This document shows, one piece after another, positions 1 through 44,209 of a DNA stretch of 44,209 nucleotides. The first letter of the stretch is position 1, and every line of letters begins with the position of its first letter. Source of the stretch: Natronomonas sp. CBA1123. Its GTDB lineage: Archaea; Halobacteriota; Halobacteria; Halobacteriales; Haloarculaceae. The stretch is from NCBI RefSeq assembly GCF_009741925.1, contig NZ_WPCC01000028.1, positions 1-44,209 of the forward strand, written 5' to 3'. The position numbers were made by a program, and so were the translations under genes. The notes under the pieces were generated by a model. The model was not told the DNA's origin, did not search any database, and saw only the letters and a program-made list of their open reading frames with translations.

Positions 1-166
1 CCCCGACCTCCGCCCGCAACAGGTCGACGACCGCGGCTTCGCCGTCCGCGACGGCGACCTCGATTCCGTCGAGGTCACTCGCCGCCCCGACGACCGGGTC
101 GCCGCCGGCTGCTTCGACGGCCGCCGCGAACGCCTCGTCACCGACGACACCGACGCGCTGACTCAT
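1..166 (-). CDS. Partial gene, N-terminal 55 residues, unidentified
   Basis: An open frame starts at ATG 166 and runs off the left end of the window. The visible N-terminus begins MSQRVGVVGDEAFAAAVEAA and then alternates hydrophobic beta strands with acidic turns. This looks like the first beta-alpha units of a nucleotide-binding fold. An NAD kinase-like or other Rossmann-type protein is possible, but no diagnostic motif is inside the window, so I assign no function. It is divergent from the isoprenyl diphosphate synthase at 259, with 92 bases between the two starts. Confidence 0.6.
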   Translation of the reverse strand, partial: MSQRVGVVGDEAFAAAVEAAGGDPVVGAASDLDGIEVAVADGEAAVVDLLRAEVG

Positions 167-258
167 CTGCCCGAAGGGACGGCCGGGGAGGGCAAAAAGG
201 CCCCGTCCGCGACCGACGCACGGGAGGGTTTTTGTCCCGCCACTGCAACGGGGGAGAT

Positions 259-1320
259 ATGCGTAGCGTACTCGACGAGTGGCGGCCGATAGTCGACGAG
301 ACCATCGAGTCGCTGCTCCCCCGCGAGGTCGACGAGGCGTACCTCACGGAGTTCTTCGGCGAGGCGACGTTCGCCTACGACCCGACGGCGATACAGCACG
401 CCCTCGCCGACCCCATCTGGGACCTGCTGGACCGCGGCGGCAAGCGCTGGCGGGCCGTCCTCTTTCTGTTGTTCGTCGATGCCTTCGGCGAGGACCCCGA
501 GGAGTTCCTCGAGTACGCCACTATCCCCGAAGTGTTGCACAACGGGACCATCATCGTCGACGACGTCGAGGACGGTGCGACCCACCGCCGGGGCAGTCCC
601 GCACTCCACCACACCCACGGGATGGACGTGGCGCTCAACGCCGGCAACGCGATGTACTTCCTCCCGCTGAAGGTCATCACGCGGAACCCGGCCGACCTTC
701 CGGCCGAAACCCGACTGGCCGCCTACGAGATGCTCACCTTCGAACTCAACCGGACGCATCTCGGCCAGGGGATGGACATCTGCTGGCACAACGAGAAGGA
801 GGTCCGCATCACCGAACCCGAGTACCTCGAGATGTGCGCCTGCAAGACCGGCTGTCTCGGGCGCATCGTCGCCCGATTGGCCGCCATCGTCACCGAGAAC
901 CCCGACGCCGAGGACGCCGTCGCGAACTACGCCGAGGACATGGCCGTCGCCTTCCAAATCGCCGACGACGTACTCGACGTCGAACACGCGATGGAGGAAG
1001 GCGGCTCCTTCGGAAAGGGCGTCGGAAACGACATCCGCGAAGGGAAGAAGACCCTGATGGTCATCCACGCCGCCGACAACGCGCCCGCGGAGGACGTGGC
1101 ACGCCTCGAGGAACTGCTGTGGGCCGAAGAGAACACCGACGAGGAGGTCATGGAAGCCATCGACATCCTCGAATCCGCCGGAAGCGTCGAGTATGCACGC
1201 GGCGTCGCCGAAGACCTCTCGGCGGAGTCGCAGTCTCACCTCGACGATGTCGACCTCGAAGACGGGGCAGAACGGAAGCTCCGGTCGTTCGCCGAGTTCG
1301 TCGTCGACCGGGAACGATAG
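259..1320 (+). CDS. idsA: Short-chain isoprenyl diphosphate synthase (GGPP/GFPP synthase type)
   Basis: This 353-residue trans-prenyltransferase condenses IPP with allylic diphosphates to make the C20 (or C25) precursors of archaeal ether lipids. Seen: GGKRWR at residues 60-65, the first aspartate-rich motif DDVED at 101-105 and the second, DDVLD, at about 236-240, all with the family spacing. The position five residues before the first motif is Gly rather than the bulky aromatic that normally limits chain length, so a product longer than C20 is conceivable (inference). I chose ATG 259, not the upstream in-frame start at 232, because a TATA-like T-run at 229-234 lies about 28 bases before it, which fits a leaderless transcript. 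Family assignment is firm; product chain length is not. Confidence 0.93.
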   Translation: MRSVLDEWRPIVDETIESLLPREVDEAYLTEFFGEATFAYDPTAIQHALADPIWDLLDRGGKRWRAVLFLLFVDAFGEDPEEFLEYATIPEVLHNGTIIVDDVEDGATHRRGSPALHHTHGMDVALNAGNAMYFLPLKVITRNPADLPAETRLAAYEMLTFELNRTHLGQGMDICWHNEKEVRITEPEYLEMCACKTGCLGRIVARLAAIVTENPDAEDAVANYAEDMAVAFQIADDVLDVEHAMEEGGSFGKGVGNDIREGKKTLMVIHAADNAPAEDVARLEELLWAEENTDEEVMEAIDILESAGSVEYARGVAEDLSAESQSHLDDVDLEDGAERKLRSFAEFVVDRER

Positions 1321-1339
1321 CGCCCGGGATTTGGAAACA

Positions 1340-1348
1340 CATTAATGG
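1340..1348 (+). promoter_or_regulatory. TATA box of the membrane protein at 1370
   Basis: CATTAATGG is centred about 26 bases before ATG 1370, the spacing expected for a leaderless haloarchaeal transcript. It lies in the 49-base gap after the isoprenyl synthase, so the downstream gene probably has its own promoter. Confidence 0.5.
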
Positions 1349-1369
1349 GCTCCGTGCCGACGCCAACGT

Positions 1370-1807
1370 ATGGACCCATCGGTTACGCTGTTCGGCCCGG
1401 TCGATACGTATCTCGCGCCGGTCATCGGGTACGTGCTGCTGGCGCTCATCCTCCTCAACGTTCTCGGCCGAGGCATCGAGTACAGACGAATCGCAAAGCA
1501 AGCCAAAGACGGCGCCGACGCCGTCAGTCGAAACCCGCTCCGCGTCGCGACGAACTTCCTGCTCGTCGTCGGGGGGTTCTACTACCTCACGGTCAACCGC
1601 CACGCGGGCCTCGTCGTCTCGCTGTTCGTCGTCACGATGGTCGTCGCCGACGTCTTCGAGTTCGAATCCCGGAAGGTCGAAGCGCGGCAGGACTGGGACG
1701 TCGAACGGCCGTGGGGCTCCCTCGCTGCCTCCGGCTTCGCACTCGCGTACATCGCCTACCAGACGCTGTTCTTCCTCGTTCGGCCGTTCTGGAGCGCCAT
1801 CGTCTGA
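1370..1807 (+). CDS. Small polytopic membrane protein, haloarchaeal family
   Basis: A 145-residue protein with four likely membrane segments at about 15-33, 55-72, 77-95 and 118-140. Short charged loops separate them, including RRIAKQAKDG after the first. I recognise no catalytic motif. It resembles the numbered haloarchaeal DUF families of small membrane proteins (possibly DUF7313; number from memory, unchecked). It follows the isoprenyl synthase on the same strand but has its own TATA box, so co-function is not implied. Confidence 0.75.
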   Translation: MDPSVTLFGPVDTYLAPVIGYVLLALILLNVLGRGIEYRRIAKQAKDGADAVSRNPLRVATNFLLVVGGFYYLTVNRHAGLVVSLFVVTMVVADVFEFESRKVEARQDWDVERPWGSLAASGFALAYIAYQTLFFLVRPFWSAIV

Positions 1808-1855
1808 CCGGTCGGAGCACTCGTCTCTTTTTACGCTGGCTCGTATCCGACCGGT
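1807..1855 (+). terminator. Probable terminator region of the membrane protein gene
   Basis: A 9-base inverted repeat, ACCGGTCGG at 1807-1815 and CCGACCGGT at 1847-1855, encloses a T5 tract just after the stop codon. Archaeal termination depends mainly on T tracts, so the T5 is the more telling part. The gene is convergent with the next one, so termination is needed here. Confidence 0.35.
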
Positions 1856-2006
1856 GGACCCACCGAACGCGGCTCCGATAGCTGTCCGTTGACGCCACGC
1901 GTCGCTTCGATAATCGTTCCTGACGGACGAGCAACTGCTGTGCGTGTCGAACTGCCGCCAGGAGAGTCACACCGCTTTCCGTGTTGCTGTCGACTGAGCG
2001 TCGACG

Positions 2007-2279
2007 TTACGCCTCGGCGCTTCGCTCGTCGAAGTAATCGCGAAGTTCGTAGAACGCCGGGATGAGGAACCAGAACGTGATGACCCCGATGATGACGAAC
2101 CCGGCGGTCACGTCACGGAGGAGCAACACCAACTCGGCGTACGTGCCGGGGTCCTCCGGCGGCGGCGCGATGAGCTGTGTCCCTTCGAAGCTCTCGGTCG
2201 TCAGCCACGCGGAGATAGCCATCCAGACGAGACCCCCGCCCGTGAGGATGGCGAGTCCTTTCGCGAATTCGTCAGCCAT
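2007..2279 (-). CDS. Small two-TM protein of the bc-complex cluster
   Basis: A 90-residue protein with hydrophobic segments at about 6-24 and 55-78 and a charged C-terminus (ELRDYFDERSAEA). It is the last gene of the minus-strand cytochrome bc cluster. Its ATG at 2279 overlaps the end of the upstream gene by eight bases, which indicates translational coupling. The longer frame upstream of 2279 is only open space inside the preceding gene. I recall this as one of the haloarchaeal DUF families next to petD (possibly DUF7314). Function is unknown; an accessory or assembly subunit is an inference from position. Confidence 0.72.
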   Translation of the reverse strand: MADEFAKGLAILTGGGLVWMAISAWLTTESFEGTQLIAPPPEDPGTYAELVLLLRDVTAGFVIIGVITFWFLIPAFYELRDYFDERSAEA

Positions 2280-2646
2280 TATCCGAATCTTCGGCGGTGT
2301 CGTCTTTAGACTTTCCCATTCCCGCCGTCCGGAAGCGAGTCGAGAACGCGTACACTGCGCTCCCACCGACGATGAGCGCGAGCCCGACGGCGACGAGAAG
2401 CAGGTTCACGTCCTCCGGACTCGCCGTCGCACGCTGGGTGCCGCGGTCCAGCAGGACGAACCCCCCGAGAATCGAGACGATGGCGATGAGCGTCGAGAAG
2501 ACGGTGACCGTCTTGTACAGCCGCAGCGGTACCACGATGTCCCGACCCGAGGCGCCGACCGCCATCTCCGCATCGGAGACGCGAGGGTCGTCGTCGGAGG
2601 CAGTGCTGTCGCTGTCGTCGTCGTCGGGAGTGTCGTCTGAAACCAT
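2272..2646 (-). CDS. Small two-TM protein of the bc-complex cluster
   Basis: A 124-residue protein. An acidic N-terminal tail (first 30 residues mostly D, S and E) is followed by two membrane helices at about 45-68 and 80-100 and a short polar tail. It lies 27 bases downstream of petD and overlaps the next small gene by eight bases, so it belongs to the same transcription unit. I recall it as a haloarchaeal membrane family (possibly DUF7315). No cofactor-binding motif is visible; a structural subunit of the complex is a guess from context. Confidence 0.72.
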   Translation of the reverse strand: MVSDDTPDDDDSDSTASDDDPRVSDAEMAVGASGRDIVVPLRLYKTVTVFSTLIAIVSILGGFVLLDRGTQRATASPEDVNLLLVAVGLALIVGGSAVYAFSTRFRTAGMGKSKDDTAEDSDNG

Positions 2647-2673
2647 GAGAGAACGAAAAGACGGTGAGCCGCG

Positions 2674-3456
2674 TTACTTCGGCGGGCGGAGCCGGTAGTA
2701 CCGGCGGTTGAGTTCGAACATGTACCCCTCGCGCATCGTCTTCAGCACCGAGTAGGCGACGAAGGCGAACGCGAACGGGAGCATGAACGTCAGGATGAAC
2801 AGCTCACCGGACGTCATCGGGAGCAGGTCCGTGATGAGGTTCTGGACTGCGAGCACCGCGATGGTGAACGCGAAGACGACGCCGCCGACGCCGACGGCCG
2901 CCCAGAACGGCTCCTCGACGGGTCGCCGTGCGCTGCCCTTGTTCAGGAACGGGACGATGGCGATGACGCCGACGACGACGAGGTTCGCGAGCACGCCGTA
3001 CGTTCGGTCCGACATCAGTTTCTGCCCGCCGAGCAGCGACAGCTCGGGGTTGATGGGCGTCAGCTTGAGCAGGCCGAACGACCAGTACAGATACCAGTCC
3101 GGCAGGATGACCGCCGGCGTGGAGTTGGGGTCGGCCGGGCCCGGAATGTGCGGCGGAATCGCCGCGGCGATGAAGAACATCGCTCCGAGGAAGAACGACG
3201 TAATCGCGAGATTGCGAATCATCTCGTGGGGCCACGTCGGGAACGCGAGCACGTCACGCTCGACGTAGTCCGATGCGCGACGGAGGTCTTCGTCTTCCCG
3301 TCGGGACCGCTCGAAGTACTCGTAGGTCAGCCGAGCCAGCCCTTGGGTGCGCTCCTTGCGCTCGCTCCACGTGGGAGCCTGGTCGTCCTGTGGGACGATA
3401 CCGCCTCCGTCCGTCTTCGGTTCGCCGCCGTCGGTTTTGGGTTCGTCGTTGCTCAT
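2674..3456 (-). CDS. petD: Cytochrome bc complex, C-terminal cytochrome b half (subunit IV type)
   Basis: A 260-residue protein forming the quinol-oxidation (Qo) side of cytochrome b, encoded separately from the haem-binding half as in b6f-type complexes. Seen: a cytosolic N-terminal region, membrane helices at about 83-103, 153-173, 185-208 and 217-240, and the Qo motif as PDWY at 119-122 in place of the PEWY of ubiquinone enzymes. PDWY-type motifs are associated with menaquinone-based chains (established knowledge), which fits haloarchaeal respiration. The start is four bases after the petB stop, so the two are tightly co-transcribed. An N-terminal EPKTDGG direct repeat is a small oddity. 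Confidence 0.93.
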   Translation of the reverse strand: MSNDEPKTDGGEPKTDGGGIVPQDDQAPTWSERKERTQGLARLTYEYFERSRREDEDLRRASDYVERDVLAFPTWPHEMIRNLAITSFFLGAMFFIAAAIPPHIPGPADPNSTPAVILPDWYLYWSFGLLKLTPINPELSLLGGQKLMSDRTYGVLANLVVVGVIAIVPFLNKGSARRPVEEPFWAAVGVGGVVFAFTIAVLAVQNLITDLLPMTSGELFILTFMLPFAFAFVAYSVLKTMREGYMFELNRRYYRLRPPK

Positions 3457-3460
3457 TGTA

Positions 3461-4270
3461 TCAGTGCGGTTCCGCGATGCCCTGCATCCAAACGATGCCG
3501 ATGTGGATGGCGATGACGAGCGTCACCACGAACGGCAACAGGAAGACGTGCAGGATGTACATTCGTTGCAGCGTCGCTTCACCCAGCGTGAAGCCGCCGA
3601 AGATGAGCTGTGCCACCCAGTCGCCGATGAGCGGAATCGACAGCGCCATCTCGACGCCAATCTGGCCGGCCCAGTACGACAGCTGGCTCCACGGCAGCAG
3701 GTAGCCGGTGTAGCCGAACACCATCGTCAGCGAGATGAGGACGATGCCGATAATCCAGTTCAGCTCACGCGGCTCCTTGTAAGCGCCCGTGAAGTACACA
3801 CGGAGCATGTGCAGGAAGACCGCGGCGGTCATCACCTGCGCCGACCAGCGGTGGAGGCTCCGCAGGAACGTCCCGAAGTTCAAATCGCCCATGATGAACA
3901 GGACGTTCGAGTAAGCGACCGAGGTGGCCGCATCCGCCGACGGTGCAGCCGTCGAGGGGGCGTAGTAGAAGCCCAATAGTGCACCCGTAATGGAGGCTAC
4001 CACGTATGCGATGGTACTGAACGACCCTAACGCGTACAGCGGGTACCAGTACCAGAACTTGTTGTCGAGGTTGTACTGCTCGGTGTGGCTCTTCGGCATC
4101 TGGAGGTTCGTCTTGTAGTACATGTCCTCCAGCAGCTCCAGGTAATCGACGATGCGGAGCCGTTTGTCGAGCCAGATGAGGGTGGTGAGGTAGACCTCCT
4201 CGATGGGAGAGAGGTCCTTCGTCTCCATCCACCCTTCGTGGTCGTGTTCGTCTTTTCGTTCTAGGCTCAT
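3461..4270 (-). CDS. petB: Cytochrome bc complex, cytochrome b6-like subunit
   Basis: A 269-residue diheme membrane subunit that carries electrons from menaquinol across the membrane. Both haem-ligand pairs are visible: H140/H154 with 13 residues between, and H241/H256 with 14 residues between. The 14-residue spacing of the second pair is the b6-type arrangement. Membrane helices lie at about 80-102, 143-160, 172-195 and 240-262. The first 70 residues form a charged extension before the first helix. The gene sits between the Rieske gene (5-base gap) and petD (4-base gap). Confidence 0.95.
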   Translation of the reverse strand: MSLERKDEHDHEGWMETKDLSPIEEVYLTTLIWLDKRLRIVDYLELLEDMYYKTNLQMPKSHTEQYNLDNKFWYWYPLYALGSFSTIAYVVASITGALLGFYYAPSTAAPSADAATSVAYSNVLFIMGDLNFGTFLRSLHRWSAQVMTAAVFLHMLRVYFTGAYKEPRELNWIIGIVLISLTMVFGYTGYLLPWSQLSYWAGQIGVEMALSIPLIGDWVAQLIFGGFTLGEATLQRMYILHVFLLPFVVTLVIAIHIGIVWMQGIAEPH

Positions 4271-4275
4271 GGTTA

Positions 4276-5118
4276 TTAGTCAGGTCGCGGGAGCGCGATG
4301 AACGTCCCGAACTCGGGGGTGAAGGGGTCGTACGTCGACTGGTGGCACTGACAGTAGACGCCGTTTTCGGCGTCGTACTGGGCGGCACTCGGACTGTCCT
4401 TGTAGCCGGGGACACAGCAGAAGTGCGTACAGACGTTGAGGTACGCGATGACGCCGTTGGCCGAGGCGGCCTCGATCCAGTTGCCGGCGTCGCTGTCCTC
4501 CTGGGCCAACTCCTCGATACGCGTACTCCGGATGAGCGTCACGGGCAGTTGTCCCTCGACGCCTTCGGAACGCCACGTTGTCGAGGCGGGTTTGCCGGTT
4601 CCGTCGTCGCCGATGCCGTTGCCCCAGTCCTCGTAGCCTTCGAAGTCGTCGATGTGGATGCGGTCGCCCTCGCTGAGTTCTTCGGCTTGCCACTCGTACG
4701 TCGGGGAGGCAGTGGACCGGAAGTAGTTGTCGAACTCGGCGCTGGGTTCGACGCCACCGGCGTTCTGCCGGCCGCAGTACTGATACCACGCCGAGGAGTA
4801 CGTCTGTCCGCCCAACTCCATCTCGGCGACATCGTAGGTGACGCCGCCTTCGGTCACCGTCTGGACGTCCGGCCAGATGCCGCGAAGGTAGCCCTCGCCG
4901 TCCAGTTCCAGCGGGATGTACGGCATCCCACGAGGTGCTGGACCGCCGAGTTGTTGGATGGCGGCGAACTGCGTCGGACCGCCACCACCGCCACCCGCCT
5001 GCGTCGCGATGTCGATGGTTGCGGCACCCCCGACGCCGACGCCGGAGAGGGCCGCGCTCCCGACGACGCCTTTGACGAAGCGACGACGACCGGATTCGCT
5101 CGGATATTTGTCACTCAT
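4276..5118 (-). CDS. petA: Rieske [2Fe-2S] iron-sulfur protein of the bc complex
   Basis: A 280-residue, Tat-exported Rieske protein. The N-terminus has the twin-arginine motif RRRFVKG (11-17) followed by a hydrophobic segment that anchors it outside the membrane. Cluster ligands are visible as C230-x-H232 and C256-x2-H259. The disulfide cysteines C235 and C258 are also present, and there is one extra cysteine beside C235 (CTHFCC). A Gly-rich hinge (42-47) precedes the soluble domain. A roughly 100-residue insertion before the cluster boxes is longer than in bacterial homologues. It lies 2 bases after the small 2-TM gene and directly upstream of petB. The symbol follows b6f naming. Confidence 0.94.
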   Translation of the reverse strand: MSDKYPSESGRRRFVKGVVGSAALSGVGVGGAATIDIATQAGGGGGGPTQFAAIQQLGGPAPRGMPYIPLELDGEGYLRGIWPDVQTVTEGGVTYDVAEMELGGQTYSSAWYQYCGRQNAGGVEPSAEFDNYFRSTASPTYEWQAEELSEGDRIHIDDFEGYEDWGNGIGDDGTGKPASTTWRSEGVEGQLPVTLIRSTRIEELAQEDSDAGNWIEAASANGVIAYLNVCTHFCCVPGYKDSPSAAQYDAENGVYCQCHQSTYDPFTPEFGTFIALPRPD

Positions 5119-5120
5119 TG

Positions 5121-5516
5121 TTATTTCTTGTAGTATGGGTAGATGGCACGCTTCAGTTTGTCCAGCGTGCCGTCGGTGATTTCCTCACCGTACATGTCCT
5201 CCTCGCGGATGTAGAGGTCCTCCCACTTGCGGCGGCGCTTCTTGACGACCATCACGTCCGGGAGGAACTCCTTGCGGTACAGCAGCAGGATGAACGCGAG
5301 ATTGATGAAGATGGCCGCGAGCAGCAGACCGAGGAGGACGTTACCGGCTTCCGTACCGGTCGAGGTACCGACGCCCCACCCGGCGGTGAAGCCGTAGGTG
5401 AACACGCCGACGAAGACGATTTGGATGACCGACAGCAACACGATGGTAATCGCGGCGACGGTGCTCTCACGCGCCGGTTCGTACCGGTGTATCGCGCCGT
5501 AGCTGTTGTCGGACAT
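5121..5516 (-). CDS. Two-TM protein of the bc-complex cluster
   Basis: A 131-residue protein with membrane helices at about 20-42 and 57-81, then a strongly basic patch (KKRRRK) and a charged tail ending YPYYKK. The positive-inside rule puts the C-terminal half in the cytoplasm. It starts one base after the halocyanin stop and ends two bases before the Rieske start, so it is an integral part of the operon. I recall it as a haloarchaeal family (possibly DUF7318). No redox motif is present. Its constant position between halocyanin and the Rieske protein makes a structural role in the complex plausible. Confidence 0.78.
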   Translation of the reverse strand: MSDNSYGAIHRYEPARESTVAAITIVLLSVIQIVFVGVFTYGFTAGWGVGTSTGTEAGNVLLGLLLAAIFINLAFILLLYRKEFLPDVMVVKKRRRKWEDLYIREEDMYGEEITDGTLDKLKRAIYPYYKK

Positions 5517-5517
5517 G

Positions 5518-6171
5518 TCAGTTACCTCCGCTCGTGTGCGGCGACTCGCCGTACTTCAGCATGAAGAACGTGAACAGCAGCGACACCGTAATCATCAGGA
5601 TGACGCTGACGCCGACCCAGTGCTCGTGGATGTCCACGCCGAAGTGTGAGGGGTCCTTCAGCGACGGCCCGCTGGTGTCGATGGTGGGCACGTCGTCGCC
5701 GACGGCGATACCGCCCTTCATACCTTGTCCTTCGTGCGGATTGCAGTAATACGTCGTGATGCCGGCGTGGTCTTCCGTGAACTCGAACTCGTAGGTCGTG
5801 CCGGCCTCGCCAACGGGCGACCCGCTGTTGAGTTCGGCCGGTCCCTCGTTTGCGACGACGTTGTGGGCGCCGCCCTCGCCGGTCCATTCCCACGTCACCG
5901 TCGTTCCCGGCGAAATCCAAATCGCTGGCGGGTCGAACGCCAGTCCGTCACCGGCACCGACGGAGATGGTCACTTCGTCCTGGTCACGGAGGTCCTCGGC
6001 CGACTCGTACAGATTGGCGTCGTCGAGATAGGCACCGAAGTCCGGCTCGAGATTGCCGCCGCCCGAGCCGCCTCCTTCCTCTGCGGCTGCGGCTGGCTGT
6101 GCCGCGCCCGCGGCCGCCGTCGCGGCCACCGACGCACCACCGGCAGCGCGCATGAAGTCCCGCCTTTTCAT
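5518..6171 (-). CDS. hcp: Halocyanin-type blue copper protein with C-terminal membrane anchor
   Basis: A 217-residue type 1 copper protein, the probable electron acceptor from the Rieske/cytochrome b complex in place of cytochrome c. Seen: Tat signal KRRDFMRAAG at the N-terminus, an Ala-rich signal to about residue 30, and a Gly-rich linker. The cupredoxin domain has all four copper ligands: H103, C143, H146 and M151. Unusually, a C-terminal membrane helix (about 184-206) follows the copper domain, so it is anchored at its C-terminus rather than only by a lipid. It is the first gene of the operon, with a TATA box about 27 bases upstream. Confidence 0.93.
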   Translation of the reverse strand: MKRRDFMRAAGGASVAATAAAGAAQPAAAAEEGGGSGGGNLEPDFGAYLDDANLYESAEDLRDQDEVTISVGAGDGLAFDPPAIWISPGTTVTWEWTGEGGAHNVVANEGPAELNSGSPVGEAGTTYEFEFTEDHAGITTYYCNPHEGQGMKGGIAVGDDVPTIDTSGPSLKDPSHFGVDIHEHWVGVSVILMITVSLLFTFFMLKYGESPHTSGGN

Positions 6172-6195
6172 ACACCTGTTGGTCAGGACTGTTTG

Positions 6196-6205
6196 TGCTT
6201 AAACC
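6196..6205 (-). promoter_or_regulatory. TATA box of the halocyanin-bc operon
   Basis: On the minus strand GTTTAAGC is centred near 6200, about 28 bases before the halocyanin ATG at 6171. This predicts a leaderless or near-leaderless transcript covering halocyanin through the two small membrane genes ending at 2007. Confidence 0.55.
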
Positions 6206-6293
6206 CACCGATGGCGCCTTCGTGAGAGGGCCCTGTAACGCCGTCTAAACGCCTGTCTCTGCGTTCTCCTTCCCTCGCGGGGCGATGGACCTC

Positions 6294-7229
6294 CTACCTG
6301 TCTCCCGACTGAAGCTCGCTTCCCTCGTCGGCCTCCTCGATGGCCTCCCGGTGGATTCGCTCCATCGCCTCCTCGAGTTCCCGGCCGCCGGCTTCGAAGG
6401 CCTCCTCCGGCAGAAACGACGGCCGCTCGTCGGAGCCGGCACCGACCGCACGGAGTCTGTCTCGGTACTGCTCCGAGCGCATCCGGTCGGAGAGTCGCGC
6501 GTTCGCCACCGTCAAGAAGAGGAAGAACCCGATGACGAGGAAGAACAGCCCCAGCGTCACGATGATGGCGCCGCCGAAGCCGAGTCCGATTAAGTCGACG
6601 ACGCCGGCCACCCACACGAGCAGGAAAATCACGCCCGAAAGCGTCGTCGCTCCGGCCACGACCTGCAACATTCGGTTGCCGAAGTCGCCGCTCCCCTCCG
6701 GGACCGTATCGGGGTGGGGCAGGCCGGCGTCGTCGTCGACTTCGGGAACGTCGTACTCCTCCATCGCACACAGCGCAATCATCGGCTCGACGTCACGGAG
6801 AATCGTCCCGGTCCCCTGAATCGACCCGTCCGGGCGGACGATGACGTACCCCTCGTCGGAGTAAGCCACCACACGGTCGTCGTCACCCTCGCCGACACGC
6901 TCGACGACGGCGAACACCTCCCGACGCTCGACGTTCGACCGGAGTTCGTCTTCGACCCGGTCGAGCAGTTCCGACCCAGTTATCCACGAATCCGCGTCGA
7001 AGACGGCCTCCCACTCGTCGGCGGACATCTCCGCCATCTCCGCGGGGCCGAAGTCGTCGAAGTCGTACTGTTCTTCGACCTGCCGGCGCAGTTCCTCCGT
7101 CGAGAGCGTCTCCGTCTCGCCGGCGCCTGCATCCGGCTCTGTGCCGTCGGATTCGGCAGCCTCGGCATCGGTCGACGCCGAATCCGTGGCGTCCGCTGCC
7201 TCCTCGGTCGGGTCCCGCGAGTCGGCCAT
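6294..7229 (-). CDS. Haloarchaeal membrane protein with acidic N-terminal domain
   Basis: A 311-residue protein. The first 45 residues are low-complexity acidic, followed by a soluble region (about 45-185) with alternating charged helices and strands. Two membrane helices (about 202-224 and 228-255) and a cytoplasmic amphipathic tail come next. I chose ATG 7229 (MADSRDP); the extra upstream frame is basic and overlaps the divergent gene's promoter. It ends 122 bases before the halocyanin operon on the same strand, and I recall it as a haloarchaeal family (possibly DUF7319) next to bc-complex genes. Function is unknown. Confidence 0.75.
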   Translation of the reverse strand: MADSRDPTEEAADATDSASTDAEAAESDGTEPDAGAGETETLSTEELRRQVEEQYDFDDFGPAEMAEMSADEWEAVFDADSWITGSELLDRVEDELRSNVERREVFAVVERVGEGDDDRVVAYSDEGYVIVRPDGSIQGTGTILRDVEPMIALCAMEEYDVPEVDDDAGLPHPDTVPEGSGDFGNRMLQVVAGATTLSGVIFLLVWVAGVVDLIGLGFGGAIIVTLGLFFLVIGFFLFLTVANARLSDRMRSEQYRDRLRAVGAGSDERPSFLPEEAFEAGGRELEEAMERIHREAIEEADEGSELQSGDR

Positions 7230-7316
7230 TGCCGGATGTTGGGCCGTCGAGGGCTTACGCTTTCCGACCGCGGACGACACGGCACACTCAAACCCTCGCC
7301 GCCCCTACCGCCGACA

Positions 7317-7799
7317 ATGGCCACGGACGCCCAAATCGCGACACTCGTCGTCATCTCCGTCGCCGCCAGTTTCCCCTGTTTTCTGTACGGCGCGTGGATA
7401 ATGATAGACAACGAGAAGATTACGTGGGGGGTTCTCACCTACCACCTGAAGTTCATCTTCACCGGCCTGACGCTGACGACGGTGCCGCTTCTGTTCTGGA
7501 TGCTCCCCCGTCTACTCGAACAGTTCGGGGGCTTTGCCGCCGCACACGCCTTCTTCGGCCTGCAGGCGTACGCGTTCCTCGCCTTCGGCTTCACCGGCAT
7601 CGTCCGCATCTTCCGGGCGAAGTACGAACACGACCTCTACACCGAGTACGACGAGGACGTACTGCTCGACGAAATCGGCGGCGACAACATGGAGTTCTGG
7701 CGCCGACGCCTCCGTATCGGCGTCTTCGGCTACGTCGGCTGTTGGCTCATCGCCTTCCTGACCGGCTTTACGCGCTATCTCTCAGCGTACGTGTTCTGA
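7317..7799 (+). CDS. Four-TM membrane protein next to the bc cluster
   Basis: A 160-residue membrane protein with helices at about 6-27, 42-63, 75-96 and 133-152. The loop after the third helix is acidic (EYDEDVLLDEIGGD). A single histidine (in TYHLKF) and aromatic-rich helices are present but there is no haem or metal motif. It is transcribed divergently from the 6294-7229 gene, with 87 bases between starts. I recall it as a haloarchaeal family (possibly DUF7321). Its location suggests a respiratory link, but that is not shown. Confidence 0.72.
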   Translation: MATDAQIATLVVISVAASFPCFLYGAWIMIDNEKITWGVLTYHLKFIFTGLTLTTVPLLFWMLPRLLEQFGGFAAAHAFFGLQAYAFLAFGFTGIVRIFRAKYEHDLYTEYDEDVLLDEIGGDNMEFWRRRLRIGVFGYVGCWLIAFLTGFTRYLSAYVF

Positions 7800-7817
7800 C
7801 GGTCGCCGTCTCGATTT

Positions 7818-8501
7818 TCACCACTCGCTGCCGTCGGCGAGGTCGACGGCGCCGTCTCCCTTCTCGGAGGGACAGATGTCGGCCAACACGCAGTCGTCAC
7901 AGTCCGGGTTCCGGGCGGTGCAAGTCTCCCGTCCGTGACTGATGAGCAGGTGGGTGTACTCCTTCCAATCGTCCTCGGGGACGATACTCATCAAATCCTC
8001 CTCGATGTTTTCCGGGGACCGCTCCTCCGTGAGGCCGAGACGCCGCGAGATACGCTGGACGTGGGTGTCGACGACGATTCCTTCTGTGAGGTCGTGGCCG
8101 TGCTGGAGGACGACGTTGGCCGTCTTCCGACCGACGCCCGCGAGGTCGGTCAACTCCGACATCGTGTCGGGAACTTCGCCGCCGTGTTTCTCGACGATGT
8201 CGTCACACGCCGAGCGGATGTACTTCGCCTTGTTGTTGTAGTAGGTAATCGAGTTGATGTCCTCGGCGAGTTCCTCTTGCTCGGCCGCGGCGTACGCTTC
8301 CGGCCCGTCGTACTTCTCGAAGAGCTCCGCAGTGACCTTGTTGACGCGTTCGTCGGTACATTGTGCGGACAGCATCACCGCGATGAGCAACTCAAGTCGG
8401 TTCGAAAAGTCCAGTGAGATTTCGGGGTCGGGATACTGCTCGTACAGTCGGTCGAGTACCTTGACGACCTGTTCCTCGCGTGACTCCAGCGGCGTTCCCA
8501 T
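7818..8501 (-). CDS. nth: Endonuclease III (bifunctional DNA glycosylase/AP lyase)
   Basis: A 227-residue base-excision repair enzyme for oxidised pyrimidines. Seen: the helix-hairpin-helix LAGVGRKTANVV with catalytic lysine K126, the catalytic aspartate D145 in VDTHVQR, and the C-terminal [4Fe-4S] ligands C194, C201, C204 and C210 with Cx6Cx2Cx5C spacing. Length and motif order are normal for the family. It is convergent with the membrane protein ending at 7799. Nothing unusual is seen. Confidence 0.96.
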   Translation of the reverse strand: MGTPLESREEQVVKVLDRLYEQYPDPEISLDFSNRLELLIAVMLSAQCTDERVNKVTAELFEKYDGPEAYAAAEQEELAEDINSITYYNNKAKYIRSACDDIVEKHGGEVPDTMSELTDLAGVGRKTANVVLQHGHDLTEGIVVDTHVQRISRRLGLTEERSPENIEEDLMSIVPEDDWKEYTHLLISHGRETCTARNPDCDDCVLADICPSEKGDGAVDLADGSEW

Positions 8502-8611
8502 ACTCGATGGGTGGGTGGCTCCCCCTTTTCGCTGTCGGGTTGGCGACGCCGTGTGCTATCTTGTGACGCCCCTCCGATAGTTTCAATTCACTCTCCGTCC
8601 ACGGGAGAAAT

Positions 8612-9136
8612 ATGCCCGGTCCAGCCTTCCTCCGCGGCGATACGGTCGACCTCCACACGGTCGAAGAAGACGACCTGCCGTTCCTCCATCGGCTCGTCAA
8701 CGACCCACGCGTCTGGCGGTCGCTGTTCAACGCCGACCCTCAGACGATGGCCGACGAGCAGGCGTTCTACGAGAACGTCGTCACCGCCGACGGCGAGGTC
8801 CACCTGCTCATCTGTGACGACGGCGACCCCGTCGGAATCATCGGCCTCAATAGCATCGACCCGAGTTGGGGCATCGCCGAGGTCGGCTACTACGTCGACC
8901 CCGACGCCCACGGCCAGGGGTATGCGACGGCTGCAGTCGCGTTGCTCGTCGAGTACGCCTTCGACCAGCGCCGCCTCGAGAAACTGAAAGCCGATGCCTT
9001 GGCGACCAACGAGGCGAGTCAGCGCGTCCTCGAGAAGAACGGCTTCGTCGAGGAGGGTCGCTTCCGAGAACACGGGTACGTCGACGGCGAGCGCGTCGAC
9101 GTGGTCCGGTACGGGCTGCTGGCCTCGGACCGCTAG
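8612..9136 (+). CDS. GNAT family N-acetyltransferase (RimJ/RimL-like)
   Basis: A 174-residue acetyl-CoA-dependent acyltransferase. Seen: beta strands up to GIIGLNSI, then EVGYYVDPDAHGQGYATAA at about 90-108. HGQGYAT is the Q/RxxGxG/A acetyl-CoA pyrophosphate loop. The later NEASQRVLEKNGF is the typical C-terminal helix and strand of RimJ/RimL-type proteins. The substrate could be a protein N-terminus or a small amine and cannot be read from sequence. Its 3' end overlaps the convergent next gene by 4 bases. Confidence 0.9.
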   Translation: MPGPAFLRGDTVDLHTVEEDDLPFLHRLVNDPRVWRSLFNADPQTMADEQAFYENVVTADGEVHLLICDDGDPVGIIGLNSIDPSWGIAEVGYYVDPDAHGQGYATAAVALLVEYAFDQRRLEKLKADALATNEASQRVLEKNGFVEEGRFREHGYVDGERVDVVRYGLLASDR

Positions 9137-9606
9137 AACGCGGCCGACGACTCCGAGACGCTCTGTCGCCACGCCGCGCCCTCTGCGGGCGTCGTGGTTT
9201 CGGCGTCGCCGTCGGCGCTCGCCTCGAACAGCGCCGAGAGTTGCCACACTTCTCGCTCGGAGGCGTCACACTGCAGACAGACTAACGAGACCCGGTCGAG
9301 CGCCTCGATGCGGCAGTCGACGCCGGTCTGTCGCTCGACGAGTTCCCTCGCCGCCGCCGGCAGTGACCCACCCGCCTCGACGACGCCGCCGGGGGTCACC
9401 CACTCGTCGTCGCCGCTGACGGCCAAGACGCCGTCGGCACCTTCGACACGAACCCGAACCTCGGCGATGTCACCGCGACCCTCGACGGACTCGAACTCCT
9501 CGCTGTCGACTGACACCGTCGTCTGCTGTACGTCGAATCCCTCGTATCGCTCGTAGAGTGCGTCCAGATACGCGGAGACGCCGCCGGAGATATCGGGAGA
9601 ACTCAT
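9133..9606 (-). CDS. NUDIX-like domain protein with degenerate Nudix box
   Basis: A 157-residue protein with a NUDIX-type core: strands, then GGVVEAGGS at about 77-85 and AARELVERQTG at about 89-99. In active enzymes the box is GX5EX7REUXEEXGU. Here the glutamate after GG-xx-E-x-G is Gly, and the REUXEE part is RELVERQTG, with one of the metal-binding glutamates replaced and an extra residue. A C-x2-C pair (VCLQCD) follows. Catalytic competence is doubtful; a binding role is possible. I chose the start at ATG 9606 (MSSPDIS), not the upstream one at 9645. Confidence 0.72.
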   Translation of the reverse strand: MSSPDISGGVSAYLDALYERYEGFDVQQTTVSVDSEEFESVEGRGDIAEVRVRVEGADGVLAVSGDDEWVTPGGVVEAGGSLPAAARELVERQTGVDCRIEALDRVSLVCLQCDASEREVWQLSALFEASADGDAETTTPAEGAAWRQSVSESSAAF

Positions 9607-9654
9607 TGACAGGTCGAAGTTCGGGAGCCCCATAAACCCGTCCAATCCGGAACC

Positions 9655-10713
9655 TTACAGGACGCCGGTGACTGTGGCCGCCTCGATTGCGGCGTCCTCC
9701 TCGATGCCGTCACCCAAGATGGTGTAGCGGTCCCGAATCTCGTGGGCCGTCGTCATCGCCTCGATGAACTGCTCGGGGTCGATGCCGAGGTCCTCGGCGG
9801 TCGTCGGCGCGTCGATGCCGGCCAGCGCATCGTGGACGCGGTGCCACTCCCCGCTTTCGCCGCTGTGGAGGTACTCCGTGACGATGGAGGCGACGCCGAC
9901 CTGGTGGCCGTGCAACGCCGCACCGGGTGCGATTCGGTCCAACTGGTGGGAGATGAGGTGTTCGGCACCCGAGGCGGGACGAGAGGAACCCGCAATCGAC
10001 ATTGCCACGCCCGAGGACACGAGCGCCTTCACGACGACCCACGCCGACTCCTCTAAACCGCGTTTGATAGAGCTCGATTGCTCGACGAGCATCTCGGCGG
10101 TCATCTGTGAGAGCGCGCCGGCGTACTCGCTGTACTCGACGTTCTTCAGCCGGTGGGCTAACTGCCAGTCCTTCACCGCCGTGTAGTTTGAGATGATGTC
10201 GGCACAGCCGGCGGTCGTCAGCCGCCACGGCGCTTCGGCGATGAGTTCCGTGTCGGCGATGACCGCAAGCGGCGGGTCGGCGGCGACGGAGTGGCGGCTG
10301 TCGCCGTCCGGCACCGACCCCCGCCCGGAGACGATGCCGTCGTGGCTGGCCGCCGTCGGTACCGAGACGAACCCACAGCCGCGCTCGTCGGCCGCCATCT
10401 TCGCGATGTCGATGGGTTTGCCACCGCCCAAGCCGATGAGAAAGCCGGCATCGACCGCTTCGGCCGTCTCCAAGACATCCTCGACTGCGGAGAAGGTGGC
10501 TTCCTCGACGATAGCAATCGCGGGGTCGAAGCCGGCGGCCTCGAAGGCCTCGACGAGACGGTCAGCGGCCAACTCCTCCGGCGTCGGCGAGGTGACGATG
10601 AGCGGCCGCCCGGTGAGATACAACTCGTCGATGACCTCGACGGCGCTGTCGAGGACGCCGTGACCGACGACGACGCTTCGCGGCAGGCGAATCCACGACG
10701 ACTTCTCGAACAT
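9655..10713 (-). CDS. egsA: sn-Glycerol-1-phosphate dehydrogenase
   Basis: A 352-residue enzyme that reduces dihydroxyacetone phosphate to sn-glycerol-1-phosphate, the step that sets archaeal membrane lipid stereochemistry. Seen: the NAD(P)-binding glycine loop GLGGGKPIDIAK, VPTAASHDGIVSGR, and the zinc-binding region with histidines in GAEHLISHQLD and ALHGHQVGV. ATG 10713 (MFEKSSW) gives the family's normal length; the open frame continuing to 11100 is a shadow of the epimerase gene. It lies 37 bases downstream of the epimerase on the same strand and may be co-transcribed. Confidence 0.95.
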   Translation of the reverse strand: MFEKSSWIRLPRSVVVGHGVLDSAVEVIDELYLTGRPLIVTSPTPEELAADRLVEAFEAAGFDPAIAIVEEATFSAVEDVLETAEAVDAGFLIGLGGGKPIDIAKMAADERGCGFVSVPTAASHDGIVSGRGSVPDGDSRHSVAADPPLAVIADTELIAEAPWRLTTAGCADIISNYTAVKDWQLAHRLKNVEYSEYAGALSQMTAEMLVEQSSSIKRGLEESAWVVVKALVSSGVAMSIAGSSRPASGAEHLISHQLDRIAPGAALHGHQVGVASIVTEYLHSGESGEWHRVHDALAGIDAPTTAEDLGIDPEQFIEAMTTAHEIRDRYTILGDGIEEDAAIEAATVTGVL

Positions 10714-10750
10714 AGCGGACGTGTGCGAGGACAGGTGAAAACCGTTCCCC

Positions 10751-11752
10751 CTACTGGACCGTCTCCAGTACGTCGAGTAAGCGCGCTTCGGTCTCGCGGT
10801 CCGGGCCGTTGTCCCGGCCCGTCCGCTCGGAGTTGCGGTAGTCCTCAACTGTCTCCGCCAACGCCGTCTCGTGGGGCGTCGACTCCCAGCCCAAAGACCG
10901 GAGTTTGCTCGTCTCCAGCAGATGGGGGTATCCCCGGTAGATGGGGAAGTCGTCCAGCGACAGTCCGACCGCGCCGAGTTCCCGCTCGCTCGCATGGACC
11001 GTCTCGACATCGGTGTCGCAGGCGTCGGCGAGTAACTCGACCCACTCGCCGAGGACGGGCGCGTGGCCGTCGCCGACGTTGTACGCCTCGCCGGCCGCAC
11101 CCTCCTCGGCGACGGTTCGGAGTGCCGAGGCTACGTCCTGCACGTAGACGAGGTGCCAGAGGTTCGTCCCGTCGCCGGGGACGACGATGCGGTCGTGGTT
11201 CTCGACGCGGTCTATCCAGTAGTTGAACCGCTCGGTGTAGTCGTAGGGGCCGTAGACGACCGGCGGCCGGACGGCCATGGCGTTGACACCACGGTCGGCG
11301 GCGGCGAACACCGCGCGGTCGCCCTCTGCCTTCCGGGGGCCGTAGGAGTCCATCGAGTCGTCGACCGCCTGCTCGGTCGAGCAGTCACACAGCGCCGTTT
11401 CCCCCCCCCCCTCGCGTTTCGGAATCCGCTCGTCGCCGTAGGCCGCCCCCGAGGAGATGTAGACGTAGGCGTCGACGTCGCTGAAGATGTCGGTCGCCGT
11501 GTGGACGTCGCGTGGGTAGTAGGCGACGCAGTCGACGACCACGTCGGGGTCGATGTCGAGTCCCGCCCGGCGGAGTTCCGCCTCGTTGGTCCGGTCGCCG
11601 GAGACGTGAGCCACGCGGTCGTCGCCGGCGAAGGGGTTGTCGTGATTGCCGCGGTTGAAAATCGTCACGTCGTAGCCCGCATCGAGGAACTCCTCGACGG
11701 TGTGTCGGCCGATGAATCGCGTACCGCCGATGACGAGTGCGTGGTCGGACAT
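10751..11752 (-). CDS. NAD-dependent epimerase/dehydratase (extended SDR)
   Basis: A 333-residue extended short-chain dehydrogenase/reductase. Seen: N-terminal NAD-binding GGTRFIGR, acidic/aromatic strands, and SYGPRKAEGDR, which contains the catalytic YxxxK pair. VRPPVVYGPYDY and LVYVQDVASA are typical of nucleotide-sugar epimerases and related reductases. The substrate is not determinable. An 11-base G run (coding strand) at 11401-11411 encodes EGGGE in a loop before the catalytic Tyr; it is a slippage-prone site. Confidence 0.88.
   Translation of the reverse strand: MSDHALVIGGTRFIGRHTVEEFLDAGYDVTIFNRGNHDNPFAGDDRVAHVSGDRTNEAELRRAGLDIDPDVVVDCVAYYPRDVHTATDIFSDVDAYVYISSGAAYGDERIPKREGGGETALCDCSTEQAVDDSMDSYGPRKAEGDRAVFAAADRGVNAMAVRPPVVYGPYDYTERFNYWIDRVENHDRIVVPGDGTNLWHLVYVQDVASALRTVAEEGAAGEAYNVGDGHAPVLGEWVELLADACDTDVETVHASERELGAVGLSLDDFPIYRGYPHLLETSKLRSLGWESTPHETALAETVEDYRNSERTGRDNGPDRETEARLLDVLETVQ
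11401..11411. repeat. C11/G11 homopolymer inside the epimerase gene
   Basis: Eleven consecutive C residues on the plus strand, read as G11 by the minus-strand epimerase gene. It encodes three consecutive Gly codons flanked by Glu codons. One-base changes here would truncate the protein, so this is either a phase-variable site or a place where the consensus may be wrong. Confidence 0.8.
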
Positions 11753-11816
11753 ACCTGTCGCTGGGGGCGCGACGCGAAAAAGGGTGTGGACAGCACGCCA
11801 AACGCCGACGTACCGC

Positions 11817-14800
11817 CTACAGCGAGACGCCAATCGCGACGACGTTCTCCGCCGGCGCGAACGTCGCAGAGAGGTCCTCCTCGTCGACCGTCGCCAGCAC
11901 CTCGGCGGGGCCGACCTCGTAGGCGTTGGTTTCCTGTGGGCTGTCGGGCGATTCGATGAAGTAGGAGAACGTCTTCGAGTCGCCATCACCGGACGGCAGG
12001 TCGTCGGTGTTGAAGGTGCCAAAGGAGACGACGCCGTCGCCGTCTTTCTTGCCGTCACCGAGCGATTCGAGCAGTTCCCACTCCGGCGGGAACGAATCCC
12101 GAATCTCGACGGTATCGGCATCGGTGTCGACCGACTCGAGGGTCACCTCGACGCGATTGGCGCGTCCGCCGGGCGTCGCCGACGCATCCACGTTACGGCT
12201 CCCGGACGCGGCGAGAGCCGCACCGACGCCGCCAGGGTCGACGCTCCAGTCGTCGACGCGACCGTACTCGCGTTTCGTCTCGCCAGTCTACGAATCTGCT
12301 TGAACCCGAGCGCCGAGGTGAACACGACGTTCCCGAGGAAGGTCAGCGTGTAGTTCTGCAGGCCGAAGGGATGGAGGTTCGCCTGCGTCGCCGGCGGGAG
12401 CAGCGAGGAGATGTAGTGGATGCCGCGACCGCTGTCGGTGCTCTCGGTGACCGAGCCGGTCGCCACCAGCCCGTTAGTGCGCGCTGCCACCGAAGCGATA
12501 CCCTCGTTGGCCGCCGAGAGGAACGCCGACTCGTCGACGAGGTCCATCGGTGCCGAGCCGCTGACCTGATAGCCGAGCGGCTGGACCTTCCAGAGTTGGT
12601 TCTGGATGGGTCGGACGCTGTCGTCGAACAGCGGATGGTCGAGGTTCTTGTCGGTGTACCGGGCCACGTCGAGGAACTGCCGCTGGACGTTCGACTCGCC
12701 GATGGCGGACCCATCGAACAGTTCGTTGTCGAGTTCCGGCAGGACGTAGGTGCCCGTGTCGGTGACGACGAGATTGCCACCCGAATCAACGAAGTCGTCG
12801 AGAGCATCGGTGTAGTCGTCGTCGGTTACGCCCTCCGTAATTTCGACGTTCGCGTTGACGTTCTTCGAGACGCCCTCGGAGATGCGCTCGGTCGGCGAGA
12901 CGTAGTCGTGGATGAGGACCGCGTGCTCGTACTCATCGAGGGCACCCTGTTTTACGTCCTCGACGGTGACCGGGTCGACGGTACCATCGTCGATGAACGT
13001 CCGCAGGGTTCCGCGCTTCTCGGCGGACTGGTAGTCCTCGAAGAACTGGAACGGCGTCACGTCGTAGGCGGTCTGTTCGTACCCCTCGTTGCCCCAGCTG
13101 TCGACACTCGATGGGTCGGGGTTGCTCTGGGCAGCCAGCGTCCACCGCTGCATCTCGACGAGTTGGCCGGCTTCCTGGTAGTTGGCGATGCTGAGCGTCC
13201 ACGTGCCAGGGTCGGGGTCGCTGACGGTGAACTCCGGTAAGCCACAGCACTTGCCGCCGACTCGCTCCTCGGTGACGCCCTCGAACTCGTACACCGTCTC
13301 GCCGGACGGCGAGCGGAGTTCGAGGTCCGCGATGACGTCCTGTCCGTGGAGGTGGACCCCCATGCTGTTGAGGTCGGTCTCCGTCACGTCGAAGGTCAAC
13401 TCGGTGCGGTCGGCCGCGAGTTCGGTCTCCTCGGTCGTCTCGTAGAACTGGGTATCGGGGTCGAAACTGAGTTGGCTCTCCGTCCGTCGCAGGGCGTCGT
13501 CAGCGCTTCCGGGGTCGCCAGTCGTGATGTAGGCGACCGAATCGCCGCCGGTCTCGGTTTCGGTGCTGAACTGCTCGTCGGTCGTCGGCGTGTCGGTGTT
13601 GTTGACCGCGAACTGCGTGATGGTTCGGATGGCTGCTCGGTAGCCTGTGACCTCCATCTCGAACAGCTCGGGGTTGTAGACGTTACCGCCGAGCATATGG
13701 TTGAACGACATCTCGAAGTCCAGCGTCGTCATGTCCAGCCCGATGGGTTCGGGGTGGGCCATCCAGTCGAGGAACGCCCCCGAAACCGTGTAGCCGATGG
13801 TGTCGTAGATGGTGGCGTAGTCGAAGGCACTCTCCGGGACGACGCCGAACAACACCGGCGAGAACTGCTGGTCGCCGACGAGGTCGACGCGGGCCTGCCC
13901 GACGGTCTCCCAAGTGTCGAGGGCCTCAGCCAGCGTGTCGTTGATGTTGAGGCACATCTCGTAGACCTCGTGCAGTTCGCGGGTGTTGAACTGGTCTTGG
14001 CTGATGAGCCCCAACACGAAGTTGTTGAACACGGGGCCACCGTGGAGGTCCGCGCCGTAGTTGAGGTTCTGGTAGTCCTGGAAGTAGTCGACGAGCGCCT
14101 TCGCGTCGGGCACCTTCTCGTTGACGAACGACGGCTCCTCGCCGGTGTAGTTGGCCGGGGGTGCCGGGAAGTGTGCGGGGTTGATGTAACCGACTGCCGG
14201 GTACTGTCGATTCGTGTCGAACACCTCGGCGTTGCCGCGTTCGTACAGCGGTGCGGCCGGAGCCCGTGGAAGCCCCGTCCCGGGACCGCCGACCTGCCAT
14301 CCGGAGTCGTACTGCGGGTTCCGGACCGCCCAGCCGTCCGGGTTGGTGAAGCCGATGATGACGACCACATCGTCGAGTAGCGGTTCGAGTTTCGCGTCGC
14401 TTCCGGGCACGTCCGGCTCGGAGCCGCGGGCGGCGTTCTCCAACACCCGAGCGCCGGTCTCGCGGCCGGCCATCTCCAGCCCGTGCAGCGAACACGAGAA
14501 GAACACCTTCTCTTTGTCCTCGAAGTCCGTCGTCGAATCGAAGTTCGTCAACTCGACGACGTACATCCCCTTCGGGTCCAGGCGGTCGGTGACGTTGTTG
14601 GTGTGGCCCGGCGACTGGCCGACGCGTTTCACGCGGATACGGTCGGGATAGCGCTCTTCGAGCACGTCGAGGCCGTCCTTCAGCTGCTCGAAACCGATGT
14701 AGTCGACCGACCGTCGCGGTTCCGGGAACACCCCCGCCGGATAGTAGCCGATTCGCCAGAAGGGATTCGACCCCGGCGCGAACTGGAACTCGGAGGCTGA

Positions 14801-15133
14801 CGGCAACTCCGCGAGGGTCGAGGCCTGCGTCGTCGTCAACTGGGCGTAGCCAGCGGGTTCGGGCGACGTAATGGTCTCGGTTTCGACATCGGAATCGAGG
14901 AGTCCCTCCATCGCCGTCGGGCCGCTCGCATCCGAGAACCGAACCAGCGTCGGTACCTCGTAGTCTTCGGGAGTGTGATTCAGTACGTACTGATACTCCG
15001 TCGAGAACGCCGAGGCGCTTGCGTCGGCCGTCGCGTTCCCCGGAAGCGTCAGGGCGGCACCGGTCGCCGCCGACAGCTGCATGAATCGCCGGCGCGACAC
15101 CGGCGAACCGTCGAATGGGTCGTCGTTGCTCAT
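11817..15133 (-). pseudogene. Large Tat-exported M14 zinc carboxypeptidase, frameshifted near its C-terminus
   Basis: Reading starts at ATG 15133 (twin-arginine SRRRFMQL at 13-20) and gives an M14-type metallocarboxypeptidase. Seen: zinc-binding H-x2-E in SLHGLEMAGRE, NPDGW, NRQYP and a later DLHGG. After it come a beta-sandwich domain resembling a pre-peptidase C-terminal domain (ELTFDVTETD onwards) and a glutamine-amidotransferase-like domain. After FKQIRRLA at about 12285 the frame is lost. The continuation ETKREYGRVDDW...GSRNVDASATPGG is clean in the -1 frame down to the stop at 11817. A single missing G (GCGGAG to GCGAG) at about 12281-12284 explains it; corrected length is about 1105 residues. 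A sequence error is as likely as true decay. Confidence 0.82.
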
Positions 15134-15146
15134 GTGTGACTCACAC
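15134..15146. promoter_or_regulatory. Palindrome abutting the M14 peptidase start codon
   Basis: GTGTGA-C-TCACAC is a perfect 6-base inverted repeat around one central base, immediately upstream of ATG 15133. It could be an operator or an RNA hairpin hiding the start. No protein partner is identifiable. Confidence 0.35.
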
Positions 15147-15195
15147 GACCAGACCCACTATCACTTACAAAACGTTGTGACAAACCTATCCAAAC

Positions 15196-15541
15196 AAACC
15201 CACTTTTTGCACGAGAACGCGGGTCGCGCGCCGGACGGCGCGCGACACCGGTTCTCGGCAAAAACGTGGGGAAAAATAGCGCGTACTCCTTCTGCTCGCT
15301 TCGCTCGCGTCAGTCCGTGCGCGCTACCGATGCCTCACGCCTCCGGCGTTCGGCATCGGAGAAACGCCTCGCTTCGCTCGGCGTATACTACCATTAGCTG
15401 TACGTCCAGCATCCGCGAGCGCCGAAGGCGCGAGCGGTTCGCCGGACGCGACCGTAGGGAGCGTCCGGGTCGTTTTTCCCCACGTTTTTGCGAGGAGCGG
15501 TTCGCGCTCCGCGCGAACCCGACGAAGTAAAAAGTGGGTTT
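15196..15541. repeat. 346-bp hairpin-rich foldback element with 13-bp terminal inverted repeats
   Basis: This fills most of the 407-base gap between gltB and the M14 peptidase; no gene is seen in it. The ends are perfect 13-bp inverted repeats (AAACCCACTTTTT at 15196-15208; its complement at 15529-15541). A second perfect 19-bp inverted pair lies inside (15258-15276 and 15473-15491). Individual hairpins include 15212-15257 (10-bp GTCGCGCGCC stem plus an outer 7-bp stem), 15327-15359 (8-bp CCGATGCC), 15442-15468 (8-bp CCGGACGC) and 15499-15519 (8-bp GGTTCGCG). The right terminus supplies the gltB stop codon. It is probably a MITE-like or REP-like element, or a structured RNA; no target-site duplication is obvious. 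Confidence 0.7.
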
Positions 15542-18500
15542 TAGTCGTCGCTCGCCACGTGACCCGTCTGGTCGGCAGCGGCGTCGGGCGTCGCCGAATC
15601 CGGCAGTTCGGTGCGCACGTCGGCCTCCTCGCGCTCTTCGATGATGTCGGCGTAGGCGTCGGGCAGCACCTTCACGAACTTCGGCAGTTCCTCCTCCCAG
15701 TTGTCGAGGATGTACTCGGCGCGGTCCGAATCGGTGTAGGCGACGTGGTTCTCCAGCAGGCGCCGGAGCATCTCGCGGTCCTTCGCGTCGAGTTCGTCCA
15801 TCGTCGACACCATGCCGTAGTTGACCTTCTCCTCGAAGTCGCCCTCGCGGTCGAGGACGTAGGCGACGCCGCCGGACATCCCGGCGGCGAAGTTCTTGCC
15901 CGTCTGGCCGAGACAGGCGACGACACCGCCGGTCATGTACTCACAGCCGTGGTCGCCGACCGATTCGACGACGGCCTTGACGCCGGAGTTGCGGACGCCG
16001 AAGCGCTCGCCGGCCATCCCGTTGATGTAGGCCTCACCCTGCGTGGCGCCGTAGAGTGCGACGTTGCCGATGAGGATGTTCTTCTCGGGTTCGTAGGGGG
16101 CGTCGTTCGGCGTGTTGACGACGAGTTTGCCGCCGGAGAGTCCCTTGCCGACGTAGTCGTTCGCGGTGCCGGTCAACTGCATCGTCACGCCGTCCTGCAG
16201 GAACGCGCCGAAGCTCTGTCCGGCGGTGCCGCCGAAGTCGACGGTGATGGTGTCGTCCGGCAGGCCCTCGGTACCGTAGGCCTTCGAGATACGGTTCGAC
16301 AGTGTCGCACCGACCGCACGGTTGACGTTCGAGATGTCGCTGTCGATGTGGACCGGTTCGCCGGTTTCGATTGCGTCCTCGGCTTCGTCGATGAGGTCCC
16401 AGTCGAGGGCCTCGTCGATTTCGTGAGCTTGGGGGTCCGTCTTCGTCCGCTGGTCGCCGGCGGGTTCGGCGAGAATCGCCGAGAGGTCGAGTTTCTTCGC
16501 CTTCTCCTGTTGGACGTCGTCGCGCTGTCGGAGGGTGTCGACTTGTCCGACCATCTCTTCGACGGTCTCGAAGCCGAGGTCGGCCATGATTTCCCGCAGT
16601 TCCTGGGCGATGAACGTCATGTAGTTGACGACGTGCTGTGGTTCGCCGGGGAACCGCTGGCGGAGTTCCTCACGCTGGGTCGCGACGCCGACCGGACAGG
16701 TGTTCTCGTGGCACTGACGGGCCATCACACAACCGGAGGTGACGAGCGGCGCGGTGCCGAAGACGTACTCCTCGGCGCCGAGCAAGGCGCCGACTGCCAC
16801 GTCGTAGCCGGTCTTCATCCCGCCGTCGACGGTGACGCGGATGCGCGAACGCAGGTCCGTCGAACACAGCATCTGGTTGGCCTCGGCGAGGCCGAGTTCC
16901 CACGGCAGGCCGGCGTTCTTGATGGAGGTTTTCGGTGAAGCGCCGGTGCCGCCGGAGTGTCCGGAGATGTGTACTACGTCGGCGTTGGCCTTCGCGACCC
17001 CCGCCGCAATCGTGCCGATGCCGGCCTCCGAGACGAGTTTGACGTTGATGTCGGCGTCGGGGTTTGCGGCCTTCAGGTCGTGGATGAGCTGCTTGAGGTC
17101 CTCGATGGAGTAGATGTCGTGCAGCGGCGGCGGCGAGATGAGGCCGACGCCCGGCGTCGAGTACCGGACGTGGGCAATCATCTCGTTGACCTTCCGGCCG
17201 GGAAGGTGGCCGCCCTCACCGGGCTTGGAGCCCTGTGCCATCTTGATTTGAATCTCGTCGGCGTTGGTGAGGTAATCGCTCGTGACGCCGAAGCGGCCGG
17301 ATGCGACCTGCTTGACGCTGCACTCCTTTTCGGTGTTGAACCGCTCGGGCGGTTCGCCGCCCTCACCGGTGTTGGACTTGCCGCCGAGGCGGTTCATCGC
17401 GATGGAGTTGTTCTCGTGGGCCTCCGGCGAGAGGCTGCCGAGACTCATCGCGGCCGTCGAGAAGCGCTGGACGATGTCCTCAACGGGTTCGACGTTATCG
17501 ATATCGACGGGGTCGCGGTCGGAGTCGAACTCAAGCAGCCCGCGGAGCGTCTGGAGGTTCTCCGTCTGGTCGTTCATCAGCTCGGCGAACTCCCGGTACT
17601 GCTCGTAGTCGCCCTGTCGGACGGCCTTCTGGAGCGTCCCGACCGTCTCGGGGTTCCACTCGTGGAACATCCCCGAAGAGCGGTGTTCGTACTCGCCCTG
17701 GTGTTCGAGGTCGGGGTCCTCGCCGAAGGCAATCTCGTAGCGCTTCCGGAGGTCCGACTCGATGTCCCCGATGTCGACGCCTTCCGTCCGGGCCGTCGTT
17801 CCCTCGAAGTACTCCGCGACGAAATCGGAGTCGAGACCGACCGCTTCGAAAATCTGGGCGCCCTGATAGGACTCGACCGTCGAGATGCCCATCTTCGCCA
17901 TCGTCTTCAGCAGGCCGTCCTCGACGGCCTTGATGTACGCCTCGATTGCTTTCTCCTCGTCGGCGCCGTCGGGGCCGGCGACGAGGTCCGTGATGGACTG
18001 GTAGGCGAGGTAGGGGTTCACCGCGCCGGCGCCGTAGCCGATGCAGGTCGCGACGTGGTGGACCGCACGCGGGTCGCCCGACTCGAGCACGATGCCGACG
18101 TGGTTCCGGAGGCCGTTGCGGACGAGGTGGTGGTGGACCCCACCAGTCGCCAACAGCGCGGGGATGGGGAGTGCCTCGGGACCGGCCTCGCGGTCCGACA
18201 GCACGATGATGTCGTGGTCCTGTGCGGCTTCGGTAGCCTCCTCGCGGAGCGCCTCGACGGCGGCTTCGAGGTCGCCGTCGGGGTCGTAGGTGATGTCGAG
18301 GACGTACGTCGAGAGTTCGCCGTCATCGCCGTCGAGGTCCTTGATGGATGCCGTTTTGGCGTCCGTCAGGACGGGAGAGTCGACGACGAGCTGTCGGGCG
18401 TGGGCCGGCGTCTCGTCCAGCAGGTTCCGCTGGTGGCCGAGACGCGACTCGAGTGAGGTAACGAGTTCCTCGCGGATGTAGTCCAGCGGCGGGTTCGTCA

Positions 18501-20073
18501 CTTGTGCGAACAGCTGTTTGAAGTAGGTGAAAAGCGGCCGGTTGAACTGCGAGAGGACACTGAGCGGCGTGTCGTCACCCATCGAGCCGACGGGGTCCTT
18601 CCCGTCGCGGGCCATCGGCTCCAAGAGGTGGTTCATCTCGTCGTGGGTGTAACCGTACAACGCCTGATGGGCGCGAAGCCCCGACACGTCGTCTCGCGGT
18701 AGGGCGTCGTCGGAGTCGGCGATGTCGTCGATGGTGACCTGCTCGTCGTCGACCCACTCGGCGTACTTGTCGTCGACGAGGTCGTCGAAGATTTCTTCGT
18801 CGGGGATGACACGGCCCTCCTCGGGGTCGGCGAGGAACAACTGTCCGGGCTGAAGTCGGTCCCGTCGCACGATATCTCCGAAGTCGTGCTCGAGGGCGCC
18901 GGCCTCGCTGGCCATCACGAGCGTGTTGTCGCTGGTCACGTCGTAGCGGCACGGTCGGAGGCCGTTTCGGTCCAGCACGGCACCGACCCGTTCGCCGTCC
19001 GTGGCGGCGACGAGGGCGGGGCCGTCCCACGGTTCGACCAAGGAGGCGTGGTAGTCGTACCACTCGCGTCGCTCCTCGGGGACGCGGTTTGCCTCGCCGC
19101 GCCACGCCTCGGGGATGAGCATCCGGAGGGCGTGTGGCATGTCGCGGCCGCCCTGCATCAGCAGTTCCAGCGCGTTGTCGACGGAGGCGGTGTCCGACTG
19201 ATTGGGGTCGTTGATGATGGGTCGCAGCGTCTCGATGTCGTCGCCGAAGGCCTCGTCTTCGAGGTCGTCCTCGCGGGCGCGCATCCAGTTGATGTTGCCC
19301 TGGATGGTGTTGAACTCGCCGTTGTGGATGATGTTGCGGTAGGGGTGGGCGAGGTGCCACGCGCCGAGGGTGTTCGTCGAGAACCGGGCGTGGACCATCG
19401 CGAAGACCGATTTCACGCGCTCGTCTTCGAGTTCGGGGTAGTAGGCCGGGAGTTGCTCGGCGGTCAGAAGTCCCTTGTAGACGACGGTGTCGCGGTCCAG
19501 AGAACAGACGTAGAAGCGGCCGGAGCCGTCGGGGCGGCGCTCCTCGATGGTGTTCTCGAGGTCGCGGCGGCCGACGTACAGCGCGCGGTCGAAGGCGTCG
19601 TCGTCGAGGTCCGAGCGGACGAAACACTGGACGACAGCGGGTTCGGATTCGGTCGCGGTCCGTCCCAACTCGCTGTTGTCCGTCGGCACCTCGCGCCAGG
19701 CGAACACGTCGAGTCCGTGCTCGGCGAGGACGGACTCGACGAGGTCCTGTAGATGTGCGGCCTCGTCGGCGTCCTGCGGCATGAATAGCGAGCCGACGGC
19801 GTACTCGCCGGGGTCTGGGAGGTCGTCGATTTCGTCGGCGAAGAACTCGTGCGGCGTCTGGAGCATGATACCAGCGCCGTCGCCGGTGCCTTCGTCGGCA
19901 CCCGTCGTTCCGCGGTGTTCGAGGTTTTCGAGTAGTTCGATACCGTCCGCGACGGTTCCGTGGGAGACGCCGCCGTCGAGGTCCATGACGACGCCTACCC
20001 CACAGTTGGCGCGGTAGTCGTCTGAGTCTACGAGTCCGGCCGAACCCGTAGAGGAGTCGATTCGCTCAGGCAT
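15541..20073 (-). CDS. gltB: Glutamate synthase large subunit (GltB-type GOGAT)
   Basis: A 1510-residue enzyme converting glutamine plus 2-oxoglutarate to glutamate. Domain order: a short propeptide (1-23) and the N-terminal nucleophile Cys24 of the class II glutamine amidotransferase domain (NCGVGVV), to about residue 420. A central domain and an FMN-binding synthase domain follow. The [3Fe-4S] cluster motif is CVMARQCHENTC (Cx5Cx4C). The C-terminal GXGXG beta-helix comes last (GQSFGAFLQDGV and GAAxG-like repeats). I chose ATG 20073 over 20082 because it fits the propeptide length and the TATA spacing. No gltD small subunit is adjacent, so the electron donor may be ferredoxin or a distant subunit. 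Its TAA is formed by the foldback element's end. Confidence 0.95.
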   Translation of the reverse strand: MPERIDSSTGSAGLVDSDDYRANCGVGVVMDLDGGVSHGTVADGIELLENLEHRGTTGADEGTGDGAGIMLQTPHEFFADEIDDLPDPGEYAVGSLFMPQDADEAAHLQDLVESVLAEHGLDVFAWREVPTDNSELGRTATESEPAVVQCFVRSDLDDDAFDRALYVGRRDLENTIEERRPDGSGRFYVCSLDRDTVVYKGLLTAEQLPAYYPELEDERVKSVFAMVHARFSTNTLGAWHLAHPYRNIIHNGEFNTIQGNINWMRAREDDLEDEAFGDDIETLRPIINDPNQSDTASVDNALELLMQGGRDMPHALRMLIPEAWRGEANRVPEERREWYDYHASLVEPWDGPALVAATDGERVGAVLDRNGLRPCRYDVTSDNTLVMASEAGALEHDFGDIVRRDRLQPGQLFLADPEEGRVIPDEEIFDDLVDDKYAEWVDDEQVTIDDIADSDDALPRDDVSGLRAHQALYGYTHDEMNHLLEPMARDGKDPVGSMGDDTPLSVLSQFNRPLFTYFKQLFAQVTNPPLDYIREELVTSLESRLGHQRNLLDETPAHARQLVVDSPVLTDAKTASIKDLDGDDGELSTYVLDITYDPDGDLEAAVEALREEATEAAQDHDIIVLSDREAGPEALPIPALLATGGVHHHLVRNGLRNHVGIVLESGDPRAVHHVATCIGYGAGAVNPYLAYQSITDLVAGPDGADEEKAIEAYIKAVEDGLLKTMAKMGISTVESYQGAQIFEAVGLDSDFVAEYFEGTTARTEGVDIGDIESDLRKRYEIAFGEDPDLEHQGEYEHRSSGMFHEWNPETVGTLQKAVRQGDYEQYREFAELMNDQTENLQTLRGLLEFDSDRDPVDIDNVEPVEDIVQRFSTAAMSLGSLSPEAHENNSIAMNRLGGKSNTGEGGEPPERFNTEKECSVKQVASGRFGVTSDYLTNADEIQIKMAQGSKPGEGGHLPGRKVNEMIAHVRYSTPGVGLISPPPLHDIYSIEDLKQLIHDLKAANPDADINVKLVSEAGIGTIAAGVAKANADVVHISGHSGGTGASPKTSIKNAGLPWELGLAEANQMLCSTDLRSRIRVTVDGGMKTGYDVAVGALLGAEEYVFGTAPLVTSGCVMARQCHENTCPVGVATQREELRQRFPGEPQHVVNYMTFIAQELREIMADLGFETVEEMVGQVDTLRQRDDVQQEKAKKLDLSAILAEPAGDQRTKTDPQAHEIDEALDWDLIDEAEDAIETGEPVHIDSDISNVNRAVGATLSNRISKAYGTEGLPDDTITVDFGGTAGQSFGAFLQDGVTMQLTGTANDYVGKGLSGGKLVVNTPNDAPYEPEKNILIGNVALYGATQGEAYINGMAGERFGVRNSGVKAVVESVGDHGCEYMTGGVVACLGQTGKNFAAGMSGGVAYVLDREGDFEEKVNYGMVSTMDELDAKDREMLRRLLENHVAYTDSDRAEYILDNWEEELPKFVKVLPDAYADIIEEREEADVRTELPDSATPDAAADQTGHVASDD

Positions 20074-20094
20074 ACCACACACTCACGAACACCT

Positions 20095-20104
20095 CAATAA
20101 GAGG
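20095..20104 (-). promoter_or_regulatory. TATA-like box of gltB
   Basis: TCTTATTGAG on the minus strand is centred about 26 bases before the gltB ATG at 20073, predicting a leaderless transcript. Further A/T-rich boxes (TTATAT and ATTATATT) lie at about 20138-20155 and could serve upstream starts. Confidence 0.45.
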
Positions 20105-20196
20105 CTTCCCCTCAAAGACTAAAGGTTAGTTTACCCCATATAAGGCAATATAATGTCGGGAAAGGATAACATTGCCATGTCAAAATAGCGCGCGGC

Positions 20197-20853
20197 TCAG
20201 TCGTCGGCGGCGACCGAATCGAACGTCTCATGCGACTCCAGTGGTGGGACGATTTCCTCGGCGGGTTGGTCGTCGCCGCCGAGTCGGGTACGGCGGTCGC
20301 GGACCGTGTGATACGCCGCGGTTCCGGACACCGCGAGCGCGATGCACAACGCGTAGCCGAACCCCGGAACCAAGTCGAACGGCCGAACCCCGAGCGCCGC
20401 GACGGTGACGAGGGCGGTGAACACGGCGCCGAGTCCGAGATAGAACTGACTCCACGGGAGGTCGTCGGTCGGGACGATGTCGAGGTAGATGTCGAGTTGG
20501 CTGACGTGGGGCGTCATCCCGACGACGCCGCGGTCGCTGTCGTACTCGATTACCTCGAGTTGCGACATCTTCGGGAGGTGGGTCTGGTACAGCGCCGTGT
20601 ACACACGTTTGCGGAGTTTCGGCGTCACCGACTCGCGGTCGATGCCGTTCTCCCACGCGGCGACCTGTTCGGAGAGGTCCCGAACCGTCACCGGTTCCCC
20701 TCGCTGTTTGAGGTAATGGAGCGTGTACCGCCGGCGCTGACTGCTCAGCGTCTCGAACACCGCCTCCGTCGAAAGCGCCCCCGACTCGGAGTCGTCGGAA
20801 CCGTTAGAATCTAGCCCCCCGCGGTTCCCCTCCTCTGCGGCTATGGCTACCAT
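20197..20853 (-). CDS. Winged-helix membrane-linked regulator, DUF7344 type (paralog 1)
   Basis: A 218-residue protein. The N-terminal half (about 28-115) has the haloarchaeal DUF7344-type winged-helix features: SSQRRRYTLHYLK, RDLSEQVAAWEN, LRKRVYTALYQTHLPKM and a wing-like VIEYDSDRGVV. Two membrane helices follow (about 138-156 and 162-182), then an acidic tail. This is a candidate transcription regulator tethered to the membrane. It shares architecture with the next gene upstream (20938-21495), evidence of a tandem duplication. Together they adjoin the divergent TasA-like cluster, which they may control (inference). A CTATAAG box lies at 20904-20910. Confidence 0.83.
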   Translation of the reverse strand: MVAIAAEEGNRGGLDSNGSDDSESGALSTEAVFETLSSQRRRYTLHYLKQRGEPVTVRDLSEQVAAWENGIDRESVTPKLRKRVYTALYQTHLPKMSQLEVIEYDSDRGVVGMTPHVSQLDIYLDIVPTDDLPWSQFYLGLGAVFTALVTVAALGVRPFDLVPGFGYALCIALAVSGTAAYHTVRDRRTRLGGDDQPAEEIVPPLESHETFDSVAADD

Positions 20854-20902
20854 GTCTCTCTCCCCCTAATCGAACCAAACGCATCGAAACGACATATACA
20901 CC

Positions 20903-20911
20903 ACTTATAGA
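20903..20911 (-). promoter_or_regulatory. TATA box of regulator paralog 1
   Basis: CTATAAGTGG on the minus strand, about 54 bases before ATG 20853, predicts a leader of about 25 bases. That leader contains a GGGGGAGAG Shine-Dalgarno-like stretch just before the ATG. Confidence 0.5.
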
Positions 20912-20937
20912 TGGTTGCCATATCAGGTATGGATACC

Positions 20938-21495
20938 TTATTGCTCTCCGGGTTCGGTGAGTGAGCGCAGACTGCGTCGGTCCGCAATCAGATGGCACAC
21001 GGAGGTTCCCGCGAGCAGCGCCAGCGCCGCGCTGGCCCACAGCAGCGGGTCGAGAAGCGACACCACCGGAAGCCCCGCCAACGCGCCGACGACGAGACAG
21101 AGCCCGAGGATGCCGATACCACGATACAGCTCCGTCCACGAAATACCGAACATCGCGACGGGCGTGGCGTAGTGTCGAACCGACCGAGCCGCGGCGAGCG
21201 CCCGAACTTCCCGGCTATCGGCGTCGTAGGACACCAACCCGAGGTCGGCCAACCGCGGGACGTGGGTCTGTCGCAGCGAGTTGTACACGCTCTCACGAAG
21301 CGGCGACGGGGGCTGGTCACAGCCCGCTTCGGCTGCCGCGACCGCGTCGGCGAGCCGCGAAACCGACATCGTCCCCTCGTGACTGAGCAGCCGAAGCGCC
21401 GTCGCCCGGCGCGGACTGCTCAGTACGCGGTGTACGGTCGTCTCCGAAATACGGTGCTCGGGGTAGCGCCCTGCTACCTGGTCCCCACTCGACAT
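20938..21495 (-). CDS. Winged-helix membrane-linked regulator, DUF7344 type (paralog 2)
   Basis: A 185-residue protein, 84 bases upstream of its paralog. Seen: SSPRRATALRLLSHEG, a second helical element, then LRESVYNSLRQTHVPRLADLGLVSYDADSREV, aligning motif by motif with the LRKRVYTALYQTHLPKM region of paralog 1. Two membrane helices follow, separated by a short turn, and a basic tail. I chose ATG 21495 (MSSGDQV) because a GGTTATCA box lies about 27 bases upstream; the longer frame to 21591 is basic and unlike haloarchaeal protein. It is divergent from the TasA-like operon, sharing a 285-base regulatory region. Confidence 0.8.
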   Translation of the reverse strand: MSSGDQVAGRYPEHRISETTVHRVLSSPRRATALRLLSHEGTMSVSRLADAVAAAEAGCDQPPSPLRESVYNSLRQTHVPRLADLGLVSYDADSREVRALAAARSVRHYATPVAMFGISWTELYRGIGILGLCLVVGALAGLPVVSLLDPLLWASAALALLAGTSVCHLIADRRSLRSLTEPGEQ

Positions 21496-21518
21496 GCACC
21501 AACAGAGGTCCACGGGGT

Positions 21519-21526
21519 GATAACCA
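21519..21526 (-). promoter_or_regulatory. TATA-like box of regulator paralog 2
   Basis: GGTTATCA on the minus strand, centred about 27 bases before ATG 21495, predicts a leaderless transcript. A 5-base inverted repeat ACCGG-TTTCGA-CCGGT (21537-21552) lies just upstream and could be an operator. Confidence 0.45.
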
Positions 21527-21644
21527 TGGGGAGCATACCGGTTTCGACCGGTCGGTTTCGCCAGACGGAGAGCCGCCGGAACGGTGACCATACCGGGACG
21601 AAAACCGAGCGTTTAGCCGGGTAGGACTATCGTACCGACTCGAC

Positions 21645-21657
21645 GAACGGGCCGTTC
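21645..21657. promoter_or_regulatory. Palindromic candidate operator in the divergent regulator/TasA-like intergenic region
   Basis: GAACGG-G-CCGTTC is a perfect 6-base inverted repeat around one base, about 45 bases upstream of the best TATA-like sequence for the plus-strand cluster. It is a natural candidate target for the adjacent winged-helix proteins. That link is inference only. Confidence 0.35.
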
Positions 21658-21696
21658 AGCCGGTCTCAACGCCGCGTTCTGTACATGGTCCGCTGT

Positions 21697-21780
21697 CTTT
21701 ACCTATGACCCCTCCCCCCAGAGGGAAACCTATCCCGAGGCGTCAGGGGACGACCCACGACCCGCGGGGAGTGAACCAAC
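21697..21780 (+). promoter_or_regulatory. Candidate promoter and leader of the TasA-like cluster
   Basis: A TATA-like TTTACCTA at 21698-21705 would give a leader of roughly 50-60 bases ending in GGGGAGTGAACCAAC before ATG 21781. The GGGGAGTGA stretch resembles a Shine-Dalgarno site, and a leadered first gene is unusual in this window. Confidence 0.3.
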
Positions 21781-23130
21781 ATGACCGACGACAACAAACC
21801 CACGACGTACAGCCTCTCGCGCCGCAAGACACTCGCCGGACTCGGGGCCATCGGCCTCGCCTCCGCCGGCGCCGGGCTCGGGACCTCCGCGTTCTTCAGC
21901 GACCAAGAGTCCTTCACCGGAAACACCCTCACCGCGGGCACGCTCGACCTGCGTGTTCCCTACGAAGCCTCCTACGACAGCGGCGGCACGGTCGAGAACA
22001 TGGCCGATGAAGCCATGGGAACCCAGGACGGCGACCCCGCGGGGATGTTCTACGACCTCCAAGACGTGAAACCCGGCGACTCCGGCCACGTCGAGTTCTG
22101 CTTCGAAATCGTCGACAACCCCTCCTACATGTGGGCCTGTGGTGACCTCACCCAAGCCGAAAACGGGATGACCGAACCCGAGATGGATGTCGACAACACG
22201 CCGGACATCGGCGAACTCGGCGACGCTATCGACGCACGGCTCTCCTACTGCGACGAAGTCGACGGCGAATTCGTTGAAGGCGAGGAAATCGTCTCCGGCT
22301 CGCTCGTCGACGTGTTCGCGGCCATCTCCGGCGGCGCCGCGCTCGACGGCGACGGCGTCGCTGGCCTCGCACCCGGCGAACAATCCCCGTACGACGAGGA
22401 AGCCGTCGAGGACGATGAGGAGTACATCACCGGCGCCTGCCTGTGCCTGTACTGGGAAATCCCCTACGAGGTGGGCAACGAGATTCAGTCCGACTCCCTG
22501 ACGATGGCACTGGAGTTCCACGCGCTGCAGTCCCGCCACAACGACGGGACGACCAACCCCTGTGAACCCACCATCACCACCCGAACCGGTGAGGGCTTCG
22601 CCAAACAAGAGGAGTTCGCCACCGAACAGGAGACCTCCTTCGCACGCGGCCGCTTCGGTAACAACGGCCCCTCCGGCTCGTGGGAAGTCGCCGTCGGCCC
22701 CGACGTCATCAGCGCCGACACGGCTAACTACGTCTGGACGCCCGGCGAAACCGTCGCGTTCAGCTACAACTACGACGGCAGCGGCAACGCCTCGTTCGCT
22801 CTCGATGTCGATGACGCTAACGTGAACGTCGCAAGCGGCATCCCTGCCCCGAGCGGCAAACTCGCCATCACGACGAAGGCCGACGAGGCCACCGTCAGCG
22901 TCGAGAACCTCACACTCGACCTCGACGGCGTTCCGACGGCCCTCAGCGGCCCCGACGCGATTTCGGCATCCAACGACGGCCCCGACCGCGACCTCACCTA
23001 CCTCGTCTTCGACACCGACGCGGCAGACGTCGCGAACGCGTTCACCATCAGCGGTGACGTGACCGTCGACGTCCAGGGCGACTACCCGGGCACCGAGGAA
23101 GGCGTCGCCTTCGACATCAGCGTCGAGTAA
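21781..23130 (+). CDS. TasA/camelysin-like secreted protein with SipW-type signal and C-terminal beta-rich extension
   Basis: A 449-residue exported protein. The N-terminus combines a twin-arginine motif (SRRKTLAG, 13-20) with the SipW-type cleavage region SAFFSDQES (36-44) and downstream N-x3-AGTLDL. The TasA-like beta domain (about 50-260) carries DVKPGDSG (95-102), CFEIVDNPSY, and a C-terminal core C-x-x-W-x-IP-x-x-VGN ending in QSRHND (about 250-255). Residues 260-449 are an extra Ser/Asp/Val-rich beta domain absent from the other paralogs. No membrane anchor or PGF-type C-terminal sorting motif is present. It is the first gene of the cluster; a fibre or surface-matrix subunit is inferred. 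Confidence 0.82.
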   Translation: MTDDNKPTTYSLSRRKTLAGLGAIGLASAGAGLGTSAFFSDQESFTGNTLTAGTLDLRVPYEASYDSGGTVENMADEAMGTQDGDPAGMFYDLQDVKPGDSGHVEFCFEIVDNPSYMWACGDLTQAENGMTEPEMDVDNTPDIGELGDAIDARLSYCDEVDGEFVEGEEIVSGSLVDVFAAISGGAALDGDGVAGLAPGEQSPYDEEAVEDDEEYITGACLCLYWEIPYEVGNEIQSDSLTMALEFHALQSRHNDGTTNPCEPTITTRTGEGFAKQEEFATEQETSFARGRFGNNGPSGSWEVAVGPDVISADTANYVWTPGETVAFSYNYDGSGNASFALDVDDANVNVASGIPAPSGKLAITTKADEATVSVENLTLDLDGVPTALSGPDAISASNDGPDRDLTYLVFDTDAADVANAFTISGDVTVDVQGDYPGTEEGVAFDISVE

Positions 23131-23143
23131 TCGCGGACACTCA

Positions 23144-23158
23144 CCCGGGGGTCCCGGG
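23144..23158 (+). terminator. GC-rich intercistronic hairpin between the first two TasA-like genes
   Basis: CCCGGG-GGT-CCCGGG lies 14 bases after the first gene's stop and 28 bases before the next ATG. There is no T tract. It could lower readthrough or stabilise an mRNA end rather than fully terminate. Confidence 0.3.
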
Positions 23159-23185
23159 CCGAACCAAACTACACAACACGAAATC

Positions 23186-24613
23186 ATGAACGACGAAACA
23201 CAACCACACGGCCTCTCCCGCCGGAAGATGCTCGCCGGTATCAGCGCCGTCGGCGTCGCGAGCGCAGGCGCGGGACTCGGTACCTCCGCGTTCTTCAGCG
23301 ACACCGAATCCTTCGACGACAACACCCTCACCGCCGGCACCCTCGATTTGAAACTCGATTACAAATCGACGTACCTCGGCGGCCCCGGCCGCCTCGACGA
23401 CGTCGTGGCGATGGGCTACCCCGACGCCGAGGACCTCGGCGACGGCCGGTACCTCCTCGACCAGGCCCCCAGCCCCGCCGACATGCAGGCCTGGGAGGAC
23501 CTCGTCCAGGGCGATGAGTTCGACTTCTGTTCGCCCGAAGCCGACGAGTACCTCGTCAACGGCGACGGAATTCCGGTGTTCACGCTCGAAGACGTGAAAC
23601 CCGGCGACTCCGGCGAGGTGACAATCAGTCTCCACATCTGTGACAACCCCGCGTACCTCCAGCTGTTCGGCGCCCTCACGGAGAACTTGGAGAACGGTCA
23701 GACCGAATCCGAGCTGGACGCCGAAGGCGAGGATTCCGACGGACTCGGTGAACTCGCCGACGCCATCGAGGTCTGCGTCTGGTACGACGAGGACTGCGAC
23801 AACGTCTACGAGCCGACCGGCACCGGTCAACAGAACGAACTGGAAGTCGCACTCGTCAGCGACGTCTCGGGTTCGATGGGTGGGTCGGCGCTGTCCTCGC
23901 TGAAGACCGCGGCCACGACGTTCGTCGACAACCTCTCCTCGCCGGACGAAGCCGCCGCAATCTCGTTCAACTCCAGCGCGGCGACCGACCAGGAGCTGAC
24001 GACGGACTACCAACTCGTCAAGGACGCCATCAACGCCTACACGGCAGGTGGTGGCACGTCCATCGCCGCCGGCATCATCGAAGGCGAGGACGAACTGCTC
24101 AACGGGACCAACGCCACGCCCGGCGCGTCGAAGGTGATGATTCTGTTGAGCGACGGCAATTCCGACGCCAGCGACGCGATTTCGGCAGCCAACGACGCGA
24201 AGAACGTGGGCATCCGCATCTTCACCGTCGCACTCGGCAGCGCGAACACGAGCCTCCTCCAGAGCCTCGCGAGTTCGCCCGACGACGCCTTCGTCGCACC
24301 CGACCCAGCCGACCTCGACACCGTCTACGCCGAAATCGCACAAATCGTCCTCGAGGGCGAACAGAAGATCCTCTCCGGAACGATGGCCGAAGTCTTCGGC
24401 CAGCTCTCCGAGGGGTTGCTCCTCGACGGCAACCGCCAAGAAGAGGGCGTCCAGCCCTACCCGGGTGCGACGACCCAGTGTATCGGCTTCGAGTGGGAAC
24501 TGCCCTTCGAGGTCGGCAACGAGGTCCAGAGCGATTCGGTCGCCTTCGACATCGGCGTCAACGCCGAACAGAGCCGCCACAACGACAGTCCGTTCGCGGA
24601 GGCCGACAACTGA
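23186..24613 (+). CDS. TasA-like secreted protein with an inserted VWA domain
   Basis: A 475-residue exported protein. Signal: twin-arginine SRRKMLAG followed by SAFFSDTESFDDNTLTAGTL (SipW type). The N-terminal TasA-like part carries DVKPGDSG (136-143), HICDNPAY and VWYDEDCDNVYE. A full von Willebrand A domain follows (about 219-388) with MIDAS residues DVSGS (226-230), GGGTS and LSDGNSD (D323). The chain then returns to the TasA-like fold (about 389-475) with C432-IGFEWELPFEVGN and QSRHND. The VWA domain is therefore nested between strands of one beta domain. MIDAS-type VWA domains bind metal and protein ligands (known), so adhesion or filament-tip function is inferred. Confidence 0.85.
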   Translation: MNDETQPHGLSRRKMLAGISAVGVASAGAGLGTSAFFSDTESFDDNTLTAGTLDLKLDYKSTYLGGPGRLDDVVAMGYPDAEDLGDGRYLLDQAPSPADMQAWEDLVQGDEFDFCSPEADEYLVNGDGIPVFTLEDVKPGDSGEVTISLHICDNPAYLQLFGALTENLENGQTESELDAEGEDSDGLGELADAIEVCVWYDEDCDNVYEPTGTGQQNELEVALVSDVSGSMGGSALSSLKTAATTFVDNLSSPDEAAAISFNSSAATDQELTTDYQLVKDAINAYTAGGGTSIAAGIIEGEDELLNGTNATPGASKVMILLSDGNSDASDAISAANDAKNVGIRIFTVALGSANTSLLQSLASSPDDAFVAPDPADLDTVYAEIAQIVLEGEQKILSGTMAEVFGQLSEGLLLDGNRQEEGVQPYPGATTQCIGFEWELPFEVGNEVQSDSVAFDIGVNAEQSRHNDSPFAEADN

Positions 24614-24626
24614 TTCGGCCGATTGA

Positions 24627-24646
24627 GCTGGGGTATCTCCCCCAGC
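24627..24646 (+). terminator. Hairpin after the second TasA-like gene
   Basis: GCTGGGG-TATCTC-CCCCAGC is a 7-bp stem with a 6-base loop, 14 bases after the stop codon. It lies in a 160-base gap before the next gene, suggesting partial termination or processing here. Confidence 0.4.
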
Positions 24647-24723
24647 CGAGCTACGGTCCCCCACTTGGAGCATGACGTCTTTGGGCCGTTCGAGGACGCA
24701 TGGCACGGGCACCACCCGTGAAA

Positions 24724-24742
24724 CGGCGGTTCGACTCCGCCG
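24724..24742 (+). other. tRNA T-arm-like hairpin in the leader of the third TasA-like gene
   Basis: A 6-bp stem (CGGCGG/CCGCCG) closes the 7-base loop TTCGACT, which matches the tRNA T-loop consensus. No D-arm, anticodon arm or pairing acceptor stem accompanies it, so it is not a tRNA. The 13 bases GGTTCGACTCCGC recur at 26537-26549 in the leader of the fourth gene, giving a direct repeat around the third gene. Confidence 0.5.
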
Positions 24743-24773
24743 GTGGGCTTTCCCCGACCGGGGAGACACAATC

Positions 24774-26486
24774 ATGACAGACAACAACAGCAACAACCCG
24801 ATGGCTCTCTCGCGCCGTCGCATGCTCGCCGGCCTCGGAGCCGTCGGCGTCGCAAGCGCGGGCGCCGGCTTCGGCACCACCGCGTTCTTCTCCGACGAGG
24901 AGAGCTTCGTGGACAACAGCCTCGTTGCCGGCGAACTCGACCTGCTCATCGACTGGCAACAGACCTACGACTTCGGCGAAGGCCACACCTTCGTCAGCGC
25001 CCACCCCGACCACGACGGCGACGGGGAACAGTCCATCGCGGCCGACAACGACGCCGGCCAACTCAAATACAGCGACTTCCCGGACGTGGAAGACCCGGAC
25101 AGCAACGGGGCGAACATCCCGGAACTGAACTGTGAGAACATCCCGCCGCTGTCGGAAGCCGACTTCGGCACCGACCCCGTGACGGGCGAGGAGATGGAGA
25201 CGTTGGTGCAACTTACCGACGTCAAACCCGGCGACTCCGGCGAGATTACGTTCTCGCTGCACCTCTGTGACAACCCCGGCTACGTCTGGATGCAGGCCGG
25301 CAACGTCAGCGACGAGGGCGGTATTGCCGCCGAACCCGAGCTGTTGGTCGACCCCGACAACCTCGGGAATCTCGGCGAGGCAATCCAGGCGACGTTGTGG
25401 TACGACGAGGACTGCGACAACGTCTACGACGGCGCCGAGCCGGTCGACATCATGCTCACGCTGGATTTCTCCGGCTCGATGCTGTACGACCAGTACGGTG
25501 GCGTCGTCTCCGAGGACGACATCAGTATCAACGAAACTACGTACGGCGAGACGACGAAAATCGACCTCGTCGAACTCGGTGCCCGACAGTTCGTCGACTA
25601 CCTGCAGTCGCAGGGCTCCGACGTGAACATCGGCGTCGCGTACTTCGACGGCGAGGGCAGCGACGACACCGAGCCCCGGACCGGCATCCTCCAGACGATG
25701 ACGACCGACCTGTCGGTCGTCGACGGTGCGCTGTCCGGACTCCGACAGAAGCTCGCGAACGTCGTCAGCGGTGGCCCCGGCTCGACGCCGTCCGACGGTG
25801 ACGGTGACCCCGACCCGTTCTCGAACGCGGACGGTATCGCGACTGGCACCTACATCGGTGAGGGCGTCGACGATGCACAGGACGAACTGGCCGCCAACGG
25901 ACGGAGCGGCGCCGAAAAGCGGAACATCGTCCTCTCGGACGGCGAGTCGTTCAACGGCACTGGCAGTACCCAGTTCTCGTCGCCGACCGGCGCTGCGAGC
26001 GACGCGCGGGCAGCGTCTCCGGCGCCGGAAACGGACGTCTACACGATTAACGTCAACGGCAGCGCCAGCACGCTACAGGCGATGGCGGGACCGGCCGGCG
26101 GCTCCGGCGGTGACCCGGCGTTCTTCAACGACGTCGACGACCCCCTCGACATCCCCAGCGTGTTCGGCAGCCTCGCGGCCCAGACCGTCGCGGAGAAGGT
26201 CATCATGCAGGATTCGTTGGGCAACATCCTCACCAAACTGGCCGACGGCAACGGCATCCCGCTGGACGGTAACCGCGCGACGTTGTACGACGAGCTGGAG
26301 GACTCTTCGGACGACCCGGACCGCGAGCCGTTCCGCGGTGACGGCGTGATGCACTGCGTCGCGCTGTCGTGGGAACTGCCCTTCGAGGTCGGCAACGAGG
26401 TGCAGGGCGACACGCTCGGATTCGACCTCGGCTTCTACACCGAGCAGGCACGGCACAACGACGGCAGCGGGCCGGCGCTGTCCTAA
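24774..26486 (+). CDS. Second TasA-like secreted protein with an inserted VWA domain
   Basis: A 570-residue paralog of the preceding gene. Signal: SRRRMLAG and TAFFSDEESFVDNSLVAGEL. TasA-like N-terminal part with DVKPGDSG (149-156), HLCDNPGY and LWYDEDCDNVYDG. The inserted VWA domain (about 223-470) has MIDAS LDFSGSM (D231) and LSDGESF (D389), and is longer than in its neighbour through an acidic Gly/Pro/Ser loop. The closing TasA-like part begins at about 480 and has C528-VALSWELPFEVGN and QARHND. I chose ATG 24774 because the signal peptide begins there; the open frame further upstream is not haloarchaeal-like. No C-terminal anchor is seen. Confidence 0.85.
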   Translation: MTDNNSNNPMALSRRRMLAGLGAVGVASAGAGFGTTAFFSDEESFVDNSLVAGELDLLIDWQQTYDFGEGHTFVSAHPDHDGDGEQSIAADNDAGQLKYSDFPDVEDPDSNGANIPELNCENIPPLSEADFGTDPVTGEEMETLVQLTDVKPGDSGEITFSLHLCDNPGYVWMQAGNVSDEGGIAAEPELLVDPDNLGNLGEAIQATLWYDEDCDNVYDGAEPVDIMLTLDFSGSMLYDQYGGVVSEDDISINETTYGETTKIDLVELGARQFVDYLQSQGSDVNIGVAYFDGEGSDDTEPRTGILQTMTTDLSVVDGALSGLRQKLANVVSGGPGSTPSDGDGDPDPFSNADGIATGTYIGEGVDDAQDELAANGRSGAEKRNIVLSDGESFNGTGSTQFSSPTGAASDARAASPAPETDVYTINVNGSASTLQAMAGPAGGSGGDPAFFNDVDDPLDIPSVFGSLAAQTVAEKVIMQDSLGNILTKLADGNGIPLDGNRATLYDELEDSSDDPDREPFRGDGVMHCVALSWELPFEVGNEVQGDTLGFDLGFYTEQARHNDGSGPALS

Positions 26487-26536
26487 GCCCTAAACGACTG
26501 GACACGCCCTGTCACCGTCCCACGCTGGCGTACGGG

Positions 26537-26549
26537 GGTTCGACTCCGC
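26537..26549 (+). repeat. Second copy of the 13-base T-arm-like sequence
   Basis: GGTTCGACTCCGC is identical to 24728-24740. Here the flanks pair only weakly (GG/CC next to the loop), so the primary sequence, not the hairpin, is what is conserved. The two copies flank the gene at 24774-26486. Confidence 0.5.
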
Positions 26550-26697
26550 ACACGTCGAGTCGCCGTAGCCGCTGTATCGACGGCGGTACGAACACCCTAC
26601 CGCTCAACGACGAGGCGACACTCGACCCATACCTATGCGATATCCTCCCCAGTGGGAGAGCAACACGAGCGGCCGAACGCGGCCGGAGACTGATGAA

Positions 26698-27483
26698 ATG
26701 CAATTCACACGACGACAACTGCTGGCAGGAATCGGAGGGGGGACGCTCGCAGCCGGCGGCATCGCCGCGGCTCGGCCAGCCGACCCTACGTTCACGAGAT
26801 ACACCTACGCGGCGCCGGACACCGACGACCGCCGGCTCCGCGTCGCGTGGTACGAGCGATACAACGGCGCGTTTCTCGAACACCAAAACGGGACCGAAGC
26901 GGTGACGCTCACCGACGCGCTCGATCCGGCGACTGACCCCGAATACGTCGTCGAAGCCAACGGCCCGGTCGTCTCGCTTTCGAACGTCGTCCCCGGGGAT
27001 AGCGGTACCTTGGTCGTGGGCCTCGAAGTCGTCGACGATGAGGGCGCAGAACCACTCGATGTCTACGTGCGCGCGTCGCTGACGGAGGACGAGGAAAACC
27101 GCGTCAACGGACCCGAACTCGCGGCCGGGGATGACCCGGACAGCGACGAGGGAGAACTCGGTGCCGCGACCGAAGTCGCCCTCTGGCGTGACGGCGTGCC
27201 GGGTGGCAGTTGTGACGGCCAGTTCCAGCCGATGGCCGGCTTCGGCGAAACCGCTATCGCCGAAGGGTCGATGAAGTCGGCGTTCGCGGGGGAGTTGGCA
27301 AACGATGGCGAACTCGCAATCGACTGTCTGTCCGTCGGTTCGATTCGGTGTATCTCGCTGTCGTGGCGAGTCCCGATGGGTGTGGGCAACGTTGTCCAGA
27401 CCGACAGCGTCGGGTTCGACATCGCCTTCGGCGGCGTCCCCTGTGGCGGCGAGAACCCCTTCACGATGGAGGCGGCCGAATGA
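26698..27483 (+). CDS. Divergent TasA-like Tat-exported protein
   Basis: A 261-residue protein with twin-arginine TRRQLLAG (about 5-12) but without the AFFSD cleavage box, so it may be handled by another signal peptidase or remain anchored. It keeps the family signatures: NVVPGDSG (96-103) in place of DVKPGDSG, and a C-terminal core C-x-SLSWRVP-x-x-VGN-x-VQTDS-VGFDIAFG. It ends in PCGGENPF instead of QSRHND. I chose ATG 26698 at the Tat motif; an in-frame ATG at 26635 would add 21 polar residues. Its stop overlaps the next ATG (ATGA), so the two are translationally coupled. Confidence 0.75.
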   Translation: MQFTRRQLLAGIGGGTLAAGGIAAARPADPTFTRYTYAAPDTDDRRLRVAWYERYNGAFLEHQNGTEAVTLTDALDPATDPEYVVEANGPVVSLSNVVPGDSGTLVVGLEVVDDEGAEPLDVYVRASLTEDEENRVNGPELAAGDDPDSDEGELGAATEVALWRDGVPGGSCDGQFQPMAGFGETAIAEGSMKSAFAGELANDGELAIDCLSVGSIRCISLSWRVPMGVGNVVQTDSVGFDIAFGGVPCGGENPFTMEAAE

Positions 27484-28547
27484 CGCTCAGCAGGCGCCGC
27501 GTGTTGGCGGCACTCGCCACGGCCGGCGGAGCGGGCGTGGTCACCGGCGGCGGGACGGCCGCCCTGTTGGACGACGACGAACGCCTCACGGGCGCCATCG
27601 GCGCCGGCGCCGTCGACCTCGCAGTCGGCTACGAAGTGCTGGCCGGACCGAACGCGGGCGAAACGGGACGCAACAACGGACGGACGCTCGGACTCCCCGT
27701 TGCCGACCTCACGGAAAGCGACGACAGCGGGACGGCACTCGTCAGCGTCTCTCTTCCAGACCTCCCGGAGAGCGTCAACAATCCGGCGGCCGTCTGGCTT
27801 CGGTTGGACTGCCCGCCGGCGTCGGCGCTGTCGGAACACCTCTCAGTTCGGCTCTCGTATGCCGATTGTACGACCGGTGCTCGCGGCGACACCATCGCCG
27901 ATGGCTCGCTTCTTTCCGTCGCCGACGGACTGCGGAACGGCGAACTGCTCGATGCCGACGCCTCGACCGCTCCGGTCGACTGTCTGACCGACGAACTGTG
28001 TCTCCTCGTCGAGTACTGGCTCGACGAAGGGTACGTCGGAACCGACGCCACCGAGCTGTCGTTCGATGTCTACGGCGTCCAGTGTCGCAACGACGAGACG
28101 AGAGCGAACCCGTTCCCACCGCGGCCGCGCTGTGACACCTACGATCCCTGTGTGTGCTGTGACCGGCTCGGAAAGCTGGAGTTCGAGGACGGAGCGGCTC
28201 CCGGAATCGGTGATAGCTACATCGAACCGGGTGTCTACGCGTTCAGCGAAGGCGGCGACGGCTACGAAATCGAGATATACGACACAGTGGAGAAAGACGG
28301 CGGCGACGAAACCACGGCGGTCGCGTTCCGCCTCCACCGAACCGACGGGGGAACGCCCCCAACCCTGTGTGAGGTGGGCATCAAGGCGGGCCCCGGTGAC
28401 CCACAGCCCTACACCGCGGGAGAGCAGCCGACCAACGACACGGCGTCGCTGGAAGACGGCGGCCTGCTGTACGCCGACGACGACAGGGGAATCAGCCACG
28501 TCACCGTCGCCGTCTGCTCGACCGACTGTGAGGAGGAGAACCAATGA
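27480..28547 (+). CDS. TasA-like secreted protein with Cys-rich C-terminal domain
   Basis: A 355-residue protein with Tat motif SRRRVLAA and a weak SipW-like region AALLDDDERLTG followed by GAGAVDLAVGYE. The N-terminal 210 residues align in style with the other TasA-like proteins (LCLLVEYW, VGTDATELSFDVYGVQCRND). A distinct C-terminal domain (about 215-355) begins with a cysteine cluster, CDTYDPCVCCDRLG, and continues as a beta-rich region with two further cysteine sites. Coupled by ATGA overlaps to the genes on both sides; GGAGG lies 9 bases before its ATG. Probably an accessory subunit of the same surface structure (inference). Confidence 0.75.
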   Translation: MTLSRRRVLAALATAGGAGVVTGGGTAALLDDDERLTGAIGAGAVDLAVGYEVLAGPNAGETGRNNGRTLGLPVADLTESDDSGTALVSVSLPDLPESVNNPAAVWLRLDCPPASALSEHLSVRLSYADCTTGARGDTIADGSLLSVADGLRNGELLDADASTAPVDCLTDELCLLVEYWLDEGYVGTDATELSFDVYGVQCRNDETRANPFPPRPRCDTYDPCVCCDRLGKLEFEDGAAPGIGDSYIEPGVYAFSEGGDGYEIEIYDTVEKDGGDETTAVAFRLHRTDGGTPPTLCEVGIKAGPGDPQPYTAGEQPTNDTASLEDGGLLYADDDRGISHVTVAVCSTDCEEENQ

Positions 28548-29500
28548 CAGACGAAACCACTACAACCGAGGAGACGGCGACGAGCGACACCCAACCGGAA
28601 CGGGAATCGGCACCGGAGAAGTCGTCCGAAACCACCACCAGCGGTCGGGCACGCCGTATCGCGGCCGTTCTCGGGTTCGTCCTCCTCGTGGCGCTCGTCG
28701 TCCCCTTCGTGGTGTTCGCGGTGCCCCAGACCATCGGCGCCGACCACGGGTTCGTCGTCCTTTCGGGGAGCATGGAACCGGCCATCTCGCCCGGTGACGT
28801 CGTCATCGTCGCCAGCGGCCCGGTCACAGTCGGTGACGTCATCACCTACCGGACGGGCAACGAGGTGCCGACGACCCACCGAATCGTCGAGGAAGTCGAC
28901 GGCGCCTACCGGACGAAAGGCGACGCCAACGAGAACGCCGACGCCGGACTCGTCGCCCCCGAACAGGTGCTCGGCAGCGTCATCGTCATCATCCCGCTCA
29001 TCGGCTACGTCATCCTGTGGGCGAACACGACCCTCGGGTTCGTGCTGTTGGTCGTGGTGCCGCTGGTCCTTCTCGGTGGCATGGAGGTGTACCGTTTCCT
29101 CCGTGACCCGGAGGAAGAATACGCCACCGCGACCGCGGCGACGGACGGTGGAGCGAGCGTCTCCGACGGGAGTTCGCCTGCCGAAGGGGCTACCGATGCC
29201 GAGACCAACTCCTCTGAAACGTCACCACAAAAGACCGTCGAGGTCGCTGGATTCGACCTGACACTAACGTTCTGGGTGCTGTTGGCCTTCGCCGCGTACG
29301 CCGGCTACGTGCTCTTCACGGAAGTGAGCCGAACCGGCGTCCCGAGTGCCGTCGGCGTCGGCGTGTTCACCGGCGCACTCGTCGGGTTCCTGCTGGTCGC
29401 CGCGTTGGTGGGCCGAGAGCGTCTCCGCACTCGCCGGCAGGACGCCGAACCGGTTGCCGTGACGGACCCGGACGCCGACGGAACCCCCGGAGGTGACTGA
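28544..29500 (+). CDS. SipW-like signal peptidase I dedicated to the TasA-like cluster
   Basis: A 318-residue membrane serine protease. Seen: a Thr/Ser/Glu-rich cytosolic tail (1-35), a first helix (38-60), and the catalytic Ser76 in LSGSMEP. H112 in TTHRIV takes the place of the bacterial lysine, as in SipW/archaeal-eukaryotic enzymes, and D127 lies in KGDANENAD. A helix pair follows (about 143-185), then a long polar linker and two more helices (about 236-257 and 266-290) not needed for catalysis. SipW enzymes process TasA-type signals (known), and four genes here carry such signals, so these are its likely substrates. Start coupled by ATGA to the upstream gene, with GAGGAG just before. Confidence 0.9.
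   Translation: MTDETTTTEETATSDTQPERESAPEKSSETTTSGRARRIAAVLGFVLLVALVVPFVVFAVPQTIGADHGFVVLSGSMEPAISPGDVVIVASGPVTVGDVITYRTGNEVPTTHRIVEEVDGAYRTKGDANENADAGLVAPEQVLGSVIVIIPLIGYVILWANTTLGFVLLVVVPLVLLGGMEVYRFLRDPEEEYATATAATDGGASVSDGSSPAEGATDAETNSSETSPQKTVEVAGFDLTLTFWVLLAFAAYAGYVLFTEVSRTGVPSAVGVGVFTGALVGFLLVAALVGRERLRTRRQDAEPVAVTDPDADGTPGGD
29489..29496 (+). promoter_or_regulatory. Perfect Shine-Dalgarno site before the acidic SipW-type gene
   Basis: GGAGGTGA sits 5 bases before ATG 29502 and fits the 16S rRNA 3' end at every position. It is the strongest ribosome-binding site noticed in the window. It fixes the start of a gene whose frame is broken 110 bases later. Confidence 0.7.
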
Positions 29501-29501
29501 G

Positions 29502-30621
29502 ATGGCAAACGACATCGCCGTCGCCATCGCCGTCGTGGCGGTGTTCGTCGCCGCGACGGTCGGTTCCGCGGGCGGAACGGCTGCGCTGCTGTCCGACCAG
29601 GAATCGGTGACCGTCCCCCGTCAGCGCCGACGTGGCGCCGCCAGTCCAGCCAGTCGAGGACGACAATGACACAGGCCCTTCGGCCGAAGGGTTCTCGCCG
29701 CCGTCAGCCGGTCCACCCGGAGGACCGACCGCGTTCGCACGCGGAGGTGGCCCCGGTGGCGACAGCCTCGATAGCGATACCAGTGCCCCGACGACGGTAT
29801 CGACCGACGACGAACAGCCGGACGGCGAACAGCCACCCACCGAACAGACTGACGACTCACCGACGGTCGAAAACGGCTCCAGCGACGGAACGGACCCGGA
29901 CGGAGAACCCGCCGAGGAACCGGGCGAAAACACGCCCGAGTCGAACGACGAGGGAGACGGTTCGACGACCGAGGACGAATCGGACGCCGGTTCACAATCC
30001 ACTGACGGGTCCGGTGATGCCGAACCCGAGGGCGAGACGTCGGAAGATGCCGGCGAGGCGGACGCTGACGGTGCCGACGCCGACAGTGCTGACGATACCG
30101 CGGACGACGAGGACGCCGGTACCGACGCCGAGGCCGAAGAGCAGACCGACGACGGTGTCGACTCGACCGACGGTGCCACCGAGACGCCAGAAGCCGACGA
30201 ACAGTCCACCGACGATGGCGAGCAGGCTCCCGACGATGGACAAGCCACCGACGAGCAAGCGGACGACTCGACGGAGGACGGTGTCGAAACCGAGTCGACC
30301 GACTCCGACGACGAATCCGCGAACGACTCCTCATCGACCGACGGTAGCGACACTGACGGGGCAGTCACCGACGATGAGACGACAGATGAGGACACGACAG
30401 ACGCCGGGACGGCAGACGACGGAACGACTGACGGCGACACTTCGACCGACGGCGACACTTCGACCGACGGCGACACTTCGACCGACGGCGACACTTCGAC
30501 CGACGGAACGACCGCCGACGAAACGGACGCCTCAACGAGCGACGCCGAAAGCGAGTCCACGGGCGGAGACACCGACGAATCAGACGAGACCGCCGACACG
30601 ACCGTGTCCGGCGAGTCCTGA
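29502..30621 (+). pseudogene. SipW-type signal protein with long acidic Thr/Ser/Asp-rich tail, frameshifted
   Basis: From ATG 29502 the frame encodes a hydrophobic signal and AALLSDQESVTV, a SipW-type cleavage region, then stops at 29669 in basic nonsense. The acidic continuation SADVAPPVQPVEDDND is clean in another frame to the stop at 30621. Removing one C from the C5 run at 29615-29619 joins them (VTVPVSADV) into a 372-residue protein. After the signal, nearly everything is low-complexity D/T/E/S/G/A, with four perfect 18-base repeats. Such tails suit an extended, salt-tolerant surface stalk. No C-terminal anchor is visible. The frameshift is probably an error or a phase-variable run. Confidence 0.75.
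30430..30501 (+). repeat. Four tandem 18-base repeats encoding DGDTST
   Basis: The unit GACGGCGACACTTCGACC is repeated four times perfectly, each copy encoding Asp-Gly-Asp-Thr-Ser-Thr within the acidic protein. Repeat number is likely to vary between strains by slippage. Confidence 0.9.
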
Positions 30622-30758
30622 TGCGTATCCGAGGGGTCCCGACCATCGGCTTAATCGTGACGCTCCCGGGGATGCGCCCCGGGGCGAATCGCCGCAACGC
30701 GCTGGTGGCGCTGACGTATCTGTTCGGGCTGCTGCTCGTGATTTCACGGCTGTTGTAG
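30621..30758 (+). CDS. 45-residue hydrophobic peptide ending the TasA-like cluster
   Basis: A short frame whose ATG overlaps the stop of the acidic protein gene (TGATG), so it is probably translated by coupling. It encodes MRIRGVPTIGLIVTLPGMRP, then a basic turn (ANRRN) and one membrane helix (ALVALTYLFGLLLVISRLL). It may be a small membrane partner of the signal peptidase or the acidic protein. I do not recognise the family, and coding status rests on position, overlap and helix quality. Confidence 0.55.
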   Translation: MRIRGVPTIGLIVTLPGMRPGANRRNALVALTYLFGLLLVISRLL

Positions 30759-30785
30759 GTACCGGCCGAAAATCGAACCGCGCGC

Positions 30786-32237
30786 TCAGTAACTCTTCGC
30801 GAAGTACGCCGTCTCGACGGCCTCTTCCTCACAGATGCCGCAGGTGTCGTGGACGGGCTCTTCGTCCTCGTCGAGGGGGAGCATCACGATTTCGGCGGCG
30901 ATTTCGTCCTTGATGGCCGTCTCACAGGCTTCGTCACCACACCAGCCGGTCTTGACGTAGCCGCCGTGTTGGCCGATGGTGCCGAGGATTTCGCCGCGGC
31001 CGTGGGCCTCGCGGATGTTCTCTTCGAGGTTCTCCTCGGCGGCGGCGTACAGTTTGGCGTACACCGTCTCCAGTGCTTCGTCGACCGACTCGACGATGCT
31101 GTCCGCGTCGGCCACCTCGCTTTCGCCGTCGGGGCGGTGGACGAGCGTTGCTTCGCCGTCTTCGACCTCGTTGGGACCGATTTCGATGCGGAGCGGGATG
31201 CCGTTGAGTTCGTGTTCGTTGAACTTGAAGCCGGGGTTGCGCTCGTCGCGGTCGTCCAACTCCACGCGGAACTCTTCGTCGAGGTCGGCAGCGAGGCCGG
31301 CGGCGTACTCCTTGACCTCGTCTTCGGTATCGGCCTGCCAGATGGGGACGACGACGACCTGCGTGGGCGCCAGTGCGGGGGGGATGACGAGTCCCTGGTC
31401 GTCGGAGTGGGTCATGATGAGCGCGCCGAGTGCGCGCCACGACAGCCCCCACGAGGTGGTGTGGGCGATGCGTTCCTCCTCGTCCTCGTCGGTGTAGGTG
31501 ATGTCGAAGGCCTCCGCGAAGGAGGTGCCGAGGTGGTGGGAGGTACCAGCCTGTACCGACTTGCCGTCGGGCATCAGCGCCTCTATCGTGGTGGTCGTGT
31601 TGGCGCCGGGGAACTTGTCGTGTTCGGGCTTGCGGCCGGTCATCCCGGGGATGGCCATGACTTCCTCGTACAGTCGCTCGTACTGGCCGAGGCGGGTCAT
31701 CGTCTCCTCCCAGGCGTCCTCGCTCGTGGCGTGGGCGGTGTGGCCCTCCTGCCAGAGGAACTCCTTGGTCCGGAAGAACGGCTTCGTCTCGGTTGCCTCC
31801 CACCGAACGACGCTACACCACTGATTCAGCCGGAGGGGCAAATCGCGGTAGCTGCGAACCCACTCGGCCATGAACGGCGCGATGATGGATTCACTGGTGG
31901 GTCTGACGGCGAGTCGCTCTTCGAGTTCGTCGTGGCCGCCGTGGGTCACCCACGCGACTTCGGGGTCGAATCCCTCGACGATGTCCTTCTCCCGTTCGAG
32001 ATACGACTCGGGGATGAAAAGCGGGAAGTAGGCGTTGTCGACGCCCGTCTCCTTGAACCAGCCGTCGAGGTGGTCCTGTAGTCGCTCCCACAGCGCGTAG
32101 CCGCGGGGTCGGGTGACGATGAACCCGCCCATCGGCGCGTAGTCCGCGAGGCCGGCCTTCTGGACGACCTCGGCGTACCACTCGCCGGGACTGTGCTCCT
32201 TGCTCTCGGTGATGCCGAGTTCCTGCTCGCCGCTCAT
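30786..32237 (-). CDS. proS: Prolyl-tRNA synthetase (archaeal/eukaryotic type)
   Basis: A 483-residue class II aminoacyl-tRNA synthetase charging tRNA-Pro. Seen: motif 2 region (VVRWEATETKPFFRTKEFLWQEGHTAHAT), the RPTSESII substrate loop, SWRALGALIMTHSDDQGLVIPP (motif 3 region), and an anticodon-binding domain. The C-terminal domain is Cys-rich (GWCGDEACE and CGICEEEA, a zinc site) and ends in Tyr, typical of the archaeal-type enzyme. ATG 32237 is preferred over TTG 32243 because the TATA box is about 26 bases upstream. Confidence 0.97.
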   Translation of the reverse strand: MSGEQELGITESKEHSPGEWYAEVVQKAGLADYAPMGGFIVTRPRGYALWERLQDHLDGWFKETGVDNAYFPLFIPESYLEREKDIVEGFDPEVAWVTHGGHDELEERLAVRPTSESIIAPFMAEWVRSYRDLPLRLNQWCSVVRWEATETKPFFRTKEFLWQEGHTAHATSEDAWEETMTRLGQYERLYEEVMAIPGMTGRKPEHDKFPGANTTTTIEALMPDGKSVQAGTSHHLGTSFAEAFDITYTDEDEEERIAHTTSWGLSWRALGALIMTHSDDQGLVIPPALAPTQVVVVPIWQADTEDEVKEYAAGLAADLDEEFRVELDDRDERNPGFKFNEHELNGIPLRIEIGPNEVEDGEATLVHRPDGESEVADADSIVESVDEALETVYAKLYAAAEENLEENIREAHGRGEILGTIGQHGGYVKTGWCGDEACETAIKDEIAAEIVMLPLDEDEEPVHDTCGICEEEAVETAYFAKSY

Positions 32238-32258
32238 ACCCAAACGTCCTGTAGGCGA

Positions 32259-32267
32259 GTATTAAAC
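32259..32267 (-). promoter_or_regulatory. TATA box of proS
   Basis: GGGTTTAAT on the minus strand is centred about 26 bases before ATG 32237, indicating a leaderless transcript. Confidence 0.6.
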
Positions 32268-32289
32268 CCGGCGTATCCACGGGAACGGT

Positions 32290-32511
32290 TCAGATGCCCC
32301 ACTCGATTCGGTCCCACGCCCGCTCGTAAGCGAAGTACGTCCCCGTCTTGAGGACGTTCGCGACGAGGCCGATGCTGAGCGCCTCGCCGACGTTGCCGAC
32401 GACGAAGAAGGCGACCGTCACGGTGATGACGACCATGAACAACCGGTAGCCGACCGTCTTGACGACTGCCCGCGAGAGCCGCTGGTGTGGTCGCCGCCGG
32501 AACGCGTCCAT
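32290..32511 (-). CDS. DUF2061 family small membrane protein
   Basis: A 73-residue protein. After a basic start (RRRPHQRLSRAVVK) it has the DUF2061 pattern KTVGYRLFMVVITVTVAFFV, a first membrane helix, a short GNVGEALSIG turn, a second helix and ERAWDRIEWG at the end. I chose ATG 32511 over an in-frame GTG at 32535 because the TATA-like AAAATCAA near 32553 would put the transcript start between them. Function of DUF2061 proteins is unknown. Confidence 0.8.
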   Translation of the reverse strand: MDAFRRRPHQRLSRAVVKTVGYRLFMVVITVTVAFFVVGNVGEALSIGLVANVLKTGTYFAYERAWDRIEWGI

Positions 32512-32566
32512 GTGAGGGCTCGGGCCGCCACTCACGTAACTCTAGGGGATTGATTTTCTGAAATTT

Positions 32567-32584
32567 GTAACTACATTCAGTTAC
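32567..32584 (-). terminator. Inverted repeat just after azlD, candidate terminator or operator
   Basis: GTAACT-GAATGT-AGTTAC (minus strand) is a perfect 6-base inverted repeat starting two bases after the azlD stop and followed by ACAAATTT. It may end the azlCD transcript or regulate the DUF2061 gene. Confidence 0.35.
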
Positions 32585-32586
32585 TT

Positions 32587-32916
32587 CTACGGCACCATCT
32601 GCAATCCAACGAGCACCACCATCCCGACGACGATGGTCGCGAAGATGCTCTCGGTCCGCCAGGCGACGACCGCAGCGACGATGGCGGCCAGCAGGCGCTC
32701 GTTGCCGAGCGACACCGCGGGAGACCCTTCGACGAGAACGACTGCTGGGACGACCAGCGCCGCCAACACCGCTGCCGGGACGAACCGAAGCGCCCGTTCG
32801 ACGCCCTCGGGAACCTCCGAGAGGTACTCGAAGAGGAAGATGAAGGAGAACCGAATCAGGAAGGTCCCGACGCCGGCCACGGCGATGGCGAGCCACACCG
32901 TCGCGGAGTCGGTCAC
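32587..32916 (-). CDS. azlD: Branched-chain amino acid exporter subunit AzlD
   Basis: A 109-residue membrane protein with about four helices, the small partner of AzlC. Seen: LAIAVAGVGTFLIRFSFIFLF at the start, then RALRFVPAAVLAALVVP, where the conserved FVP marks AzlD. It begins at a GTG whose bases overlap the azlC stop (GTGA), so the pair is translationally coupled. Length is normal. Confidence 0.88.
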   Translation of the reverse strand: MTDSATVWLAIAVAGVGTFLIRFSFIFLFEYLSEVPEGVERALRFVPAAVLAALVVPAVVLVEGSPAVSLGNERLLAAIVAAVVAWRTESIFATIVVGMVVLVGLQMVP

Positions 32917-33599
32917 CGGAACCACCCCGTTTCGACGACCAATCCGGCAACGACGCCGGTGACGGCGCCGGTGATGAGCCCGAGATTGAGGGGGAGTCCC
33001 GAACCGACGACGGCGATGGAACCGCCGACGCCGGCGGCGACCGCACTCGGCGAGTCGGTAATCGTCGGGACTAAAATCGCGAGGAACGTCAACGGCACGG
33101 CGAACTGAAGCGGCAGCGAGTCGGGGACGCGGGCGCCGACGACGACGCCGACGACTGTACATATTTGCCAGACGACCCACAGCGGCACCGCCGTCCCGAG
33201 GTAGTACCACTTCCGATTGACCGACTCGTCGGCTCGGAACTCGGCCACCGAGAGGGCGTACGCCTGGTCGGTCAGAATATAGGCCATCGCGGCGCGCCAC
33301 CGCGTCGAGAACTCCTGGAGGTACGGCGCCAGCGACGCGCTGTACATCGTCATTCGGAGGTTGATGACGAGGACCGTCACGACGACGACCGCGGCAGGTG
33401 TGTTATCACCGAGCAACTCGATTGCGGCCAGCTGGGAGGCACCGGCGAAGACGAGAACGGACAGTCCGACCGCGTGCAACCCGGAGAGACCGACCCGGAC
33501 GGCCGCCGCACCGGCGACGAGACCGAAGGGAACGATGCCGACCATGACCGGCGCGACGGTCCGGGCGCCATCGAGGAACGACCCACGACGCGAAGACAT
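32913..33599 (-). CDS. azlC: Branched-chain amino acid permease AzlC
   Basis: A 228-residue membrane protein of the AzlC/YgaZ family, exporting branched-chain amino acids with AzlD. Seen: GARTVAPVMVGIVPFGLVAG, VFAGASQLAAIELL and INLRMTMYSASLAPYL, three signatures in family order, then ILTDQAYALS. About five to six further hydrophobic segments follow. It is the first gene of the azlCD pair. Confidence 0.93.
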   Translation of the reverse strand: MSSRRGSFLDGARTVAPVMVGIVPFGLVAGAAAVRVGLSGLHAVGLSVLVFAGASQLAAIELLGDNTPAAVVVVTVLVINLRMTMYSASLAPYLQEFSTRWRAAMAYILTDQAYALSVAEFRADESVNRKWYYLGTAVPLWVVWQICTVVGVVVGARVPDSLPLQFAVPLTFLAILVPTITDSPSAVAAGVGGSIAVVGSGLPLNLGLITGAVTGVVAGLVVETGWFR

Positions 33600-33662
33600 T
33601 ACGCCACGCTACCGGTGGCGGGGATACATGTGTTGTCTTTCGGGGAAGGACAGTCAGTCGGC

Positions 33663-34232
33663 TTACTCTTCGTAGGAGACTTCGGTACCGTCGGCGACTG
33701 GTTGGAGCACGTAGCCACCAGATTGGCCCTGCTTGACCGGCGTGAAGTCCGCGGTGAACACCGTTCGGGTATCCTCTCGAATCTCGAACGATTGGTTGAA
33801 CTTCAGCGGCGCGTTACCGGGCGTGCTCACGTCGGCGTCGCTGCCGTCGTCCAACGTGGCGTCGACGTTCGAGACCTGAATTTTCAGGTATTCGTAATCG
33901 CCTGCATCGATTTCCTGTTCGTCGACGAGTTGCGTGTTGCCGTCCTGCAGTTCGACGAGGTCGGCCTCGGCGTCGTCGACCTCGTAGGTCTCCTCGGCGG
34001 ATTCCTCATCCCCGTCGCCATCGGTTTCGTTCTCGGAATCGCCTCCATCGTCGGAGGCCGGCTTGATTCGTAGTTCGGTGATGGTGACGACACACGACTC
34101 GAAATCCGAAATGTCGCCGGGTTGGTCGGTGACCTGGGTGGCGAGCGTGCCTGTAGCACCGCCGATACAACCGGCCAGCGAGGCGCCCGCGGCGACGCTT
34201 CCAGTCGCGATGAGGTACTCTCGTCGTTGCAT
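33663..34232 (-). CDS. DUF4382-type Tat lipoprotein
   Basis: A 189-residue exported lipoprotein. The N-terminus MQRREYLIATGSVAAGASLAGC has a Tat-like arginine pair and an LAGC lipobox, so it is lipid-anchored outside the cell. The rest has the DUF4382 pattern: TGTLATQVTDQPGDISDF, VVTITELRI, an acidic spacer (about 65-90), then VELQDGNT, IDAGDYEYLKIQVS and a C-terminal VTADF-like strand with LQPVADG. DUF4382 function is unknown. ATG 34232 is chosen for the signal; upstream frame to 34355 is basic. Confidence 0.82.
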   Translation of the reverse strand: MQRREYLIATGSVAAGASLAGCIGGATGTLATQVTDQPGDISDFESCVVTITELRIKPASDDGGDSENETDGDGDEESAEETYEVDDAEADLVELQDGNTQLVDEQEIDAGDYEYLKIQVSNVDATLDDGSDADVSTPGNAPLKFNQSFEIREDTRTVFTADFTPVKQGQSGGYVLQPVADGTEVSYEE

Positions 34233-34299
34233 ACACGTCAGAAATAATCCGTATCGGTTGATAGGTCTGCTGGCCGATTCGCGAGATGGACAGCAGCGG

Positions 34300-34782
34300 T
34301 CAGGCCAACCGCATCTCGTTGCCGCACTCCTTACAGAAGATGGTGAAGCCGTCAACCGGTTCCTCGACGCCGTGCGGCGTCACCTCGCCGCATTCACCGC
34401 AGGGCGCGAACGATTCGAGATCTTCCCAGTTGTGCTGGCTGCCGGGGGCGGCCAACGCGAGGCCGACGACGGTGTCGTCGCTTTTGTTTCGTCCGCACTG
34501 GAACTCGCCGGGGTCGAAGTAGATTATTTCGCCCGCTTCGACCTTGGTTTCCTCGCCATCGGTGCCGTGTTCGAACGTGGCGACGCCTTCCATGATGTAG
34601 AAACACTCCTCTTGGTCGTGGTGGGTGTGGAGGCCGCCCGAAAAGGACTCGCCGGGTTCGAGTTCGTAGTGAACGGCGCTCATCTCTTCGGCGCCGAGAG
34701 CGTCGCTGACGTTGCGGCGCTCGCGGTTGACGCCCATCGGGTGCGGTTCCGGGTCGATGTCGTCGATGGTGACACGTTCCAT
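34300..34782 (-). CDS. Cupin protein with C-terminal zinc ribbon
   Basis: A 160-residue protein. The cupin core (about 35-110) has motif 1, GLHTHHDQEECFYIMEG, with the H-x-H-x4-E metal ligands, but motif 2 (FDPGEFQCGRN) lacks the usual histidine. A zinc ribbon follows with CGECG near 128 and CKECGNE near 151. The fusion suggests a sensor or regulatory protein or a domain that docks on another protein; substrate unknown. It lies 30 bases downstream of the next unknown gene on the same strand. Confidence 0.8.
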   Translation of the reverse strand: MERVTIDDIDPEPHPMGVNRERRNVSDALGAEEMSAVHYELEPGESFSGGLHTHHDQEECFYIMEGVATFEHGTDGEETKVEAGEIIYFDPGEFQCGRNKSDDTVVGLALAAPGSQHNWEDLESFAPCGECGEVTPHGVEEPVDGFTIFCKECGNEMRLA

Positions 34783-34812
34783 ACCGCCACCAGCGAGGGG
34801 CCGACCAAAAGC

Positions 34813-35292
34813 CTACTCCACGGCGAAGGGACTGTCGGATTCCGTCCACTCCCAGCCCGGCAGACGCGTCTGAAAGCCGGCGGCGAGGGCCGCATCGAGG
34901 TCGTCGGCGCCCGCGGCGTCGTCCGCTTCGCCGTGGGTGTGTACGTCCGCGAAGTGAAACGTCGCCTCCGCGAGGGTGGCGTGCGGTTCGCCGCCGGCGA
35001 TGGTCGCCGCGAGTTTGCGGCCGAGGAACTCGTCGACGACGAACCCGGGGTAATCGCCATCACAGTCGAGGTCACGGAGGATGCCACAGAGGGCGGCGAC
35101 GTTGACCGCGCGGTCGCCGTCCGAGAACACCGCGTCGACCTCCCGACGATACTGCTCGGCCGTCACGCGGTCGACCTCGACGCCGAACAGCGGACCGAGA
35201 CGGGACCGAACGTCGTTCATCAGCGCCGGAATCGTCTCGTTTTCGCGGACGCGGGCGCGTTCGGCCGCGACAGTTTCGGGTGTAAGCTCCAT
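34813..35292 (-). CDS. Unidentified acidic soluble protein
   Basis: A 159-residue protein without signal or membrane segment. It begins MELTPETVAAERARVREN and looks largely helical to about residue 90. A central FHFADVHTHGEADDA carries three His residues, and the protein ends LPGWEWTESDSPF. No known domain is recognised. The clear TATA box at 35312-35320 and the close cupin gene downstream (30-base gap) suggest a two-gene transcript. Function not assigned. Confidence 0.75.
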   Translation of the reverse strand: MELTPETVAAERARVRENETIPALMNDVRSRLGPLFGVEVDRVTAEQYRREVDAVFSDGDRAVNVAALCGILRDLDCDGDYPGFVVDEFLGRKLAATIAGGEPHATLAEATFHFADVHTHGEADDAAGADDLDAALAAGFQTRLPGWEWTESDSPFAVE

Positions 35293-35310
35293 GTCTTCCG
35301 TTTGCGAAGG

Positions 35311-35320
35311 ATTTTATATG
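35311..35320 (-). promoter_or_regulatory. TATA box of the unknown/cupin gene pair
   Basis: CATATAAAAT on the minus strand is centred about 24 bases before ATG 35292. It is among the best TATA matches in the window and predicts a leaderless transcript. Confidence 0.65.
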
Positions 35321-35503
35321 AGTGGTGGGTTACGTCCGGGTACGAGCGGGTTTTCCGGTCGTTCCCGCGGTCGAGAGACCACAGTTACCCGTAGATACGA
35401 CATCCATGACCTGTTGTCACACCGCACGCCGGTCGGGCCATCGGCCCACACGAGAAGCGGTGCACCGCGGCGCCGGAACCCCACAACCGAGGCTTTCTAC
35501 ATC

Positions 35504-37422
35504 ATGAGTGCAGTAGAGCGGAAACTCGAAGACATCAAGGAAACGATAGTGAGCGAAGTCCCGAACGACATCTCCATCTCCGACGTGAAGTACGAGGGGC
35601 CGGAGCTCGTCGTCTACACGCGGGACCCCAAGAAGTTCGCCGGCGACGGTGATTTGATTCGGCGGCTGGCGTCGAAACTCCGGAAACGCATCACGGTGCG
35701 ACCGGACCCCGACGTGCTCTCCCGCCCCGAAGAGGCCCGAAAGAAGATTCGGGAGGTCGTTCCCGACGAGGCCGGCATCACGGACCTCGATTTCCACGCC
35801 GACACCGGCGAAGTCGTCATCGAGGCCCAGAAACCCGGGATGGTCATCGGCCGCCACGGGTCGACGCTTCGGGAAATCACCCAACAGGTCGGCTGGACCC
35901 CGGAAGTCGTCCGCACGCCGCCCATCGAATCCGCGACGGTGTCGAACGTCCGGAACTTCCTGAAACAGGAACGCGACGACCGCCGGGACATCCTCGAACG
36001 GGTCGGCCGGCAGATTCACCGCGAGGAGATGTCCGACGACGAGTGGGTCCGCATCACCACGCTGGGTTGCTGTCGGGAGGTCGGCCGCGCGTCGTTCATC
36101 CTCAACACCCCTGAGACGCGCGTCCTCATCGACTGTGGCGACAAACCCGGTGCGAAGGCGAGGTGCCGTACCTCCAAGTGCCGGAGGCGCTCGGCGCCGG
36201 CGCACAGAACATCGACGCCGTCGTCCTCACTCACGCCCACCTCGACCACTCGGCGCTCATCCCGCTTCTGTTCAAGTACGGCTACGATGGCCCCATCTAC
36301 TGTACGGAACCCACCCGCGATTTGATGGGCCTGCTGACGCTGGACTACCTCGACGTGGCCGCAAAGGAGGGTCGGGCCCCGCCGTACGAATCCGAGCAGG
36401 TTCGTGAGGCAATCAAACACTGTATTCCGCTGGAATACGGCGACGTAACGGACATCGCGCCGGACCTCAAACTCACCTTCCACAACGCCGGCCACATCCT
36501 CGGGTCGGCCGTCTCCCACTTCCACGTCGGCGACGGCCTCTACAACGTCGCCTTCTCCGGTGACATCCACTACGACGATACGCGGCTGTTCAACGGCGCG
36601 GTAAACGAGTTCCCACGCGTCGAGACGCTCGTCATGGAGTCGACCTATGGCGGCCGCAACGACTTCCAGACCGACCAAGAAGACTCCGAAGAGGAACTGA
36701 AACGCGTCATCCGCGAGACGACCGAGGAGGGCGGGAAGATACTCATTCCCGCCTTCGCGGTCGGCCGCTCCCAGGAAATCATGCTCGTCCTCGAAGAGGC
36801 GATGCGTAACGGCGAGATTCCGGAGGTCCCGGTCCATCTCGACGGGATGATTTGGGAGGCCACGGCCATCCACACGACCTACCCCGAGTACCTGCGTGAC
36901 GACCTCCGAGACCGCATCTTCCACGACGACGAGAACCCGTTCCTCTCCGAGCAGTTCAACCACATCGACGGCGGCGAGGACGAACGACAGGAGGTCGCCG
37001 ACGGCGGCCCCTGTATCGTGCTGTCGACCTCCGGGATGGTCGAGGGCGGTCCCATCATGTCGTGGCTCAACCACGTCGGTAGCGAGGAGGATTCGACGCT
37101 CGTCTTCGTGGGCTACCAGGCCCAAGGGACGCTGGGCCGACGCATCCAGAACGGTTGGGACGAGATTCCGATGGACGACCGCTCGAACGGCCGCGGCACG
37201 CTGTCTTTGAACATGAACGTCGAGACCGTCGACGGCTTCTCCGGCCATGCCGACCGGCAGGGACTGATGAACTTCGTCCGCACGATGAACCCACGGCCCG
37301 AGAAGGTGTTGTGTGTCCACGGCGACGAGTCCTCCGTTCAGGACCTCTCCTCGGCGCTGTACCACGAGTTCAACATGCGGACGTTCGCGCCGAAGAACCT
37401 CGAAACGTTCCGGTTCAAATAA
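35504..37422 (+). pseudogene. aCPSF1 (FttA) beta-CASP ribonuclease, interrupted by one frameshift
   Basis: Archaeal transcription-termination RNase. From ATG 35504: two KH-like RNA-binding domains (about 1-145; IEAQKPGMVIGRHGSTLREI), then the metallo-beta-lactamase start (TTLGCCREVGRASFIL, LIDCGDKPG). After GDKPGA the frame breaks at about 36154. Restoring one G (GCGGAAGGC) gives EGEVPYLQVPEAL in the frame running to the stop at 37422, total about 639 residues, the usual length. The metal motif H-A-H-L-D-H (about 244-249), SGDIHYDD, ESTYGGRND, the beta-CASP region and the C-terminal HGD/SGHAD motifs are all intact. aCPSF1 is a core archaeal gene, so a sequence error is far likelier than loss. 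Confidence 0.85.
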
Positions 37423-37441
37423 CCACCCGAAGCCGCTACTC

Positions 37442-38068
37442 GTGTCGACTCTCGCCCTCCCACTCGAACTGTTCGAAGTCACCGCAGTAGTCATCGAAGC
37501 GGCGTCACCGCTGGTGTCGGACCTCTCGAAGGAAGTCGCGTCGTTTTTCGCGGCGGTTCTCGACGTGATGGTTCACGCCGTCGAAACCGCGACCGGATGG
37601 ACGGGCCTCGGCATCGTCTTCGTCTACTCGTTTCTCATCGCGTTCATCCTTCCGGGGCCGAGCGAAATCGTCCTTGTCGCGCCGCTGGAACTGGGGCTCT
37701 CGGGGGCGGCGACGCTCGCGCTCATCGTGTTGGTGAGTGCGGTCGGCAAGACCGTCGGCAGCATCGTCGCCTTCCGGGTCGGACAGGGAGTGAAACACTC
37801 CGACCCGGTGGTACAGCGACTCCGGCGTTCGCGGTTCAACGTCATCGAGTGGTCGGAGAAACAGACGGTCAGAATCGCCCGCAAGTGGGGGTACGCCGGC
37901 CTCGCACTCGCCCTCTCGGTTCCCTTCTTCCCGGATACGGTTTCGATATACGCCTTCGCCGTTCTAGAGGAGGACGACCTGAAGTTCGCGCTGGCGACGT
38001 TCGCTGGTAGCCTCGGCCGATTCCTCGTCGTCCTCGCGCTTATCGGCGGCCCGGCGACCCTGCTGTGA
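37442..38068 (+). CDS. DedA/VTT-like (YqaA type) membrane protein
   Basis: A 208-residue protein starting at GTG 37442, 19 bases after the aCPSF1 stop. Seen: hydrophobic helix clusters (about 60-80, 88-112, 150-170 and 178-200) and the VTT/SNARE-associated signatures FILPGPSEIVLVAPLE and RVGQGVKHSD, plus ARKWGYAGLALALSVPFFPD. Proteins of this family act in membrane lipid scrambling or homeostasis (known for DedA/VTT proteins; role here not shown). An alternative start is ATG 37568, which would lose the first segment. Confidence 0.75.
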   Translation: MSTLALPLELFEVTAVVIEAASPLVSDLSKEVASFFAAVLDVMVHAVETATGWTGLGIVFVYSFLIAFILPGPSEIVLVAPLELGLSGAATLALIVLVSAVGKTVGSIVAFRVGQGVKHSDPVVQRLRRSRFNVIEWSEKQTVRIARKWGYAGLALALSVPFFPDTVSIYAFAVLEEDDLKFALATFAGSLGRFLVVLALIGGPATLL

Positions 38069-38188
38069 GCGGTGGCGAGGAACCGAGGCGGGTCGGAACT
38101 GACTCCGTCAGCAGACAGGCCAGTGGACGTTCGGACCGACCGAAGGCGTCCTCTGTGTCGTGTTGTACCTCCCGTCGTTTTTCATCGG

Positions 38189-39964
38189 CTAGGTGCGGTC
38201 GTCGAGCCACAGGATGCCGGCGCCCACCACCCCGAGTGAGATAACGACCGTGCCGCCGGCAACCGCGAACAACCCTAATTGCTGTTCGAAGAGGTACAGC
38301 ACACCACCGAACAGGACGAGAACACCCCCGGAAAGCCCCGTACCGAGAACCAACTGCACCGTACCGTTGTCGGTAGTCCGGTCGGTCCGGGACAACAAGT
38401 CCGGCATGAAAAACATGACAACGCCACCGACGGCGACGGCCACGAACTCGGCCGTCGGAAGCAGTGGTTGGTCCAAGGCGTCGAACAGCACCTGAACCCA
38501 CAGGAGTTGGAGGAGGTACGCACCCGGGAGCGCGTAGGTCTCCGTCCACGGCGGTTGGGGGTCCGCTCGAAGCGTCCAGCGAACGGCCCACACCGTGAGA
38601 CCGAGTGCGAGCGGCCACGCGACCGCGAACGCCGCATTCGGCAGGAACGGCACCGTCTCTTGGCGGCCTATCCAGAAGAAAACCGGAAACAGCGCGACGA
38701 ACGCTGTCGGTACGAGCAACACGCCCGGCGGTCTGGTCGCTGGAGCGGGAAGCGATTCCGCCGCCACGCTCGCGGTTCCGGGCCGGCGCCGCTCCCAGTC
38801 CTGGAGGAACTGCGGGACGCGTTCGGTCTCTCGGACCCAAAACCAGAGGCTGAACAGACCGGGAACGGTGGCACACAGCAGGTACCCAGCAATGTTCCAC
38901 CGGGTGAGAACCGAGATGCGCGCAGAGAGGAACACGTCGGGACGGTAGATAGCGATGAACACGAACAGTGCAATCGCCACGAAGGACAGTAGCGTAAGAA
39001 GCATCGAAAGCAGCGTTCCCACGATGAAAAACGGCGCTACCATCAGCCCCTTTCGACTGGTGGAGACGTACTTCAGCACTCGGTAGAACCGCATCTCGAT
39101 GTCGACGGCCCGGTCTCGAATCCCGGTTCCGCTGGGGCCGACGCCGCCGGGTAGTCGCTTCCCAACCGCGGGCGCCGCCACGCCGACCAACACGACGACC
39201 TGCGGGAGCGGAAACAGGATACCGACGAACCCGACGGCCATCGAGAGGAACAGACAGACGGCGACCAAAACGAGGGTACAGGAGACGACCCCGAGGCCGT
39301 TGCTGACGGGGCCAACCCAGTCCTCACGCGTAAGGTCATCGTGTATCTCCGCCTGCTTTTCGTCGGTGGGAGAGCCAGGGCGAATCTGGTCCATGAACTC
39401 GACCCGGTCGTCGATAGCAGCGTCTCGCCACCACGTCCAGTGGAGGTAGGCGGCGATGAGCGTGCTGCTGGCAAGAATCCAGCCGACAAAGACGAAAACG
39501 AACACCTCCGGTCGTGTCATCACCGACGCGACCACAGCAGGGAGCACCGACCGACTGAACACGCCCGGCATCTGGTCGGCGAGTGGAACGGCGAACACAC
39601 AGACGAGGACGGTAGCCAGCAGACGGAATCGCCGGCGACCGATGACCGAGGCCGCCGGGTCGGCATCCGAGAACAGCCGCGGGAGGAGTTGGTAGACGAG
39701 GTACCCCAACAACAGCCAGTCGAACCCCGCACCGACGAGACGGAGTTCTTCTCCGCTGACCGCCAATGCGGCGAGGACAAAGGGAACGACGGTAGCATCG
39801 GCCAGTAGGTCGCCGAATCGGCCAGCAACCGACGTGAGTCCATCGGGGAGGGCCCGAAAGAGGAGACTGTTGCCCGCCAGCGTCGCGAGGACGCGTCGCG
39901 GCGTCGCGACAGCCGCGGTGAGGGCGCTCCTAACCGCCGTCGTCGAGGCGTTCAGCCGTCCCAT
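38189..39964 (-). CDS. Large polytopic membrane protein, unknown function
   Basis: A 591-residue protein with about twelve hydrophobic segments and little soluble sequence except a hydrophilic loop at about 185-225 (RVEFMDQIRPGSPTDEKQAE) and a Pro/Ala-rich loop at about 395-412. No transporter signature, nucleotide-binding or metal motif is recognised. The N-terminal 35 residues carry several Arg residues, placing them in the cytoplasm. Codon use looks normal for the neighbourhood. It is convergent with the DedA-like gene and could be a lineage-specific transporter or channel. Confidence 0.78.
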   Translation of the reverse strand: MGRLNASTTAVRSALTAAVATPRRVLATLAGNSLLFRALPDGLTSVAGRFGDLLADATVVPFVLAALAVSGEELRLVGAGFDWLLLGYLVYQLLPRLFSDADPAASVIGRRRFRLLATVLVCVFAVPLADQMPGVFSRSVLPAVVASVMTRPEVFVFVFVGWILASSTLIAAYLHWTWWRDAAIDDRVEFMDQIRPGSPTDEKQAEIHDDLTREDWVGPVSNGLGVVSCTLVLVAVCLFLSMAVGFVGILFPLPQVVVLVGVAAPAVGKRLPGGVGPSGTGIRDRAVDIEMRFYRVLKYVSTSRKGLMVAPFFIVGTLLSMLLTLLSFVAIALFVFIAIYRPDVFLSARISVLTRWNIAGYLLCATVPGLFSLWFWVRETERVPQFLQDWERRRPGTASVAAESLPAPATRPPGVLLVPTAFVALFPVFFWIGRQETVPFLPNAAFAVAWPLALGLTVWAVRWTLRADPQPPWTETYALPGAYLLQLLWVQVLFDALDQPLLPTAEFVAVAVGGVVMFFMPDLLSRTDRTTDNGTVQLVLGTGLSGGVLVLFGGVLYLFEQQLGLFAVAGGTVVISLGVVGAGILWLDDRT

Positions 39965-40029
39965 CCCGGGGGAAACTCACAGGCACCAACAGCAAAAGCC
40001 TACGGGACCGTTCGGCGCACGAGCGCCCG

Positions 40030-41376
40030 TCAGCGGCGCCGTCTCGACACCCGCTCTTCGGCGGTTTCGCTCGTGACGACCTCGTACAGCAAAGCGCGTC
40101 CCCCGTCGTCTTTCGGTCGGAGGATTCGGCCGAGACGCTGGGTGAACTCGCGTTCGGAGCCGCTTCCGGACAGCACGACGGCGACGTTGGCGTCGGGCAC
40201 GTCGACGCCCTCGTCTAAGACGTTCGCGGCGACGACACGGGAGTACTCGCCCCGGCGAAAGCGCTCCAGAATTTCGCGTCGTTCCTCCGCGCCGGTTTCG
40301 TTGGTTATCGGCGGGATGAGAAAGCGCTCGGCGAGGTCGTAGACGAGGTCGGTAAAGGCGGTGAAGACGATGACGCGGTCCTCGCGGTGGCGCTCGAGGA
40401 TGTCGGCCAATCTCTCGACCTTGCGGTCGGCGTTCATCATCACCTCGCGAGCGCGCTGTTTGGCGAGCAGCGCCTCGCGGGCCCGGGGGTCGGTCCCCGA
40501 CCGCTTGACGAGTTCCTGGTAGTCGCTGCCGCTCCGGAGCTGGATGTTCGATTCCTTGAGGTAGTCGGTGAAGATGCCCTGGTGTTCCTCGTATCGTTCG
40601 CGCTCCGCGGCTGTGAGTTCGACCTCGATGCGGCGGATGTCGTAATCGGCGAGGTGTTCGCCGGCGAGGTCATCCGCCGACCGGCGATAGACCACCGACC
40701 CGACCAGTTCCTCGATTGCCTCGTGGGCACCGTCGGGGCGTTCGAACGTCGCGGTGAGGCCGAGTCGGGCCGGAGCCGCCATCAGACGCGCGATATCCCG
40801 ATACCCCTCGCCGCCGAGGTGATGGACCTCGTCGAAGACGAGCAGTCCGAAGCGGTCGCCCAACTCGTCGGCCCGGAGGTACGCCGAGTCGTAGGTGCCG
40901 ACGGTGATGGCCTCGACGCGCTGTTCGCCGCCGCCCAACTGACCGATTGGGCAGTCGAACTCCGCTCGGAGTTCGCCACGCCACTGTTCGAGCAAGTCGA
41001 TGGTCGGCACGACGACCAGCGTCGCGGTGTCGAGGGCAGCCATCGCGGCGATGGCGACGACCGTTTTGCCGCTGCCGGTCGGGAGTTCGAGGGTGCCGCG
41101 GTCGTTGGCCTCGCGCCAGGCATCGAGGGCTTCCTGCTGGTAGGACCGGAGTTCGTACGTCGTCGAGAGGTCGCCGACATCGGGCGTATCGAGAACGCGG
41201 TCCTCGACGGCGAGGCCGCGATTGTGACACGTCGACAGCAGAAACGGGTACCGGAAGGCGGGGGCGCGACGGCTCTTCGAGCGCTCGTCGACCTCGACGA
41301 ACGACAGGCCATCGAGTGCCTCGCCGTCGGCCCCGTCGACGCGTATCGTCCCCTCGTCGTAACGCAGCGTGACCAC
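40030..41376 (-). CDS. rad25: XPB/Rad25-type DNA helicase
   Basis: A 448-residue SF2 helicase. Seen: a short N-terminal damage-recognition-like domain (1-72), Q-motif region LRSYQQEALDAW, Walker A LPTGSGKT (98-105), DEVHH (182-186), motif III LTATFERPDG, and a second RecA domain with VIVFTAFTD, DEGVDVP and QRLGRILRP. Archaeal XPB often works with the Bax1 nuclease, not seen in this window. The start is GTG 41376, supported by an AATTAA box 27 bases upstream. It is divergent from grpE. Confidence 0.92.
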   Translation of the reverse strand: MVTLRYDEGTIRVDGADGEALDGLSFVEVDERSKSRRAPAFRYPFLLSTCHNRGLAVEDRVLDTPDVGDLSTTYELRSYQQEALDAWREANDRGTLELPTGSGKTVVAIAAMAALDTATLVVVPTIDLLEQWRGELRAEFDCPIGQLGGGEQRVEAITVGTYDSAYLRADELGDRFGLLVFDEVHHLGGEGYRDIARLMAAPARLGLTATFERPDGAHEAIEELVGSVVYRRSADDLAGEHLADYDIRRIEVELTAAERERYEEHQGIFTDYLKESNIQLRSGSDYQELVKRSGTDPRAREALLAKQRAREVMMNADRKVERLADILERHREDRVIVFTAFTDLVYDLAERFLIPPITNETGAEERREILERFRRGEYSRVVAANVLDEGVDVPDANVAVVLSGSGSEREFTQRLGRILRPKDDGGRALLYEVVTSETAEERVSRRRR

Positions 41377-41400
41377 ACCGGCGTTCGGCGACCGGTCGGC

Positions 41401-41406
41401 TTAATT
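41401..41406 (-). promoter_or_regulatory. TATA-like box of the XPB helicase gene
   Basis: AATTAA is centred about 27 bases before GTG 41376, so the GTG is the likely leaderless start. Confidence 0.5.
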
Positions 41407-41443
41407 CCACGGTTCACCGACTGCGGTGCGACCGCTTTCTCAA

Positions 41444-41451
41444 CCCTTATT
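41444..41451 (+). promoter_or_regulatory. TATA-like box of grpE
   Basis: CCTTATTG is centred about 28 bases before ATG 41476, which predicts a leaderless grpE transcript. It shares the 99-base divergent gap with the helicase promoter. Confidence 0.5.
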
Positions 41452-41475
41452 GCCGGCCGAGGACACGCTTCGGGT

Positions 41476-42096
41476 ATGAGCGATACGGAGCGAGAGGAGG
41501 CCGCCAACGGTGAGGCACTCGACGCCGAGGAGCCAACCGAGGCCGAGGACCCCGAGTCCGTCGACGAGGAGACGGCCGATGTCGACGCCATCGCCGAGCG
41601 CGTCGCGGATGCCGACCCTGAGGAAATCGCCGAGGAAATCGCCGCGCTGCGGGAGCGAAACGACGACCTCGAACTCGAACGCGACGACCTCGAATCACGG
41701 CTGAAGCGCAAGCAGGCGGAGTTCCAGAACTACAAGAAGCGACAGGAGAAGCGCCGCGAGCAGGAGCGCGCTCGCGCGACCGAGGACCTCGTGACCCGGC
41801 TGTTGGAGGTGCGGGACAACCTCAAGCGCGCGCTCGAACAGGACGACGACGCCGACATCCGCGAGGGCGTCGAGGCCACCTTCCGGCAACTCGACGAGAC
41901 GCTCGCGGCCGAGAACGTCGAACCCATCGAACCCGAACCCAGTTCGGAGGTAGACCCCCAGCGCCACGAGGTGCTGTTGAAGGTCGAAAGCGACCAACCG
42001 GCCGGCACCGTCGACTCGGTCCAGCGACCCGGCTACGAGATGGCCGGAAAGGTGCTCCGGGCCGCACAGGTCACCGTCGCCGAGGAAGGCGAATAG
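41476..42096 (+). CDS. grpE: Nucleotide exchange factor GrpE
   Basis: A 206-residue cochaperone that releases ADP from DnaK. Seen: acidic N-terminal 45 residues, a long coiled coil (about 48-110; [20 protein letters not shown], then [13 protein letters not shown]), and the C-terminal beta domain with [14 protein letters not shown] and the GrpE signature ending [18 protein letters not shown]. It lies 133 bases before dnaK on the same strand, the usual haloarchaeal arrangement. Confidence 0.95.
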
Positions 42097-42192
42097 CGCT
42101 TCTGTTTATATTTCTCGGTCACCAATACCGGATGTTCAGAAAACCGCCGGAAGGAGCCGTGACGGCGACAAGCGTGAGTCACCGTATCTAGC

Positions 42193-42202
42193 AACTTTTA
42201 AC
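42193..42202 (+). promoter_or_regulatory. TATA box of dnaK
   Basis: AACTTTTAAC lies about 32 bases before ATG 42230, so dnaK has its own promoter with a leader of only a few bases, in addition to any readthrough from grpE. The sequence ACCGATTCAGACCGATAGGT follows it and carries a direct ACCGAT repeat, a possible heat-shock regulator site (weak). Confidence 0.5.
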
Positions 42203-42229
42203 CGATTCAGACCGATAGGTACGGCCAAC

Positions 42230-44209
42230 ATGGCGAGCAACAAGATTCTCGGTATCGACCTCGGTACCACCAACTCGGCCTTTGCGGTGATGGAAGGTGG
42301 GGACCCCGAAATCATCGTCAACGGCGAGGGCGAGCGGACGACGCCGTCGGTCGTCGCCTTCACCGACGACGGCGAGCGACTGGTCGGCAAGCCCGCGAAG
42401 AACCAGGCCGTCCAGAACCCCGAGCGGACGATTCAGTCCATCAAGCGGCACATGGGTGAGGACGACTACACAGTCGAAATCGAAGGCGACGACTACTCGC
42501 CGGAGCAGATTTCGGCGATGATTCTACAGAAAATCAAACGCGACGCCGAGGAGTACCTCGGCGACGACATCGAGAAGGCCGTCATCACGGTGCCGGCGTA
42601 CTTCAACGACAAACAGCGGCAGGCCACGAAGGACGCCGGCGAAATCGCCGGCTTCGAGGTCGACCGCATCGTCAACGAGCCGACCGCGGCCGCGATGGCC
42701 TACGGACTCGACGACGAGTCCGACCAGACCGTCCTCGTGTACGACCTCGGGGGCGGCACCTTCGACGTGTCCATCCTCGATTTGGGCGGCGGCGTCTACG
42801 AGGTCGTCGCCACGAACGGCGACAACGACCTCGGTGGCGACGACTGGGACGAGGCCATCATCGACTACCTCGCCGACTCCTTCGAGGAGGAGAACGGCAT
42901 CGACCTCCGGGAGGACCGACAGGCGCTGCAGCGACTGAAGGACGCCGCCGAGGAGGCCAAAATCGAACTCTCCTCGCGGAAGGAGACCACCATCAACCTC
43001 CCGTTCATCGCCGCGACCGACGAGGGGCCGCTCAACCTCGAAGAGAAGATGACTCGCGCGAAGTTCGAGTCGCTGACGAGCGACCTCGTCGAGCGCACCG
43101 TCGGTCCGACCGAGCAGGCGCTCTCGGACGCCGGCTACTCGAAGGGCGACATCGACGAGGTCATCCTCGTCGGCGGCTCCACCCGGATGCCGCAGGTCCA
43201 AGAGAAGGTCGAGGAGATGACCGGCCAAGAGCCGAAGAAGAACGTCAACCCCGACGAGGCCGTCGCACTGGGCGCGGCGATTCAGGGCGGCGTCCTCTCC
43301 GGCGACGTCGACGACATCGTCCTGCTCGACGTGACGCCGCTGTCGCTCGGTATCGAGGTCAAGGGCGGCCTCTTCGAGCGCCTCATCGACAAGAACACGA
43401 CCATCCCGACCGAGGAGTCGAAAATCTTCACGACCGCGGCGGACAACCAGACCTCCGTCAACGTCCGTGTCTTCCAGGGCGAGCGTGAAATCGCCGACGA
43501 AAACGAACTGCTCGGCGCCTTCCAGTTGACCGGCATCCCGCCGGCCCCCGCCGGAACGCCGCAAATCGAGGTGTCGTTCAACATCGACGAGAACGGCATC
43601 GTCAACGTCTCCGCGGAGGACCAGGGCTCCGGCAACTCCGAGGAAATCACCATCGAGGGCGGCGTCGGCCTCTCCGACGAGGAAATCGAGGAGATGCAGG
43701 AGGAAGCCGAGGCCCACGCCGAGGAAGACCAGCAGCGACGAGCGTTCGTCGAGGCCCGCAACGAGGCCGAATCGTCCATCCAGCGCGCCGAAACGCTGCT
43801 GGAGGAGAACGACGAGGAACTCGACGACGACCTCCAGTCCGATATCGAAGCCGAAATCGAGCGCGTCGAGGAAGCCCTCGAGGAGTACGCCGAAGTCGAC
43901 AGCGACGAACTCGACGAGGCCTCCGAGGCGCTGGAATCCGCAACCGAGAGCCTCTCGGAGCAACTCCAAGAAATCGGCAAGCAGATGTACGAACAACAGG
44001 CCGCAGGCGGTGCTGCGGGCGCCGGCGGTCCCGGCGGCGCAGCGGGTGCCGGCGGCATGGGCGGTAGTGGGCGGCATGGGGCGGTGCCGGCCCCGGGTGC
44101 AGGCGCTGGTCCCGGCGGCGCCGACGGCGACGGCGAGGAGTTCGTCGACGCCGACTCGAAGACGTCGACGACGAGGACGACGAGAGTAACGCGACTCGAG
44201 TCGTCGGCA
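42230..44209 (+). CDS. dnaK: Chaperone DnaK (Hsp70), 3' end affected by indels
   Basis: An Hsp70 chaperone working with GrpE. Seen: IGxDLGTTNS near the start ([10 protein letters not shown]), [25 protein letters not shown], the linker and substrate-binding domain with [13 protein letters not shown], an acidic helical lid, and a Gly/Ala-rich tail. Up to about 44065 the frame is clean. The tail then carries three probable extra G bases (44069-44071, 44078-44081, 44095-44097; together frame-neutral) and one missing T near 44155. Correcting these gives the typical acidic end [12 protein letters not shown] missing G near 44184 would place the stop at 44187-44189. As given, no in-frame stop occurs before the window end. 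Confidence 0.93.

Follow-up and report, generated by a model that had tools for sequence, protein, structure and literature searches.

A block between proS and gltB in the window (the whole 44,209-nucleotide stretch of Natronomonas DNA that was analysed) is an accessory insertion, and the gene cluster that it carries probably makes an adhesive surface fibre of the TasA family. The cluster had been picked out in a preliminary description; that observation is confirmed here, and its interpretation as a TasA/SipW system is supported. We regard the open reading frames as real genes because nearly the same gene order recurs in ten named loci (L035-L044) from 7 haloarchaeal genera. The genes, which recur in those loci, lie where they had first been placed, apart from the starts of g3 and g4, which had been put at the first ATG and which relatives place at 24774 and 26698. 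An ARAGORN call of a tRNA-Arg at 24659 was treated as false; Rfam gave no tRNA match there even at E 1.

Table 1. Positions of the genes and promoter elements of the cluster within the window.
Feature	Position	Strand	Description
wHa	20197..20853	-	DUF7344 winged-helix, 2 hydrophobic segments (seen by eye); PF24035 E 1.5e-31
wHb	20938..21591	-	DUF7344, 2 hydrophobic segments; PF24035 E 2.8e-23
P1, upstream of g1	21698..21738	+	TAnnnCCCC, 21 bases, CCCGA; 11/11 loci
g1	21781..23130	+	TasA-like and choice-of-anchor W (lectin-like) domains after a Tat-type signal and SipW-type site; TIGR04088, NF041928
g2	23186..24613	+	VWA domain inserted in TasA-like core; PF00092 1.5e-23
g3	24774..26486	+	TasA-like core with inserted, more divergent VWA; PF00092 E 0.031 (below cut-off)
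P2, upstream of g4	26584..26637	+	Inverted repeat and CATACCTATG element; CATACCTAT in 11/11 loci
g4	26698..27483	+	TasA-like, Tat-type signal; lacks both an FFSD site and a VWA domain
g5	27480..28547	+	Divergent member, Tat-type signal; 4-base overlap with g4 and with sipW
sipW	28544..29500	+	SipW-like archaeal/SEC11-type signal peptidase, long C-terminal membrane extension
g7	29502..30621	+	Acidic stalk rich in Ser, Thr and Asp, preceded by a signal with LLSDQESV site; one extra base in a C-run interrupts the frame
g8	30621..30758	+	Membrane peptide, 45 residues, single span; 9/10 named long loci

Profile comparison ties the five exported proteins to a common core, as had been proposed, linking g1 to g2 (E 2.3e-51), g4 (E 9.2e-24) and g5 (E 1.5e-21) and g2 to g3 (E 8.6e-74), with the signal region contributing part of every one of these scores; compared directly, g4 and g5 match weakly (probability 53.6). 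The motifs first offered for this core held in part. The string C-x2-W-x-(I/L/V)P-x2-VGN describes g1 but none of the others, C-x4-W fits g1 to g4, and g5 has neither; DVKPGDSG or NVVPGDSG does not extend to g5, which lacks a PGD motif; and Q-(S/A)-RHND, taken to end three proteins, is shared by g1, g2 and g3, although the copy in g1 closes the first domain, with about 190 residues downstream of it, and not the protein.

Evaluating the signals against TIGR04088, the model of SipW-dependent-type signals (cut-off 19 bits), revealed g1 and g2 above the cut-off (26.7 and 27.5 bits), g3 under it at 16.5 bits and above it at 22.2 in the genome scan, and no match for g4 and g5. Across loci, 22 of the 23 g1/g2/g3-type proteins match this model (E 0.01) and 2/23 match the TasA model NF046066. 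A twin-arginine motif lies ahead of the hydrophobic stretch in g2 to g5 by pattern, that of g1 (SRRKTL) falls outside the search pattern, and the signal of g7 has no RR. Judging from these signals, g1 to g5 are presumably exported, largely via Tat; a TatA gene adjoins L039, L043 and L044, an observation new here.

Structural modelling gave the core of g1 a TasA-like jelly-roll fold, as the preliminary interpretation implied. The best match of this core was TasA itself (5of2, Z 9.7, rmsd 3.8 over 152 residues), with further TasA rows for 5of1 (Z 9.5) and the TasA fibre 8aur (Z 8.6), in a model of modest confidence (mean pLDDT 56, with ten-residue blocks between residues 51 and 260 ranging from 38 to 84). 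Foldseek gave 8aur a probability of 0.99 but ranked it 21st (E 0.025), with nothing at E <= 0.001, and AbpA is absent from the 50 matches listed with the g1 model as query. The second domain of g1 drew concanavalin rows with Z up to 9.1, tied in Z with the TasA rows and covering a different, low-confidence part of the model. The VWA domain of g2 has Mfa5, a type V pilus tip, as its nearest match (Z 23.5), with SpaC at Z 20.2; the fold matches listed for g2 are all to VWA, and the TasA-like fold result covers the g1 core only. Sequence profiles searched against the PDB reached TasA no better than E 0.14-0.18, with sialoadhesin chains ranking ahead of it.

These domains also suit proteins that act singly, that is, SipW-processed adhesins whose TasA-like core only presents VWA or lectin-like domains at the S-layer without polymerising. 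We consider this rather unlikely, yet it accounts for the adhesin-type domains in the cluster proteins and sits comfortably with g4 and g5, whose profiles match nothing in the PDB up to E 10. Against it, TasA, which forms fibres, has this fold and a linked peptidase of this kind, and in L039-L044 g1 is a plain core with no extra domain, as would be expected of a backbone subunit more than of a display protein.

A far less probable reading is that g1 to g5 are camelysin-like secreted metalloproteases (Peptidase_M73) accompanied by a cognate signal peptidase. Pfam Peptidase_M73 (gathering score 22.5 bits) does match g1 (20.0), g2 (20.5), g3 (15.4) and g5 (13.2; E 0.081), all weakly and below the cut-off, and does not match g4. 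These matches, however, span only about 30-50 residues of the N-terminal region, no HExxH motif was found in g1 to g5, and TasA itself is described in PMC9674648 as a fibre-forming relative of camelysin.

The peptidase is of the archaeal/ER type, scoring 81.8 bits against TIGR02228 (cut-off 51.85) and matching SEC11C at E 5.3e-17, and it remains below the cut-off of 190 of the Bacillus SipW equivalog NF046067 (82.1 bits). The Ser-His-Asp set ascribed to it is borne out by S76, H112 and D127, which we take to be its catalytic residues and which are invariant across 14 aligned rows. Peptidase, paralogs and regulators co-occur in kept order across genera, and the 4-base overlaps that join g4, g5 and sipW are found in the window and in 10/10 named loci. 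That a general signal peptidase merely lies by chance next to unrelated exported proteins is hardly credible: the genome does hold a second signal peptidase homologue (C22), so that such peptidases are not tied to one locus, and of the 44 genomes in which SipW has a close match, 8 do not match the g4 profile, but all 36 genomes with a g4-profile match (among 146 family genomes) have a close peptidase 0.4-2.6 kb away, with gene order and overlaps kept across genera. Presence of the cluster varies among salt-loving archaea.

Downstream of sipW, the acidic stalk and its SipW-type signal, first described as one protein, form one gene in three relatives and two ORFs in different frames here, with the signal running from 29502 and the acidic part occupying 29632-30621. 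In this assembly one extra base in a C-run puts the acidic part off the signal frame, and since g7 is a single open gene with one base fewer in that run in L006, L007 and L035, the break reflects either an error in the assembly or a genuine frameshift. The small membrane peptide g8 was likewise found again in nearly all of the named long loci (Table 1).

Cluster-specific promoter elements adjoin the two membrane winged-helix genes, an observation new here. Both paralogs, rightly recognised beforehand as a winged-helix/membrane pair, belong to DUF7344 (PF24035; gathering score 27.8 bits, against 109 for wHa and 82.5 for wHb), an uncharacterised family on which no paper was found in the open literature searched and which is common in this genome (16 matches, of which 15 exceed the cut-off). 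Both wHa and wHb are likely regulators, and their position suggests that they may bind the promoters. The spacing of P1 is fixed at 21 bases in 11/11 loci, and its exact forms are not universal: the exact form has one match in its own genome, one exact form was found only in G131 among 146 genomes (control: one backward match), and the Natronomonas form was found only in G000 among 21 genomes and is absent from the cluster-bearing G009. An RNA hairpin in the g1 leader was rejected; because RNAalifold found 2 pairs and zero covariation, we read P1 as a DNA element. P2 was recognised from the region upstream of g4, which holds 16 invariant columns, and CATACCTATG occurs once in the genome. CGGTAYG arrays are missing from L035 and L042, with one site in the window.

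From these observations we infer fibre formation, peptidase cleavage and regulator control along the following lines. The peptidase would cut before FFSDxExF of the exported subunits, and the freed N-terminal strand would insert into the next subunit by TasA-like donor-strand exchange. The likely backbone subunit would be g1, in most genera a plain core; surfaces would be bound by the VWA-bearing g2 and g3 and, in loci where g1 has one, by its lectin-like part; and g4 and g5, whose translation is coupled to that of sipW as is that of tapA in Bacillus, might start or adapt the fibre. At the cell end g7 may form the stalk and g8 may be a membrane partner, with the DUF7344 pair possibly controlling P1 (g1-g3) and P2 (g4-g8). 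A fuller version, put forward tentatively and in our view doubtful as a whole, has Tat exporting prefolded TasA-type subunits whose signal peptide holds the donor strand at the membrane until cleavage triggers polymerisation, the VWA and lectin-like subunits making the fibre sticky and the membrane winged-helix pair switching the cluster through its own promoters. A TasA-type fibre made by this cluster would bring the TasA matrix-fibre principle to haloarchaea and provide them with a candidate for an adhesive fibre that has no relation to type IV pili, and it raises the question of how folded, Tat-exported subunits could perform donor-strand exchange; the promoter elements provide a direct handle on DUF7344 function.

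Among known systems, the VWA pilus tip adhesins (Mfa5 of type V pili and SpaC) share the VWA fold, which here is inserted in a TasA-like core, and no usher or sortase was identified in the cluster. With tapA-sipW-tasA of Bacillus subtilis the cluster shares a TasA-type core (LKPGD of TasA aligns with DVKPGD of the cluster proteins), a SipW-type signal, a linked Ser/His/Asp peptidase and an accessory-gene overlap with sipW, as PMC10151520 reports for tapA and sipW. Unlike that operon, it has five paralogs with twin-arginine-type signals, VWA domains inserted in the core, additional lectin-like domains, the acidic g7, the membrane peptide g8 and DUF7344 neighbours, and its peptidase stays under the Bacillus SipW cut-off; no homologue of TapA was identified among the family and PDB matches of g4, g5 and g7. 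The camelysins of Bacillus cereus are not known to us to have inserted VWA domains, signals of the Tat type or a DUF7344 pair. Their locus (sipW-calY1-bc_1280-calY2, PMC10151520) resembles ours in combining one cognate peptidase with several TasA relatives. No paper on a TasA/SipW system in haloarchaea was found among the titles listed from the open literature searched. The earlier claim that the system is undescribed can hold for the combination only, because its component families are already named in NCBIfam and Pfam and TasA-like bundling pili have been published from an archaeon. The likeness to these pili, as the citing papers PMC9674648 and PMC10151520 describe them, is that of a TasA-related donor-strand fibre in an archaeon.

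The preliminary description of the cluster was essentially correct, with errors on some points. The ORFs it named are present at their positions, and relatives place the starts of g3 and g4 elsewhere than at the first ATG (see table). The conserved synteny it had named as a test was recovered in ten named long haloarchaeal loci (L035-L044; Natronomonas, Haloglomus, two Halobellus, Halorarius, two Halonotius, a Halodesulfurarchaeum MAG and two Halorientalis), where two divergent DUF7344-type genes precede genes of g1/g3/g2 type and then g4 and g5 (all TasA-like and predicted to be exported), sipW (the SipW-like signal peptidase), g7 (acidic, stalk-like) and g8 (a 45-residue membrane peptide). 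All ten carry g4, g5 (split in L038) and sipW, nine carry both regulator genes (L042 is cut) and nine g8, and phmmer detected g7 in eight; g2 was not found in L036, L039, L041 and L042, nor g3 in L043. The sample spans at least three NCBI families, one each for Natronomonas, Halonotius and Halodesulfurarchaeum. Four-base overlaps join the ends of g4/g5 and g5/sipW in the window and all ten loci, with the sipW start of L038 and L043 set by hand at the overlap (the automatic start lies further upstream). In Halococcus (L045) and at two Halorubrum loci (L046, L048) the cluster is shorter and includes a single DUF7344-type regulator.

Table. Coordinates of individual features in the window and compared loci
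Locus	Positions	Feature	Remark
Window	24659-24749	tRNA-Arg between g2 and g3	ARAGORN call, rejected without Rfam support
Window	24774	g3 start	Placed from relatives
Window	26698	g4 start	Placed from relatives
Window	28544-29500	Peptidase, C-terminal third	Second hydrophobic region, kept in long and missing in shorter clusters
Window	29502-29640	g7	C-run with one surplus base parts signal from acidic body
L036	1967-2779	Extra gene between the DUF7344 genes	CATACCTA element directly upstream
L037	677-1537	Same extra gene	
L038	1080-1892	Same extra gene	
L040	1587-2408	Same extra gene	
L041	1494-2315	Same extra gene	
L038	8773-9914	Halobellus g5	Broken across two overlapping frames
L084 (own genome)	C22:1-20000	Group of three DUF7344 genes	Together with a further signal peptidase homologue and exported proteins that Pfam did not match

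The proposed co-occurrence of peptidase and TasA-like paralogs also held: at E 0.001 the g4 profile, which also catches other TasA-like genes, finds matches in 36 of 146 family genomes, and all 36 lie within the 44 of 146 matching the peptidase profile at E 1e-20, although the genomes are related, so that the Fisher value is not a clean probability. One chosen pair per genome placed the g4 match 393-2554 bp from the peptidase in these 36, and a strong full-length g4 (E below 1e-68) occurs in 15 of them. Among 36 non-haloarchaeal loci retrieved through the peptidase, 15 hold TasA-like ORFs. Three loci of candidate-phylum bacteria (L049, L050, L051) pair the peptidase with TasA-like ORFs at E values as low as 1e-40, and a VWA domain is present in one of these; the combination may thus extend outside archaea.

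The block is an accessory insertion. The window makes up contig C20 of a draft genome totalling 3.45 Mb. Among named genomes, the nearest relative of its peptidase is that of Natronomonas gomsonensis, with 95 % over the best segment, which points to a Natronomonas-like haloarchaeon. Within the genus, proS and gltB border the block and lie ~10-10.7 kb apart in block-carrying G000, G009 and G015, versus 0.19-2.75 kb in 11 genomes without it there (G001, G002, G004, G006, G010, G013, G014, G016, G017, G018, G019); 20 genomes were compared, in 6 of which the pair was split over contigs or not found. G016 has a related peptidase and TasA-like genes at another site. Flanks, from rough gene calls, are mostly unlike between genera, though a few genes are common to them.

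Family searches assigned the g1 and g2 signals to the SipW-dependent type (NCBIfam TIGR04088), with g3 slightly below cut-off in the protein scan and above it in the genome scan, and the C-terminal end of g1 to choice-of-anchor W (70.9 bits against 45, NCBIfam). Pfam placed both divergent genes in DUF7344 and a VWA domain in g2 (1.5e-23) and weakly in g3 (0.031); Peptidase_M73 matched cluster proteins only below cut-off. Five VWA residues of g2 (D226, S228, S230, T291, D323), which we take to be the metal site (MIDAS), are invariant across 7 aligned rows. Profile comparison links g1 with g4, g5 and g2, and g3 with g2; g4 against g5 is weak. The g1 profile reached TasA at only E 0.14-0.18, ranked after sialoadhesin, with DVKPGD paired with TasA LKPGD.

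The predicted g1 structure, built from 16 sequences (mean pLDDT 56; ten-residue blocks 38-84 over residues 51-260), was in line with the suggested TasA likeness: in a second comparison limited to Foldseek's best chains, the top rows, which align with residues 70-259, were TasA entries 5of2 (Z 9.7) and 5of1 (9.5), while 8aur, a TasA fibre, scored Z 8.6. Foldseek itself returned zero matches for g1 at E 0.001, with 8aur in row 21 (E 0.025, probability 0.99). Likeness of the second g1 domain (282-449; pLDDT blocks 31-70) to concanavalin-type lectins (Z up to 9.1) is a lead only. The g2 model (mean pLDDT 71) retrieved VWA domains, headed by Mfa5 (Z 23.5, 173 residues, 28 % identity) and including SpaC (Z 20.2); because integrin and other VWA domains score just below these pilus-adhesin rows, the model shows a predicted fold, not a function.

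The peptidase is of archaeal/SEC11 type, with a C-terminal membrane extension conserved in long clusters and absent from the Halococcus and Halorubrum relatives. An RR motif was found in g2-g5 by pattern search and in g1 by eye; the g7 signal has no RR and contains LLSDQESV, resembling a SipW site. L006, L007 and L035 lack the surplus g7 base. A TatA gene lies immediately outside the cluster in three of the ten named loci, from two genera (L039 and L043 by Pfam, L044 by motif). The extra gene between the DUF7344 genes has a hydrophobic N-terminus and a Cys-rich end, and a Pfam search gave no match above cut-off; L084 is perhaps another DUF7344-linked export locus.

Upstream of g1, all 11 loci (window plus ten) share TAnnnCCCC followed at exactly 21 bases by CCCGA. 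Across the eight loci with all three genes, the 150 bases upstream hold 22 invariant columns for g1, 5 for g3 and 16 for g4, against at most 3 in 60 shuffles of the g1 set. CATACCTAT lies upstream of g4 in 11/11 loci, in most behind an inverted repeat of type CGGTACG...CGTACCG, and CATACCTATG occurs once in the genome that contains the window (control with the pattern reversed, 2). Four 8-base cores, picked after the clusters had been inspected, have 35 hits within the 11 cluster stretches, a total in which overlapping hits count double and which includes two hits inside g3 (L040 and L041). They have none in ~112 kb of flanks; the expectation over the whole sequences was ~5.3. In the wHb-g1 gap, between one regulator gene and g1, CGGTAYG occurs 34 times across 11 loci versus 2.86 expected, often spaced 21-22 bases (0 in L035 and L042, 1 in the window). 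We read these motifs as putative promoter and operator elements and, from gene position, infer that the DUF7344 proteins bind them.

The predicted function with the best support is an adhesive fibre of the TasA family. Among the titles listed from the open literature searched, none deals with such a cluster in haloarchaea, and we count as new the gene order kept between genera, the accessory insertion, the candidate cluster-specific promoter elements, the TatA neighbours and the VWA-within-TasA build. Among known systems, extracts of PMC9674648 give the TasA donor strand as 28-38 and cite archaeal TasA-like pili; those of PMC10151520 describe camelysins in bacteria and archaea, a B. cereus camelysin operon and overlap of tapA with sipW; and those of PMC9715654 describe archaeal threads and cite bundling pili. 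Mfa5 of type V pili and the pilus adhesin SpaC have the VWA fold in common with g2.
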